Part shown: positions 1-64,000 of the stretch, one piece after another | Layout: each line of letters starts with the position of its first letter | Numbering within the stretch: position 1 is the first letter of the stretch | Source: Capsaspora owczarzaki ATCC 30864 | Lineage: Eukaryota; Opisthokonta; Filasterea | Direction: 5' to 3' | Assembly: GCF_000151315.2 (NCBI RefSeq) | Contig: NW_011887300.1 | Location: 929,003-993,002, forward strand | Length of the DNA: 64,000 nt | The notes under the pieces: generated by a model | Seen by the model: the letters and a program-made list of their open reading frames with translations, nothing else | Told to the model about the DNA's origin: nothing | Databases searched by the model: none | Program-made: the position numbers and the translations under genes

Positions 1-2
1 TC

Positions 3-710
3 CTTCCTCCTGCTCCAGCCGATGACTCGACTGATTGGATGGAGGTTGATCCCGAGCAGCTCGAGCAGCAGATGACCAAGATGCAGACGGCCCTTCAAGA
101 AGTGATGAAAGCCAGCGAGCAGCAACCAACCACGACCCGCTCGCCATCCTCCAAGGGCGACGGTTCGACGGAAGAGGATGTGCAACAGCTCGGAAAGCTG
201 GCGTCCTTGCTCAAAGGCGTGCAGTCATTCATGACCAGCAAGTCTGACATTGATGGCGTGAAAACTTCCACAGGGCTCCGCCCAGAGATGTTTGACGACC
301 CGGCCACCAGTGAGGACGAGAATTCTTCGGAAGATCAGGATGACCTCAGCGATGAGGACGAAGAGGCGGACGACAGCGGTGATGATGAAGGTGACGAAAA
401 AGTGGCAGAGGCCATGTTTGGTGACGACGCGATTGACCAACTCCTGGCCGATGATGTCGACCCTCCCCTGAGCGAGCCAGACAACTCCTCCGAAAGCATT
501 CGATCTGCGATGGAGCATATGGATGCCGAGCTTCGCAATGTGGGACTGCAATGCGTCATTCAACAGGGCGCGCGTGGAAAGCAAACCATGTCTGACGAGC
601 AAATCAACCTTGCCATGAACATGCTCCTGTCCCACGAGGCTCAGCAGGGCCGACCCGGCCCATTCACCCATTTGCTGCAGTCGTTCATCGGCGGGCAGCA
701 ACCGCGTTAA
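3..710 (+). CDS. ECD: ECD/SGT1 (ecdysoneless) homologue, C-terminal part
   Basis: This is the C-terminal ~235 residues of an ecdysoneless-family protein; the frame is open to the window edge, so the gene starts outside. Family members bind spliceosome, R2TP and transcription components and promote cell-cycle progression. What I see: a start resembling the family's W-x-x-x-D/P-E-x-L segment (DWMEVDPEQLEQQM); a long Asp/Glu/Ser-rich acidic stretch in the middle; and a conserved ending in which MDAELRNVG is followed about 40 residues later by INLAMNMLLSHEAQQGRPGP and THLLQSF. This matches the animal ECD tail (MDREL, then a helix ending with a GLAGPASNLLQS-like motif). It stops with TAA and lies tail-to-tail with the next gene, 178 bp away. 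No intron is needed in this part. The assignment rests on the tail motif and the acidic region only, because the conserved N-terminal domain is not in the window. Confidence 0.82.
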   Translation, partial: LPPAPADDSTDWMEVDPEQLEQQMTKMQTALQEVMKASEQQPTTTRSPSSKGDGSTEEDVQQLGKLASLLKGVQSFMTSKSDIDGVKTSTGLRPEMFDDPATSEDENSSEDQDDLSDEDEEADDSGDDEGDEKVAEAMFGDDAIDQLLADDVDPPLSEPDNSSESIRSAMEHMDAELRNVGLQCVIQQGARGKQTMSDEQINLAMNMLLSHEAQQGRPGPFTHLLQSFIGGQQPR

Positions 711-888
711 CATTTCGTTGTTTTTTCTCTCTTTGCAACGAACTTGCAACCAACAGCGCTATGCCACGAGTGAGATGTTTGAAATAACAAAAGCAAAACG
801 CCTGGTAGTTAAAAATAAAACGCCTTAATTCACAACAACATTTTCAAGAAATAAAAAACCTAAACAACGACTCAAGACAGATACCCGC

Positions 889-3800
889 TCACACCATGTT
901 GCCAACATCAGCCGGAGGCCAGGTAGATGCAACTGGGCCTGGATGCGCCAAGACCTTGTGCAGAGCCGTGAGGTTGGCATGGAGGCGGCGAGCGTTGCCT
1001 TCGAGCTGCCGAGCATCCTGCAACCCGGCTCCCACTTCAGGCTCAACATCCGCCAGCACCAAGTCAACCAGGTCATGCACATAACCAGGTACTTCTTGGC
1101 TGCTGGAGGAGCTGCCTTCACCTCCAATCGTGCTGGCGGCAAAGTAGCGTGCTGCTTCTTCGCGAGCCAAACGCGTCTGTGTGTCGTACTCGGCAAGGCC
1201 AGCCTGCAGCTTGGCGTCAGCTTGTGTAACACCTGCCAGGAGGAGTTGATTTGTGTCGCCAGAGGGCGATTTCGGGGTCCACGGAGCACCCAGGCCTCGC
1301 TGTTGCGGCTGCTGCTGCATTCGGGATTGCAGCAGCTCGTGCAGCGCCGAATTGTCCCCTCGTAGTTGTTTGAGTTCTTGGAGCAGCTGCTCCCGTGAGA
1401 GGGTTTCGTCCACATCACGCAGAGCCTCTTGGACGAGAACGTCCCAGCGTGAGACAAACGCTTGTTTTGTCTCAGAGTTGATGCCGCCCTTCCCACTCTC
1501 ACGGAAGGCAGAAGTGGGCATTGCCTCGATGTGCTCCAAGCCCGAGGGAGGTGCGGCAACGGGCTTTGAAGAATGAGGAGATGGTTGACTTTGAGGAACA
1601 CTGACAGGTTGTTGATGTTGTTGTTGTGCTTGCTGTCGTTGCGCTTGCGCCAAATCGAGTTGACGCTGTTGCTGCAATTCGAGCAGCTGCTGCCGCAATG
1701 CGCTCACCTCCGCTCGCAGTTGCTGCTCTTTTTCATCCACGTCCTGCCGCCCAGTCGGAGTGGCCTGCACATTCGAGGCTGCCTGTTTCAACTCGTTCTG
1801 ATAACGTGCCGTCGTACTGTCAAGTTGGTCTGCATGCTGCTGCATGACAGTTTGCAGTTGCTCTTGGTAGACTTGCAGCTGTTGCCGCTCACGAACCTGA
1901 ACAAGTTCGAGCGCTTGATCGTGCTGTTGTTGTTGTTGCTCTGCTGCCTTCTGGTTGGTTTCAAGCTGCTCATCTCGGGCTTCGATCTCGAGGGTTTGCA
2001 GCTCCATTTCGGCAGTAAGTCGTTCGACTTCCAAGGTAAGAACGCTGCGCTCCTCGGCCAGCCGATCGGCAATAATTTGCACATCAGCAAGCTGCTGGCG
2101 TTGGTTTGCTTGGAGGTCGAGATGTTGTTGCTGGTGCTCGGCATGCATCAGTTTTAGCGCTTCCAGCTCTTTCTGCAAGGACTGGCTGTTCTGCTCGGCT
2201 TGCTGAAGCTGGGTCGTCAGAATGTCGATCGCAGCTTCACCGCCGGCATGTGTCGTCTCTTGCTGTTCGAACTGCGCTGCCAGTTGGTCTCGGTCTTGGT
2301 GCGCCTGCTCCAGATCTGCTCGCAAGTTGGCAACCTCAGCTTGGAGCGCTGCCTCCTGGTCCTTGGACAGGGCCTTTTGCTGTTCGAGCTGTGTTGCCAG
2401 CTGGTCTCGGGCTTTGTGCGCCTTCTCGAGATGTCCTCGCATGTCGGAAACCTCAGCTTGGAGCTCTGCTGCCTGATCCTTGGACTCGGTCGCTTGCTGT
2501 TGGATGGTGTGCAGCGACTCGTTGGCCACAGTTGCAGCCGCGTTGGCGCTTTGTGCGGCTTCCTCGGCGGCCCTGCGCTGACCAATCGCATCTTCCAGCT
2601 TGCGTTGGAGCCGAGCAATGTGTTGCTGGCTCTCGAGCGCCAGCTGCTCAATCTCTTGCTCTTGAGAGGCATGGAGCTGCTGGAGCTGAACAAGTTGCCC
2701 TCGGGCTTGCTCGAGATCGTTGTTGTTGCCGAGCGTGGCGCTGCGTTGCTGGGTTTGCAGTTGCTCTACGTGCTCTCGCAACTGGGCCATTTCGCTTTCG
2801 AGAGCAAGCTGGAGTGTCTGTCGCGCGGCGTCGCTTTCCGCTTGCTGGGCCTGTTGTTGCTGTTGGAGTTGTGCGGCGTGTTCTTGTCGCAATGCCACGA
2901 GATCTGCAACGTGCTGGGCGTCTGCCGCGCGCCATGCATGGGTTGTTTCTTCGAGCTTTTGTTTCAGGGCAGCCAGGGCAGCAGCATCGGCCGCAGAAGT
3001 TGTCGCAGGTTGCGCAGGCGTAACGGGCGCAAGGGGAGGAGCAGCAGCAGTAGCAGCCGCCGCCTTTGCAGCAGCGGCGGCGACAACTGTCGATGCGGCA
3101 GCAGCGCGTTCGCTCTCCTTGACGCGCAGAGTGAGTTGTTTGACCGTCTCTTCCATGCGACGCACAAGGTCCTTCTTTTCTTCCACCAGTGCCGACAGCT
3201 CGGCGATGCGGCTTTCGCGCTCAACTAGAGCTTCGCGGTGTTCACGGAAGGCCGCCACAATTTCGGGCCTGTCGGGAAGATTGGGGGGGGGGCGGCGGGG
3301 GAAGAGATGGAGATTGAGAGATTGGTTTCAAACGCACACAAAACCATCGTCGCGCAAATTATCCAAACTAGAGCGAACTTACTTTGAGTTTGCACCATCG
3401 GGGCGCTGCTGCTGCTGCTGCTGCTGCTGAGAGGTCGCGCTGGTGAGCTTGTCTTGAAGGACTGCTCGTTCGATGCGGACGCTTTCGAGCTGCTCGTGCG
3501 TCGCCCGCAGCTCGTTTGCGAGCCGAGTCCTATCAACATTGAGCTGCTCAATCAACTCTGAGCGTTTCATGTCGACGTGGGCCAGCAGCTGGTCTGGATC
3601 GCTTGCTTCGTCTGCTGCAGCATCTCCGCGGCGTTTTCCGGCTTGCCTGCTGTTGGCCTCGTGGAGTTTGAGCTGGAGTGCCTTGACGCTCCGCAAGAGG
3701 TCAATCTTGTCAGCATACAGCTTGTCCTTTTGNNNNNNNNNNNNNNNNNNNNNNNNNNNNNNNNNNNNNNNNNNNNNNNNNNNNNNNNNNNNNNNNNNNN

Positions 3801-4560
3801 NNNNNNNNNNNNNNNNNNNNNNNNNNNNNNNNGCTCTCGAGCTCGAGCAGCATTGCGCGCAGCTGGTCGCGCTCGTCCACGATCGCATTGTAGCTATTCA
3901 TGTGCAGTGCGAGCAGTTCCGCGCGCATGGATTCCTGCTGGAGATTCTTCCTGAGTGCTTGGATGATCTTGTTGCTACTACTTGTGTGATGGTGCTGATG
4001 CTGCGGCTGCGGATGCTCCACAGTAGTAGGAGTTGAGCCAGCGCCAGAGTGGGACGACATTGGCGTGTCCATCCGCGCATCGTCAAAGCGAGTGATGGCG
4101 TCCACACTGGATGGTCCAGCTCCAGCTCCAGTTCCAGCTCCAGTTCCAGCTCCAGCTCCAGCTCCAGTTCCAGCTCCAGTCGATGGCGGCGGCGGCGGGA
4201 GGAGGCTCAGCGGGACTGAATTGGCATAGGAAGTCGTATTGTACTGCGACTGGTACTGCAGCTCATGCCCTTGCCCTTGTTCATGGTCATGATCATGATC
4301 ATAGCTGTGCTCTTGATGGTGCTGATGCTGATGCTGATGCTGATGGTGCGATGGCGGTTGCTGCTGATCTGCCCTGCTGCTGCTGCTGGCTGGAACAAGT
4401 CAAACCCAGTCATCGCCCCAGCCATCGCCCCGCCGCCAAAGCCCCCAAATGCATACGGAGCACCACTCGAAGCAGATCCAAAGTAGCTGCCGAGCGACGG
4501 CGCGTGGGAAGGCGACAACGCTGACGGCTTGCTGGAGGAAGAGGATGAAGACGCCCACAT
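889..4560 (-). CDS. Gln-rich coiled-coil protein, gene interrupted by an assembly gap
   Basis: I do not recognise the family. Exons run 4560 to 3383 (containing the 100-N gap, 3733-3832) and 3268 to 889. The intron has a GTAAGT donor at 3382 and joins as ...NSK-PEIVAAFREHREAL. The N-terminal ~150 residues are low complexity (Ser/Gly, Gln/His, poly-Pro, Gly-Ala repeats). After residue ~150 nearly everything is heptad-like coiled coil rich in Gln, Glu, Leu and Ala, with about 600 residues of helix in the last exon, ending in a less repetitive region. This looks like a golgin-, myosin-tail- or centrosome-type scaffold, but nothing specific decides between these. The first ~55 codons (MWASSSSS..) are in a different frame from the Gln/His tract that follows. 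The frame changes around 4380-4395 inside a CAG/GCA run with no plausible intron. The start codon lies 190 bp from the divergent PC4 gene. Confidence 0.6.
3733..3832. other. Assembly gap of 100 Ns
   Basis: One hundred consecutive N characters inside the first coding exon of the coiled-coil gene. The round length suggests a placeholder, so the true missing length, and hence the reading frame across it, is unknown. Confidence 0.99.
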
Positions 4561-4750
4561 TTGTCAGAGTCGAGTCTGAGAAAGTAAGCAAAAGTAAATA
4601 AGAAGAAAAACACAAAAGGTAAGACTGAGGAAGTTCGCGTTCGTCTCGTCTCAGACTCTTTGACTTTGGGCTGGAATTTCAGTCATTTTGTTCAACTTTC
4701 GTGTTAAACACTTTTAAATCGTTCTTATTTATACGCGTTTGCTCATCAAC
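4561..4750. promoter_or_regulatory. Short divergent intergenic region (coiled-coil gene / PC4)
   Basis: 190 bp separate the start codons of two oppositely transcribed genes, so both core promoters and 5' leaders must lie here or within the genes. The PC4 side is AT-rich just before its ATG. I see no clear TATA element. Confidence 0.5.
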
Positions 4751-5500
4751 ATGTCTGCGAACAAGTACAAAACACCAGCCTTCGTGACGTCCTCTGATGA
4801 TGATGAAGCTGGTCTCGCTGCTGCTGCTGCTGCAGACGCTGATCCAGACCGCCACGCGCTGCCGACGGGGAAGCCACCCAAGGAGGATCTCCGCTCAACC
4901 GTACCGCTCTCTTGTTTGCTGAGCCTGCCCTTGGTCGATGAGAACTGAAATGGGGGGGGGGGAATCAAAAGCGCGGGAAAACACAAGATTGCGCGCCAAA
5001 AACGCTCACTTCTGCTCTTGTTTGGCTTGCAATCAGGCGGCTGCGGGTGCAGGTGCTGCTGGGACTGGCTTCAAGACGTCCGATGGCATTGCATTCAATG
5101 TGAGCGTGTTTGTGTTGCGCGGCTTGGGACTTGGGGGACTTGGGGGACGAGACCTTACCAATCCCAATGCAATCCCACTCAAATCTCTCTTGCAACAGCT
5201 TATTCCCAATGGAAAGCGTCGCATCACAGTCCGCCGGTTTTCGGGTAAAAAGTACGTCGACATCCGCGAGTTTTACGACGACGATTCCGGCGAGCTCAAG
5301 CCAGGCAAGAAGGGTACGGAAAAAAAAAACACCTCAGAGAAGTCTGAGACGTTTCGGACGTGCGTTTTTCGCGCTTTCCACGCCTGCTCATTCCAATGAT
5401 CGCTTGTTTCGTTGGTGCAGGCATCATGCTCAACGAGGAGCAGTTTACAGCATTGCTTGGCATGGCGGACAACATCCGGAACGCATTGCAAAAGATTTGA
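4751..5500 (+). CDS. SUB1: PC4/SUB1-type transcriptional coactivator p15
   Basis: A 135-residue nuclear single-stranded-DNA-binding coactivator of RNA polymerase II. Four exons: 4751-4900, 5037-5099, 5199-5313 and 5421-5500. All junctions keep frame (phases 0, 0, 1); donors are GTACCG, GTGAGC and GTACGG. Residues 1-70 are a Ser/Asp/Ala-rich tail, as in animal PC4. The PC4 core follows: NGKRRITVRRFSGKKYVDIREFY, then DDDSGELKPGKKGIMLNEEQF, then a final helix ending NALQKI. This matches the family signature of a beta-sheet carrying V-R-x-F-x-G-K, a D-I-R-E-(F/Y) strand, a P-G-(R/K)-K-G turn and a terminal amphipathic helix. Length is close to the human protein (127 aa). It sits head-to-head with the coiled-coil gene and tail-to-tail with DOT1. 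The donor of exon 1 (GTACCG) is the least certain junction. Confidence 0.93.
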
Positions 5501-5602
5501 ATCGGTTTCACTTTGTTTGAATGGTTTCAAAAGGTGTTTCTGGTCTGTGCTATCCTGTATCATACACAACGATTTTTCATCAAAAAAAAAAACAAAGCGA
5601 AG

Positions 5603-5645
5603 CAATCTCAAAACAAACAAACAGTGGTGGTGGTGGTGGTGGTAA
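5603..5645. repeat. GTG microsatellite
   Basis: A run of about six GTG units (around 5624-5642) lies between the convergent 3' ends of PC4 and DOT1, just after an A-rich stretch probably belonging to the PC4 3' end. Confidence 0.7.
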
Positions 5646-8338
5646 TCAATCGGTTTTCATGGGCATCGTGCGAGGCTGCGCGAATAAACTTTGACTGGTT
5701 GCTGGTGAGCCGTGCGACGAGACTCGCGCGATATTATGCACGAGATCGACTGCAGCTGTTGGAGAATCAAACGACACGTCAAGGCCGCGGTCTCTGAGCA
5801 GTCTGTTGGTCGTGCAAAAGTACCGAAAAGCAGCGGCGGGCAAATGAGAAACGTCAAGGACAGACAGCAATGCAAACACACAACCACTACTTACGCGCTG
5901 ATCTGAAGAGTCAACAGTTGAGACTCTGATGACAATCGCTGCTGCGCATCTTTGCAAACATTCAAGGCCTCCTGCACAAGCCGAGCAGTCAGTCACTCTG
6001 TTACGGCATTGTTCCTCGAACAAACAAACGAACGAGCAAGCACCAACCACCTCACCTTCTCACGCTCTAGCTGAGCTCGGAGCTCGAGAAGCTCGCCCGG
6101 TGAGCCAAGCGACGCAATCATCTTGAATGCTTTGAGATAGGTGTGCTGCACAAGCGTTGCCAACGCGCCAGCCGCCTGAAAGCTATAGGCCGCATCGGAA
6201 GTGTTGGGGTCGGAGAGCTGCTCAATGTACTGCATCAAATCCCGGTCTTGTTCAAAGTTGGACACGGGCGGCGCTTCGTCAGACAGCGGGCAGTACAGCG
6301 CCATCGCCTCAAGCATCTCGTCGGTGAGATCTTCCACATTTGCATTCAGCGTGTCCTCAAACCCGAGAGGAACAAAGTCGGGCAAACGAGGAGCTGCACG
6401 CAGCACTGGTGATGTTGGCACTGCACGAGAAAAGTCGTCGCTACGGTGGTCGTCCTCGCGTTGTAGTTGAGCTTGTCGTTCCTGGCGCTGCCGCTGACGG
6501 CGACGATGCCGACTCCGACTGTCGTGTCGGGAAGATGGCGGAGAGGCCGTTTGAGGCGATGGCGACGGAGCAAAGTTCGGCAGAGGGCTCACGTTCATCG
6601 AAATGGATTTTCGCGATGGTCGTTGGCCACGTGAGCCACTGCTTGGATAGGATGGGGAGCTCGGGCGAGTGGGCCGAGGGGATGACGTGCTCGAACCGGG
6701 TGTGGAACGCGACGGCTGGCGGTGGCGCCGGCCACCGGAAAAGAATGGCGAAAGGTTGAGGGATTTCACCCCGGTATGCCCGTAATCCGCGACCACAATG
6801 TCATCGTCGTCGGTTTCGGGGCTCGAGGTACTGTCATCCTGGAGCTCCTGCTGGTCCTCCGAATCGACATCGTACCTTCCCGAGCGTCGGCGCGACGTTT
6901 CCCCGCGCGAACGCGTTGAGCGCGACGTGGCTCCGGCAGAGGCGCTTTGCTTTTGCAAAAACCGCCACAAGCGCGTATAATCAACCCGGTGGACAAAGAA
7001 TGGAACAGACTTGTTGGTCCAGGACACGCCTTGCCCACCATAACGAATGCACCGGACTCGCATGACGCTTTCGAGCGAGCCGACGTTGCGCGATGTGAGC
7101 TTGACCTTTTCCAACGGTGCAAACGCCGAAGACGACACAATCTTGGCCCCGTGCTCGAGCAGCTCTTCAAACCGCTGGCGAAGGGAGAGATTGAGTTGGG
7201 GATCGAACACGTAGTTGTTGACGAAAATGATGGTGGCGCCTTTGATGCGTGGCCGCACTTCGTCCTCGAGAAAGTCGCCATGGGCCAGTTCAAAGGGCCC
7301 GCTCGTTCGGCCTCACCAGCGGAGGCGATGCTGAAACTCTTCGCCCATGTCGTTGGCGTACTTTGCGCAAATGTCGCGCTTTTCGATGCCGTAGGTGCGG
7401 CACCCCGTCTGGAGCGCCACCTGCAGCACAGCCTGGCCGACTCCAGAGCCGAGATCAATGAAAATGTCGTCCTTGGTGATGGGCACCTTCTCGACGAGGC
7501 AGTGAATCATTTCAAAGTTGACTTCGCCGTACACTTCCGCCGAGAAGCCCTTGTAGCCGTTCAGTGTCCGCGGATCGGTGATGACTCTGTTGTAGACCTG
7601 TGTCATGATGTGCGACACGAGATCGAACGGCAACCGCGAGTAGCTGGCCGTGGCGGGCGTTGACTGCGACGCTGTCGACGAGGATGGGTTCATGGGACCG
7701 TCCGGCTCCAGCTGCCGCTCCCGCTCGAGGCGAGCATGTCGGATTGGCTTGAGCCGTTCTACCTCTGCATTGAATGTGTCTAGGAGCCTTGTCATTGCGG
7801 CCAAATCGGTGCGCTTGACCGTGTTCACGGTATACGTGTAATCCGGCATCCCTTCCGGCTGAAAGTCCCTCGCGACGAGTCTACCGAGTATTCACCATTG
7901 GAACAATGCTTACAGGAGTGAGACAAAAACTTGCCAATTGTTTGACACGACACTGTATCCCTTTGAGTGTGCGTACCGGATTGTATTGAGCAGGTCGGTT
8001 GCTGGGTCAAACTCGTCGATCGGCCGCAGCGGCCACTTGTAGACTTCTGGCTCGATGCCCTAACAACAGCACACACACGCAGCGCAGTAGTAGTGGGATG
8101 AGGATGGGGGGGGGTTAGGGTTGGGGTTCGCTCAATGACGCTTCCATACAAATGTCAACTCTGCCCTCTCTCTCCGCCTGGTCTCTCCATTGCACAATGC
8201 ACACGCTTGTACCATGCACGGGCTGCTGACGCGGAGCTCAATGTCGGGTGCTGCTGCTGCGCTGGCGTGCATTGCGAGCAGCTTTGCAATGGCTGCTGCT
8301 TGTCCTGCATTGTCGCCGTTGCTGCTGTCTGCACTCAT
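5646..8338 (-). CDS. DOT1: DOT1 histone H3-K79 methyltransferase, with in-frame TGA in the catalytic core
   Basis: DOT1 transfers methyl groups from SAM to H3 Lys79 on nucleosomes. Five exons: 8338-8213, 8059-7931, 7858-6056, 5971-5895 and 5802-5646, about 763 codons. The N-terminal part aligns with animal DOT1L: IEPEVYKWPLRP, then a helical region, then YNRVITDPRTLNGYKGFS and AEVYGEVNFEMI. SAM-binding motif I is DIFIDLGSGVGQAVLQVA, followed by YGIEKRDICAKYA. After exon-3 codon 182 (EFQHRLRW) comes TGA at 7312-7310. The same frame then continues with GRTSGPFELAHGDFLEDEV, FVNNYVFDP, KIVSSSAFAPL and VSWTNKSVPFFVHRVDY, all expected DOT1 segments with no length gap. The Ser/Arg/Pro-rich tail resembles DOT1L's disordered C terminus. 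The last two exons and the weak GTTTTT donor of exon 2 are less certain. The start is 116 bp from the divergent RRM-R3H gene. Confidence 0.93.
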
Positions 8339-8454
8339 CTGCCTGTTCACACAAGAAAAACGAGGACTAGAGACTCCTGTCTAATAAATAAATAAATAAA
8401 TAATCTGCTCAGACTTTTGCTCAGAAGTCACTCCTCGTTTTTGGTTTCGTGAAA
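8339..8454. promoter_or_regulatory. Very short divergent promoter region (DOT1 / RRM-R3H)
   Basis: Only 116 bp lie between the two start codons of divergently transcribed genes. The region contains an AATA-type tandem repeat (ataaataaataaataa, about 8384-8402). Both 5' leaders and core promoters must be packed here, so shared control is likely by geometry. Confidence 0.5.
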
Positions 8455-9591
8455 ATGGAGGACGACGACGTGTTTGCGTTCGAGTCGTCGCACGTTGAGC
8501 GGCCACCGACGCACCGTCACAATAGCAGCAATGGCAGCAATGGCATTGCAAATCCAAGCCATGCACCGGTGCTGCGAGCTGGAGCTGGAGCTGGTTCAGG
8601 AGCTGCGTTGGCTGGAGCTGCATTGGGATTGGCACGTCGCGGCTCTGGCGTCGGTCTCATCCCAACGCCACCGACTCCAACAACGGCGACTGCTGCTGCT
8701 GCTGCTGCTGCTTCTGTTCATACTACTGCCACTGCTGCTGCTGCTGCCACTGCTACTAGTGCGACGACTGTGCCGTATGAGCGACTGGGCATGACTGCGC
8801 CGCCATATGGACTGCTGCACGCGCACCATTCGCATGGACCACTCGCAGCACATCAACAGCCACCGCCGCTGTCGTCGTCGTCGTCGTCGTCAGGATTGCT
8901 ACTGCATGCATCACCATCATCATCATCACCATCGTCGTCGTCGTTGGGTGCAGCGGGAGTCCATGCGGCGGCGGCACTGCTGCCCGATCCCAATGCAGCG
9001 CCAGCAATTGGCACTGGCATTGGCGCGCTGGGCCGAGCATCGAGGCACTCGCCGCAGTCCCCGCAGCGCCCGACACAGCCGCCGTCGTCGCCACAGAGGC
9101 AGCACATTCCAGTGCACGACTCGACGGGACTGCGCGGCGGCGGCAGCGGAGGGCAGCAGAGCGGCAGTCGTCCCGCTGCGTCACCACATGGCGCTGCTGG
9201 AGCACATGTGGATGCAGTGCACGACCACCGCGACCACCACCACCACCACCACCACTACAAGGCAATACAAGGACACGGGCCTCAACATGGCGCTGACTAC
9301 TACGGGAGTGACAGCCACGAGGACGGGCGCGGAGCGGCGGCCAACGAGCGCGGCGGCGCGGAACAACCGAGTCACGCCGAACCATGGACGCTGGCTGGAG
9401 ATGGCGCGCGGCAGCAGCAGCAGCCAATCAAGAAGCGGAGGCACAGGCACCGGCGCGGAAGCAGCAGTGGAAGCATTGGCCGATTGACGCTCGCTCAGAA
9501 CGAGGGCGACGAGGGCGCGGGTGTGGCAGACGTAGAAGAGCTCGACGACGAGTTTGTTCTGAGCAACTCGGGATTGCAGGGAAATTGGACC

Positions 9592-9638
<47 letters not shown>

Positions 9639-12144
9639 GGCTACAACACCTGCAACTGCTGCAATCTTCCACTTTGACAAGCCGTCGAGTCCAACTCGTG
9701 CGCACGCCAATGAAGGATTGCTTGGCGCCCGTCCACCACCCATTGCCACTCCTGCACTCCCTCTGTCTCACGCGGCAGCAACGTCCTCCAGCATTCATGC
9801 AGCAGCTGGCAACACAACGGCGGCATTGTCAACATCGCCACCGCCAACCACAACGCAGCACAATCCGCACGGTCCTCCACCTTCTCCAGGTGCTGTTTCA
9901 TCGTCGTCAGGAGGCTCGCGACAACGTCATCGTAGCCGATCCAATCCGGCCAAGGTCGCCAACGCTGGCGGTGCTGCAGGCGCGAATGCGTGCGAGGTCA
10001 AGAACACTGTCATTGTCGTCAAAAACTTGCCATTCTCCCTCAATCCCGAGGACATGAAGCTCTGCTTGACGGCATCTCGGGTCAAGGAGGCAGCTGCCTT
10101 GTCGTCGCTGGGGCTGTCGACGCTTCCCGAGGCGGATGATCCGGTGTTTTTGCCTTCCTCGGAAGACAATGGCGTCTCGCTGCTTGCCACAGTCAAAGGC
10201 CCTCTGTTGGACAGCCTGCCGCCTTTTCTTGATGTCGAACTCTGCTATGACGCCAATGGACATTCCCGCGGCGTTGCGTTTGTCACGTACGCCAACTTGG
10301 ACGACTCCGAGCGCGCTCATGGCATCATTGGTAGCGGTGTGGAGGTTGGCGGGCGTCGTCTGTTGGTCGAGTACAAGCGACAGCAGCCACCATCTGCCCC
10401 CAACTCGACCAACTCCTCCAAGGAGGTCACAACCGCAGCTGCAGTTGTCACTGTTACGCTTGCCAACTTTTCCATTCAAGCAACCCACCACCAGCAGCAT
10501 CCGCACCTCCCCCACCATCACCACCACCACCACCAGCAGCAGCACCATCATCATTTCTCGGGACCATCACTTGTTCAATCAGAGCTGCACCACTCTTCAA
10601 CGGATGCGCTCGACGCCGTCCATGCCGCTGCTGACGACGAGGCCCGCCTGCTGCACACGCAGCTCAAGTCCTTCAAGTACAACGACACAATGACCGTCAT
10701 GGAATTTCCAGCGCACTTTTCGGCGCATCAGCGCAAACTGGTGCACATGATGGCCGAGCGCTTGGACCTCAACCACGCATCCGAGGGCGACGGCCACATT
10801 CGCACCATCAAGGTCTGGAAGAAGATTGCCCCCAAACCATCGATTCTCGCGACGCTTCCTGATGCACCCACCGAGACGACTGCAGAGCTCGACACAACCG
10901 TGTTTCGCCCACGCTCTCAAACGCTGGACGGACATCATTCGGGCCGATCGAGTTCCAGCAGCTCGAGCCACCCGCGAGGCGGCGGTGCCCACCACCAGCA
11001 CCAGCGAGGCACCACTCCATCGCCGCCATTGTCCAACCAAAGCTCTCCAACCGCGCCAGAGCGCTCCATGCCGGCCGGATCGCGCTCGAGCGCCTCTTCC
11101 ATTCCGCTGATGCAGTTGCCCTCCTCTCACCGGCGCCAGCGGCCTTCTGTTGATTATTCCGCCTCACTGTCGCTCTCTGGCTCCATGGGCCAGCTGCACT
11201 CCGGCTCGTCGGGCGTTGGTTTGATTGGAGACGTGCCGGTGACTGGAGGGCTCACGCGTCGATCCTTCCAACGGAGCAACGATTCTCTCTCTGGCTCTCT
11301 GTCGTCCTCGTCGTACCTGGGTCTGTCCGCTCTTGCTCCGCCCAGCCAGTCTCTGGTGCCCACTCCCTACTCGTCTTCGCCCTCAAACGCAACATCCCCG
11401 TCGCTGCTCACCTCTGCCAGCCTGCCGTTTACTGCCCTCTCGCCCGGTCGATCTGCTTCCAACATTGAAGCTGTTGTGGCGTCGACCGACGGCAGCAACA
11501 GCAGCGGCTCTACGACCGGCAGTGGTGGAGTCAGCGCTCGCCAACCGCGCGGTCCTGACGGCACGAAAGGGTTTGCCTTTCCACGCTCAGGGGAGCCCAC
11601 TCCGCAAGATTTTGTTGACGCTCTGCTCTCTTCGGTGGCTCGTGAGCATGGCCAGCAGCAGTACCAGCAGCAACAGCACCAGCATCACCAGCGACACGGC
11701 GCAGCAGCCATCGGTCTCGCCACGCATCGAGCCCTGCTTCGCGATCCAGTCGTTGCCCCTGCCCCTGTTTCCCGCTTGCCTCCGTCATCGCATGCAAACA
11801 CTGTCGCCCGACAACAGCTGCAAGACCTCGCACAACAGGCGCTCTTGGTGACGCCTCCGCATCCGTCGTCGACTGGCACTGGCACGGCCATGGCCGGATC
11901 CTCGCTGCCCGCCGCATCCTTCATGTACTCGTCCATGCCTGTGAGAATTCCATCGTCGAGAGCTGCGGCGCGTAGTGACAAAGGCGAGCGGAATTCAAGC
12001 GTGAGCGGCAGTGCCAGCGGTCTTGCGACGCCGTTCACCTCGCTTGCGTCCTCCGAGGTTGGCAGTTTCAAGCTCAACCCTCACGCAAGCTCGTTTGATC
12101 TTGAAGGGGCGGCTCCAGGTTCGCAGCCTTATTCGCGGAGGTGA
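8455..12144 (+). CDS. RRM and R3H domain RNA-binding protein (Pin4/Mdt1-like)
   Basis: A single-exon 1229-residue protein starting at the ATG at 8455 (MEDDDVFAF). Residues ~1-510 are low complexity: Ala, Ser, Gly and His runs, including an uninterrupted poly-Ala of about 17 encoded by GCT at 9594-9643. An RRM spans ~517-642. RNP2 is VIVVKNLPF; an insertion of about 45 residues follows helix 1; RNP1 is HSRGVAFVTY and the last strand GGRRLLVEYKRQ. After a poly-His linker comes an R3H domain at ~725-792 (AHQRKLVHMMAERLDLNHAS). The same RRM-then-R3H order, with the same spacing and the 'GRRLLVEYK' end, is known from fungal Pin4/Mdt1-type proteins linked to checkpoint and mRNA control. The C-terminal ~430 residues are Ser/Pro/Thr-rich with possible S/T-P sites. 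The domain calls are firm; cellular role is inferred from the fungal family only. Confidence 0.85.
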
Positions 12145-12421
12145 TTGATTTATTGTTAGCTTCTTTTTTTTTCTTGGTTTTGTTTTGTTTCTTGGATTTT
12201 GACTGGTTTTTTTTAATTTCTCGTTTCTGTTGTGCTTGGATGTGTTCTTCCTCGTTGACACTAATTTATTCATTGAGCATTTTCTCTCACACGGCTGTCG
12301 TCTTTTGAAATTGTGGATTTTGAATCGTTCTGGTCATTTTACGGAATGAGTCACGGAGGCACGTTGCGTAGGGATGACGCACCATGCACAAAGCAAAAAA
12401 AAAAAAAAAAGCTTCAATCAC
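12145..12421. other. Convergent 3' intergenic region
   Basis: 277 bp between the stop codons of the RRM-R3H gene and Arpin, with T-rich stretches on the left and an A-run (about 12395-12410). It presumably holds both 3' UTRs and polyadenylation signals. No gene seen. Confidence 0.6.
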
Positions 12422-13611
12422 TCAATCCCACTCGCTGTCGTCGGCGCTCGCGCCGGCCTTGTCCTTGGTGCTGAGGTTGGCCTCGGTCTGCTTGCCCTTG
12501 GTCATCAGCTTGTCAGTCCAAGACTGGCCGACCGGCTGATCGCCGCTGTAGTTTGCGATTTGCGAGGTGGCCGTGTCCAGGCGTGCGATGGTTTCTGAAG
12601 TAAAAACGGGAACGAGGGTGAGAACTGGAGCAAAAATCTGATGCAGTGCAGCCTGGCTCAAAACCAGATGTGCTTCACTTGAACGAACAATCCCCAAATG
12701 ATACCCGTCGTCAACAGACTGGTCTTCTTTACCGATGAACGGCGACTCGCCGCGAGTCTTGAGACGCACGCCGTCGCCCTTGTAGAACTCAAACTTTTTC
12801 AGGACGTCTTCCTCGCCCCAGAACTCGAGCGTTTTTCCAGACGTCGCGTGTCCCGGTCGTGCGAGCTTGGACACGGTTGGTGCAACCATACGATGCAGCT
12901 GATCGACCGAAACAGCATCGGCATCCGAGTCCTTGAGCTCTGACAGCCCGAACAACATCGAATCGAAAATCAGACCAAAACCCCAAGCGAGAAAAAGTTC
13001 TCGATCGAGCTTCTTCTGCATGACACCATGGTATTCAGATTCCTTGTCAATCACTTACTGTACGAGCTGTTGAGGTAGCCCGTGTTGACCTTGGTCGTCT
13101 TGCCCTGGTTGGCTTCAATTTCCTTGCCCTTCTCGTCGTACTGCCTGCGGAAGGCGCTCACGTAATCGCAATGCAGGATGATGAATCGGTGCTAAGAATC
13201 ATTTGCAAACCCGATCCAATGTCATGAGTGAGTGAGTGAGTGAGTGAGTGAGGTCGTATACATCTCAAATTTCCAGCAAGAACTGTGTTGTACCTTTGCA
13301 CCGCTCGCGTCCGTGATTGTGTGGCGCGTGCGTTCTGCAAAGCGACCCTCGAACAGCACTCCGACGCCACTGCGCAGTGTCCCCAACCCCAGGAGTGGTT
13401 CGACAAACCCATGCCAGGATCACGTATGAAGCAAAATTTGAGTGCCTCCATTCAATTCTCAATGCAGAACAGTCTCACTTCTGTGTGACTTTTTGACTCG
13501 GATGGGGGTACTCTACCTGCCGCCGATGGAGAGCGATCCGGCGTAGTTGGACGCAGTGCTGGGCGTGGACTGGAGCGCCCTGTCGTCGTACAGCATGTGC
13601 TCGCGGGACAT
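12422..13611 (-). CDS. ARPIN: Arpin, Arp2/3 complex inhibitor
   Basis: Arpin inhibits the Arp2/3 actin nucleator at lamellipodia downstream of Rac, using an acidic C-terminal tail. Five exons: 13611-13517, 13369-13294, 13191-13059, 12939-12733 and 12594-12422. All phases agree, giving 227 residues against 226 in human. Matching segments in order: MSREHMLYDDRAL start; GVGVLFEGRFAERTRHTITD; YDEKGKEIEANQGKTTKVNT with GYLNSSYK; GVRLKTRGESPFI; ETIARLDTATSQIANYSGD; QSWTDKLMTKGKQ; and the terminal DDSEWD. That tail carries the single Trp in an acidic context that contacts Arp2/3 in the known family. The exon 2 acceptor (CGCAG) was chosen because it alone restores the G-x-G-V-L-(F/L)-E-G motif in frame. 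Retention of the acidic tail suggests the regulatory function is conserved. It lies tail-to-tail with the RRM-R3H gene. Confidence 0.94.
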
Positions 13612-14333
13612 TGTGAGATTGTAGTAATGGAGCTGAACTTGGTGAACTGTGAACTGAGCTTGTCTTCCAAACGAAACTAACTATGGATGTGAATGGAGTG
13701 TTGCGTTATAATAAGGTGATGGTTGTTTGATTGACTGACTGATTGATTGATTGATGATCGAGGAAGCTGCCACGAAAAGACAGGAAGGACGCTGAGATTG
13801 GAATTGGAGATGGAAGTATGGATGGAGACGTTGTGCTGCCTTTCAAAAAAACAAAGCTCTGACGTGTCCACTTGATCAACCAACTTGGCGTTGCACGAGA
13901 CCAGACCGGGGTGGCTGGCTCAGTTTGCACCGAGGATCACCAGCTTGGCGTTCTCGTTTCTCTCGCCTCCATCATCCTCGATCGTCTTGCGCCTGTGTTT
14001 TGTTTTTGGATGTGGTGATGATGAGAAGAGGTGTGTTGTTGATTTGTGTTTTGAGAGATTCTATAGATTGATTTGGACATGTACTTGTAGTTTCCGACTT
14101 GTGAATTAAAATGTCGATTGAATTTTTGTACTGTATTCGACTTTCTGATTTCTTCACAATAGTTGCGCATAACAACAAGCAACAAACAATAACAACAGCA
14201 ACAAACAAACAATACCACAACAACAAACAAACAACAACAACGTGCTGAAAAATGACGAGCGAAAAAGAACAAGTAGACTAACCCTCATTCGTACATGACA
14301 CTAGACCACCAGTACCACATTTCCCGCTTGTCA
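13612..14333. other. Intergenic region upstream of Arpin
   Basis: 722 bp with no convincing coding signal. It contains short simple repeats (TTGA units around 13735-13756) and an AACA-rich stretch (about 14174-14240). It should hold the Arpin promoter and the 3' end of the LRR-kinase transcript. Confidence 0.5.
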
Positions 14334-16330
14334 TCAAGGATCCAACGAAACAAGGATGCTACCAAACGATGGACGGTCATCGGCAGCGTCGTCAAGACAC
14401 TCCATCGCAAGTGTGAGAAGCTCGCTGATGCTCCGGAGCTCTGCCTCGCTTGGTTTGAGGGCCGAGTCCAGCATCTCAATGAATTTCTGGGTTTTCACAG
14501 CCTTGCGCATATCAGTTTTCAGTCTGGGCCCGGGCTTGGCGGCGGTCGCGAGCTCGAGCAGAATCATGCCAAAAGCATAAACGTCCGTCTTGATGGTCAT
14601 TCTACCCTCGGCAAAGAACTCGGGGCACATGTAAGCAGCTGTGCCTTGAACGTTTTGAGTACGCAGGTAGCTCTTATCATCGAGGTGTTTGGCAGCACGG
14701 ACGAAAATCAGCCACTTTTGCGTTAAAGTACGCGTCCAAAAGCACATTGTCCGTCTTGAGGTCGAGGTGGAACAGAACATGGTCAGGAAAGGCTGTCTGG
14801 ACGTAGTGCATGCCACGGGCAACATCAGCCGCGATGCGATGGCGCTGAGACCAAGTCAGCGGAGGAGTGTTGTTTTTGCGATTCAAACGATCGCGGACCG
14901 ATCCGTTGGGCATGAATTCGTAAACCAGGCATCGCTCGTCGCCTTCTTCTGCATACGACAGAATGGCAATAATGTTTGCGTGGCGGAATTTGGACAAAGA
15001 GTCCAGTTCCGACTTGAATTCGACCGTGCCCTGCTTGGATTCGGCGGACAGCTTTTTGATGGCAACACGAGGGCCAGGCAAACTGGCACCGTACACGCGA
15101 CCAAATGCTCCTTCGCCGAGCAGAGAATCAGCGGCAAAGTTGTTCGTGGCGGAGACGAGAGTTGCGAGAGGAATTTGCGCGATGGGTCCGTCAAAATTCG
15201 AAAAAGATCCACCAGCGGCTTGGTTGCGTTCAAGTACATCGATCTGATCAAGAGCTGACTTCAGTTCACGATTCTTGGCAGCAAGCTCTTGATCTTTGGC
15301 AGCAAGCGCCTGATCTCTAGTAGCAAGCTCCTGCTTGTTGGTTGCGAGCTCCTGGTCTTTGGCAGCAAGATCGGATCGAAGCTGTTGCAGCGTCTTATCT
15401 TTGGCAGTGAGATCGGAGCGCAATTGCTGAATTTCAGCTGCAAGATTGACAGCAGGTTGGGGCTTAGGGTGTGCTGCTGCTCGTGCAGCAATCTGCGCCA
15501 GTTCGGCAGGCACCGTAACACGCTGCTGCTGGTCAAGGCCTCTGTTTGGAAGCCCAAGTTCGCCAAAAGCAGGTGAGTGGCGTGTTGTTCATGCAAGAAT
15601 CCAATAAACAAGCAGGCTTACTCTAATGTACACTTGGTATTGCCCGTTTGCATGAGTGCGTTGATTCCCGTTTTGGTCAGGAAATTCTCGTTCAAACTGT
15701 GGTTGTTGTCAATTACATCGTCAGATTGGAGCATGAGTCTAACGGCCGTCAGAGCACCTTGAAGCGATCGATATTTACTAAAACGTTTTCAGCGTCGTGT
15801 TCACTTTGAGTGCCTCAGCAAATGCTCGTGCTCCAATGTCACCAATCTGATTACCTCTCAGACTGTCCGTCCCTCCATCAGTGAGCACTCTTCTGAATCA
15901 ACCACTCACATACACCAATGAAGTGAGATGCTTTACTTGAGCGTAGTGAGCGTCTTGTTCACTTTGAGTGCCTCAGCAAATGCTCGTGCTCCAATGTCAC
16001 CAATCTGATTACCTCTCAGACTGTCCGTCCCTCCATCAGTGAGCACTCTTCTGAATCGCCCACTCCCACGCATCAATCAAAGTGGAATGGCTTACCCGAG
16101 CTCAGTCAGTCTCGTGTTCACTTTGAGTGCCTCAGCAATCGCCATCGCACCAGCAGCATCAATTTGATTGTGGGACAGACTGTCCGTTCCCAAGCAGTCA
16201 TTCTCGTCAGCACTCAAAACTGTGTTCCAAATCAACTCGGGCCTTTCTCTTACAGGAGCCTTCCACTCGCGTTCTTGATTTGATCATGCAACTCGCGCTG
16301 TCTCTGATTCATATTCAGATACGACAGCAT
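14334..16330 (-). CDS. LRR - coiled-coil - kinase protein (TKL/RLK-like), frameshifted at the DFG motif
   Basis: Six exons: 16330-16254, 16179-16096, 16020-15937, 15862-15779, 15696-15622 and 15541-14334. After a 26-residue start come three exons of exactly 84 nt, all phase 2, each encoding one ribonuclease-inhibitor-type LRR (e.g. GNQIGDIGARAFAEALKVN), then a fourth partial LRR exon. The last exon has a coiled coil built on repeats of L-A-A-K-D-Q-E, then a kinase: glycine loop GEGAFGRVYG, VAIKKL lysine, ERCLVYEFMPNGS hinge. The catalytic loop is HLDLKTDN, so HRD Arg is Leu while the catalytic Asp remains. The frame breaks at ADF (14704-14709): the next residues are out of frame by one base, and GTAAYMCPEFF and DVYAFGMILLELA continue in the other frame to the stop. 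LRR plus Pelle/IRAK/RLK-type kinase suggests intracellular signalling. Either the allele is broken or the assembly has an indel. No signal peptide seen. Confidence 0.82.
15779..16179 (-). repeat. Tandem LRR exon-intron duplications (~158 bp period)
   Basis: The LRR exons begin at 16179, 16020 and 15862, spaced 158-159 bp. The two downstream copies share about 99 identical bases, including exon and flanking intron (15801-15899 versus 15959-16057). The third copy is diverged. This indicates recent unequal exchange that duplicated whole exon-plus-intron units. Confidence 0.88.
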
Positions 16331-17579
16331 TTTGGGAAATCAGGACAGCGAACGACGACTGTCCCCCTCCTCACCCAAAACAGAAAGTATGCGGTACAAG
16401 TACGCAAAAAGTATGATCGAAATTGAATACACGTTCATCACAACTCCCAACAGAATCGGGGTGTGTAACACGGTCAGAGCAAAAGCAAAACGAGCGAGCA
16501 ATTTCAAACTCGCATGCACTCAAAGTCACTTGGTGAAACTCGCAGATTGGCACTTTTCTTTGAGTATCGTCATCTTCGTCAACCAATCAAGTGGAAACGC
16601 CAGCGGTGGCCATGGTGCTATTCAGAACGCATTCGCCGCTCGACCGACCTCGAACGGCCAACCCGTTCTCCACGACGCGGAGCACTTTTTTTCAGCATAC
16701 AAAGAGACATTTGGGTAGTAAAACCACATTGCGAGCCTTGTCGCGTCCAACGCCGACCCGGAGACCCGGCACATCGTCGATAAACCTGTCGACTCGAGCA
16801 ACGAGGATTGCTAGCGTGATTTCCTTTGTCCCGCTATCCCACCACCAATAAATCCATTACTGTTTGATTCGAAATATAGTTTTACATCTAATTTGTAGAG
16901 AACATGTGTCCTCGCTTGCGCTGGGACCCGCAATCAAACCATGGGAAATTTGAGCAACATTCTCGGAGCCGGCGAAGCGACGATCGCCCATCAAGGCACA
17001 GTGCCCTTCCAGATAAGTGCTCCCCAGAGCCTTTTGGATGATATTATGTCAAGATCAATAAATTTGGACGAGTGGCATGCTCAAAGTGAACTTTTGGTTG
17101 ACTGAAGGACATTGCTTTGATGGTTGTGCAATCAGAAGCCAAGACGGTAGCGATACACGCCAATCCCTTTCTCCCTTTCCCCATGTACACAAACAAGCCA
17201 TGCCAATAAATTAGAAGTGTAGCGGGGGTCGAAAATGACAACAGAATGGCGCTGTGGCAATGCGCAACTGATCATGGCAATCGACAACATGTTCGCCCTT
17301 CGCTCGACCTTCAGGCCTACTTTTGCCATGGAGTATTGATATCTGCATATGGTACAATCTCATAAAATGGTGGAATTGTAGGGCGAACAGGGACTGAAGG
17401 GCAACATTGTCAGCGAGCCAACGTTTTTCTCCAGTTTTCTCAGTTCTTTGTGCTCGTCTTCTCGCCAGTACTCTGTCAACAATTTCTCCTTGACTGTGGA
17501 TCTTTCCTCCTCTCATTGAATCGCCATCTTCATCATCACTTTTGTACATGTATTTGCAAATGCAGTCCTTTCTTCCACA
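16331..17579. promoter_or_regulatory. Divergent intergenic region (LRR-kinase / P450)
   Basis: 1.25 kb between divergent start codons. ORFs here are short, lack ATG starts or lack any domain-like sequence, so I annotate no gene. Both promoters should lie here. Confidence 0.5.
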
Positions 17580-20553
17580 ATGCTTCTTCAGGCGATCCTG
17601 TTCGCTGCCGTCGCTGCGCTCGCGTTCGTCTACTTTAAGGTGCGCGGCACGGCGCCGTTCCTCGACTTTCCCGGTCCGCCGCGTCACTGGTTTTGGCAGA
17701 ATGCGCGCCAAGTCACCAAAGTGCTCCATGCACGGTAAGCCCCCCCCCCCAAGTCCCAGACAACGACAGGCAGAGTGTGAAGTGTGAAAAAAAAAAAAAA
17801 AAAAACGCCGTTCGTTTTCACCTCCAAAGCGAGCTGCTGTTTGATGGCGTTTTTGTTTTGACCTGGTTCGGTGAGATTGAGTTCAACGAGAGTACAAGCA
17901 AGATGAGGGGAGGGAGAGTGGAGGGGATCGCACTTGGCTGTATTGAGTGGAAGGGGCCAACTGATGACCCGAAACTGAACTGTGGGTCTTTTTTTTTTTT
18001 TTTTTTTTTTGGTTTCGATTCTTTTTCTTTGTTTTCGTTCCGCTGCTGCTGGACCAACGCCGCCGCCTGCGTCCGTCCAAAGAACGATAGAGCGAGTATG
18101 GGTCTGTATGAGCGAGTGAGAGTGAGTGGGGCTGAGTGAGAGCGGTCGACCTCCGAAGAACAGCACAAGGTGCAAGTGTGGCCACGTGAAGTTCCGCTCC
18201 TTCCGTCTTGTTGGACGCTTCTTCACTGGGTTTTTTGCGCTTCCGTCATCCAGCATTTGCTGAGATCTGATCAGGCTTCCATTGCTGATCCGTTTCGTCA
18301 TTGCAGTCGGAGGTGGATTCGGAAGAGCAACAACGAAAAAACGCGTTCTGCTCAAGTTCAATGGAAATTGCATTGAGTTTTTTTTTTTTTTTTTTTTTTT
18401 TTTGATTTTTCAATTGAATGGAAATCATGAGGAAGGTCAGCTGGACAAATCGGAAAAAAGAAGAAAAAAAGCAATCGCAACACGATGAAAGAAGACCAAA
18501 GAAGATCGTCACGTTTGAGCATCAACGAAATAATGGAACAAGCGAGAGAAGGGGTGGGGAGGGGGGAAAGGAAGAAGCCACTCAACATTGTAAGGAAAAG
18601 GAAGTGCGGAGGGGTTTTGGCATGATCACTCTGATCTCGGACCACAGTTATGTGACTTGTGTCGAACATGCTCATTCAGAGCGTAGGGTAGTGCGAGAGT
18701 AGTGAAATGGCGAGGAACGCTTGAAGCAACAATGGCGAGGAACGCTTGAAGCAACAATGCAATAACGCTGAAAAAGCTCAGAAAACTCAGAAAACTCGTT
18801 TCATGTCGAGCATCGTCCAGCTCTCACTCACCCTCGACCTTGTCTCCCCAACTTCTTGCTCACGACAGACACGACTGGTGGCGCGCCATTTCCAAGGAGT
18901 ACGGAAACATTGTCTACTATCGTTCGCTCGGCATCAACATTCTGAACGTCTCAGACCCCGAAATCCTCGACCAAGTGTTCAAGAACTACACCATCTTCCC
19001 ATCCCGAGCACTCAAGAACCCCTTCGTTCGCGTCCTGCCTCTCGGGTATGGCCTGTTTGTTTCCAATTTTTTTCTTGGTGGTGTTTTTGATTTGTCCATC
19101 AACTTACCTTCCCTCTGTCTCCCTGCTTGCTCGCATCCTAGATTGGTTGCAATGGAAACGAGCGATCGCTGGTCGCGCCATCGTCGGTAAGCTCTCTACT
19201 CGCAATACTTTTCTTGTCATTTCCCCACCATCCACTCGCTCACTCATTTCCTTTTTTGCAGTCTCTTGTCGCCGCTGTTTGCTGAAAAGTTCATGGAGGT
19301 CTACGCCACCGTGTTTATCGCATCTGGCGAGCGCCTCTTCAAGCAATGGCACGAGACCCCTCGCGGCACCAAGATCAACATTTACGAGGCATTCATCCGC
19401 CTGACCCTCGACATTATCGGTCTGACTGGCTTTGGCTACAACTTTGCCGCCCTCGACAACCCCGACTCGCGCTATGTCCACGCCGGCCAAGAGATTCTTG
19501 ACGAGATTGTTCGCCTCAACCTTCTGCCCAAGCCCATCGCTGCTCTCGACCGCGCCAAGAAGGACAAGCTCCGCGACGGTAAGTTTCCACAAAGTTCACC
19601 GTGTTGTTGTTGTTGTGGCATGAAACGACGCAGCCTGCTCACTGCGTTGCCATTTTGGAAACCCCCCCACCCTTCCACCCCAAACAACCTCACTTTTTCT
19701 CAGGCATGAAGGCCTTCGAGGACGTTGTCGACGACGTGGTCAAGGCCAACCGTGCCGGTGGCAACGACGAGGACGAGACCTCCAAGAACATGCTTTCCGA
19801 GCTGCTCCGCATGCAAGATGAGGAGGGCAAGCTGACTCGCGAGGAGGTTCACGACGAAATCATTACGCTCATGATTGCAGGAGTAAGAAGTTGTTCCTTA
19901 AACAAGAGTGTTGACTGAATGCCTTGTCTGTACACTTCACTCACAACTATCCAATCTAAACGCCAACACAGCACGAAACCACCGCCAACACCATGTCGTG
20001 GGCCATCTTCCAGCTCGCTCGCAACCCGTCCGTGCAGGCCAAGCTCCGTCAGGAGATTGAAACAGTGCTCGAGGGCCGCCCACCAAAGTACGAAGACCGC
20101 AAAAACCTGCCCTACACAGAGTGGGTCATCAAGGAATCGCTGCGCATGTACCCAACTCTGCCCATTATTCCTCGTGAGGCCATGGCTGACACTGAAATCC
20201 GTGGCAAGCTCGTGCCAAAGGGCACCTGGGTCCAAGCAGACCTGGTTTCCATGCACAGCGACCCGAAGATTTGGGGCGACCCAGAGACCTTCCGCCCCGA
20301 GCGCTTTGACGAGAGCAACCCGGACAACAACCGCCACCCTGCTGCATTCATGCCGTTCGGAGGTGGTCGCCGCATCTGCATTGGTCAGCGATTTGCCTTC
20401 CTCGAGGCGACGCTCGTGCTGGCTCGCGCCATTCAGCAATTCGAGTTCCGCATGGATCCCGACCAGCAAGTGACTGGCTATACCGACATTTCGTACGGAC
20501 CCAAGATTGGTCTGCTTGTTGATGTCATTCCGATTCAACCAAAGGCTGAATAA
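17580..20553 (+). CDS. Cytochrome P450 monooxygenase
   Basis: A membrane-anchored heme-thiolate monooxygenase of 484 residues, probably in the endoplasmic reticulum. Six exons: 17580-17734, 18869-19045, 19142-19186, 19262-19578, 19704-19882 and 19972-20553, all junctions in frame. The N terminus MLLQAILFAAVAALAFVYF is a signal anchor, followed by a proline-rich hinge (FPGPPRHW). The C-helix motif is SDRWSRHRRLLSPLF, which confirms the tiny 45-nt exon 3. The I-helix is AGHETTANTMSW with the usual acid-Thr pair; the K-helix ExxR is ESLR; PERF follows (TFRPERFD). The heme loop is FGGGRRICIG, with the Cys ligand around residue 427. The overall pattern resembles CYP4/CYP-clan enzymes that hydroxylate fatty acids or related lipids, but substrate cannot be read from sequence. 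The first intron is 1.13 kb with long A and T runs and a 26-bp tandem repeat. It is tail-to-tail with GST. Confidence 0.94.
18713..18765. repeat. 26-bp direct repeat, two copies, in P450 intron 1
   Basis: The unit ATGGCGAGGAACGCTTGAAGCAACA occurs twice back to back. It is intronic, with no coding role apparent. Confidence 0.85.
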
Positions 20554-20760
20554 CCGGGGGAACGGGTTTTAAAATTTTTGGTTGAAGCATTTTGTCGTTC
20601 CGAATACAAGCATTGTTTTGTTAAAGTGTGTTGATGTACTTTTGTTGTTGTTGTTGTTGTTCTTGTTGCTCGCTGTACAAGCGAGAGAATACATGGATTC
20701 ATTTTTGCACGGATGATCAACAAGAGTGACAGCATTATTCTGGATGGGTGGGTGGGGCGT
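20554..20760. other. Convergent 3' region between P450 and GST
   Basis: 207 bp with a TTG microsatellite (about 20641-20660). It presumably contains both polyadenylation sites. No gene. Confidence 0.6.
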
Positions 20761-22050
20761 TTAAAGCTTGGCCTTGGGCGCTGTGGAGAGTCCAGCAAGT
20801 TCGCGATCGCGGACGGAATAAAAGATCTTGTGGACTTCGTCAAAGGCCGGGACGCTGGCGGCGACATCCCTGCCAAGAAACAGATTTGAGACGTTGGAAT
20901 CCTCCACCAAAGCACACAAAAAGCAATCGCACGTACTTCATCCACTTGTCCACATTGGCGAACGGCGAAAAGTCAAAGCGCACCATCTGGAGCTGAATGA
21001 GCTCGCACACGGCAGAAATGTCTGCAATGGAGGGCTTGTCGCCGCCAATGATGAAGCGGTTGGACTGGAGGAAGTTGGTGTCCTGCCGGAACAGCAAAAA
21101 GCAAGCGGCGGTCAGCATTCCATTCCTCAAAGAGAACATTGCCATGATAGACGCAAACGTGCAAGGAGCGAAAAAAGAAAGGCCGTACAAGCTGCTTGAG
21201 CGCAAACTGGAAGGTCTTGAACGATTCTGCCGAGGACTTTTCGTCAATCTGGATGCCAAAGCGCGGTGCCATGTACTTTTCGCGGAAATGATGCGCCGCC
21301 GTGCGCGTGTACGTGTGATGCCAATCTGCACAATGCAAAGATGAGCCCGCTGTGCACGGCCGTGCAAGGATGGATTGTGCAAGCAATGAAAACAAGAAAA
21401 CACAAATGCGTACCAAGGTACTGGTCCACCAGGGCGCGCTTCTGTGGGTCCTTGGGATACCAATGATCGGGAAGATTGTACTTGTTGCACAGGTACCTCA
21501 AGATTGCATGGCTGTGGTGTGGAGATTCAAAGGATTGAGTGAGTTGAAGAAATTGAAGCGTGTTCCTTCCTGGTCGTGCGGCCGGTCGGATGACGACGGG
21601 GCGCTGTTCACTCGTGTGAGACAGATGCATCTCAATGCCACGACAGCCACGACAGCCAAGGTGATGGAAGAGTGGAGGAGGGACCAGAGCAGATGTGCGT
21701 TCCGCCTCCGCGCTTCATTCACAGCACAGACGCTCACGACTGCTGCGCACCTTTCGAATAGGACAAAGCCATTGTCATCGATGACTGGGATTTTCTTGTT
21801 CGGGTTGATCTTCTTGAACTCTGGCTTGTACTGATCGCCTGTGAACGAGATTGAACCAAATTTTGACTCTGAATTGAATTGCAGAGTTCAGATTATCATC
21901 GGATCATCGAAAGGGGGGGTCGTGCTTCTGACCCTTGACGACGTTGATAATCTTGGGCGTGAACGGCAGGTTGTTGGCGCGCAGCAGAATGAGCACTGCG
22001 CGGCTCGGTTGGCTCATTGCGTCAAAGTACAGCGAAAGACCGGCAGACAT
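20761..22050 (-). CDS. Glutathione S-transferase, theta class
   Basis: A 231-residue cytosolic enzyme conjugating glutathione to electrophiles. Six exons: 22050-21933, 21838-21751, 21511-21414, 21325-21189, 21082-20937 and 20869-20761, with consistent phases. The thioredoxin-fold N-terminal domain starts LSLYFDAMSQPSRAV; theta enzymes use the Ser near the S-Q-P motif to activate glutathione. It continues INPNKKIPVIDDNGFVLFES (cis-Pro and the E-S glutathione gamma-glutamyl site), then AILRYLCNKY and DHWYPKDPQKRALVDQYL. The helical C-terminal domain has FLQSNRFIIGGDKPSIADI, the N-capping/hydrophobic-staple motif of GSTs. Exon 1's donor is GTCAGA inside the codons for K-G; this choice gives the same spacing as animal GSTT1. 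Being next to a P450 is suggestive of detoxification, but the two are convergent, so no shared promoter is implied. Confidence 0.94.
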
Positions 22051-22416
22051 GGTATTTTGATAACTGACTGACGGACTCAGATCAGGAGTTTTACACAAGA
22101 CAAAAATCATCTTGCATTGATATGGACATCTTCACTCCTTTTGAAAACCTTCAGCCAACGGGTGCTTCAGCCAAAAAGCCAGAGCCCAAAGCCATAAGCC
22201 AACAGCCACTCTCTGTCTCGTCGTCCCCGTCGTCCCTGAGCCACCTTCCCCTCATCCCGCTGTTTTTGTTCGACTTTTGATCGACTTTGGTCTCTGTATT
22301 GCCGCTTTTTTTGCCCATCCATCGCTCGGCTGTGGCTCGGGCGCATCTCATTCAGGACACTGCGTCGCACGGCCTCCTGACTGACTGACTGACTGACTAG
22401 CTGACCCTGCGACGGG
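22051..22416. promoter_or_regulatory. Divergent region between GST and MFSD14
   Basis: 366 bp between start codons, with a CTGA tandem repeat (about 22377-22400) just before the MFSD14 ATG. No ORF of note. It must hold both promoters. Confidence 0.5.
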
Positions 22417-22498
22417 ATGGCTGGGTCTGCATTGGAGCCTCATCAGCACGATGACGCTGCGTCTACCATAGCTACTACTCCAAGTCACACTCTTGCTA

Positions 22499-22537
<39 letters not shown>

Positions 22538-23864
22538 GTGGCGGCTCAATAGGAGCAGCGCAGCATGAAGCCAGCTCCAATGCTACTCCTATTGCTGCTG
22601 CTATTGCGGCTGCCGCGCTGTCATCCTCGTCATCCTCGTCATCATCATCCGCAGTCACTGCGGCTACTCTGCTCGACGACGCAACGACAAGCCACACGCG
22701 GCGGAAAGCGTCCGTCACGCACGCCATGATTGTCATTCTCATTGAATTCGCCTGCGTCGGGCTCATCATGCCAATCATCCCGAGCGTCATGAACAATGCA
22801 TTCGGAAATAACGTCTTCTTGGTCTCGGGATTATCGCAAGGCGTCAAGGTAATGGCCCTGTCACTTTGTTGTTTTTGAAAGCAAGGTATCTACCGCCTTT
22901 TGCTCATCTATCTGGTTTGGTGGTTGCTGTGATTGCTTTCGATGCTTGCTGAACTTGTGGACAGGGCATTCTGGCATTCTTCTCGGCACCGGCGGTCGGA
23001 GCATTGTCCGATGTGTACGGGCGAAAGCCATTCCTGCTCTTGTCTGTCTTGTTCACTTGCCTGCCCATCCCGCTCTTGTTCTTTGCCAATCTGTGGCCCT
23101 ACGTCATTGCGATGACATTTTCCGGCCTGTTCGCCGTCACCTTCTCGGTCGTCTTTGCCTACGCAACAGACATTACAACCGAAGACGAGCGCAATTCAGC
23201 TTACGGCAAGGTAAACGACAGAACGAGTGTTCTTGGGCTTTGTTTCTTGCCCATGTTGCATCGTCGTCTCACTTACTGACGTGTGATGATGATTTTGCAA
23301 TCCTTGAATGTGGCGAACTTGTCACCTTCATCTCGTTCTTCTTTCAGATCTCGGCAATGTTCGCGGCCAGTCTGGTGCTCTCTCCGCTCGTGGGCAGCGT
23401 CATGAGCAAGGTCTTTGGCAACGATGCAGTCTACCAGCTGGCATGCCTGCTTGCGTTTGCCGATTTGTTCTACATTTACGTGTACGTGCCAGAGTCGCTC
23501 TCGTTTGAAAAGCTGCAGCGCAACCAGCGCGCTCTCGGCGGGCGGTCGAGTTTGTCGAGCAGCACCTCCTCATCATCCATTCCGACAGCTGGAGCAGCAG
23601 CAAAGCTACACCACCACCCGTCTGACGGAAACATTACCATCCCAGCAGCAGCAGCAGCCTCCATCGCTGCGAGCGATCTGCGGCCATCACCCTCTTCTGG
23701 ATCCTCCTCCATCAACGGGTCGCTCCATCACCTGCATCACAGCAACTCTCATAGCTACAATGGCAGTCCAACTGCACTCGACAGCGGCTTGAATGGCGGA
23801 ACTCTGGGCCACAGCAGCGATCTGCGTGGTGTCAGCCCGCTCGAAGCCGACCTGCATCACAATC

Positions 23865-23900
<36 letters not shown>

Positions 23901-25051
23901 CCAACAACAACCATGGCCGACGGAGTCGACGACATCAGTTGGCTGGATTGTTCAGGACGCTGATGGACAAGGGTGATCCCCTGCGCTCGCTAAAGACCGT
24001 GGTCACCAGTCCCGCGCTTCTCCAGCTGTCACTCATGGTGTTTCTCAGCTACTTGCCCGAGGCGGGAGAGCAAATGCTCATGCTTCAGTACCTGGGAGCG
24101 CGCTTCCACTTTACCGTTTACCAGCTCGCATCCTTCATTGCGGGCATGGGCATTTTGAGCGTGTTTGCCCAGACATCGTTGCTCTCCTACTGCCACACAC
24201 GCTTTGGCGACATGCTGACCATTCAGTTCGGGCTGGCTCTAGCTGCCACCCAGCTAGTGTGGTACGGTGTCGCATCGCTGAGCTGGATGATGTACGGCGC
24301 TGGAGCGCTGGCTGCCCTGTCCACGTTGTGCTACCCTGCCATCTCCGCCCTCGTGTCCAAGCATGCACCTCCCGACCAGCAAGGTGCTGTGCAGGGCATG
24401 ATTACAGGCGTGCGCATGCTCTGCAATGGTCTTGGACCACTTCTGTTTGGCTTGTTGTTCGACATTGCCGGCCTCCAGATTTCAGAGTACCGCGGACACT
24501 CACACGATGACGACGAGGAAGACGACGACGACATCATCTTGCATGCCGGTCTGCCATTTCTGGTGGGTGCCGTGCTCGTCCTCGTAGCACTGGCCCTTTC
24601 CACGCGGCTGCGTCTGGGCGCGCCGTCCTCGATGTCGGCCGTTTTGCATGGCGAGAGCAGTTTGCCGCAGCTGGCTGCGCCTGGTGCCGCCTCTACTTCC
24701 GTCCCTCCGTTGTCGCCGACCAAGCTTCACGGACCCAGCGTCGGATCTGGGCACAGTAACGCCAGCACCAGCGGAAACAATCACACTGTTCTCACTCTGC
24801 CTTCCCCGATGGTTCACTCGGCGCCGCATCCATCGGCGGATCGCGATGACGATGACAGCGACGCCTACTCGGGCAGCAGTAGTAGTGGTGGTACGAGTTG
24901 GTCCAGTAAGTTGGGGTTGCAGCAGCACTCCAAGTACACGAGGCTTGCTGCCGACGACGAGCCGTCCTCCAGCACGGGCACGGCAACCAGCGATTCCTAC
25001 ACTTCCAAACTTCTCAGCTTTACTCGCCGAAAGGACGCCAAGCAATCGTAA
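22417..25051 (+). CDS. MFSD14: MFSD14/HIAT1-like major facilitator transporter
   Basis: A 12-TM orphan solute carrier of endomembranes; mammalian MFSD14A/B have no settled substrate. Three exons, all phase 0: 22417-22848, 22965-23210 and 23348-25051, 793 residues. The N terminus is a ~100-residue Ala/Ser-rich tail. Then: THAMIVILIEFACVGLIMPI (TM1), the MFS motif between TM2 and TM3 as GALSDVYGRKPFLL, FSVVFAYATDITTEDERNSAYG, a Ser/Ala-rich gap after the sixth helix, FLSYLPEAGEQMLMLQYLGA (a hallmark of this family), and QQGAVQGMITGVRMLCNGLG. A central cytosolic loop of about 150 residues (about 23530-23950) has Ser, Ala, His and poly-Asn tracts and is absent from animal homologues (about 490 aa). 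The C-terminal ~170 residues are Ser/Asp-rich and cytosolic. The family match is strong in all TM blocks. Confidence 0.92.
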
Positions 25052-25061
25052 ACTCGAAGCG

Positions 25062-25062
<1 letters not shown>

Positions 25063-25101
<39 letters not shown>
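25063..25101. repeat. GT dinucleotide microsatellite
   Basis: About 19 consecutive TG units just downstream of the MFSD14 stop codon, probably in its 3' UTR. Confidence 0.95.
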
Positions 25102-25104
<3 letters not shown>

Positions 25105-25399
25105 ACCTTTGATTCTGTTTTGTGACTTATCTATTTTTCGATGGAAGCGCTGTACAAGCGCTGTACAACGATGAACTATTTTTTTGATTTACGTGTTGCA
25201 AGTTCACCTCTATAGCGCTGCTTCTCGGACTGATTGAGACTGCGCTCATGAATGTTAGTAGTGCCCTGCAAGTTCTCAGCCAGTTCACGCTCTCATCCCA
25301 GTCCCCATTCAAAATCGATCAATTTCCATTCAATATCAGTCAATCTCAGTCAATCTCAGTCAGTCTCAGTCAGTCTCAGTCAGTCTCAGTCAAACACCA
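25102..25399. promoter_or_regulatory. Upstream region of the TPR gene
   Basis: About 300 bp. The last ~55 bp before the ATG are a degenerate decamer array of CAGTCTCAGT/CAATCTCAGT units (about 25337-25392), which is likely 5' UTR or proximal promoter. No gene. Confidence 0.5.
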
Positions 25400-28021
25400 A
25401 TGCTGCGCTTGATCGCGCGGCCCGTTACTGCTGTGAATGCTGCTGCCTCTGGCACTGCTCCTCCTCCGCCAGTGCTGCTGCCGCGCCGTCACGCGTCCTC
25501 GTCACGCAATGTAATCACTCACCAGGCACCACGTCCGATGGCAGCCGCAGCGATGCAGCAGCGCGTCCCGCACGGCGGCGTGTCGTCCTCTGCGTCTTGG
25601 TCTTGGCGATCGTTGAGCAGCGCGGCTCCTGCGCTCGGCCGAGCGACCCGCGCGACCCAAGCACAAGCTCACGCCGATGAAGAGACACCATCCACGACTG
25701 AAGCGTCGGCCAAAGAGCGACCGAAGGCAGGCCGAGCAAACAAGTCCACTGCTGCTGCTGCTGCTGCTCCAGCCAAGAGCAAGTCCAAACCAAGCGCAGC
25801 CGACACTGCAGACGACGACGCCGCCGCCCCCATCAAGACCTCGAGTCGCAAGCATACCAAGACCAAAAGCAAGCTGCCGGCGGCCGATGGTGGTGCCCGC
25901 TACCCAGCAGTCACTTCCACGCTGGACCAGCACGCACTGGACCTGTTGGCAGCCGTGCCGAAACAACCAAAGCCTGCAGCAAATTCAAAGCGCTTGCACG
26001 AGCATGTCAGAAGGAGCAGATACGAGTATCAACACACTGCCGAAGCGTCGCTCGGCCGACTGCGATCATTACAGATGGTCGTGCTGCCGCCCTTGTCCAA
26101 GTTTATCATGTTTGAACCCTCGTTCAACCAAGCACACACTGTGTCCAACCAGACAGTCCAGTATCCGGCTCGCAAGCGCGCCTTGCTGCCCATCGCGGCT
26201 GACTTTGCCACCGTGCCAAGACTCGCGCAGCAGGTTCGCAACGTACTTGTCCAGTCTGCCGTGCAAGTGTTGCCGCGCCAGCACACCGCAGAGCTGTATC
26301 AGCTTGCATCGAATGTTGTCGATACGCCACTGGTACGCGCCTCGGATGTTGTGCGCAATGCCATGACCGAGCCATACCTTCAGTTTGCCCTCCACGTCCG
26401 CCACCTCTTGGTCGGTTGCAACTCACTCGAAGGCCAACCTCGCTTTTACATGACCTGTGGCACGCTGCTTCCGCGTATCGGCGCGTATACCTTTCTGCTG
26501 ACCGAGGGGCTTGCTACCAAGAGTTGGTCCGGAATCTGTGTTGGACCCAACTATCTTCCCGTGAGGAATGATCTCTTGCCCGAGCCATCTTCCTTTGCGC
26601 GACTGTTGACTTCCGATGAGCTTGTAGCGGGCAGGCAAAAGTCAACGCAACGACAAACAACGCCCGTCGTACCCAGCCCATTGACGAGATTTGCGCTCCA
26701 TCTTCTAAACACCCCTGGCGTGAATGTGGAAGAGGCCTTGGCCTCGTTTCGCGCGCTGCCCGACGCTCCCAAGCTCCCAATTAAGGAAAACGACGAAGGC
26801 ACTCCGGCAGACGCGGTCGGGAAATTGCTTTCTCCCCGCCTGGTGAGCATCACATTCCCGTTATTTTCGACCGCTGGCGTGCTACTGGTGCAAGTTGCCC
26901 AGGCCTTGCGTCAACTGTGCAGCAGCAACAGCAGCAGCAGCAGCAGCAGAAGAAGAAGAAGCAACAGCAGCAACGCTGCTGAATCCATGGATGTCGTGTG
27001 GCCTCGGCTCAATGCTGTCGCTGAACGGTATTTTGCGCCTCTGCTTGCAACAAACATCCCCTCAGGTCGTCTGCTTGAGCAGTTTATGCTTGGGGTCGTC
27101 TGTGTCTATGCGCAACACATCGAGGCGGTTGGGATTGCAACCACCTTTGGCAGTCGTGTTACCGCGACCAGTTCGCGCTTTCCTTCAAGCCGAGGAATTT
27201 TGCGGCCTGCAGGAGCGGTCATGGTGCCCGCAAGCGCGGAACTAACGTCTGGCACGCAGAGCAAGACCGCCAGTGCCGCTCGCACTTCCTGTCCAACAAG
27301 CGCTGCGGCCACCCTTGGGCCGATTCTCGCAGGAGTGCGAGGGTCTTGGTGGAGCATTACCAGCGGCGAGCCCACCAAACCCCACGAATACCCGCCGGAC
27401 GTATGCTTGCCCATCCCTTGGTGCCCTCCCGACTCGCAGTCGGTGCTCTTGCATCGCCGCCTGCCAGAGGCCTTTGATTCAGACTTGCTCTCGGACAATC
27501 CGCCGCGCGGCGCGGTCGTTGCCCAGCCATTCACCTTTTCCGTGGTCTCCTCACCGAGTTGGTTGGAGCACTCGTCTCCCGGCTTGGCTCCAAAGTCTGC
27601 TTCTGCTACTACGAGTCCGGATCTGCTCGCGCTGCGCGAGCTGGTCGTGACGTTGGGGCACACTGACCCATCCCAACGCTCGCTCAAACTCACCAGCCTG
27701 CACACCATTGCCGAGCACGAGCTCCATCTGGAAGATTTCGAGGGCGCACTGCGCACCTGCACGTTGGGCATTGCCATCGAACCCAACTTTGTGCAGCTGC
27801 GGTTGACGCGCGCCAAAGCAGCCCACAAGCTCGGTCGCCACGCATTGGCGCTCGAAGAGCTGGATGCGATCGACTCGCTTGTTGAGCAGCACCGACGCGG
27901 CGACCTCCAACTGCCCAGTGCCACCCAGCTGTTGGTCAACAATAACTACGCTTGGCGCGCGGCCTACGGTGCCATTGAGCAGCTTCGAGCATTGCTCGAT
28001 CCTTCAACCGTTTCCGATTAA
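25400..28021 (+). CDS. Unrecognised protein with C-terminal TPR repeats, possibly mitochondrial
   Basis: A single-exon 873-residue protein that I cannot assign to a family. The start ATG at 25400 gives MLRLIARPVTAVNAAASGTA, followed by an Arg/Ser/Ala-rich, acid-free stretch typical of a mitochondrial presequence. Residues ~80-190 are low complexity (Ala, Lys, Ser). A globular middle (about 200-620) has no motif I recognise; it includes VVLPPLSKFIMFEPSFNQAH and LRSFYMTCGTLLPRIGAYTF-like segments, plus a Ser/Arg/Asn insertion near 26920-26975. The C terminus (about 750-840) has two or three TPR-like helix pairs: LHTIAEHELHLEDFEGALRT, LGIAIEPNFVQLRLTRAKAA and HKLGRHALALEELDAI. TPRs suggest a protein-binding scaffold or assembly factor. 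Mitochondrial location is inference from the N terminus only. Confidence 0.72.
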   Translation: MLRLIARPVTAVNAAASGTAPPPPVLLPRRHASSSRNVITHQAPRPMAAAAMQQRVPHGGVSSSASWSWRSLSSAAPALGRATRATQAQAHADEETPSTTEASAKERPKAGRANKSTAAAAAAPAKSKSKPSAADTADDDAAAPIKTSSRKHTKTKSKLPAADGGARYPAVTSTLDQHALDLLAAVPKQPKPAANSKRLHEHVRRSRYEYQHTAEASLGRLRSLQMVVLPPLSKFIMFEPSFNQAHTVSNQTVQYPARKRALLPIAADFATVPRLAQQVRNVLVQSAVQVLPRQHTAELYQLASNVVDTPLVRASDVVRNAMTEPYLQFALHVRHLLVGCNSLEGQPRFYMTCGTLLPRIGAYTFLLTEGLATKSWSGICVGPNYLPVRNDLLPEPSSFARLLTSDELVAGRQKSTQRQTTPVVPSPLTRFALHLLNTPGVNVEEALASFRALPDAPKLPIKENDEGTPADAVGKLLSPRLVSITFPLFSTAGVLLVQVAQALRQLCSSNSSSSSSRRRRSNSSNAAESMDVVWPRLNAVAERYFAPLLATNIPSGRLLEQFMLGVVCVYAQHIEAVGIATTFGSRVTATSSRFPSSRGILRPAGAVMVPASAELTSGTQSKTASAARTSCPTSAAATLGPILAGVRGSWWSITSGEPTKPHEYPPDVCLPIPWCPPDSQSVLLHRRLPEAFDSDLLSDNPPRGAVVAQPFTFSVVSSPSWLEHSSPGLAPKSASATTSPDLLALRELVVTLGHTDPSQRSLKLTSLHTIAEHELHLEDFEGALRTCTLGIAIEPNFVQLRLTRAKAAHKLGRHALALEELDAIDSLVEQHRRGDLQLPSATQLLVNNNYAWRAAYGAIEQLRALLDPSTVSD

Positions 28022-28421
28022 TCAACCAGCAGCAGAAAAATCAAAAACAAAATAAAAGCAGTATGTTCGAACAGCCGACCAAAAATGATGCTCAGAGTTG
28101 TCGAGATGAAAAACTAGAAAATTGTGGTGGAATTCAAGACAGAGCTAGATCTGGAAATCGTTATGAAATTCAAATTAACAAAGAAAATTATCAAACACAA
28201 AAACAATACCACAAAAACAAGTACCAACAGGATCCGAGTCAATCCAATCCCACCGAGCAGATGTGTTTGGGATATATACTAAAAAAACCCAAAAAAATTG
28301 TACGAGAAGAGGGAGGAATAGAAGGGAAAAAAAAAGAGTGAGAAAAAAAAAAAGAGAAAGAAATATCAGGTAACAAAAAGTACCCCACTAGTTTTGCGCA
28401 TCTATCGCCAGCGAAACAATG
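28022..28421. other. Convergent 3' region (TPR gene / LCAT-like)
   Basis: 400 bp of A-rich sequence between two stop codons. It contains AATAAA-type sequence soon after the TPR stop (about 28050), a plausible polyadenylation signal. No gene. Confidence 0.55.
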
Positions 28422-30074
28422 TTATTGCTGGAGAAGAGCGGCGGCAGCCAGAGCAGATGCCTTGTTGGCAGCGTCCATGACGCCCATGATGTACGCCATG
28501 AATGGATCGCTCTTGAGGAGACCGACGTGCTCCTGGCCTGCAAAGGGAACAATCTCGACGCCGTGGCCGGCATTGTTGCCCACCCAGTTTTGGCAAAGCG
28601 TGAGCGAGGGGAGCTGGACAACCTTGTCGCCTTGGATGGCATCGTCGTAGTAAGGGTTGGTCGAGTTCATGGGAAGGAGGAGGAGGGGGTCTGCGCCAGA
28701 AAGCAAGACCTTGCCGTTGCGGATGACGGGCTCGCGGTACTTGTTCGGGTTGACGGTGGTGGCGTTAATGTCGGCATAGTAGTCAAAGCCTTCGGTGGGC
28801 AGCGTGGTGCCATACATGCAGTGCATGGTTGTGTTTGGCGGGAGAGGGTTGCCGCGGGGTTGGATGACCTTCTGGAGAATGTCAATGGCGCCCGAGCGGT
28901 CGAGAGGCAGCTGGCGGAGGAGGGACGGCAGCGAGTTTTCAACGTCCGTCAGCTGGGCAGTGTAGTTGCGGTTGCCGACCTGGACGAGCGGCTGGGTGCC
29001 AAAGTAGTCGCCGTTGGGGATCATCCAGAGCACACCGCCCATCAGACGCTCGACGGGGAGGAAGGCGTAGCTGCTGCCGGGAAGACCCTCAGAGTTGCCA
29101 GAAATGGCAGTGCTGTAGGCCATCGAGGCGCCGAGGAAGGGCGAGGACACGGACAAAAAGCTCTCGAGGTACAAGTCCTTCCAGGTCTGGTTGACAAACG
29201 TGTTGAGGAAGTGCAGGTAGTACGGGCCGCCGAGCGAGTGGGTCGAGACAAAGACCTTGCGGGGTCCGGTGGCGCAGCTGCGAGTCAGCTCGTACGTGTC
29301 CTCAATCAGAGTCTTGAGGTCAGAGTACATGGACTGGAGAGCAGAGTCGCAAGCGACCATGCGGAAGTCGTAAGGAGCGCCGCGGACGTTCATGTGGTCG
29401 ACGTAGCCGGGGGTCTTGTGGATGAGCGTGTTGGCCCAGCGCTCGTAGACGGCCGAAAAGCCAAAGCCATAGTCCGACTCGACAGCAAACAGATTGGCAA
29501 TGCCTTCAATGCCGCCATAGTCGCGTGGGCGGACCAGAACGCCGACCTGGTTGGTCGACTCGAGTGTGGTAGAGTTGAAAAAGACCTGGATCATGTCTTC
29601 CCAGCATTCGCGAATGTGGTGCGGCGGGATGATGTCTGGAGGAGAGGAGAGGAGAGGAGAGGAGAGGAGAGAGGAGAGTGTGTGCAGGAGGAAGAGGAAG
29701 AGGAATGAAAAGTAAGAAATATGAAAACATGGAGCAAATCAAAAAAACAACGTCCACAAAGATGAACGTGCTCAAAACTACGACTCACCGGAAGACTCGA
29801 TGGAGGGCCACAGGCGGTTGATGCCCGAGCTCCACTTGTTGCGGGGGTAGAGGAGTTCGCATTCGGGGTGGATGAACTTGTACTCTGAGGTGAGGTAGTA
29901 ATCAAGCACGGACGCGCCGAGGCCTGGAATCATGACAATGGGGTGCACGCAGGGGTCGTATTCGCCAATCTGGGCGCCAGACGGGGTGACTGGCGCTTCT
30001 TGTTGGCGGATGGGCAATGCATGGGTGCAGGCAACCGCCGCCACCATCAAAAGCAGCGCACTTTGCTTGAACAT
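28422..30074 (-). CDS. LCAT/lysosomal phospholipase A2 (PLA2G15) family acyltransferase-lipase
   Basis: An alpha/beta-hydrolase that deacylates or transacylates phospholipids, secreted or lysosomal. Two exons, 30074-29789 and 29635-28422, phase 1, about 499 residues. A signal peptide is clear (MFKQSALLLMVAAVACTHAL). The oxyanion region is HPIVMIPGLGASVL. RPRDYGGIEGIANL and RGAPYDFRMVACDS are family blocks. The nucleophile is Ser ~227 in STHSLGGPYYLHFLN, the expected nucleophile elbow. The catalytic Asp is in AIQGDKVVQLPSL and the His in FAGQEHVGLLKSDPF. N-glycosylation sequons (NST, NTT, NAT) fit passage through the secretory route. LCAT versus PLA2G15 cannot be separated by eye. Its intron contains GGAGA repeats. 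Confidence 0.9.
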
Positions 30075-32153
30075 GTTTCTTTTCTTGTTTGAGCAGAGTA
30101 GAGTGGTTTATGGAACGTGTTCTGCCAACATCAACATTAAGAAAGTGAGTGACATTGCAAAACAGAAGTTAGGTCTGTCGGAGTGGTTGTGATAGCGGGA
30201 GAAACGAAGGAAGTAGGAGAAGACGTACGAGCGTTGTTTTGTTGTATTTTCACGAGTGAGCATTTTCATTTCCTTTTCTATTTTGTTTTGCACCATCACT
30301 GACTTGCTTCATCATCATCATCAGCATGGTGATACGATCTGCTGTGCGCTGTGGTCGTCGTCGTCGTCGTCATGCGGCAATGCGTCATTTGATTTTTGTG
30401 GGGTGATGTTTTTTTTTTGTATTAATTTTTCTATTTTTATTTGCTTGTTTTGGCTCCGACCTCCGACAATGCATTTCCAGCCATTTATTGCAGCCACCGA
30501 CGCCGCGCCCGTCAAGCAAGCAAGCAGGCACAGGGGGATGTTTGTGCTGAAACACCCAACGTGGAACGCACACCGCCCTCCATTCAATTGCTGGTTTGGT
30601 TGGTTTTCAAAGTCGGACGATGTTATCAAAAGGGAGCGGTTTTTGCGGAAGGCACTGGAATAGAAAAACCCAATAAATCTTACTAAAACAAAAAACCACA
30701 ACTCGAAATCCGACTGCATCGACCGCTCCACACCCACGAACAACACAAAAGAGCGAGAATGCCAAGCTCGCAGCATACAGTCATTCTCAATCGCTGCTCA
30801 ACGGCACGAGCGAGCGAAAAAAGGGGAGCGTATCCCACGGACAATAGAAAAAAAACAGACCCACCACGTGCGAAACAACGCTGGTAGGCACATCCAGCCA
30901 CAGTCACCCGATGCCACTCAATGGATATGTGTAGTCATATAGAGGCAGTTGAGGTTTGAGTGGTCGGTGCGGGGTGGGGTTGTCAATGGAGTTGTGCTTG
31001 AAAGTGGGTCAATTTCAAAAAAAAAAAAAAAAAAAAAAGAGGGCGAAACCCATCGACTTGAACCCTTTTCAAAAAGGCGCTGAGGGGAGGGGGTTCCAGC
31101 TCACCACCGAGCAGCGTCCAGTTGGAGGTAGAAAGTTGAGGGGAAAATGGCGAGACAGCGAGAGCGCGAGAGGAAAGCACAAAACTCGCAAAAAAGCAAG
31201 AAAAAAAAGAAAAAGCAAAAAAATCGTCCGCAACAAGACAACGCGCAAAGCAGAGCGACAGAGACACACACGAAAGGAGGACCCCTGCTGCACTGCGTAT
31301 GGTGAGAGCGTTCGTCGGAATGTCGCTTTGTGCAAATGTGGATTTCCAACAAAATCGGAACAAAGAAAAACGAAAGTCACAAAAAACTTACCAAAAGACT
31401 GAAAAAAAAAAAATGAATAAAATAGAAAAAAAAAAAAAACGACTGAAAAATACAAAAATATCAAAAAAAACACGAAAAACAAAAAAACAACGCAATCGGA
31501 TGATGTTTTATTGACCAATCAGAATGCAGCAGCCAGTTGAAACAGCGAATCAACGCAAAGTGAGTGTGACCCATTTGGAACGGAAGGCATGATTGAGTAC
31601 ATTGGAGAAGAATGCTGTGGCGAGTGAGGAGAGGAGGAAGCGGGAGGTGGTGGTGGGGGGGGGAGGGAAGGGGAAAGAGAAAGAGAGAAAGAACGAGTGA
31701 GATTTTGGCTGAATCTGCATTGGGAGCAAATGTTTTGATTTTGCGCGGGAAAAAGTCCAAGCAAATTTGGCTTCTGTTCGTTCTCTCTTTCTTTCTTGCT
31801 TTGCGTGGTTGAATTCGGTTGAGTTCGGGTCGTGGGTTACTTAAGAAGAGGGGGGGAGGGCTGTTCATTTCACTGTCGGCTGGCAGCGAGGCTTTGCTTT
31901 GGTTTGTTCAATCCAAACTCAATGATCGCTCAAACTGTTGTGTTTGTCTGCTGCTTTTTGTTACACCCTCAATCAACTGCAATCAACAGCGAAATGAGAG
32001 CAATGCAATGCGTTTCTACGTCCATCCATCCACTCACGAGCAGCTGGTGAATTGAAAAGTACTGCATTGAACAAGAAATGTACAAAAAGGAACGAAACAC
32101 AATGAGCGTTATTATTATTATTATGAGGAAGCCCGTTGTGCGTTGGTGGTCAA
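30075..32153. other. Long AT-rich intergenic region
   Basis: 2.1 kb between the LCAT-like start and the membralin stop. It has several A or T homopolymers (31018-31038, 31190-31225, 31405-31440) and a GA-rich block (31620-31700). The ORFs present are low-complexity Lys/Phe runs and are not coding by content. It should hold the LCAT-like promoter and the membralin 3' UTR. A non-coding RNA could not be seen or excluded. Confidence 0.5.
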
Positions 32154-35100
32154 TCACTGCGATGGTGGCTGCGAGGCATGTGACGGCGGTGCTGCAAAAG
32201 TAGAGCTTGCTACTGATGGTGCTGCAGCAGTAGTGGAGGGAGAATGAACTGCTCCAGGTGTTGCAACAACAGCTGTTGCTGCTGTTGAAACGGCCGCTGG
32301 TAGTGATACCGAAACTCGCAGTCCTGGCACGGCAGCTGTGTTCGGAGCCGGTCGCCCCACTCCCGGAGAAAACACACCCCCTTGTCTCACCCACAGAACG
32401 CTTTGTTGTGGCTGTGCGCGCTGTGGCGGTTGAGCTTGTGGCTGTTGTTGTGGGTGTAGTGGTTGAACTTGTGGCTGTTCCTGCGGCTGTTGTGGCTGCT
32501 GTGGTGGCTGGACTGGGGCAGGGGATGGTGCCTGATGCGGGGCATCGGCTGCTGGCTGGAACATAAATACCGGCGATATTGGCGGGGGAATCGCTGGAAC
32601 GACGGGCCCGGCTGGCGGTCGGATGACAAACCGGCCTGGAAACCCCATTTGACGCACTGCTGTTGGGCCGCCGCGGTGAAGGATGCGCACTTGTCGCGGG
32701 CGTTGCTCGGCAATCAGGCCAGACTCGACGCCGGGAATCTCAAAGCGGTTGTAAAAGAACAGCGTGACGTGGAGCGAAAAGAGCGCGCACACGACGAACG
32801 CGAGGTACGCAAAGGTGTACGGGCAAAGCAGCACGTAAGTGTAAAAGGCAAACTGGAAGAGTCCGATAAAGCGCGCCCAGTACATGAGCGATGTTCCACA
32901 GCGGATTCTGCACAAAGCGAACCGGGGGTGGGCGGAGGTTTAGGACAACAAATGAGCGACCAACTCCCCAAACGAGCATCCGACATTTGCACGCCTCATC
33001 TTTCAACACTCACGAGACGACAGAAAACAGTTGCAACAACCACAGCTGCAAGTAAACAAGGATGGCAAGTGCGTGGTCATCCAAAAAGTCGGCCAAGAAG
33101 TAAACCATGCCGACGAGGACCTGTCACGACGCAAAGCCAAGTGCAAGCCAAGTGCAAGTCAGATACAACGTCCTCGTGCCTCTCAAGACACGGACTGAAT
33201 AGCAAGCCCAAACAAAAACTTACTAAAAACCACGCAGCAGTGTTGATACACTCGACAAGAAGTGCCCCAACTCGCACAGCATTGCTATTCTGTCGCACAA
33301 TTGCTTCAGCGGCAACTACCCCGCGACGACGGATCAGCAACAAATCAAACACACTTTCTGAATCACACACAAAAAAAAGCCAAACAAAGACACAAAACTA
33401 CGACGAACGTACCGGCCAACTGGAGCGCCCGGTTTTGCGCCTCTCTCAGCACCACACCCACGAGAACGGCGTTGGCGCCGACGAGAAAGACGGATGTAAG
33501 CGCAATGTCCACCTTTCCCACCCAGGTGCGGGCGTTCTGTGTCACGGTTTGCAGCATGGCCAAACTGTAGACTTCTCCGCTGTCCTCGTTGCACAGGTAA
33601 CCTACGACCAACAAAAACAAGAGCCATTTCGTCAGTCAGTACACCTTCCAAAACGTCAACCTCTCTCTCTGTCTGCCCCCCCCCCGCCGGGAGCAAGACA
33701 CACACCTGTGCCGTTTGACAGAACGGAAAAACTGTGCAGCAAAACACTCTCGTAGCCCGAAAAAGTGTCGAGCAGCAAATGCGTTCTCGCTCCGCCGAGA
33801 CACGCGCTATCAACAGTAATGGAGATGGTAGAAATGTTGAGAGCGTGGCGGGCACTCTCGGAAAGTTGCAGGAAGCCGAGCTCGGGCGCAAACTCAAAGA
33901 CGGATTGATCAAACGAGACGGAGGCCATCAGCTCGTCCACCCGTGCTTCAGTAAAGTGCTGGTGCCGCAGAGTGAACGCGGCAGAGTCCAGGTCTGCCGT
34001 GTCACCATAGTCCGCGCCAGCACGGAGCGAGGCATCGTCCGCAGCGGCAGTGGCTCGGCAAGTGCCTGCAATGTCGTCTGTCACCGACTGGGACGAGCAC
34101 TGATTTGCCGTGTTCTGATTCGAGCTCGTGCTGTTGTCATCGTCATCATCGCCATCGCCATCGCCATTGTCGTCGTCATCATCGTCATCGTCGTCGTCAA
34201 CGACGACAGCAGCGTTGTCATTGTGAGTCGTATCCTCTGCTGCACGGCGAATCTGACGCTCAGTCAGCCCCAACGCCGAAATGAGACGAACTGGCGATCT
34301 GGCGCCAATGATATCGAGCATTGCGTGCGCCAGAATGGACAGACGCCATGGCTTGGACGGCGGGCGAGCCTCGCTGTCGTCGTCGGGATTCTTGTCCGGA
34401 TGGGTGTCGTCGTCGATGGCTTCCGGGTCAAAGTATGCATGCAATGCATATGCCAGCTCTGGAAAGATGGCCGGGAAGAGCGCCCGAATCGCGTGAATGT
34501 TTTCGTGTTGCGGCCGACGGATGGATCCGAGTCGGCTTGACGCTGTTGACCGACTCGATGCCTGCTGCTGCGCTGCAGCGTCGTGCAGACTCTCGTCCGT
34601 GGCCTCGTGTTCTTGAGGATGTTCTGGCTGAGCAGTCTGAGCAGTCTGAGCGGTTTCTGTCGCTGATCGAGGCGTTTTGCCAGTCTTGGTGACTGTTCCG
34701 GGCGTTCGCTGCGCCGCTCGATCTGACAATGGATCTGCTGGTAATCGAAGCAGCGTCTGTCTGACAATGGCCTTGATTGGCGACTCGACAGTGACTCGTA
34801 CGACCTGTTTTTGTTTTCGTCACCAAATGTTGTAAACATCAGTTCGTTTCTCAGAATTCGCGGATTTTTCCCAGTTTTCAAATCAAAGGCATAATTGATT
34901 CAATGCATTCTGCGCAACTCGCTTCGCCAGAGCTTCCTCACCTGGAATGGCGGCGGCGCAGTGACGGGCGGCTCAATGGGTTTGGCTGCAAGTGGCTGGC
35001 CGAGCACGAACGCGGCGTCCGCCAGCTGCAGCGTCATATCCGACTGGCCAGTTGTACTTGCATCTGCGTTCTGATACTCGCCGTGTGCGTTGAGCGGCGG

Positions 35101-35442
35101 CGGCGGCAGTGGCGGACTGGCTGGAGCGAGATTGAGCGGCAATGCATTCGCAGCGCTGAGCCGTAACGCAAGGCAGCGATGCCCAGCCAGCTGCAGACCA
35201 TCATCATCACCGCCATCACTAGGACTGTCATGCTTGTCATGATAGGCGTGAAGTGGAGGAGGGACGAATCGCGAGTGCAGCTGGACCAGCGTCGACAGGA
35301 GCAGCACTGCAGCGAGCAGCACGAACGACTCGACCAGCAGCCGCGACCGGGGCGTCGGAAGCACTGCCCGGTAGTAATGCATGAGCTGAACATGCATGCG
35401 GAAGAAGCCGTCCACGGGTCTGTTGATTGGGAAGGCGTCCAT
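32154..35442 (-). CDS. TMEM259: Membralin (TMEM259) homologue
   Basis: Membralin is a multi-pass ER membrane protein linked to ER-associated degradation in animals. Six exons: 35442-34942, 34804-33706, 33601-33413, 33357-33224, 33120-33014 and 32907-32154; every junction holds frame, 927 residues. The first ATG gives MDAFPINRPVDGFF, then TM1 (LLVESFVLLAAVLLLSTLVQ). The large lumenal part ends with the family block FAPELGFLQLSESARHALNI, then LLDTFSGYESVLLHSF. TM helices follow in exons 3-6, with VLVGMVYFLADFLDD and ARFIGLFQFAFYTYVLLCPY matching the animal four-helix region. The C-terminal ~200 residues are Pro/Gln-rich and cytosolic. It is longer than human membralin (about 620 aa) because of a lumenal insertion with an Asp run (34130-34210) and the Pro/Gln tail. 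Confidence 0.92.
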
Positions 35443-35749
35443 GGGTTTTGAAGTCCCAATCGTGAAAACGCCTGCTTTGGTGCTTTTTGGTGTATGGATT
35501 GGAAAGAAGGAGGAGTGCGCGCGCAAAAAAATGGTGCGAACATTCTCAGACAAGACAGGATAAGGGGGTAACCAGGGAATATACCAGGTCTATTGGTGGA
35601 AGAGAAGGACAGCAACAAAACAACAACAACAACAACAACAACAGCCAACAACAAAAAGTTGAAACGCTTCAAGCGGATGGCTTTTCAGCACGGGACTTTT
35701 GAATCTGTGGTCGCAGAACAAACAGAGCAGAGAAGGGGTGAGCATTTCA
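35443..35749. other. Intergenic region between membralin and the Ras-like-DHR-1 gene
   Basis: 307 bp containing an AAC microsatellite (about 35618-35643). It probably carries the membralin promoter and the 3' UTR of its neighbour on the same strand. No gene. Confidence 0.5.
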
Positions 35750-38700
35750 CTACGATTGTCGCTCAACCACCACCAACTTGATGCTTTTTACCAAAACAGC
35801 CTTGGTACGCTCCAACGCCGCATCGAGCTCGCGCAGGAGCAGCGTGAGCTTGTCTGTCGAAAGCATGTCGAGGTCGTGCCCCAATAGCTGCTGCCGCGTT
35901 AGCGATTCAACAACAGATTGGCTGTACGGAATGGGCAGCTTGGGCGGGCCGTCAGAGACAGTCTTGTCCTTCCGCGGCGGCAGCGGAGGCTGGACGTAGA
36001 TTGGATTCGGATTCGCTCCAATAGCCACGCTGCCAGCAGCAGGAGCAGCAGCGGGCGGGGGCGGAGGCGAGGTCAGGCGCGGCGAACGGGTCCGCTCGGG
36101 AATCGCAGGAGGCTGGTCGAGGTTGGAGGCCGTTTCGTCAAAGACAATGGCGGCCCGGTTGTTTCCCGACCCTGCTGCAGATGGCTTTGGTGCAGCAAGG
36201 ACGGCGTGATTCTTTTGTGGCACCTGGTACTCTGCAGAGACGGCAGGCTTGGCCGATGTCGGCGGCGCCACTGCTTCGGGAGCATCGCCGGGACGCGGAG
36301 GCAGCTTTGGTCGCGAGTCCGAGGGCTGGGCATACAGGGCCGAGGCCGCTGTTCCCGCGGACGAAGCCGACAACGCGTCCGACACGACGGCATAGTCGGA
36401 GGACTTGACCGGAGCGGGGAGCGTGCCTTTGTGGCTCTCGTTCTCGCGGGTTGAGAGCATGATCGAGACAAACAGGGAATCGTTCTTCTGAGGGGCGGGG
36501 GTTTCTTCGCCTGAGCGTTTAGGATTGAGGGGTCGAGGCAGAGTGAGGAAACAAGCGTGAATCTCGAATGCAATAGAAAAAAACCCCAAGAAAACAAACC
36601 AAACTCGCTCCAACACATACCTTCAGCAAGCGACCTCATCTTGAGAGAATACGGCTTGCCAACCTGATGCTCAAGCCGGTGAAGCACACACTGGTACTGG
36701 CCATCAGCGACTGGCAGGAGCTTTTGTGAATGAGGGTCGCGGTGGTTCAACGGCAAGAAGCAGTATCCGACCGTCAAGCCGCTCGTCTTGAATTTATCTG
36801 TGTGCGCCATGTGCGGAACAAAAGGACATCAAAGGCAATCAAAATGCATGGTGATCAGAAGACCAAAGAATCAAGAAAATCAACGCAAAACAACTTTTCA
36901 CACAAACAAAACATACCTCGCTCAGAGCAGTCTCGCACGACCATCAGCAAGTGCGTTCGCTTGTATTCAATGACAGGAATGCTTGCACGGAATGTCTCGT
37001 GCCATGCTGGATGCAACGTGCTCGAATACACGACGCTCTTGTACGTGGCATCGGTCGGAAGGAATCGCGAGTTGGGGCTCGGATCGCCTGTCTCGCGGAG
37101 CAGGTGGAATGTCACCTCGACACCACGACGCAAGTCATCGCTGTGGAAATCGCCGCGAAGGAGAGACACGTAGAGTTCGTTGGTCGGCGGTCGGGGGTCG
37201 TGCGAGGCGAGCACCAAGGCAGCCGTCTGCCCACTGACGGCAATGTTCGGCGGTGGGTGGAAGGGAGAGCGGTACGCAACGTGGCCAATGCAGTGGACCA
37301 GCTGGATCTTGCCGCCCAGCATGTCCGTCTTGTGGTCTTGCATGACAGCGGCGGATTCGCCCTTGAACAGCTGGAGGGTGGCGAGGACAAAGCCGTCGCC
37401 GTGCACAGGAGCCTTGTGGGCCTGGCGCACCGTGCCTTGGACCGAGGCCGACATGCCCACGTTGCCGAGAGTGGTGCCGCCAGCCGTGTCCGTTTCGGAC
37501 GCTGCCGACGGAAACTTTGACTTTTTGCAAATCGAAGCGGGCGTCTGCATAAACTCCTTGTCCTTGCCGCAGAGATGGATGGCCAAGGTGAACGAGTTTC
37601 CAGAGTGGTCGCGCTGGGCCTTGACGACTTCCGACAGCGGGATGGTGGCCATACCGAACGGCTTGCGAATGGCGGGTCCGTCGCACGTGTTCACCAGCTT
37701 GACAATCTTGCACAGCAGCCACGTGTGGCGTGTCCAAAAGAGGTCATTCACTGGTGCGTTGGTGATGTACTGACGGAAGGAAAAAAACAAACGAAAGTGA
37801 TGATGGGTGAGAGAAGAGCTGGAATTCGCTTTGTCACAAGCACAGTGTGTGAAACAACAACACCCTTACCGAAAACAAAGCCGCCGTGCGGTCTCGGCTC
37901 GGCATGCCCAGGCTAGTGAGGGGAAGCATGAACGGCTCGGTGAAGACAACGTTGCGCTGCTTGTCGTAGAGCGAAAAGTAGATTTCGCAGTCCGTTCCGA
38001 CCGCACAAACAAGCGCCTCGAATTGGAACAAGAGGTGAAAGTTGAACTGTCGACAAAGAAGACAAGAAGACAAGAGAAAAAAAGGTGAGAGAGACCCTCG
38101 GCAAAGTACAACCACTCTTGGCCAGACAAAACAAACAAAAAAAAAAAAAAAAACACGGAATCAATCGTGGGCAGCCGCTCCATCGAGCCATGCGACGAGA
38201 GCGCCTCGCGGGAAGCGCTGTGGTCACCCTTGCCGTAGGTGCGCTTAATGTTCTGCTTGATGGCATCCAGCACACCGCGTTTATCGGCAGCCTCAACCGC
38301 GTGCTTGAGGCGACGCTGCTTGAGGGTGCGGACGCATGCTTCCGTGAAGCACTCGTCAATGTGCTTGTTGGTGGCAATGTTAATGTCCAGGAAGGGCACG
38401 CACAGGGCTTCGCTGACAATGGGGTTGGTGAGCGCACCGTCGCGCACGTTGCCCACCACAATGATGGGGATGTCTTCGTCGTCCTCCTTGACGGCGTTGA
38501 TGCGGTTGCGGTATGCCACCACGTTCGGGAAGGATCCTCGGACGACGTCCCGAGCCACGACCAAGAACGCGTCTGCTTGTCGGATGGCCTATAGTAGTGA
38601 CAGCAAGAGCCAAGTCATCGTGAGAGTGAGAAAGAAAAGTTCGAGGCGCATTGCGAATGAGCAAGGTTGATCTTGGCGGATTTTCTGTTTTCTTCTTCGA

Positions 38701-39803
38701 CTGTTCTCTTTGTAACTTCCAATATCACAGTTAGTGCTTCATCACCGACGCGAATGAGCAAGTTTGATCTTGGCGAATATGTTGAGATGTAGCTTTTCTT
38801 TTTTCTGTTTTTCTTCTTCGACCGTTCTCTTTGTCACTTCCAATATCACCGTTCGTGCTTCATCACCGACATCTTTAGTGTCCTAGGTCTCGGTCATCAT
38901 CATCTTTATCATATTTCTGTGATGATCTCGCTCGGTCATCTTCCTTTTTTGTTTCGTTTCCCTCTTTTCTGCTCTTCCTTCGCTGCTTCCAATGCCCACA
39001 GTCTGTGCTTCATCATCCATCATCATTATCATCATCAACTTTATCAATCTGTGATGGTGATCGCGAGGGACCATCCGTCGTTCGATGCCGTCGACTTGAA
39101 CCTTACCGCAATGTCGACCTCTTCGGCCTTGTTGGACTGGTCTGCGGTCTCGACGACCTCGACGAGGCACGTTTCGCCCTCGATCTTGACGTGCTTCTTG
39201 TGCGAGTGGCTGCCTGCATTCGAGAACGACGCTGCGCCAGAGTACAAGGGGCAAGGACGAAGGTCAGTGAATACATTTTGAATTTGGTGAAGCAGTCAAG
39301 TGAAGTGTTGATGACAAACCCCCCCACCCCCTCCACTTCCAGCAAACTCACACTCGCAACACACATGCAGACACATAGACACATGTATTGAAGGGAGTGG
39401 AAGAGAGTGGGAGAGTGGAACAATGCAATCCAATGGCCAATCCAAAAATGCAATGGAATCTCAAACAAACGGTAAGCCCGCTGCTACCACCGCACACCAC
39501 ACCACACACACGCGCTGATGGAGCTGTTTGTTTGATTGAAGTGCAATCAGCAATGAATAAAAAGCGGGATGGGGAGCGGGGGGCGCGGTATTACCGAGCT
39601 TCAGGTAGGCCGCAGCGAGCTCTTTGCGCAGCTTTGGATCGCCCAGCAGCAGCACGCGCTAAGAGTGTCATAAAGTGAGTCATCATGTCATGTCAAGTGA
39701 GTCATCCCCACCCCACAAGTCCAAAGTTGAAAAGCATGCTGGTTTTTAATGCATCCGTCAGATCAGTCGTTATCAATGGGTGCGTTACAATGGATTGCGA
39801 CAT
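35750..39803 (-). CDS. Degenerate Ras-like domain fused to a DOCK-type DHR-1 (C2) domain, no DHR-2
   Basis: Eight exons: 39803-39717 (tentative), 39658-39595, 39231-39107, 38588-38157, 38046-37870, 37769-36917, 36797-36621 and 36510-35750; 891 residues, phases consistent. Residues ~30-170 form a Ras fold: RVLLLGDPKLRKE, then KKHVKIEGETCLVEVVETAD, then AFLVVARDVVRGSF and IPIIVVGNVRD. All nucleotide motifs are damaged: the P-loop lacks G-K-S/T, DTAGQ reads ETADQ, NKxD reads NVRD. From ~235 comes DOCK-like sequence: FEALVCAVGTDCEIYFSLYD, HTWLLCKIVKL, RKPFGMATIPLSEV, then DHR-1 proper with NELYVSLLRGDFHSDD, SVVYSSTLHPAWHETF and GYCFLPLNHRDPHSQKLLPV. The C-terminal 250 residues are Pro-rich with PxxP motifs (PPLPPRKDK) and end in a helix. 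The catalytic DHR-2 (Rac/Cdc42 GEF) is absent. Inferred role: a phosphoinositide-binding adaptor. Confidence 0.85.
38652..38872. repeat. Imperfect ~110-bp tandem duplication in an intron
   Basis: Two copies start with GCGAATGAGCAAG and end with GTGCTTCATCACCGAC (38652-38749 and 38750-38870). They differ by substitutions and a ~23-bp insertion. A weaker third similarity follows downstream. The repeat lies between exons 3 and 4 of the Ras-like-DHR-1 gene. Confidence 0.8.
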
Positions 39804-40165
39804 GGAAGAAACAAAGAAAAAGACTGAGAATCAGAGTTACTTCTGAGAAACAGAGTCAAAAGGCAAGAGGAAATACAATAAAATGGGAAATCATTGAGAT
39901 TACGCAGAATAGGTAACGTGCGTTTGGGAAAAGAGGATGAAAGGTGATCGATGAATGATTGCAATTTTGTACTGTACAACATGGAGACCAGGGTCTTCAA
40001 CAAGGCGTAAGGATGCAATTGCGAGACCCACAAGCTATCAACATTGACAGAGTTGGGCGATCCGTGGCAAGCTTCCAGCAAAAAAGTCCAACTCCTCGCG
40101 TTCAACTGAACTTGCATCTCTACCAAACCGTGGTGATTGCTTCCCCTTGACATCGCTGGCATTGA
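39804..40165. other. Intergenic region upstream of the Ras-like-DHR-1 gene
   Basis: 362 bp between this gene's tentative start and the MGMT stop. I see no coding potential. If exon 1 is wrong, the true first exon may lie here. Confidence 0.4.
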
Positions 40166-41331
40166 TCACTCGCTATCAAAACTCGCCGATCGAGGGACAC
40201 GATGGGTGCGCTTCTTCCCTTGGGATGCAATCGCTTGGGCAATGCTGATTTTGGCGGCGACCTTTTGGCGCGGCGAGGCCTTCTTTAATGCTTTGACATC
40301 CTCACTGCCAGCTACACTTGATGCTTGTGCTGAGTGATGATCGGACGCCTTGCCGGTTGGGGAAAAGTTAAACCAGAGCACCTTGGCTTGCTCCTTTGCG
40401 GGAATGTGATCGGTCTCGTCAAACTCGACGCCCTCAGCCTGCAGAAAGTCCTTCTTGCAGCAGATGCGCTTTCCTTGTCCCCATTGTCTACAGGGAGACG
40501 TTGGGACAGAGTGGAAGCGCGTTCGTCAGTAACTGGTCGAACTGGAGAACAAAACGACTTGAAAATCAGTATGAATCGCGACAACTCACCCGGAGAAGCC
40601 TCCGACAAACAAGGACGAATCCAAGACGCGATGGCAAGGCACGTAGGGGGCAAACGGGTTGTTGCGCAATGCTTGTCCGACTACAGCGAGGAAGGAAAGC
40701 GAAGCGTGTAAGTGAGTCAGTTGTTTCAATCGCGAAGGGAAACGTCCATGACCATGCTGCGATGGTCGATCTCTCTGGATTCGTAGAGACACGCAAGTTC
40801 CATCCTGCACATTGAGGCAGGGGACACCAGCGGCGGGGGTGATTGCATGCGACGAACATGCAACCAACTCGCATTTCCCGCCATTTCGCTTCTGGCTTCG
40901 ATTGGGATGCTCGCCACGCTGCACAACCATATCCATTCGACACATGCACCACTGTCGTTTTTTGAAACAGCTCTGCGATGATGTGGCTCGAAGCAAAACA
41001 AAACGCTTTTGCGTTTGTTTGGGTTACCTGCGCGAGGTGCGGACGCGAGGTACTTTGCAATGTGGCCGTACGTCGTGATGCGGCCCTTGGGCACTTGCAG
41101 AATGGCGTCGTACACTGCAAAGCGGAATGGCGAGACGCGGTGCGCCCATCGGAGGCGAGCGGCGGCGGTCGTCGGGTACGCGGTCGGGTCGTGCACACTC
41201 GGCGGCATCCACTCGTCGTCGGTCACATTTGGGTTGTTGACGATGGCGAGTGTGGGGACGCTCGTCAGATGTGGTGCAGATGCTGGTTGCACTGCGGGTG
41301 AAGTGGTATCAGCGAGTGATTCGGAATTCAT
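40166..41331 (-). CDS. MGMT: O6-methylguanine-DNA methyltransferase
   Basis: A suicide repair enzyme that moves the alkyl group from O6-alkylguanine to its own Cys. Three exons: 41331-41028, 40680-40590 and 40487-40166, 238 residues. The start ATG (MNSESLADTT) is followed by a ~60-residue disordered tail. The helix-turn-helix region is FRFAVYDAILQVPKGRITTY (GHIA), then VGQALRNNPFAPYVPCHRVL with the acceptor Cys ~117 inside the invariant PCHRV. GGFSG follows in the expected place. The residue is Cys, not the Trp or Ala of alkyltransferase-like proteins, so activity is expected. Exon 3 continues GQGKRICCKKDFLQAEGVEF, the normal end of the domain, then a Lys/Ser-rich ~70-residue extension, possibly nuclear-targeting. 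It shares a 486-bp divergent upstream region with the BRO1 gene. Confidence 0.92.
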
Positions 41332-41817
41332 GGCAAAGCAACAAGAAAAAAAAAAGCCCGCGAAAAACTCAGACTGAGCCAAACATTGGAAATGGAAACT
41401 GGCTGTTTTCGGTGATCGGGGTCACATCACAAGTGGTCCGTACGTGTATGTGATTGCATGTGATTGTATTGTGTTCTTGTATGTGTGGCTGAAACTGGCT
41501 TTTGATCGAGCTCTTTTGTTCTTTCAATCACTCGCTCACTCTCCACCAAACTCTCAGCAATACTCAGTCACTCTAATCTGAGTGTTTGCCCTTTTGATCC
41601 CCCTTCCCCTCTTACCTTCCCCCCCTCCCCCTCTCTCTCTTTCAAAGTGCTCCTTTTTCATTTCATTCCCCATTTGTTCTAAGTTTTTTCCCGCCAAAAT
41701 TTCCCCTTCCCATTCATCATCGTCTTGTGATCCAAGTTCCCCGCTCGCTCTCGTACCCCCACTCACTCCTGACCACTCCTCCGAACAAAACCCACCACAG
41801 CGACAGAGCAGCACATC
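41332..41817. promoter_or_regulatory. Divergent region between MGMT and the BRO1 gene
   Basis: 486 bp between start codons. The BRO1-proximal 200 bp are C/T-rich (41590-41770), typical of an initiator-proximal pyrimidine tract. No gene. Confidence 0.5.
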
Positions 41818-44352
41818 ATGATGCCGATACTGCCGCCGCCAATGCCCGCGCGACTGCTGCCGCTCAAGTGGACGGTCGACAACGCGGCAGAGTTTACGCA
41901 CGCACTGCTCCCGCCGTCCGTCCGCGTCGCTGGGCGGCAGCAAGGCGAGCGCTCCGGCAGCATGGACAGCGGCGATCTGCTTGCAGCGTCCACAGTGTCC
42001 ACGGCGTCGACCTCCAGCGCGGCCAGCGTCACCCTCCAGGAGGCCCATGCTGCGAGCGTCGCTGCGGTCGGACTGAGCGAGGCGCTCGTTCTCACGCGCC
42101 AGCAGCTGATGGCGTCGTCCTCGTCCTCGTCCTCGTCGTCGATGCACCATGATAACCATGCGAGTCTCAAGACGTCGTCGTTGGCTGCGTCAGGGGGCGC
42201 TCCGGGATGTCTGTTCCCGGGTCCGCCGGCGTCGTTCGCCCGCGAGATTGCAGAGCTGCTCAGATGGAACAATAGCCACCAAGCGATGGCTTCTGGCGAC
42301 CTGCGATCAAGCTTCCAAGTTCATAGCAATCGAAGCTCTGGTGGTAGTGGTGGTACTGCTGCTGGTGGTGGTGCTGGGACGACGGCGTTGAATCCGAGTA
42401 GCCGCGTCGGGAGCGTTGACGAGTTGCTTGGCGCGTCGGCGGAGGCAAACAACGAGCTCATGCAGCAGGCAGCGCGATCAAGTTGGGTTTCTCGAGTGTT
42501 TGGCAGTTGCTGCGGCTGCTGTCGAGGCCGCACCCACCCTGGCGGACTCGAGGACGACGCCGGCGACCGATCAGACTCGGTGAGCAGCGGAGGTGGAAAG
42601 CGCAACTCCTCCTCCCGCTTTCGCCGTCCGCTGGGATCTGTTTCGACCGGTGCGCAGCTGAATCTGGATCGTCTGTCGCACGAGGACATCCACCGGCGGG
42701 TTCAAGAGTATGTTGCCCTCTTGCTCGGCCTCGTGTTTGATCTGCGAGTCGTGCCAGACGCGCACGCCTTCCGTGCCTTGATTCAAGGGGCTGGATCATC
42801 TTCGCCACAGCTCTTTGGGGCTTCTGCATCCTCCTCGCGTGCGTCACTAGCCAAGGCTGCCCTCACCGTCAGCGCACAGAGCAATGTGAGTGCAAACATT
42901 CAGCCCTCCCCGCTAGCCACAAAGACGCTGGAATTCACCTGGTCGAGCACGCTGCTTCCGGGGCAGTACTTTTCCATCAGCGATGCGACGCTGGAGCTGG
43001 CATCCGTTCTTGTGAACGAAGGCTTGTTGCTGGTCGAACTCGCGCACAACTTGGAAACACGGCGTCGCGAGCAACTGCAAGTGTCGCCACCCTCGACGCC
43101 ACAGATGCGCCAACGAGTCCAGCTTGTCAATTCCAGTCCTCCTAGCGCTCCAAGTAGTGGTGGGAATACAGTACAGGCCGCCAATCCCGCGCAGTCCAGC
43201 AGCCCAAAGTCCAGTCACGCTGGTCGATCCCTGCACGTCCCTGCAGCTGGAGCCTCGCCAGCGCAGTCCGCGCTCGTCCAAGCAGCATCTGCCTTCGATT
43301 TTGTCCGAACGCAGCTCGTGCCACGACTACAAGCGACGCGAGGTGGAAACTTGTTTTCGCAATTTCCAGAGCTATCGTCGGAAGTCTTGTTTGCTCTTCG
43401 ATTCCAATGCATTGCAGAACAAGCGGAACTCGCCATCGGCGAGCTATTGGAGGGCGCTCTTGGCACGGGAGCTGCCGGAGACGGTGCGCTCTCCAGTGTT
43501 CGCGTCGACCTTGCGCTTCCGTTGGCAATTGTCGCGTCTGGACAGTACCAAGCAGCGCACGACGGCTTGGCCAAGTTTGTCGCCGCTGATGAGCGAGCTG
43601 CTCCGCAGCTTGTGCGCTGGCTCGCGCATCTGCGTGCTCGTATGGCCTTCACCATTGCGCTCGCGTATCTGCTGCAAAGCCTCAAGCACGCATCGGCCGA
43701 GCGGGTTGGTCTTGCCATCAAATGCGCGGATCATGCGCTGCTTCTCTTGGACGCATTGGCTCCCGCCGACAGCAGTGCCACACAGAGCCAAGCGGATGGC
43801 AACAGCTCCAAATCCAAAGGCCTGAACAACCGACGCGCAGCCCCAAGTCTTATTCGCCAACTGGACTTTGGCTCTACGCAATCGCAGCCGTCATCCCAGC
43901 AACGCTCAGTGCAACAGCAACAACAGCAACAGCAGCAGTACCAGGCTCAAGGCTTGGCCGCTTGGCAGCATCTCATTACGCTGATGCGCACCGAGCTCGA
44001 GACGAACTTGGTCAAGTGGAGGCGTGACAACGAGTTTATCTTTTTCCAGCCAGTCCCACCAGAGACCCCCGAGCTTGAACCACCGCCCATGAGCGCGCTT
44101 CCTGCATATATTGTGGTCAACGTTCCCGTTTACAACCTGCCCGACCCTGACGAGCGATGGTTTGCTCCGCATGTGTATTCCATTTTCGTCGATGGCAGTC
44201 GGGTTTACTTTTCCCCCGAGGCGAGGCGCGCGGGTTCAGCAGCCTCGGTCACGTCGTCTGGCAGCTTTTTGGAACGCTTTCTGCGACGCTCGTCGAGCCA
44301 TGGCACTCGCGCCAAGGCAAACCCGCAGTCGACGCGGTTGGCTCCCCGGTGA
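41818..44352 (+). CDS. BRO1-domain protein (BROX/ALIX-like)
   Basis: A single-exon 844-residue protein. BRO1 domains are curved helical platforms that bind ESCRT-III CHMP4 tails. The first ~280 residues carry little fold signal (Ser, Ala and Gly runs, a Cys patch SCCGCCRGR). BRO1-like features begin near ~285 (HRRVQEYVALLLGLVFDLRV). They continue with EFTWSSTLLPGQYFSISDAT, LELASVLVNEGLLLVELAHN, CIAEQAELAIGELLEG and a tetratricopeptide-like helix set (HDGLAKFVAADERAAPQLVR). The diagnostic end is KWRRDNEFIFFQPVPPETPE, then LPAYIVVNVPVYNLPDPDER, where BRO1 domains typically have R-D-N-D-F-I-Y-x-x-x-V-P. There is no ALIX V-domain and no CaaX box as in BROX, so the molecule is a BRO1 domain with an N-terminal extension and a Gln-rich insertion. 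The call rests on the C-terminal signature; divergence elsewhere is high. Confidence 0.8.
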   Translation: MMPILPPPMPARLLPLKWTVDNAAEFTHALLPPSVRVAGRQQGERSGSMDSGDLLAASTVSTASTSSAASVTLQEAHAASVAAVGLSEALVLTRQQLMASSSSSSSSSMHHDNHASLKTSSLAASGGAPGCLFPGPPASFAREIAELLRWNNSHQAMASGDLRSSFQVHSNRSSGGSGGTAAGGGAGTTALNPSSRVGSVDELLGASAEANNELMQQAARSSWVSRVFGSCCGCCRGRTHPGGLEDDAGDRSDSVSSGGGKRNSSSRFRRPLGSVSTGAQLNLDRLSHEDIHRRVQEYVALLLGLVFDLRVVPDAHAFRALIQGAGSSSPQLFGASASSSRASLAKAALTVSAQSNVSANIQPSPLATKTLEFTWSSTLLPGQYFSISDATLELASVLVNEGLLLVELAHNLETRRREQLQVSPPSTPQMRQRVQLVNSSPPSAPSSGGNTVQAANPAQSSSPKSSHAGRSLHVPAAGASPAQSALVQAASAFDFVRTQLVPRLQATRGGNLFSQFPELSSEVLFALRFQCIAEQAELAIGELLEGALGTGAAGDGALSSVRVDLALPLAIVASGQYQAAHDGLAKFVAADERAAPQLVRWLAHLRARMAFTIALAYLLQSLKHASAERVGLAIKCADHALLLLDALAPADSSATQSQADGNSSKSKGLNNRRAAPSLIRQLDFGSTQSQPSSQQRSVQQQQQQQQQYQAQGLAAWQHLITLMRTELETNLVKWRRDNEFIFFQPVPPETPELEPPPMSALPAYIVVNVPVYNLPDPDERWFAPHVYSIFVDGSRVYFSPEARRAGSAASVTSSGSFLERFLRRSSSHGTRAKANPQSTRLAPR

Positions 44353-44567
44353 ACAGCGTGGTTGTTCTTGTTGTGTTTGTTTGTTTGTTTGTTCGTTTTG
44401 TGCCTCACGCTCGTTTTCGCAAATGCAAATCGTCACTCAATCCTATCCCTCTCAACATCCTTTGCTGTCTTGCTGCTAGTTTTTGCTTTATTGTTTAATA
44501 ACTTGTTTTCCAAGAATGGTAAAACTCAAACAAACCCAAAAATTCTGCACGACAACACACCACACGA
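44353..44567. other. Convergent 3' region (BRO1 / PLD-SH3)
   Basis: 215 bp with a TTTG microsatellite near 44373-44395 (gtttgtttgtttgttcg). Presumed 3' UTRs only. Confidence 0.5.
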
Positions 44568-46703
44568 TCAAGGCTTGGGAGGCAACGTTGGTTTGGTCGG
44601 CTTGCTTGGCGCGCACGGTTCGACATAGGTGCCAGGGCAAACACCGACCATGTTGGTTCGCAAACTGCGAGCAGTGTACCAACCATCGGCAGCCTTATCC
44701 GTCACATAGACGACATCGCCCACAACCAATTCCAGCTCATCATGGCTCTGCGGCGTGTACGCATAAATGGCCCGATGCGAATCGCCCGTTGGCACCTGCC
44801 GTGGAGCAGGGGCTGGTCTCGCTGGCTTGACCGGAAGAGCCTTTGAGACAGCTTGCGCAGGCATTGATTCCTGCTCGTGATCCGGCTGGCGACTTTCCAG
44901 GATGAACTCGGCGCTGCCAGACATTGCCAGTTGGTCGCCAGCCGATCTGGCAAACTTGCGACCGTGATCGTAGCTGGAGCGCTGCGCTCCTCTTCGCCGC
45001 CGAAGAACCACCGCAACCACAACAACCATCAACACCAGCGCAAGCACGCCTCCAACCGCCGCCCCGGCAATCAATCCAGTGTTGCTGGAGCTGGACGGCG
45101 AGGGATGGGAGTCATCCACGACGGTCGAGCTAGCAGCGATCGAAATAGGGCGCGTCGCGGCGGTGGTGGCAGTGGCGCGCTTGCTGCTCGCAACGACCGT
45201 GCTTTTGCTGGATGCACTGGTGACACGCTTGCTAGATGTACTGGCGACGCGCTTGCTAGACGTACTGACAACGCGTGTGCTCGATGTTGCCTTGATGCTA
45301 GCCGTCGCCACGGACGGCCTGACGCTGCTTGTGGCGCACTCATTCCCACAAACATCCGTGCCGTTGCAGTATCCACACGAGTCGTAGTGGCCAAAGCAGT
45401 ACGAGCCAAGCACGGTCGCGCTTTGCCGATCTTGCGACATGAGCTGCGTCCAGTACGCAACAAAGCACGGATCTTCAAACGCCAAACCCCACTCGCGGTT
45501 GGCAGAGGTGGACTTTGGCTTGAGCGTAATGGAGGTGCCCGACCAGTTGCCACTGTAAATAAAGACAATCTTGCGGTTGATCATCCAGAACTTGGAGTGC
45601 TGAAAGTTCAAGTCGCTGCGGCTCTTGTAGACGTCGATGCCCGCCGCAGCGAGCTTTGCCTGGTTGGCCGTGGTGGCCGAATCAGCGCCCGCCCTGTATC
45701 GCGACATGATGATGGTTTGATCGAGCCAGGGCGCGTTCGTCTTCATGCTGATGAGCCGGTCGGTCAGGTCGTTGATGGTGAGTTGGTACATTTCCGCATG
45801 AAACGTCTCGTTGGCTGCCGCCCACCAGTTTGTAATGAACGGGTACGAGTTGTCCGGGTTGAGGAAGGCGGTGACTTGCACATTGTCGAGCGTAAAGACT
45901 GGCGCCGCAGTGTACGGATCGTCCACGGCCGGCGTGTAGGTGGTGCTGACGCCGGACGCTGCCGTGATGGTGTCATTCCCATTCGCCCAGTCAAACTCGA
46001 ACGCCGCTGTAAAGTACGCGGCAATCTCCTCGCTCTCGACAATGACGCCCGCCTCGCGGTTTTGGCGGATTGAGTTGGCCGACCAGTTGATGGAGCTGAC
46101 CGCGACGACTCTTCCGTCGACGACAATTCCCTTGTTATGGTCGTAGCAGTCCTCGTGCATGTACTTGACTTGGATGCCGACCGCCTTCAGGAACGGGGCT
46201 GCGAAGTCGTCGCCGGCGCCAGTGTCTCCGAGCGCGTCCACAATGACCCGCACAGCCACACCCCGCTGCTTGGCTTCGTAGAGCCCCTGCATCAGCGGAT
46301 TGCCGTCCAGCAGCCACGGCTGGGACGAGGCGTACTTTTGAATGTACTGCTGCTGGACGAGCAGCGTCGTGTTGGCCGAGCGCAGCAGCTGTCGCAGGTA
46401 GTAATGCGAGTTGTCGGGCGCGAGAATCGGCCGCACGCGCATCCTGCTCGCAGTCACGCTCAGCGGCTGCACGCTGCCGTCGACATAGTCGGACGTCGTG
46501 GGCTGCGCGTGCCACCCCGCGGCGACGAGCGCGAGCGCAACGAGGCCCGCCAGCAGGGAGCCAGCAGGGGTTCGAGCCGCAGACCGCCGAGTCGCACAGC
46601 GCTTCTTCTTGGCAGCCTTGGACCGAGCCGCCATCACTTGCTCATCAGATGATGCCTGTGATGGTAATGTTGAGAGTGATGCCGGTCGCGTTGAGTGACG
46701 CAT
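44568..46703 (-). CDS. Ectodomain phospholipase D-like protein with one TM helix and a cytoplasmic SH3
   Basis: A single-exon protein. The first ATG in frame is at 46703 (711 residues; MRHSTRPASL), with a second at 46634 (MAARSKAAKK). Order: a basic N terminus and a signal anchor (SLLAGLVALALVAAGW); then a two-lobe PLD fold. Lobe 1 has YDHNKGIVVDGRVVAVSSIN, a full HxKxxxxD motif. Lobe 2 has NFQHSKFWMINRKIVFIYSG, where the Asp is Asn. NWS follows each. A Cys-rich knot (YCFGHYDSCGYCNGTDVCGN) and a Ser/Thr stalk with repeats of the type SSKRVAS come next. Then a TM helix (AGAAVGGVLALVLMVVVVAV) with a stop-transfer RRRR, a cytosolic tail, an SH3 (AIYAYTPQSHDELELVVGDV; GWYTARSLRTNMVGVCPGTY) and a Pro-rich end. 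The PLD part resembles secreted bacterial-type enzymes. Role is inferred: an extracellular lipid hydrolase or receptor coupled to SH3 ligands. Confidence 0.85.
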   Translation of the reverse strand: MRHSTRPASLSTLPSQASSDEQVMAARSKAAKKKRCATRRSAARTPAGSLLAGLVALALVAAGWHAQPTTSDYVDGSVQPLSVTASRMRVRPILAPDNSHYYLRQLLRSANTTLLVQQQYIQKYASSQPWLLDGNPLMQGLYEAKQRGVAVRVIVDALGDTGAGDDFAAPFLKAVGIQVKYMHEDCYDHNKGIVVDGRVVAVSSINWSANSIRQNREAGVIVESEEIAAYFTAAFEFDWANGNDTITAASGVSTTYTPAVDDPYTAAPVFTLDNVQVTAFLNPDNSYPFITNWWAAANETFHAEMYQLTINDLTDRLISMKTNAPWLDQTIIMSRYRAGADSATTANQAKLAAAGIDVYKSRSDLNFQHSKFWMINRKIVFIYSGNWSGTSITLKPKSTSANREWGLAFEDPCFVAYWTQLMSQDRQSATVLGSYCFGHYDSCGYCNGTDVCGNECATSSVRPSVATASIKATSSTRVVSTSSKRVASTSSKRVTSASSKSTVVASSKRATATTAATRPISIAASSTVVDDSHPSPSSSSNTGLIAGAAVGGVLALVLMVVVVAVVLRRRRGAQRSSYDHGRKFARSAGDQLAMSGSAEFILESRQPDHEQESMPAQAVSKALPVKPARPAPAPRQVPTGDSHRAIYAYTPQSHDELELVVGDVVYVTDKAADGWYTARSLRTNMVGVCPGTYVEPCAPSKPTKPTLPPKP

Positions 46704-47289
46704 GCGTTTGCGTGTTGTCACAGCGTGGGATTTGTTGTAAATGAATGAGGGTTTTTTGGCAATCTCCGACACGAAATAGGCAAAGTCCAAATGGAAAGCT
46801 CAGCCACTCGGAAACTCAGACACAGACACGCTCGGAATGAATGAGTGAATTGAACGACAAACAATCAGCTTGGAAATAATCAAAGGAAGGAAATAATGAA
46901 GGAAAGAAAGAAAGAAAGAAAGAGCGAAGATGGGAAAAGTAGAGTGAAAAAAACAAGTTAGGATCAGAAATGACCTTCCATACAAAGCAAGTCAAAGCTA
47001 AAGTAAAAAAAAAAAAAGCAGTTGCATTGAGTAAAAAGCGTGGGAAAAAAGCGAGAGAGTGAATCACAACACGAAACACGAAACACGAAGGAAGCATGGG
47101 TGGATGGGAATAAGATTCGGAAAAGTGCGCTCGTTTCGCCTTCCTTCTCTTTTGCTCAGTCTATCAACAGTGTGAGCACCGAGGATGAAAGCAACTTAAA
47201 CCATTTTGTTTTCAATAAAAAGACAACCAAAGAACAAAAAAACACTCATAAAAAACCAATAGCGAGCTTTTGTCGGGGAACGATTTCAT
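46704..47289. other. Intergenic region upstream of the PLD-SH3 gene
   Basis: 586 bp, A-rich with AAAG repeats (46890-46925). It probably holds the PLD-SH3 promoter and the 3' UTR of the PH-domain gene. No gene seen. Confidence 0.5.
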
Positions 47290-50200
47290 CTACTTCAGTC
47301 CAAGCAAGAGATTGAATGCGTCAACAAAGGCATCGCGCGTCGCAGCCGACTCGGCCTCGAGATCCAGCGTGCGGTCCTTGCAGATGAACGAGAATGCTCG
47401 GCCTGCATCTTTCTCTACACAAATCACAAAAGCAGAACAGTGAGCGAAATTCCAACCAAAACCTGACAAACTTTGGTCCACTTCGATTGTTTCATTCCCA
47501 AAAAAATCTTCCTACCTTTGCCGGAACGCTCAAACACTTTCGTATTGTGCCCGAGAAGAATCTTGTAAATCTCATGCAGCGCCACGGTCTCCATGTCCTT
47601 GTCCTTCTTCTTCTTGTCGTCGGTCATCTGCTTCGGATCGGTCCAGACGAGCTTGCCAGTCTTGCAGCTTGCTGCGCTCGACTCAAACTCGACATAGACA
47701 TATCGAGAGTGGGGGTTGCCCGAACGGCCGTGCTTTTTGAAAATGTCGCCTGCGCAACACGAATGCACAGTGAGTTCAATGCAAGTCCCCCTCAACAACG
47801 ACAACGACAAAGATGATGGGCCCTACCTTTGCTCAGCAGCTTGTGGGCACGCTCTTCAGGGGACAGTGCGGATGTGCTCGAAGGCGAGGGTGATGGTGGC
47901 ACCGCCGCCGTGGTCGCGGCAGCAGCAGCAGCATGTGCCGAAATATCCGCAACGGACGAAGTGTTGCTGCGCGAGGGAGACGCAGGAGTCAAATCCGTAG
48001 TGGACGCAGTGGTGGAAGTGGCCTTGCTGGCAGGCGAAGACACGGCAGCCGAGCTCGTGGAAGCGGTAACGCCAAGGCCGCCATAAACGCTGCCACGGTT
48101 CACTTGGGCCTCACGCATGGCAGCCGCTGCGACAGCCAGGCTCTCGGCCGCACGTTGCTCGCGCTCAGCCTTCTCCTTGGCCTCACGCTTGGCGCGCTCG
48201 TCGCTTTCCTTCTGCCAGCGTTGCATTTCAGCCTCGCGCTCGAGCAAATCTTGGCGACGCTGTTCCTCCTCACGCGCAGCCTCTTGCTCGCGGGCGAGCT
48301 TCTCCGCCTCCTCCTTTGCCTTCTTGTCGGCAGCGGCCTGAGCCTTGCGCGCTGCTTCTGCTTGTGCCTTTTGCTCGGCTTCTTCAAGAGCCCTTTGAGC
48401 AGCCTCCTCCTTGGCCTTGCGCGCGGCTGCCTCCTTCTCGGCGGCTTCGATTGCCTTGCGGGCAGCTTCGTCCTTGGCCTTGCGTTCGGCTTCCTCTCTG
48501 GCCTGGCGCTCAGCCTCCTGCTTGGCCTGGCGCTCGGCCTCTTGCTTGGCCTTCTTCTCGGCAAGTTTTCGCTCAAACTCGAGCTTGGCTTGGCGCTCCT
48601 CCTCCTCGAATTGCAACCGTGCCTCTTCCTCCTCGCGCGCGTGACGCTCGGCTTCCTCACGGCGCTCGGCCTCCTCTTGAGCCAGGCGCTCCTCTTCCTC
48701 ACGATCTGCAGCCAGGCGGGCTTGTCGTGCAGCTTCCTCAGCCTCTTCTTCGGCGAGTCGCTCGGCCTCAAGTCGCTCGGCCTCAAGTCGCTCGGCCTCA
48801 AGTCGCTCGGCTTCCTCTTGCTCTTCTTGCGCTTTTCGGGCGGCCAATGCTTCTGCCTCTTGCTGAGCCTTGCGAGCAGCGTCTTCCTTGGCCTTGCGAG
48901 CGGCAGCTTCCTTTTCGGCAGCTTCGATTGCCTTGCGGGCGGCTTCGTCCTTTGCCTTGCGCTCGGCTTCTTCCTTGGCCTTGCGTTCGGCTTCCTCTTT
49001 GGCCTTCTTTTCAGCCTCAGCCTTGGCCTTGCGGTCGGCTTCTTCCTTGGCCTTGCGGTCGGCTTCTTCCTTGGCCTTCTTCTCGGCTTCAGCTTTGGCC
49101 TTCTTGTCAGCCTCCTCCTTGGCCTTCTTGTCAGCCTCCTCCTTGGCCTTCTTGTCAGCTTCCTCCTTGGCTTTTTTCTCAGCCTCGGCCTTGGCCCTGC
49201 GCTCCGCAGCCTCCTTGGCCTGTGCCGCCATGCGAGCAGCCTCCTCCTTGGCACGGAGAGCAGCGGCTTCTTCCTTGGCCTTCTTCTCGGCCTTCTCGCG
49301 AGCCTTGCGGTCAAACTCTTCCTTGGCGCGACGTTCCTCCTCCTCGTGAGCAAGGCGGGCTTCCTCCTCTTCGCGCTCGGCGGCCTCACGAGCCAGCCGA
49401 TCAGCTTCGGATTCACCCTCTTCCGCTTCCTCGTCCTCGTTCTCATCGTCGTCGTCGTCGTCGTCGTCGTCGTCATCGTCGTCGTCGTTATCGTCGTCGT
49501 CGTCGTCGTTGTCGTCGTCGCTCGACCCTTCACTGCCGCTCGAGGCGCTCTTCTGGGCCGCCTTGACGGGGGAGGACTTGGTGTCGTCGTCGCTATCGCT
49601 CAAGTCGGCGAACGGGCTCTTGCCATGACGAGCCGGAGTGCTGGTGGCGGACGAGGCTGCAGGCAGGTCATCGCTCTCAACAAACGTCGGCGACATTTGC
49701 GATCCTCGTGCAATGGCAGCGCGAGCAGCTGCAGACGACAGACGGCTGGGTTTGGTCGGCGGAACGCGCGAGACGGGGCTGACAGCAAGGCTGCCTTCGT
49801 CATCGTCATCCTGCTCGTCATCGTCATCTCCGTGATCGTGAGCACCCTTGGATTCGCCATCCGACAGATCGCCGGCATCAGAGGCTGATCGCCTGGGCTT
49901 GGGCGGCGGCGGCGTGCGTGTAGCGGTGCGAGGGCTTTCTTGACGACTGAATGGCGAGCCGTCCTCGTCGTGCTGGTCGTCTTCCTCTTCATCGTCTTTC
50001 GTGGTGTCGTTGTCTGAGGAGTGGTCTTCCGCATCGCTGTGGTTGCTGTTGTTGCCCGGAGCAGGACGACGCGCTGGAACAGGAGGCGCGCTCTCGTAAA
50101 TCGATCGCTTTGGTCGGTTGTCGGGGAAGACGCCGCGGTAGCGGACATCGCCCAGATCGTTATCGTCCTGATTCGCCTCAAAGGGATTGACTTCCTTTGC

Positions 50201-50665
50201 GTCTTCTTCCTCCTCCTCCGATTCGGCTGCTGGTGGCTCGGGCTCTGGAGCTGGTGGCTCTTCTTTGGGAGGAGCTGGCGGGCGCGGCTTGAGCTGGGTA
50301 GCGCCTCGCGTGCCGTCGTTGCCGATCGGGAGGGGTTTGGTGTCGCGCTTGACGGACGACGTTTGCAGCGAATCAAACCGCGACATGATTTCGAGCAAGG
50401 TGATTTTGCGCTCAATCAGAAAGTTGAGACGGGCAGTCTCCTTCTTGTTCAGCTTCTTTTTGCCTGAGAGCGTCTCCGCCTCTCGGTTGATGGCGACCAG
50501 CTCGAGGATGGCCTTTTGCTGGTTGTCTTGCTGGACGGCAAACTCTTCCGCCGAGATTACATTTTGGCTGCCCGCGCCACTACCGCCGCTCGCCGAGGCA
50601 GCGGGAAGGGGCTCTGCTGCAGCGTTTTTGGCAGCAGCAAGTTGTGGTGTGCCCGGTTTAGACAT
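47290..50665 (-). CDS. Charged single-helix/coiled-coil protein with C-terminal PH domain
   Basis: Three exons: 50665-47827, 47749-47516 and 47414-47290, phases 1 and 1, about 1065 residues. The N-terminal ~100 residues include a short helix (AILELVAINREAETLSGKKK). A Pro/Glu/Ser-rich disordered part follows, with an Asp run (about 49445-49515). Then about 450 residues are almost purely E, K, A and R in repeats such as KAKEEADKKAKEEADKKAKE and three perfect LEAER units (48760-48805). This could be a stable single alpha-helix or coiled coil. The last ~120 residues, on exons 1-3, form a PH-like fold. They include YVYVEFESSAASCKTGKLVW, LHEIYKILLGHNTKVFERSG, AFSFICKDRTLDLEAESAAT and a final helix RDAFVDAFNLLLG, resembling PH domains of phospholipase C type. 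I infer a membrane-linked spacer protein. No enzyme domain. Orthology unknown. Confidence 0.8.
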
Positions 50666-51245
50666 GGTCGAGAGCGAGAGATTCAGTGGGATCCCAATTG
50701 GCTTTTTTTTGTTTTGATGTGTCTTCCAATGCAATGCAAAAGCAGGCTTGCACTCCGATTGAATTTCGGATCAGATGCCTGTCAAATAACAAAGCCAAGC
50801 AAAGGCGAAAAACAACAAAAAGTGAGACGTGAGACAGGTGGAAATCTGAGAATGAAAAATCCAACAAAAACGGGGACTTTTCGCTCCAATCCCACTGCAT
50901 TTTGTCATCGAATAACACTGTTGCGTTCAATCAAAGTGTGCTGTTTCGTCGTTCCACTCAAACCCAAAAACCAAAGCAAAGCAACAAAACTAAAATCCTG
51001 GCATCGAACCTGGCTTTGAATTATTATTATTGACCATTTTGAATAAAACCGCGAACTCAAACCAAAAAACCAAACCAAAGTGCAATGCTGCGAAATCACA
51101 GCCAGAACTGCAGAATGGCGAATGGCGAATGGCGGGGGGTTTCCGCTCTTGTGCTTGTGCGCATTCGTTGTTCATGGCTTGGGCAGAAGGAAGAGTTGAG
51201 CGTATCAATGTGCTCTCAACCATCAACCCCGCAGACGATGATCGC

Positions 51246-51303
<58 letters not shown>

Positions 51304-52403
51304 AAAGTACAGCGACGTAAAAAAAAAAAGAAAAAAAAAAAAAGAAAGACGATCAGCTAATGCTGCGGCTTGGACGAGTGGCGCAAAGGGCAGCAGAGTG
51401 AGTGAATGTGTGTGTGAGCCAGAGTGTGAGATGGGAGACCAATTGATGTGGGAGAGAGTGAGTGATAGTGGCTGAGCGGATGAGTGAATGAGGGAAGATC
51501 TGAATGAAATACAAAAAAAAAAAAAAGAAAAAAAAAGAAAAAAAAAAAGAGAAAAATCGCATGAGGAACCACACACAATGACCACGACCACGAGCGAGGA
51601 GTGATCGACTGGCGCACAGAGGCAGACAGAGGGAGGAAGAGGAGGAGGTGATGGAAAGAAGGGGTGAAGAGTGCGGAAGACGAGCTGCGGGAGTAGAAAA
51701 GGGGAGAATGGAAAGATGGAAGAAAGAAAGAGCGTGGAGCCACAAGAGAGACGGCGAGCGAGCGAAAGCAACGAGCGACGATCGACACTTGCAGAACAAG
51801 AGAGGCACAGAGAAGCAAGTGGATGGTGAGCGAAAGGGGGATGGTGGGAGAGAGAGAAGAGAGAGAAGAGAGAGGGAAGCAGAATCGGTCGAACCCTCAC
51901 CCAATGCCACTGGACAATGGAAAAGCTTCAAAAGAAAGGACTGACAATCAACTCGGATGATCGAATCAATCAATGAATCAATGAATGAATCAGATGGTTG
52001 GGGTCAGGGTCAGGGTGAGGCCTGCATGAGAGAGCGAGGAAATCCGGAGAGACAAAAAAAAAAAACCGGGAATTTCTGGTCAGAAGCGACATTTGTGCTG
52101 TTGCTGTTGCTGTCAGGTCTCAGGCAAAGTCATCTATTCCCAGCATTCAAGTGTATGGATGACAAGGGCGATCCGACAGTGCCCGTGCTCATCCGCAACA
52201 ATTTGCTACAATTTGCTTTTGTCTTTCATTCGTTTTTGCACCTTCTTGATCCTTCTTCCCCCGTCTTCTTTTCCCACCGTTCATGCACTCATCTCTCACT
52301 TCGAAATCCCAACCACTTGCACAAACTCTCGACTCCCCATCTCCATCCAAATGCAATGCTCAATCCAGTCAATCTTTTGTTTCCCTTTTCCCTTTCTTTT
52401 CCA
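50666..52403. promoter_or_regulatory. Divergent intergenic region with long poly(A) and GA-rich blocks
   Basis: 1.74 kb between the PH-protein start and the beta-galactosidase start. It has an uninterrupted A-run of about 54 (51247-51300), other A-runs (51318-51344, 51511-51549), a purine-rich block (51560-51900) and a short pyrimidine-rich 5' leader before 52404. Small ORFs are low complexity. No gene supported. Confidence 0.5.
51247..51300. repeat. Poly(A) homopolymer, ~54 bases
   Basis: The longest homopolymer in the window, followed by shorter A-runs. It could mark a retrotransposed tail, but I find no element body next to it. Confidence 0.95.
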
Positions 52404-55400
52404 ATGCGTTCGTCTTCTTCTTCTTCTTCTTCTTCATCATCCTCGTCTTCCTCCGCGCGCGGGCCTTCGCTCGCCGTGCTGATGGTTGCTGCCGTCGCCA
52501 TGTGCTGCAGCGCCATCCTCGTCGCTCTGCCCTCGACCAGCGCCATGAATGTGACCTATGACAGCCGGTAAGAGTGAATGAATTTGTGTAATAGCCGATT
52601 CTGACTTCCTGACTCAAAGTTCAGCGACCCGTTTCAGCGTGCAAACTGACGAGCGTCAAGTTGTTGCGTTTCTCACTTTGGAACGAGCAACAAGTGCGGA
52701 GGCGCAGATGGGGAGAGGCTGGGGATGGGGTTAGGGTTAGGGTTATAGGGGAGATAGCGGGGAACGGCAAATCAAAGCCGCTTCTACGTCCTGCTTTGCT
52801 CACTGCGCCAAGAACGCAACCACCCCCCAAACATGACCAGCATTGCACTTTTAATAAGTGCAGTGAAGGTGATTGCAGCTCAAGGGTTTGCACTACTGCG
52901 AAAGCAACGAGGCGGCTGATCAAGCGAAACGCTCATTGAGAACATTTGAGAACGGCAAATAGACGATCGCATTGACTGCTCATTCAGGTGTCATTCCCAA
53001 GGATGCGTTAGCATCACATCATCATCATCATCATCATCATCATTCGAGCTAAATTCGAATCAATGAGAGAGATCGAACGGAGAAGAATCACAGCGACCAA
53101 ATCGCTTCGACCGGCAATATTTTACTGAACATCTCCCAATCTGAGCAAACCATCAATCTGAGCTATTGTGGATCATTCAGAGAAACGGAAAAGAAATTCA
53201 ACACACTCACTGGTTCTGATATTTTGTTTGGACCCTTACCCTAGTGCTCTGCTGCTCGACGGTCAACGCCGCTTGCTCATCGCCGGATGCATCCACTACC
53301 CGCGCTCCACCCCGGAAATGTGGCCCGAGCTGTTTGCGCGCGCAAAGGCCAACGGCCTGGACGTCATCCAGACGTACCTGTTCTGGGACGTCAACCAGCC
53401 GACGCCTGGCGAGTTTGTCATGACCGACCGCTTTGACTATGTGCGCTTCATCAAGCTCGCCCAGCAGGCCGGCCTGATGGTCAACTTCCGCATTGGGCCC
53501 TACGTGTGCGCCGAGTGGAACTATGGCGGCTTCCCTGCCTGGCTGCGCCAAATCTCTGGCATTGTCTTCCGCGACAACGACAAGCCGTGGCTCGACGTCG
53601 TGGGCCCGTACATTACCAAGACGGTGCAGGTGCTCAAGGACAACAAGCTGCTCGCCGCTGATGGCGGCCCCGTCATCCTGCTCCAGATTGAGAACGAGTA
53701 CGGCAACATTGAGGACTCGTACGCTGGCGGCCCGGCCTACGTCCAGTGGTGCGGCCAGTTGGCGGCCTCGCTGAACGCCGGCGCCCAGTGGATTATGTGC
53801 CAGCAGGACGACGCCCCCGCCAACACGATTGCCACCTGCAACGGATTCTACTGCGACAACTACGTTCCTCACAAGGGCCAGCCGATGATGTGGACGGAAA
53901 ACTGGCCTGGCTGGTTCCAGACCTGGGGACAGCCCTCGCCCCACCGCCCCGCGCAGGACGTGGCCTTTGCTGCTGCGCGCTTTTATGCCAAGGGTGGTAC
54001 GTACATGAGCTACTACATGTACCACGGTGGAACCAACTTTGGCCGCACCGCTGGCGGCCCCGGCATCACCACCAGCTACGATTACGACGTCGCCCTGGAC
54101 GAGTACGGCATGCCCAGCGAGCCAAAGTACTCGCATCTCGGCTCGCTCCACGCCGTCTTGCACGCCAACGAGCACATTATCATGTCCATGAACGTGCCCG
54201 CCCCAATCTCCCTTGGCAAGAATCTCGAGGCGCACGTGTTCAACTCTTCGAGCGGCTGCGTCGCCTTCCTGTCCAACATTGACAGCTCTGTCGACGCCGA
54301 AGTCCAGTTCAATGGTCGCACGTTCGAGCTGCCCGCTTGGTCGGTCTCGATCCTGCACAACTGCGCTTTCGCCATCTACAACACTGCTGCTGTCTCCGCC
54401 CCTCTCAACGCTCGTCGCATGACCCCGCTGGTTGTTCACGAGGACGCCGTGAGCGACGCTGCCGACCATCGCCGCTCGCTGAGCAAAGGCGAGGGCCAAG
54501 AGCGCGTGGGCGCATTCTCCACCTTTGCATCGTACGCCGAGACCATTGGACGCCGCGCCGAGGAGGCCGTGTACTTTACGAGCCCCCAGGAGCAGATCAA
54601 CACCACCAACGACACGACCGACTACCTGTGGTACACGACCACGTACAACTCGGCCAGCGCCACCTCGCAGGTGCTCTCCATCTCCAACGTGAACGACGTG
54701 GTCTACGTGTACGTCAACCGCCAGTTTGTGACCATGTCCTGGTCTGGCTCGGTCAACAAGGCCGTCCCCCTGATGGCTGGAACGAACGTCATTGACGTGC
54801 TCTCGACCACCTTTGGCCTCCAAAACTATGGCACCTTCCTCGAGCAGGTGACGCGTGGCATCCAGGGCACCGTCAAGCTTGGTTCGACCGACCTTACCCA
54901 GAATGGCTGGTGGCATCAGGTCGGCCTCCTCGGCGAAGAGCTTGGCATCTTCCTCCCTCAAAATGCGAGCAACGTGCCGTGGGCGACACCCGCCACCACC
55001 AACCGCGGTCTGACCTGGTATCGCAGCTCGTTCGATCTCCCGCAGTCCTCGCAGGCTCCGCTGGCCCTCGATATGACTGGCATGGGAAAGGGCTTTGTCT
55101 GGGTCAACGGACACAACCTCGGCCGCTATTGGCCGTCCCGCATTGCTGACAGCATGGCCTGCGACGACTGCGACTACCGCGGCGCCTACGACGACAGCCG
55201 CTGCCGCCAGGGATGCAACATTCCGTCCCAGCGCTACTACCACGTGCCCCGCGAGTGGCTGCAGCCCACCAACAACTTGATTGTCATGCTCGAGGAGATT
55301 GGCGGCAACCCAGCGCTCATTTCGCTGGTCGAGCGCGAGGAGGACATTTCCTGCGGCGCTGTCGGTGAAGACTACCCGGCCGACGATCTGTCGGTCGTTC

Positions 55401-55717
55401 TTGGCTGCGGCTTGCACCAAACCATTCGCCGTGTCGAGTTTGCCTCGTTCGGCACCCCCGTGGGCACTTGCCGCCAGTTCTCCCTCGGCTCTTGCAACGC
55501 GGCCAACTCCACTGCGATTGTCGAGTCGCTCTGTCTCGGTCGTCAAGCTTGCCATGTCCCTGTTGCCATCAATCATTTTGGCGATCCCTGCCCTGATGTG
55601 AGTTGAGGAGTGATGTTTTTGGCGGTTTGAGCGAATTGTTGGCGATGGACTGACGTTGTTTGTTTGTGTGTCTTTTAGACGACCAAGCGCCTGTTCGTGC
55701 AAGTCTCGTGCGCATAA
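52404..55717 (+). CDS. GH35 beta-galactosidase, plant type, with C-terminal galactose-binding lectin module
   Basis: A secreted exo-beta-galactosidase of 851 residues. Exons: 52404-52567, 53245-55597 and 55679-55717, phases 2 and 0. After a Ser run, the signal segment is LAVLMVAAVAMCCSAILVAL. Then VTYDSRALLLDGQRRLLIAG, GCIHYPRSTPEMWPELFARA and GPYVCAEWNYGGFPAWLR. The acid/base Glu is in LLQIENEYGNIEDSY (~203) and the nucleophile Glu in MMWTENWPGWFQTWG (~272). YYMYHGGTNFGRTAGGP is a strongly conserved plant BGAL block. The C-terminal beta-sandwich carries GFVWVNGHNLGRYWP. The end has a SUEL-type lectin: LGCGLHQTIRRVEFASFGTP, TCRQFSLGSCNAANS, CLGRQACHVPV and FGDPCPD. The whole architecture is that of plant BGALs rather than animal GLB1. 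High GC3 here creates a long antisense ORF. Confidence 0.95.
52568..53244 (+). other. Intron 1 of the beta-galactosidase gene with telomere-like and CAT repeats
   Basis: A 677-bp intron. It includes TTAGGGTTAGGGTTA at 52731-52745 and a CAT trinucleotide run at about 53019-53042. No other feature seen. Confidence 0.8.
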
Positions 55718-55908
55718 GTGGCGCCTCGCGCAGTGACGTTTGGCATTTGGGGTTTTCGTCGGTTTGCAATCTTCTTGTTTGGATTGTTTTGCAATACAAC
55801 GATGCCAACTAGACCACGAAAAAGCTGCGTATCGGAGATATATATTGCAAAAACAAAGAAAAACAAACAAACAAAGAAAACAAAACAAAAACACATCAGT
55901 TCAGACAC
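55718..55908. other. Convergent 3' region (GH35 / PLAT-papain gene)
   Basis: 191 bp including an A-rich stretch with AAACAAAC-type repeats (55855-55890). 3' UTRs only. Confidence 0.5.
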
Positions 55909-57980
55909 TCAATGCTTGATAATCATTTCGCGGCAGAAGGTGCCCTTGGCCAGATAGTCGGCAGCCTTGTTGATTGGGTTTTCAAAGGTGAAATCGTTCG
56001 TTTGGAATGTCTTGGGAGCCGTGCGCGCATTGAAAATCTCCATCGCCATGAGCAATTCTGCCGTGCGCCTGAACAAGAAAAAAAAAAAAAAAAACAAAAA
56101 AAACAGCATTTCAAGGTGAGGATTTACTCAAAATCATCCCAATCGAATGAATCAAAATACCCCAGAGAAAAATCACTTACTCTGCATCACGGTTGCTGGC
56201 CTTGAGTGGTTGCGACAAGGCCTTGTCCACGAATTGGCGTGCAGCAACGCGCATCTCCTCGGTGCGCTCAACCTCCAAGTGGCGCAAACCAATGACGTTC
56301 AGGTTCTTGTTGACCATCACTTCATCAATGTTGATCAGCTTTGCCGCTGGTTGCGAGACATCCAGAACGAAAATCTGATGGTCATCGTCAGGGACGGCGC
56401 GAATAATGGGCATCACATAGTTCCAGCGCTTGCCGGCCGCACGCAGGTGGATTTTGTCAATGACGCTGTCGAGGCTGTTGTTGATGTTGTTGTTGTTGTT
56501 GTGAAGATTGAAGGTTGACAGGGTGAGGAAGAATTCAGCAAGCATCGACGCGATGAGCGAATGACAATTCCATTACCTGACAAGAAGGACGTCGCCTGTA
56601 TCGAGTTTGCTCTTCATCAGAGAGGGCAGCGAGCGCTTGTGGCCAATCGCCTTCAAGAGTTTGGGTTTGACCAGGCACGGGAATCGCGACACGTCGGCGG
56701 GCGTCTGCTCGGTGACGTTCAACGTCTGCGGCACAAGACCGATTTCCTTCAAAGCACCAGCAACAAACGCGCTAAACAGGGCACACAAGGTGCGCAACGT
56801 GAGCCACTGAAGCAACCGAGCAATCACACAGTGTTTTTTTGCCCACTGTCCATGGAATAGCGTACCTGCAAATCATGACAGAGTACTCTTCTGGCTCCAG
56901 CGTCAAACCAATGCCGTCAAAACCGTCAAAACCGGCGCCAAAGAGCTGGAAGTAACCGAACGGAGTTCGGCGCGCGCGATGGGCAGCCACGTACTTCCAG
57001 AGGGCATCGGTTTGCTCTTCGGTCAGAATCTGCAAGCAAATTGGAATGAGTTAGACCAAAGAGGTCCAAGCAAAACACCAAGAACAAAACGCACACGTAC
57101 GTTTTTGTTTTGGCCATAGTACACGTCTCCAGCATACGCCAGGACGCGTTGGTCGAGATCAAAGCAATGGGAACCCTGCACACCAGCAACGGACAAAAGA
57201 AACAAACCCAATGAGCCATCAAGCACCAATTAAAACAAAGTAAAACAAATGCGCCAAATAATTCCGACTTACCGTCCACCACTCGGTCGCGTTGGTGGGA
57301 TAGTACTCTTCAGGATCGGTGTTGTTGGTGCTCTCAAAGGTCAGGAAGCGACCTGTCGCAGGCTCCTGGAAGATGATGCCGGCGTGCGAGAAGGGGGACT
57401 CGGTCCAGTACTTGGTGAGGCCCGACTTCCAGTTTGCGGACGAGAACAGGATGACGTCTCCGGTTTTGAAGTTGGCCCGGGCACGGCAGTAGTCGGCCAT
57501 CGAGCTTTCAAACGGAGCTGTTCAGGAGAGCAAGCCACGAGTAGTCAAAGGTGAGCGCACGACAAACACTGCGCTTCATGTCATTGACATTGCTTGTCTC
57601 GTTTTATTTTACCCTTCATGGCAGTGCGGGAAACCTCGCGAGAAAGACCGCCATCACCCTGCTCAGAATCGAGCCAGTAGTTGACGGGAAAGTCGTACTG
57701 CAGGAACGACTTGAGGGATTGCACTTCGATCTTCTCAATGTACCAGGCAGCACCCAGGCCGCTGTTGTCGTGGCGGATTCGGACCTTGTCGATCTGCTCT
57801 TCCCTCGCATCGTGAATAAAGCACGTGTCGGTGGACGCTCGCTGGAAGTACTCGTGGTCCTTGTTGAGCTTTTTGAGCTCAAACTCGTCCGACCAGGCGT
57901 TCGACTGCTCCCAGTGCACGCTGACAAATGCGTTTGCCTTGGTTCCGGCGTTGGGCAGGTCGCCCGTGACGATCGTGATT
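55909..57980 (-). CDS. PLAT domain plus permuted papain-like (NlpC/P60, YiiX-type) protein, 5' exon missing
   Basis: Seven exons found: 57980-57613, 57517-57273, 57175-57101, 57029-56866, 56771-56577, 56474-56181 and 56068-55909, all in phase (~500 residues). The first coding exon, with the ATG, was not found. Exon 1 here is a PLAT/LH2 beta-sandwich (ITIVTGDLPNAGTKANAFVS, then ...WYIEKIEVQSLKSFLQYDFP). The papain-like part follows: FKTGDVILFSSANWKSGLTK, SPFSHAGIIFQE with the likely catalytic His, a Glu-rich stretch, then EPEEYSVMICSAFVAGALKE, where the Cys precedes S-x-F-V as in circularly permuted NlpC/P60 enzymes (His first, Cys last). The C-terminal region restarts with LDTGDVLLVR, hinting at a second, degenerate copy. 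PLAT domains bind lipids or partners, and related permuted enzymes include LRAT/HRASLS acyltransferases, so a lipid or peptide-bond hydrolase is plausible but unproven. Confidence 0.8.
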
Positions 57981-59069
57981 CTGAAAGAGTCTGTGAGATG
58001 GTGCCAAAGGTCAAAAAGCGTGTAGCACAAAGTGAGATGCTTGCAAATCGTGAAGAGACACCGGATTTCTCAGAACCAGCCGGTACAATGCCAAGTTAAT
58101 CGACGACTCTGGCTCTCGTTATTCATTAGTGCAACATGAACGAGCGAGCCGCTAAGAGCTGCTAAGAGCGGGGAATGTTTACGCCTTCTTCTGAGCATTT
58201 AGGGGCACGCTGATTTGACCCTCTCTCGTCATGACTGCATTATCAGCAAGCTCGCCAATAGCAAGTTGTGGGTTGCTGCAGTTGGTGGTCGAGACGACCA
58301 AAAGTGCCGAATCACGAAATGATCCACAACATCAAAAAAAAAAAAAAAAAAAAAAGGGTTCGGTGGTGGCAAACCCTTCACTTTCGCATTGCTGACTAGT
58401 GAGTATTTCGTATGAAACAGCTTGTTTTAAATGAAATAAAGCAATAGCAAAGGTTTGTTGTTGCCTTTTTTTTTTTTTTTTTTTTCTGCGGTTCCAACAA
58501 CAAAACGCTTCCAGGTCGCCCTTCCAGCCCGACCGCTGCCACCATCAGCACACACTCATCACCATCGTCACGAAGGAGTCGCTGCGAGTAGCGCGAGAGT
58601 CGAGGAAGAGAGAGAGAGAGAGAAGCAAACTGAAAGGCTGCTCCGACATGACACTGTTATTCCACTGATTCGTCAGCCATCCCCCTTCCTTCCTTCCCCC
58701 CCTGCCTCCCCACGTCCACAAGTCAGTCAATGCCATCACGTCGCACTCAACAACGTCAAAGCGATGACTGAGCCACGAGCGACGTGTTCAAAACGAAGAG
58801 TTCGACCAAAAAAAAAAAAGCTCACAAATTTGAATCATGATGAAAAAACCAAAACAACAAACGTTTCGCTGCACGCGCGCCAATGCAAAAAAACAAAACA
58901 CCAGCTGAACGTTGAAGGAAAACGCGAAGGAACGAACAGAGGAAGGAACGAACAGAGGAAGGAACGAACAGAAATAGAGACCGAGATGGAAAGGAAGAAA
59001 AAAAAAGCGGATGATGGGAGCAAACCAGCGAAGGGAAAAGGAAAGCAAAGAAGAAAGGAAGAACTGAGG
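57981..59069. other. Region upstream of the PLAT-papain gene
   Basis: 1.1 kb with A and T homopolymers (58333-58356, 58467-58484), GA repeats and three copies of a 16-bp GAAGGAACGAACAGAG unit (58925-58975). The missing first exon of the PLAT gene should lie here. The candidate ATG at 58126 (MNNESQSRRL) has no donor in the right phase, so I leave it unresolved. Confidence 0.4.
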
Positions 59070-59228
59070 TCAACAAACGCCGGATTGCACACAACACGAC
59101 GCACCGCGAGGCTTGTTCAGGTTGCGAGCAATCTCGTCGGGATTCTCAACAGGAGGAAGCAGGTCGGGCGAGCTGGTGCCGGCGAGCGCAGGCGGCGCAG
59201 TCGTGCAGAACGAAACAACGTTGCCCAT
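59070..59228 (-). CDS. Putative small N-myristoylated protein (52 aa)
   Basis: A complete ORF from ATG 59228 to TGA. It begins MGNVVSFC: Gly2, Ser6 and a Cys at 8 fit an N-myristoylation plus palmitoylation signal. The middle is Pro/Ala/Ser-rich, with a DLLPPVENPDEIARNLNKPR stretch, and the end is CCVQSGVC. Codon content (Cys, Pro, Asp) is unlike the surrounding simple repeats. A possible donor (GTGCGT) within the last 40 bp means it might instead be the first exon of a longer gene, but I see no continuation in the GA-rich DNA downstream. No homologue recognised. It lies downstream of the RTK on the same strand. Moderate to low confidence that it is expressed. Confidence 0.38.
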   Translation of the reverse strand: MGNVVSFCTTAPPALAGTSSPDLLPPVENPDEIARNLNKPRGASCCVQSGVC

Positions 59229-59532
59229 GATGATGATGGTGATGGAAGAGTGATTGTGGGAAAAAGCAAAAAAAAAAGAATGGACAAAAGAGGGGGAGTG
59301 AACCAAGATCTGAGTTGCTGAGATGTTGGTAATATTGATCATGCTTGGAGCTTTTACAAAGAAATAAAACACAACAGCGTCCATGCACAGTTGCAATCGC
59401 CCACGCTCACGCTTGACGTCAAGTTTTGATCCGCTTTGCTCTTTCAATCTCCATTTCAACAGACAACTCAGCTTCGAAAAAGGACAACGCGGTACAGAAC
59501 AGAGCGGCATCGAATGCACCTTAGCCACAAGA
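59229..59532. other. Intergenic region between the small ORF and the RTK
   Basis: 304 bp, no gene seen. It should carry the RTK 3' UTR and, if real, the small ORF's promoter. Confidence 0.45.
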
Positions 59533-62500
59533 TCAAACATTGCTTTGAGCACTAACAGGCGCGCTGCTGCTGAGCACCATATTCTCACGCTCGTCTGGAC
59601 GTGTTAATGCGCCAATGTCACGAATAGGCTGCCCCGCAGACAGATGTGTAAAGTAGGCACTCAAGAGTGCAAACCTGGGACGTGCAAGCGGATCCAGCTC
59701 CCAGCAGGACTGAACCTGGGCGAACAAGTCTGCCGAGCAATCTTCAGGGCGTTCCAAACGCAATCCGGCTTCGACACGCGCAAGGACATCACGGACGGGA
59801 ATCGAGCCATACGGTGTTGCGCCATACGAAAATGCTTCCCCTGTACGTGCACCAGACAAAAAGACAGTGAGCATCCTCAGCGCTGCCGCCTTCCCTTGTT
59901 GTTTTTTTTTTTTCTCGAAAGCACAATGTGGACTCACAAGCGAGCACACCAAAGGCCCAAACATCGCTTTGGTGCGTAAAAGTGCGATAATTCAGACATT
60001 CCGGAGCCATCCACTACGAGAAGGGAAGCAGAATTGGATCGTGAGTCACGACAGCTTACAAAATAGTCCTCAACTCTCAAAAATCTGCTGCTCATCTGAC
60101 CTTCACAGGCAAACGCCCGCGGTGCTCCATGCGATAGTAGTCGTCGTTCTCAGCCAACGAACGGGTCAAGCCAAAGTCGGAAATCTTGACAGACAGACCC
60201 CTGCCCACAAGGCAGTTGCGGGCTGCAATGTCGCGATGAACAAACCGAATTGACTCGAGGTACTTTAGACCCGACGCCACTTGGGCCAGCGCATGCGCAA
60301 ACTCGCTCTTTGACCAAACGACGTGCGCCAGCTTGGACTTTTCCAGGACGCTCCGCAAATCCCCGTACGGCATCAGCTCGAGCAAACAGAGGTACGGCTC
60401 CACCTCCAGCAAGGTGGCGATCGCGCGAACCACGTTGGGGTTGTCAAACTGGGCGACCATGCCGGCCTCTTCCACAAAGTCATCGCGAGACTGCTCGGTG
60501 GCATCTTCAGCGATGGTTTTGACCGCTAGATCGAGATGCGACTGCGCCGGGTCATGAAGCAGGTACCGCGCATCCATCGGCACGAGCGCGCGAGGCAGAC
60601 GACCTCCAAAGACCACGCCGAATGCACCGGAACCAAGCTTTTCGCCGAGCACAAGGCCTTGCCGCAGAGTTTGAGTGACTGCAGCGGACGACTGGTAGAT
60701 GCGATTTGAAGCAGCAGTCGACTCGTACATCGGCGAGGATTGCTGCACAGGGGCATCGTACTCGGCAGCGTTTACAGTCGCGTAGTTTTGGTCGGCGTCG
60801 AAAGAAGCAGCGTAGGTCGCATACGTCGGCTCTGCGGTAGACGTCGGCGCATAGGTCGCATAGGTCGGCTCTGAGGCAGATGTTGGCGCGTAGGTTGCGT
60901 ACGTCGGCTCCGGAGCGGGAGTGGCGCGGTAAAAATCAGTGTACGAGCTGTCGGCTTGTGTTGCGAGATTGTTCTTTTGCAGCGATGCGAGTTCGAGCTT
61001 GTTTGCGCGGTCGGCAATTGCCTGAGCTTGATGTTGTCGGCGCCTGCGCACGGCAAGAAGGGCAATCAAGGCTAGAAGAACCAGCACGCCGACCACGGCG
61101 CCGATAATGGCAGGAACAGCAGACGATGCGGCATCGGTCTGCGGGCTTTGCTGAATTGGTGCAGAAGAAGAAGAGGAAGCCGAAGAAGTGGTGCCGGACG
61201 ATGTCGGAGGTTCAGAAGAAGGCGCTGCGGCGACGATGGATGCGGACTGAGTAAAGGCGGAAGAAGTCGCTGGAGCGGGAGCTGTTGACGAGGATCCGAT
61301 TGCGGTGAACGTCGAGGCAGAGGATGCCGTCGATGATGCTGAGATCAGCGGTGTGGTGGATGCAGGAGAGGCAATCAAAGCACTTGAAGGCTGAGTGGGA
61401 TGCGAGCTTGTGACAGCAGAGACAGAGACTCCGCCATTCGACGAGGTCGATGCACTCGGTACAACGGACGGAAACACTATCTGCGAAGACAGCAAAAGCA
61501 CAGATGACGTCGCCACGTTCGGACTCAAAGTGGATGCCACGTTCGGCGAAGAGGAGAAGCCGAACGGCGGCACGCACGCGCCGTCAGCCAAGATGTAGCC
61601 GTTGTAGCACTCTGTGCATTCCGAGCCAGTAGTGCAGTAGAGACAGTTGTCCGAGCAGCACGCGCCAGGTCCAAATCCAGAGCAGGTAGAGCACGAAGAG
61701 TGGCATTCTGTGTAGCAGCGTGGTGTGCAGTGTTTGAGTGTCAGACTGTTCACAGTGGTTTCAAATGAAACACAAAACTCACTGAATGGATCGCTAGGGC
61801 TGCCGTATGTGCTTGGGGGAGCCCGGTGCTCAAAGAGATTGCCTTGAAGCTGGACGTAGTTCTCATTAGGGTCGAGCGAATCGAGCGAAACCAAGTCCTT
61901 AAAGAGGCCAGGCGGAAGCGTCGTCAACGCATTATTGGTCAACCAGCTGACGAGCAAAAAAGATCAAACACGCAGCAAACAAAAAAGTGAATGTCGTTGG
62001 CAGTGGATGGCGCGCAGTGTTGTTTGACTTACATTGAAGAGGCGACAGTTCCACTGAAAGCGTTCGGCTCGATAACAGTCAACAGCGGGTTGTCATAAAT
62101 GTTTCTGGCAGCGATTTCCACAAATGAATGCCTCAAGCATTGGTCCATCCAAGCAAAGATTTTGGGGAGAGAGGCAGGCAGGCATGTCCTTACATGTTTT
62201 CAAGTCGTGCATGGTTTTGCAGCGCAAACGGGGAGGCCGGAATCGAGGTCAACTGTGTGCCCGAAATGGTTCTAGCACAGCACCACGATGCAAAAATGCC
62301 ATCGAATGTGAGCATGAAGGCAAAAAACAACAAAACGACAACTTGAAATTCAAATGAAGGTACATTTCCACAAGATTTCCGGTCGTGACGGGAAACGTCT
62401 CCATCGTCTCGATGCAGTCGAGCACAAACAGCCTGTTCCCTCGTTCGGTGTAGCACTCGCACTCGCTTGGACAGACCTCGCCATCGTCCTGCGCCATCGC

Positions 62501-62551
62501 GGTCGCGAGCATGAGCGACAGAACTGTCAAAGTGATCAGAGCGTGCTTCAT
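59533..62551 (-). CDS. LRR receptor tyrosine kinase
   Basis: Six exons: 62551-62364, 62271-62194, 62104-62033, 61946-60101, 60013-59938 and 59840-59533; 855 residues, all phases match. Signal peptide [20 protein letters not shown]. An LRR N-cap with Cys ([15 protein letters not shown]) is followed by LRRs split over phase-2 exons, then a furin-like Cys cluster ([20 protein letters not shown]). A long Ser/Thr mucin-like stalk leads to the TM helix ([20 protein letters not shown]). The juxtamembrane has three EPTYATYA repeats and other Tyr motifs. Kinase: [15 protein letters not shown] lysine, [33 protein letters not shown] with activation-loop Tyr pair, [25 protein letters not shown]. All catalytic residues are present. 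It resembles filasterean/choanoflagellate-specific RTKs rather than any animal family. Ligand unknown. Confidence 0.95.
60785..60925 (-). repeat. Tandem Tyr-containing coding repeat ([11 protein letters not shown])
   Basis: Three 36-bp-type units encoding [11 protein letters not shown](A/T) lie just inside the membrane in the RTK. They provide six Tyr in two spacings that could act as SH2/PTB docking sites once phosphorylated. Confidence 0.9.
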
Positions 62552-64000
62552 TTCCCCCCCCCCTCACCTGTGACAAGCAAGCAAAACAAATGCGAGACGA
62601 GTGAGACGACATGTATGGAGCAGTGAAGACCAGCAGCAACCGCAAAGTATGTGGGCTGGCTTTCAGCTCGGGTGATGTGAGAAGCGAGAAGTTAGTTGAG
62701 CAAAGAAGCAAAAAGAGAAATCTCGCCAAGCAGAGCCGTAATTTTTGATTCGTGAGTGTTTGGTGTTCTTGCATTGTGTTTGTCTTTTGGGGTGTTGAGT
62801 GCATTGTTGGTCAGTGCGTGAATGGTGTGCGGTGAACGGTGCTGTGTTGTGTTTGGGTGGTACAACCAAAATCGGGCCCACCCGTCGTCCACCCCAGTCA
62901 CCCGCCGCCTCGCAGCAGTCGTGGGCCACTGTCGGCTTTGCTCTGCACTTGTTCGCAATGCAGCCTTGCTTTCCACCCCCCCCCCCTGCGACGACGCGTC
63001 TCCCCCTTCGTAAGTAGAGTCAACGAGCGGCTGATCAAAAACATTCTAAAAAATACAACAACAAAAAACCACGCATTGTTGCATTTTTGTGATTTTGGCA
63101 GTTTGGATGAAAGCAACGAACGACGGGAGACGCGGAAGAGAGAGCGAGAGAGAGAGAGACGCGCGCAATGAACAAAGCACTGCTGTTGCGATGGGACAAA
63201 GGCGGAAGAAGAAGAAGAGGAGGAAGAAGAAGAAGAAGAAGAAGGAAAACGAGTGGAGACAACACATAAAAAAGGTTCCGCAATGAATGATAAAAAGCGA
63301 CATTGCTTTACTGTGTTGGATCGGGAAAGCAAAGAAAAGACAAAAATTACAGAGTGAATGGAAAACTCATGCGAGGGTCTGAAACGGAAGAAATGAAGGG
63401 GGATGAGCGTGAGAGTGAGGAGAGAGAGCAGACGAGTTTTGTTGTTTTCTGCCATTGATTAGCTACTGCATTGGTTTTGTTGTGAGCAGTTGCGCATCTC
63501 CGACCTGCCTCTCCCTCTATCTCTCTCTCGCTCTGGTCATGTCTGAAATCCAAATCTGAAATCCAAATCTGAAAATCCAAATCCAATGCAGTTTCAGTCA
63601 CTTTCTCTGTTTTTTTTTTTTTTTTTTCTTTCTTGTAAGATTGGTTGTTTTTTGTTTGTTTGAGCTCGGACTGCGATCGCGACACGCACCAACCCGCCAA
63701 ACACCATTGAACCAAGCTTGATCTGAAGAGTGCAACACGAAGTGGGTGAAACTGAGCCCGTTGTAGTCGTAAAGCCAAGTGAGGCTGCATTCGTGGCGTT
63801 TTTTTTTTTTTTTTTTTTTTTCCATTCAATCTCCATTGCGTTGCGACTCTGCGTCCTTCCTCGCGACTCGCGGCTCTTCCGCTCAGTGCGTTCTCATCAC
63901 AGCTGCACATCTCAGACTGCTTCCCCTTCCCAGTCCCACCCTGGCTGGGGTTTCCCAGTCTGGTTCAGCTCAACGCAGAGATCTTTCACTTTTTTTTTTC
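62552..64000. other. Right-end region without a supported gene
   Basis: 1.45 kb upstream of the RTK. It contains poly-T runs (63610-63627, 63801-63821), a GAAGAA/AAGAAG block (63206-63245) and GA-rich stretches. ORFs here are low-complexity and lack introns or domains. It probably holds the RTK promoter. A gene beginning beyond the window cannot be excluded. Confidence 0.5.

Follow-up and report, generated by a model that had tools for sequence, protein, structure and literature searches.

The DOCK proteins are described in the available parts of two reviews as carrying both DHR-1 and DHR-2 (PMC8063744, PMC10152721), and their first C2 domain, which the accessible text of one study places at residues 219 to 389 of DOCK2 (PMC7351999), is named DHR3-C2 in the later review (PMC10152721). 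In the DOCK-A/B guanine nucleotide exchange factors (GEFs; DOCK1/2/5), these domains are accompanied by an N-terminal SH3 and helical region, which binds ELMO, and by a TPR/ARM region. A second point of comparison is p190RhoGAP, for which the available part of a published study shows by experiment that pseudoGTPase domains reside inside a RhoGAP (PMC5593906). We analyzed a 64,000-nucleotide stretch of the genome of Capsaspora owczarzaki ATCC 30864 (contig NW_011887300.1, positions 929,003 to 993,002; here called the window), and our sequence analysis confirms that one predicted gene within it combines a degenerate Ras-like domain with DOCK C2 sequence and is without DHR-2.

Like the DOCK-A/B GEFs and a second DOCK protein of the same genome (encoded on contig C1; here called the C1 DOCK), the window protein has a DHR3-C2 domain followed by DHR-1, together with a Pro-rich C-terminal tail, but neither DHR-2 nor the TPR/ARM region was found in it, and a Ras-like domain stands at the position of the SH3 and helical regions of DOCK-A/B. 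It resembles p190RhoGAP in carrying a GTPase-like domain without nucleotide-binding motifs in a multidomain protein of the Rho-pathway regulator type, as far as the available text of that study describes it (PMC5593906); in contrast to p190RhoGAP, the domain is of the Ras type, lies N-terminal to the DOCK C2 domains, and is known from sequence, and no catalytic Rho-regulator domain was found in the protein. H-, K-, and N-Ras end in a C-terminal membrane anchor, whereas the window chain continues at this point into DOCK sequence.

Nine exons on the minus strand, from 39803 to 35669, splice into a coding sequence (CDS) of 865 codons plus a stop codon, as predicted from GT...AG junctions and a phase check (Table 1). 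All eight introns have GT...AG ends and consistent phase, with lengths of 87 to 518 nt. The original prediction had ended the gene at 35750, which is a read-through of a plausible donor at 35791 (GTAAAAAG); removal of intron 35791-35705 adds the ninth exon that had been missed and moves the end of the protein to 35669, while the exon chain was correct elsewhere. Exon 1 (MSQSI) is the weakest of the exon assignments and would complete the first Ras strand in frame.

Table 1. Predicted exons of the window protein and its neighboring genes (window coordinates).
Feature	Coordinates	Strand	Content	Basis
Exon 1	39789..39803	-	Putative start; residues 1 to 5 (MSQSI), where beta-1 begins	ATG...GT donor, frame continuing into exon 2
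Exon 2	39595..39658	-	beta-1 and degenerate P-loop GDPKLRKE (39643-39620)	
Exon 3	39107..39231	-	Switch I in shortened form; interswitch KKHVKIEGETCLVEVVETADQ, in which the G3 motif is lost	phmmer to K/N/H-Ras; own-genome Ras-family alignment
Exon 4	38157..38588	-	Remaining Ras-like domain to about 38283, G4 (NVRD), G5 (NIA), basic linker	Pfam Ras over cut-off
Exon 5	37870..38046	-	Start of DOCK first C2 (DHR3-C2)	Pfam DOCK_N; DOCK5 alignment from residue 229
Exon 6	36917..37769	-	Remaining first C2, divergent linker, most of DHR-1 (36917-37187)	Pfam DOCK_N and DOCK-C2; blastp to C1 DOCK
Exon 7	36621..36797	-	Later DHR-1 strands	Pfam DOCK-C2 to aa 614; DOCK1 and DOCK5 alignment
Exon 8	35792..36510	-	Probable last DHR-1 strand, Pro-rich tail, most of a putative terminal helix	Motif scan
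Exon 9	35669..35704	-	Last 11 residues and stop codon	GTAAAAAG donor, CACAG acceptor, frame kept
MGMT-like gene	40166-41331	-		PF01035 (6-O-methylguanine DNA methyltransferase DNA-binding domain), split across exons; two open frames exceed the cut-off
Membralin-like gene	33656-35442	-	Likely start near 35442	PF09746; one open frame exceeds the cut-off, the other scores below it

The junction between the Ras and DOCK parts coincides with the exon 4 donor (GTGTTTTT), the weakest of the eight, and the intron that joins exons 4 and 5 (38156-38047) opens with GTG followed by a poly-T run. As the splice chain is a prediction, this weak donor would suit a reading in which a divergent small GTPase gene and an adjacent gene for a DOCK-like fragment had been joined wrongly. 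We regard two genes as very improbable because of the frame geometry and the close neighbors: the first stop in the exon 4 frame lies at 37866, just beyond exon 5, the exon 5 frame has no Met upstream of the conserved sequence, and the 110-nt gap between the two has GT...AG ends and matching phase. The chain also lies between an MGMT-like and a membralin-like gene that are close by on the same strand, which leaves little space for further exons. The MGMT-like gene has an active-site motif, PCHRV, its C-terminal frame matched no Pfam family, and its last open frame ends at 40166; the membralin-like gene contains a very Asp-rich stretch. The splice prediction thus points with high probability to a single gene in which a Ras-like domain is fused to the DOCK tandem C2 domains.

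The fold of the N-terminal part is predicted from a strong sequence match to Ras. In the spliced protein, Pfam Ras (PF00071) matched aa 32 to 152 with 30.7 bits (cut-off 21.6), and the best phmmer match in the PDB was the GTPase KRas (E 3.7e-13); the best 60 of 378 PDB sequences matched up to E 1 were all K-, N-, or H-Ras, a ranking biased by the abundance of Ras entries in the PDB. The interswitch resembles that of true Ras (GETCLVEVVETADQ versus GETCLLDILDTAGQ), and the same Ras-type interswitch is found in L009, the best-scoring of the five Ras-family paralogues in this genome (40.7 bits). Against one canonical Ras-family paralogue, the Ras part scored 25.6 bits compared to 5.9 for the best shuffle (500 shuffles per segment, with scores reported for 407 of 501 sequences). 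With the Ras part as query, tblastn reported none of the five paralogue loci at E <= 0.01; a repeat for L009 was again negative, and relaxing the limit to E <= 10 with composition correction switched off returned only three short pieces with E values of 1.2 or worse. The HMMER-based genome search and phmmer on peptides matched the Ras part to all five paralogues, and we relied on these despite the BLAST result. Single-sequence AlphaFold models of exon 4 and exon 6 alone were of low confidence (mean pLDDT of 37.4 and 34.3, respectively), so the folds predicted for both parts derive from sequence comparison.

The motifs on which the original prediction was built were located as described (GDPKLRKE at aa 11 to 18, ETADQ at aa 54 to 58, and GNVRD at aa 114 to 118), and the Pfam and PDB matches bear out its claim of a Ras-like domain. 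We aligned the domain with the five Ras-family sequences of the same genome, two of which cover G1, four switch I, all five G3, and three G5; wherever they cover these positions the paralogues retain the canonical letters, whereas all five G motifs (G1 to G5) of the window domain are degraded. In KRAS numbering, the P-loop carries G15R and S17E, switch I has lost T35 and is shortened by a deletion of four residues (about residues 31 to 34) that is absent in all four covering paralogues, and the G3 region carries D57E and G60D; in addition, G4 has K117V, the SAK of G5 is replaced by NIA, and the Tyr and Met of switch II are lost. The P-loop and NKxD motifs had been called lost, which overstates their condition, as the equivalents of G10 and K16 in the former and of N116 and D119 in the latter are kept.

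With all G motifs damaged, the domain is predicted to have lost nucleotide binding. The four retained residues would allow a different reading, that the domain binds nucleotide in an unusual manner and controls the C2 module as a regulated switch, and some atypical GTPases do tolerate lost motifs. The combination of G15R, S17E, the loss of T35, K117V, and the SAK-to-NIA change makes this improbable; an arginine at position 15 places a side chain at the phosphate-binding site. The substitution of both G15 and S17 might also suggest a built-in dominant negative, in which a locked, nucleotide-free domain traps a RasGEF, given that substitution of either residue yields GEF-trapping Ras mutants. 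GEFs contact switch I and the switch II Tyr and Met of Ras, however, and the shortening of the former and loss of the latter leave such a trap with hardly any likelihood. Loss of nucleotide binding has a precedent in the degenerate GTPase-like pG1 domain of p190RhoGAP, which binds no nucleotide according to the available part of that study (PMC5593906), a further argument against unusual binding.

Downstream of this domain the match to DOCK proteins is co-linear. Pfam DOCK_N (PF16172) matched aa 215 to 296 with 39.1 bits (cut-off 27), covering only profile positions 140 to 225 of 387, and DOCK-C2/DHR-1 (PF14429) matched aa 466 to 614 with 72.5 bits (cut-off 33.6). The DOCK part also matched DOCK5 (E 8.9e-16), in two co-linear stretches (DOCK5 residues 229 to 345 and 448 to 579). 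A co-linear blastp match to the open reading frame (ORF) of the C1 DOCK, a DOCK-A/B type of 1,373 aa, had an E value of 4e-21 and 24% identity, while a 776-aa ORF of a C/D-type DOCK on contig C11 gave only E 0.071. Shuffle controls against the C1 DOCK ORF yielded 28.7 bits for the first C2 part (best shuffle 4.9; scores reported for 235 of 501 sequences) and 36.8 bits for the DHR-1 part (best shuffle 1.9; 312 of 501). Exon 5 begins approximately where the DOCK2 C2 domain begins, and since DOCK5 residues 229 to 345 correspond to this first C2, the window protein has the DOCK tandem C2 pair. DOCK sequence and DHR-1 fused to the Ras domain had been correctly recognized, but as DHR-1 alone rather than as DHR3-C2 plus DHR-1. 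Matches of the window protein to the general C2 family PF00168 (18.2 bits versus a cut-off of 22) and to the poxvirus family PF05796 (12.5 versus 25) fell below the cut-offs and were not used.

The lipid pocket of DHR-1 appears to have diverged as well. In the PIP3 model of DOCK1 DHR-1, as given in the accessible part of its description, three basic contacts lie in loop L1 and one in L3 (PMC7893821). The L1 loop of the window protein (GDFHSDDLRRGVEV) is two residues shorter than that of the C1 DOCK (GDFQQGRKSAPKNVEV) and acid-rich; it has two basic residues, compared to three each in the C1 DOCK and DOCK1, with acids added, while L3 retains several basic residues. As the loop is shorter and most of the basic character seen in DOCK-A/B has been lost, canonical PIP3 binding by this DHR-1 is doubtful, and the expectation that the protein binds phosphoinositides is weakened.

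The tail contains three SH3-ligand-like segments of the form PxxPx[RK] in a motif scan (PKLPPR, PAIPER, and PPLPPR), although PxxP motifs are common in Pro-rich tails through composition alone, and the exon 8 segment matched no Pfam family. Against the C1 DOCK ORF the tail scored -7.6 bits, under the best shuffle (2.9), but because that ORF stops within DHR-2, before any tail, the comparison says little about whether the tail is a DOCK remnant. The terminal stretch RQQLLGHDLDMLSTDKLTLLLRELDAALERTK (35669-35900, minus strand) is a possible oligomerization helix. It resembles part of a K-box; the matches to K-box (15 versus a cut-off of 30 bits) and DUF1192 (15.6 versus 25.5 bits) were below the cut-offs and were not used.

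No DHR-2 family was reported by Pfam in the spliced window protein. We also ran profile searches of the genome (29 contigs, 27.5 Mb), in which only the best candidates were scored, and found no match to DHR-2 lobe A or C on the window's own contig among the best-scoring candidates. Elsewhere, two lobe A and three lobe C matches were found, on contigs C1 and C11 only, two of the three lobe C matches being neighboring pieces on C11. Read without splicing, the C1 locus shows DOCK_N, C2, and TPR_DOCK together with lobes A and C of DHR-2, and the C11 locus shows DOCK_C-D_N and C2, with DHR-2 matches close by on the same strand. Every lobe A or C match among these candidates thus belongs to one of the two DOCK loci, which speaks against a DHR-2 exon spliced in from elsewhere and upholds the predicted absence of DHR-2, with no spare copy of lobe A or C found for the window gene. 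No SH3 family was found by Pfam in the window protein up to E 1, its N-terminus being Ras-like instead.

Several other loci came up in these searches. A fourth candidate DOCK-C2 locus, on contig C2 (E 7.1e-4, below the cut-off), was rejected as a phosphatidylserine decarboxylase to which the general C2 family fits far better; in this gene (L017, 1102-6003), C1, C2, and EF-hand matches precede the decarboxylase in one 1,634-aa frame. ELMO_CED12 domains occur at three loci, a family that also covers ELMOD proteins. A long simple repeat, with NKQT repeated on the minus strand, lies between DHR-2 lobes A and C of the C1 DOCK (L015, about 6785-7710), and integrin-beta gave six matches at four loci in the genome.

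Taken together, a degenerate Ras domain, its fusion to DOCK sequence, and the absence of DHR-2 stand from the original prediction, and its phosphoinositide binding is the part that has been weakened. We give a probability of roughly 55% to the reading that the gene encodes a noncatalytic, DOCK-derived scaffold or decoy. In the predicted architecture, a Ras-type domain that has lost its nucleotide-binding motifs stands where DOCK-A/B proteins have their SH3 domain and ELMO-binding helices and is joined at the domain boundary to DHR3-C2 and DHR-1, followed by the Pro-rich tail with its SH3-ligand-like motifs; neither an alpha-solenoid nor a DHR-2 GEF domain is present. The Ras-like domain may then serve as a fixed protein-binding surface that the C2 pair places in the cell, the tail may recruit SH3 proteins, and the protein may scaffold, or compete with, the catalytic DOCK proteins whose genes lie at other loci. 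Direct competition for ELMO is disfavored by the absence of the SH3 and helical region, and competition for PIP3 by the apparent degradation of the DHR-1 lipid pocket.

The main rival to this scaffold reading is that the locus is a decaying DOCK paralogue with a captured Ras domain, a pseudogene in progress that is presently functionless. Canonical functional residues are lost in both halves of the protein, it lacks SH3, helical, and solenoid regions as well as DHR-2, and identity to the C1 DOCK is only 24%, all of which would fit decay. We nonetheless consider it unlikely, as 865 codons remain open across nine exons and eight GT...AG introns, and third-position G+C in the CDS is 74% (80% in the Ras part, 75% in the C2 part, and 66% in the tail), compared to 79.5% in the C1 DOCK ORF and an overall G+C of 38 to 50% in the introns. 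A more specific form of the scaffold reading can be offered only tentatively: the gene may represent a new class of Rho-pathway adaptor, in which a pseudo-Ras domain has been swapped onto the DOCK tandem C2 domains in place of the ELMO-binding region, yielding a GEF-less antagonist or organizer of DOCK/Rac signaling or of Ras-to-Rac crosstalk in a single-celled relative of animals.

Searches of one open-access library gave no match for Capsaspora together with the DOCK family or for DOCK without DHR2, and among the matches listed (titles and the beginnings of abstracts) the Ras-DOCK C2 architecture is not recognized, although it may still have been published. No relatives were found in a viral contig collection, where a single pattern match was unconfirmed. 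If the scaffold reading is true, this would be a natural noncatalytic DOCK that keeps only the tandem C2 module and in which a dead Ras domain replaces the ELMO-binding part. Such a protein could reveal a role of the C2 pair without a GEF and could show the recruitment of a pseudoGTPase into the control of Rac near the origin of animals, and as Capsaspora can be cultured, the scaffold reading is testable in the organism itself.
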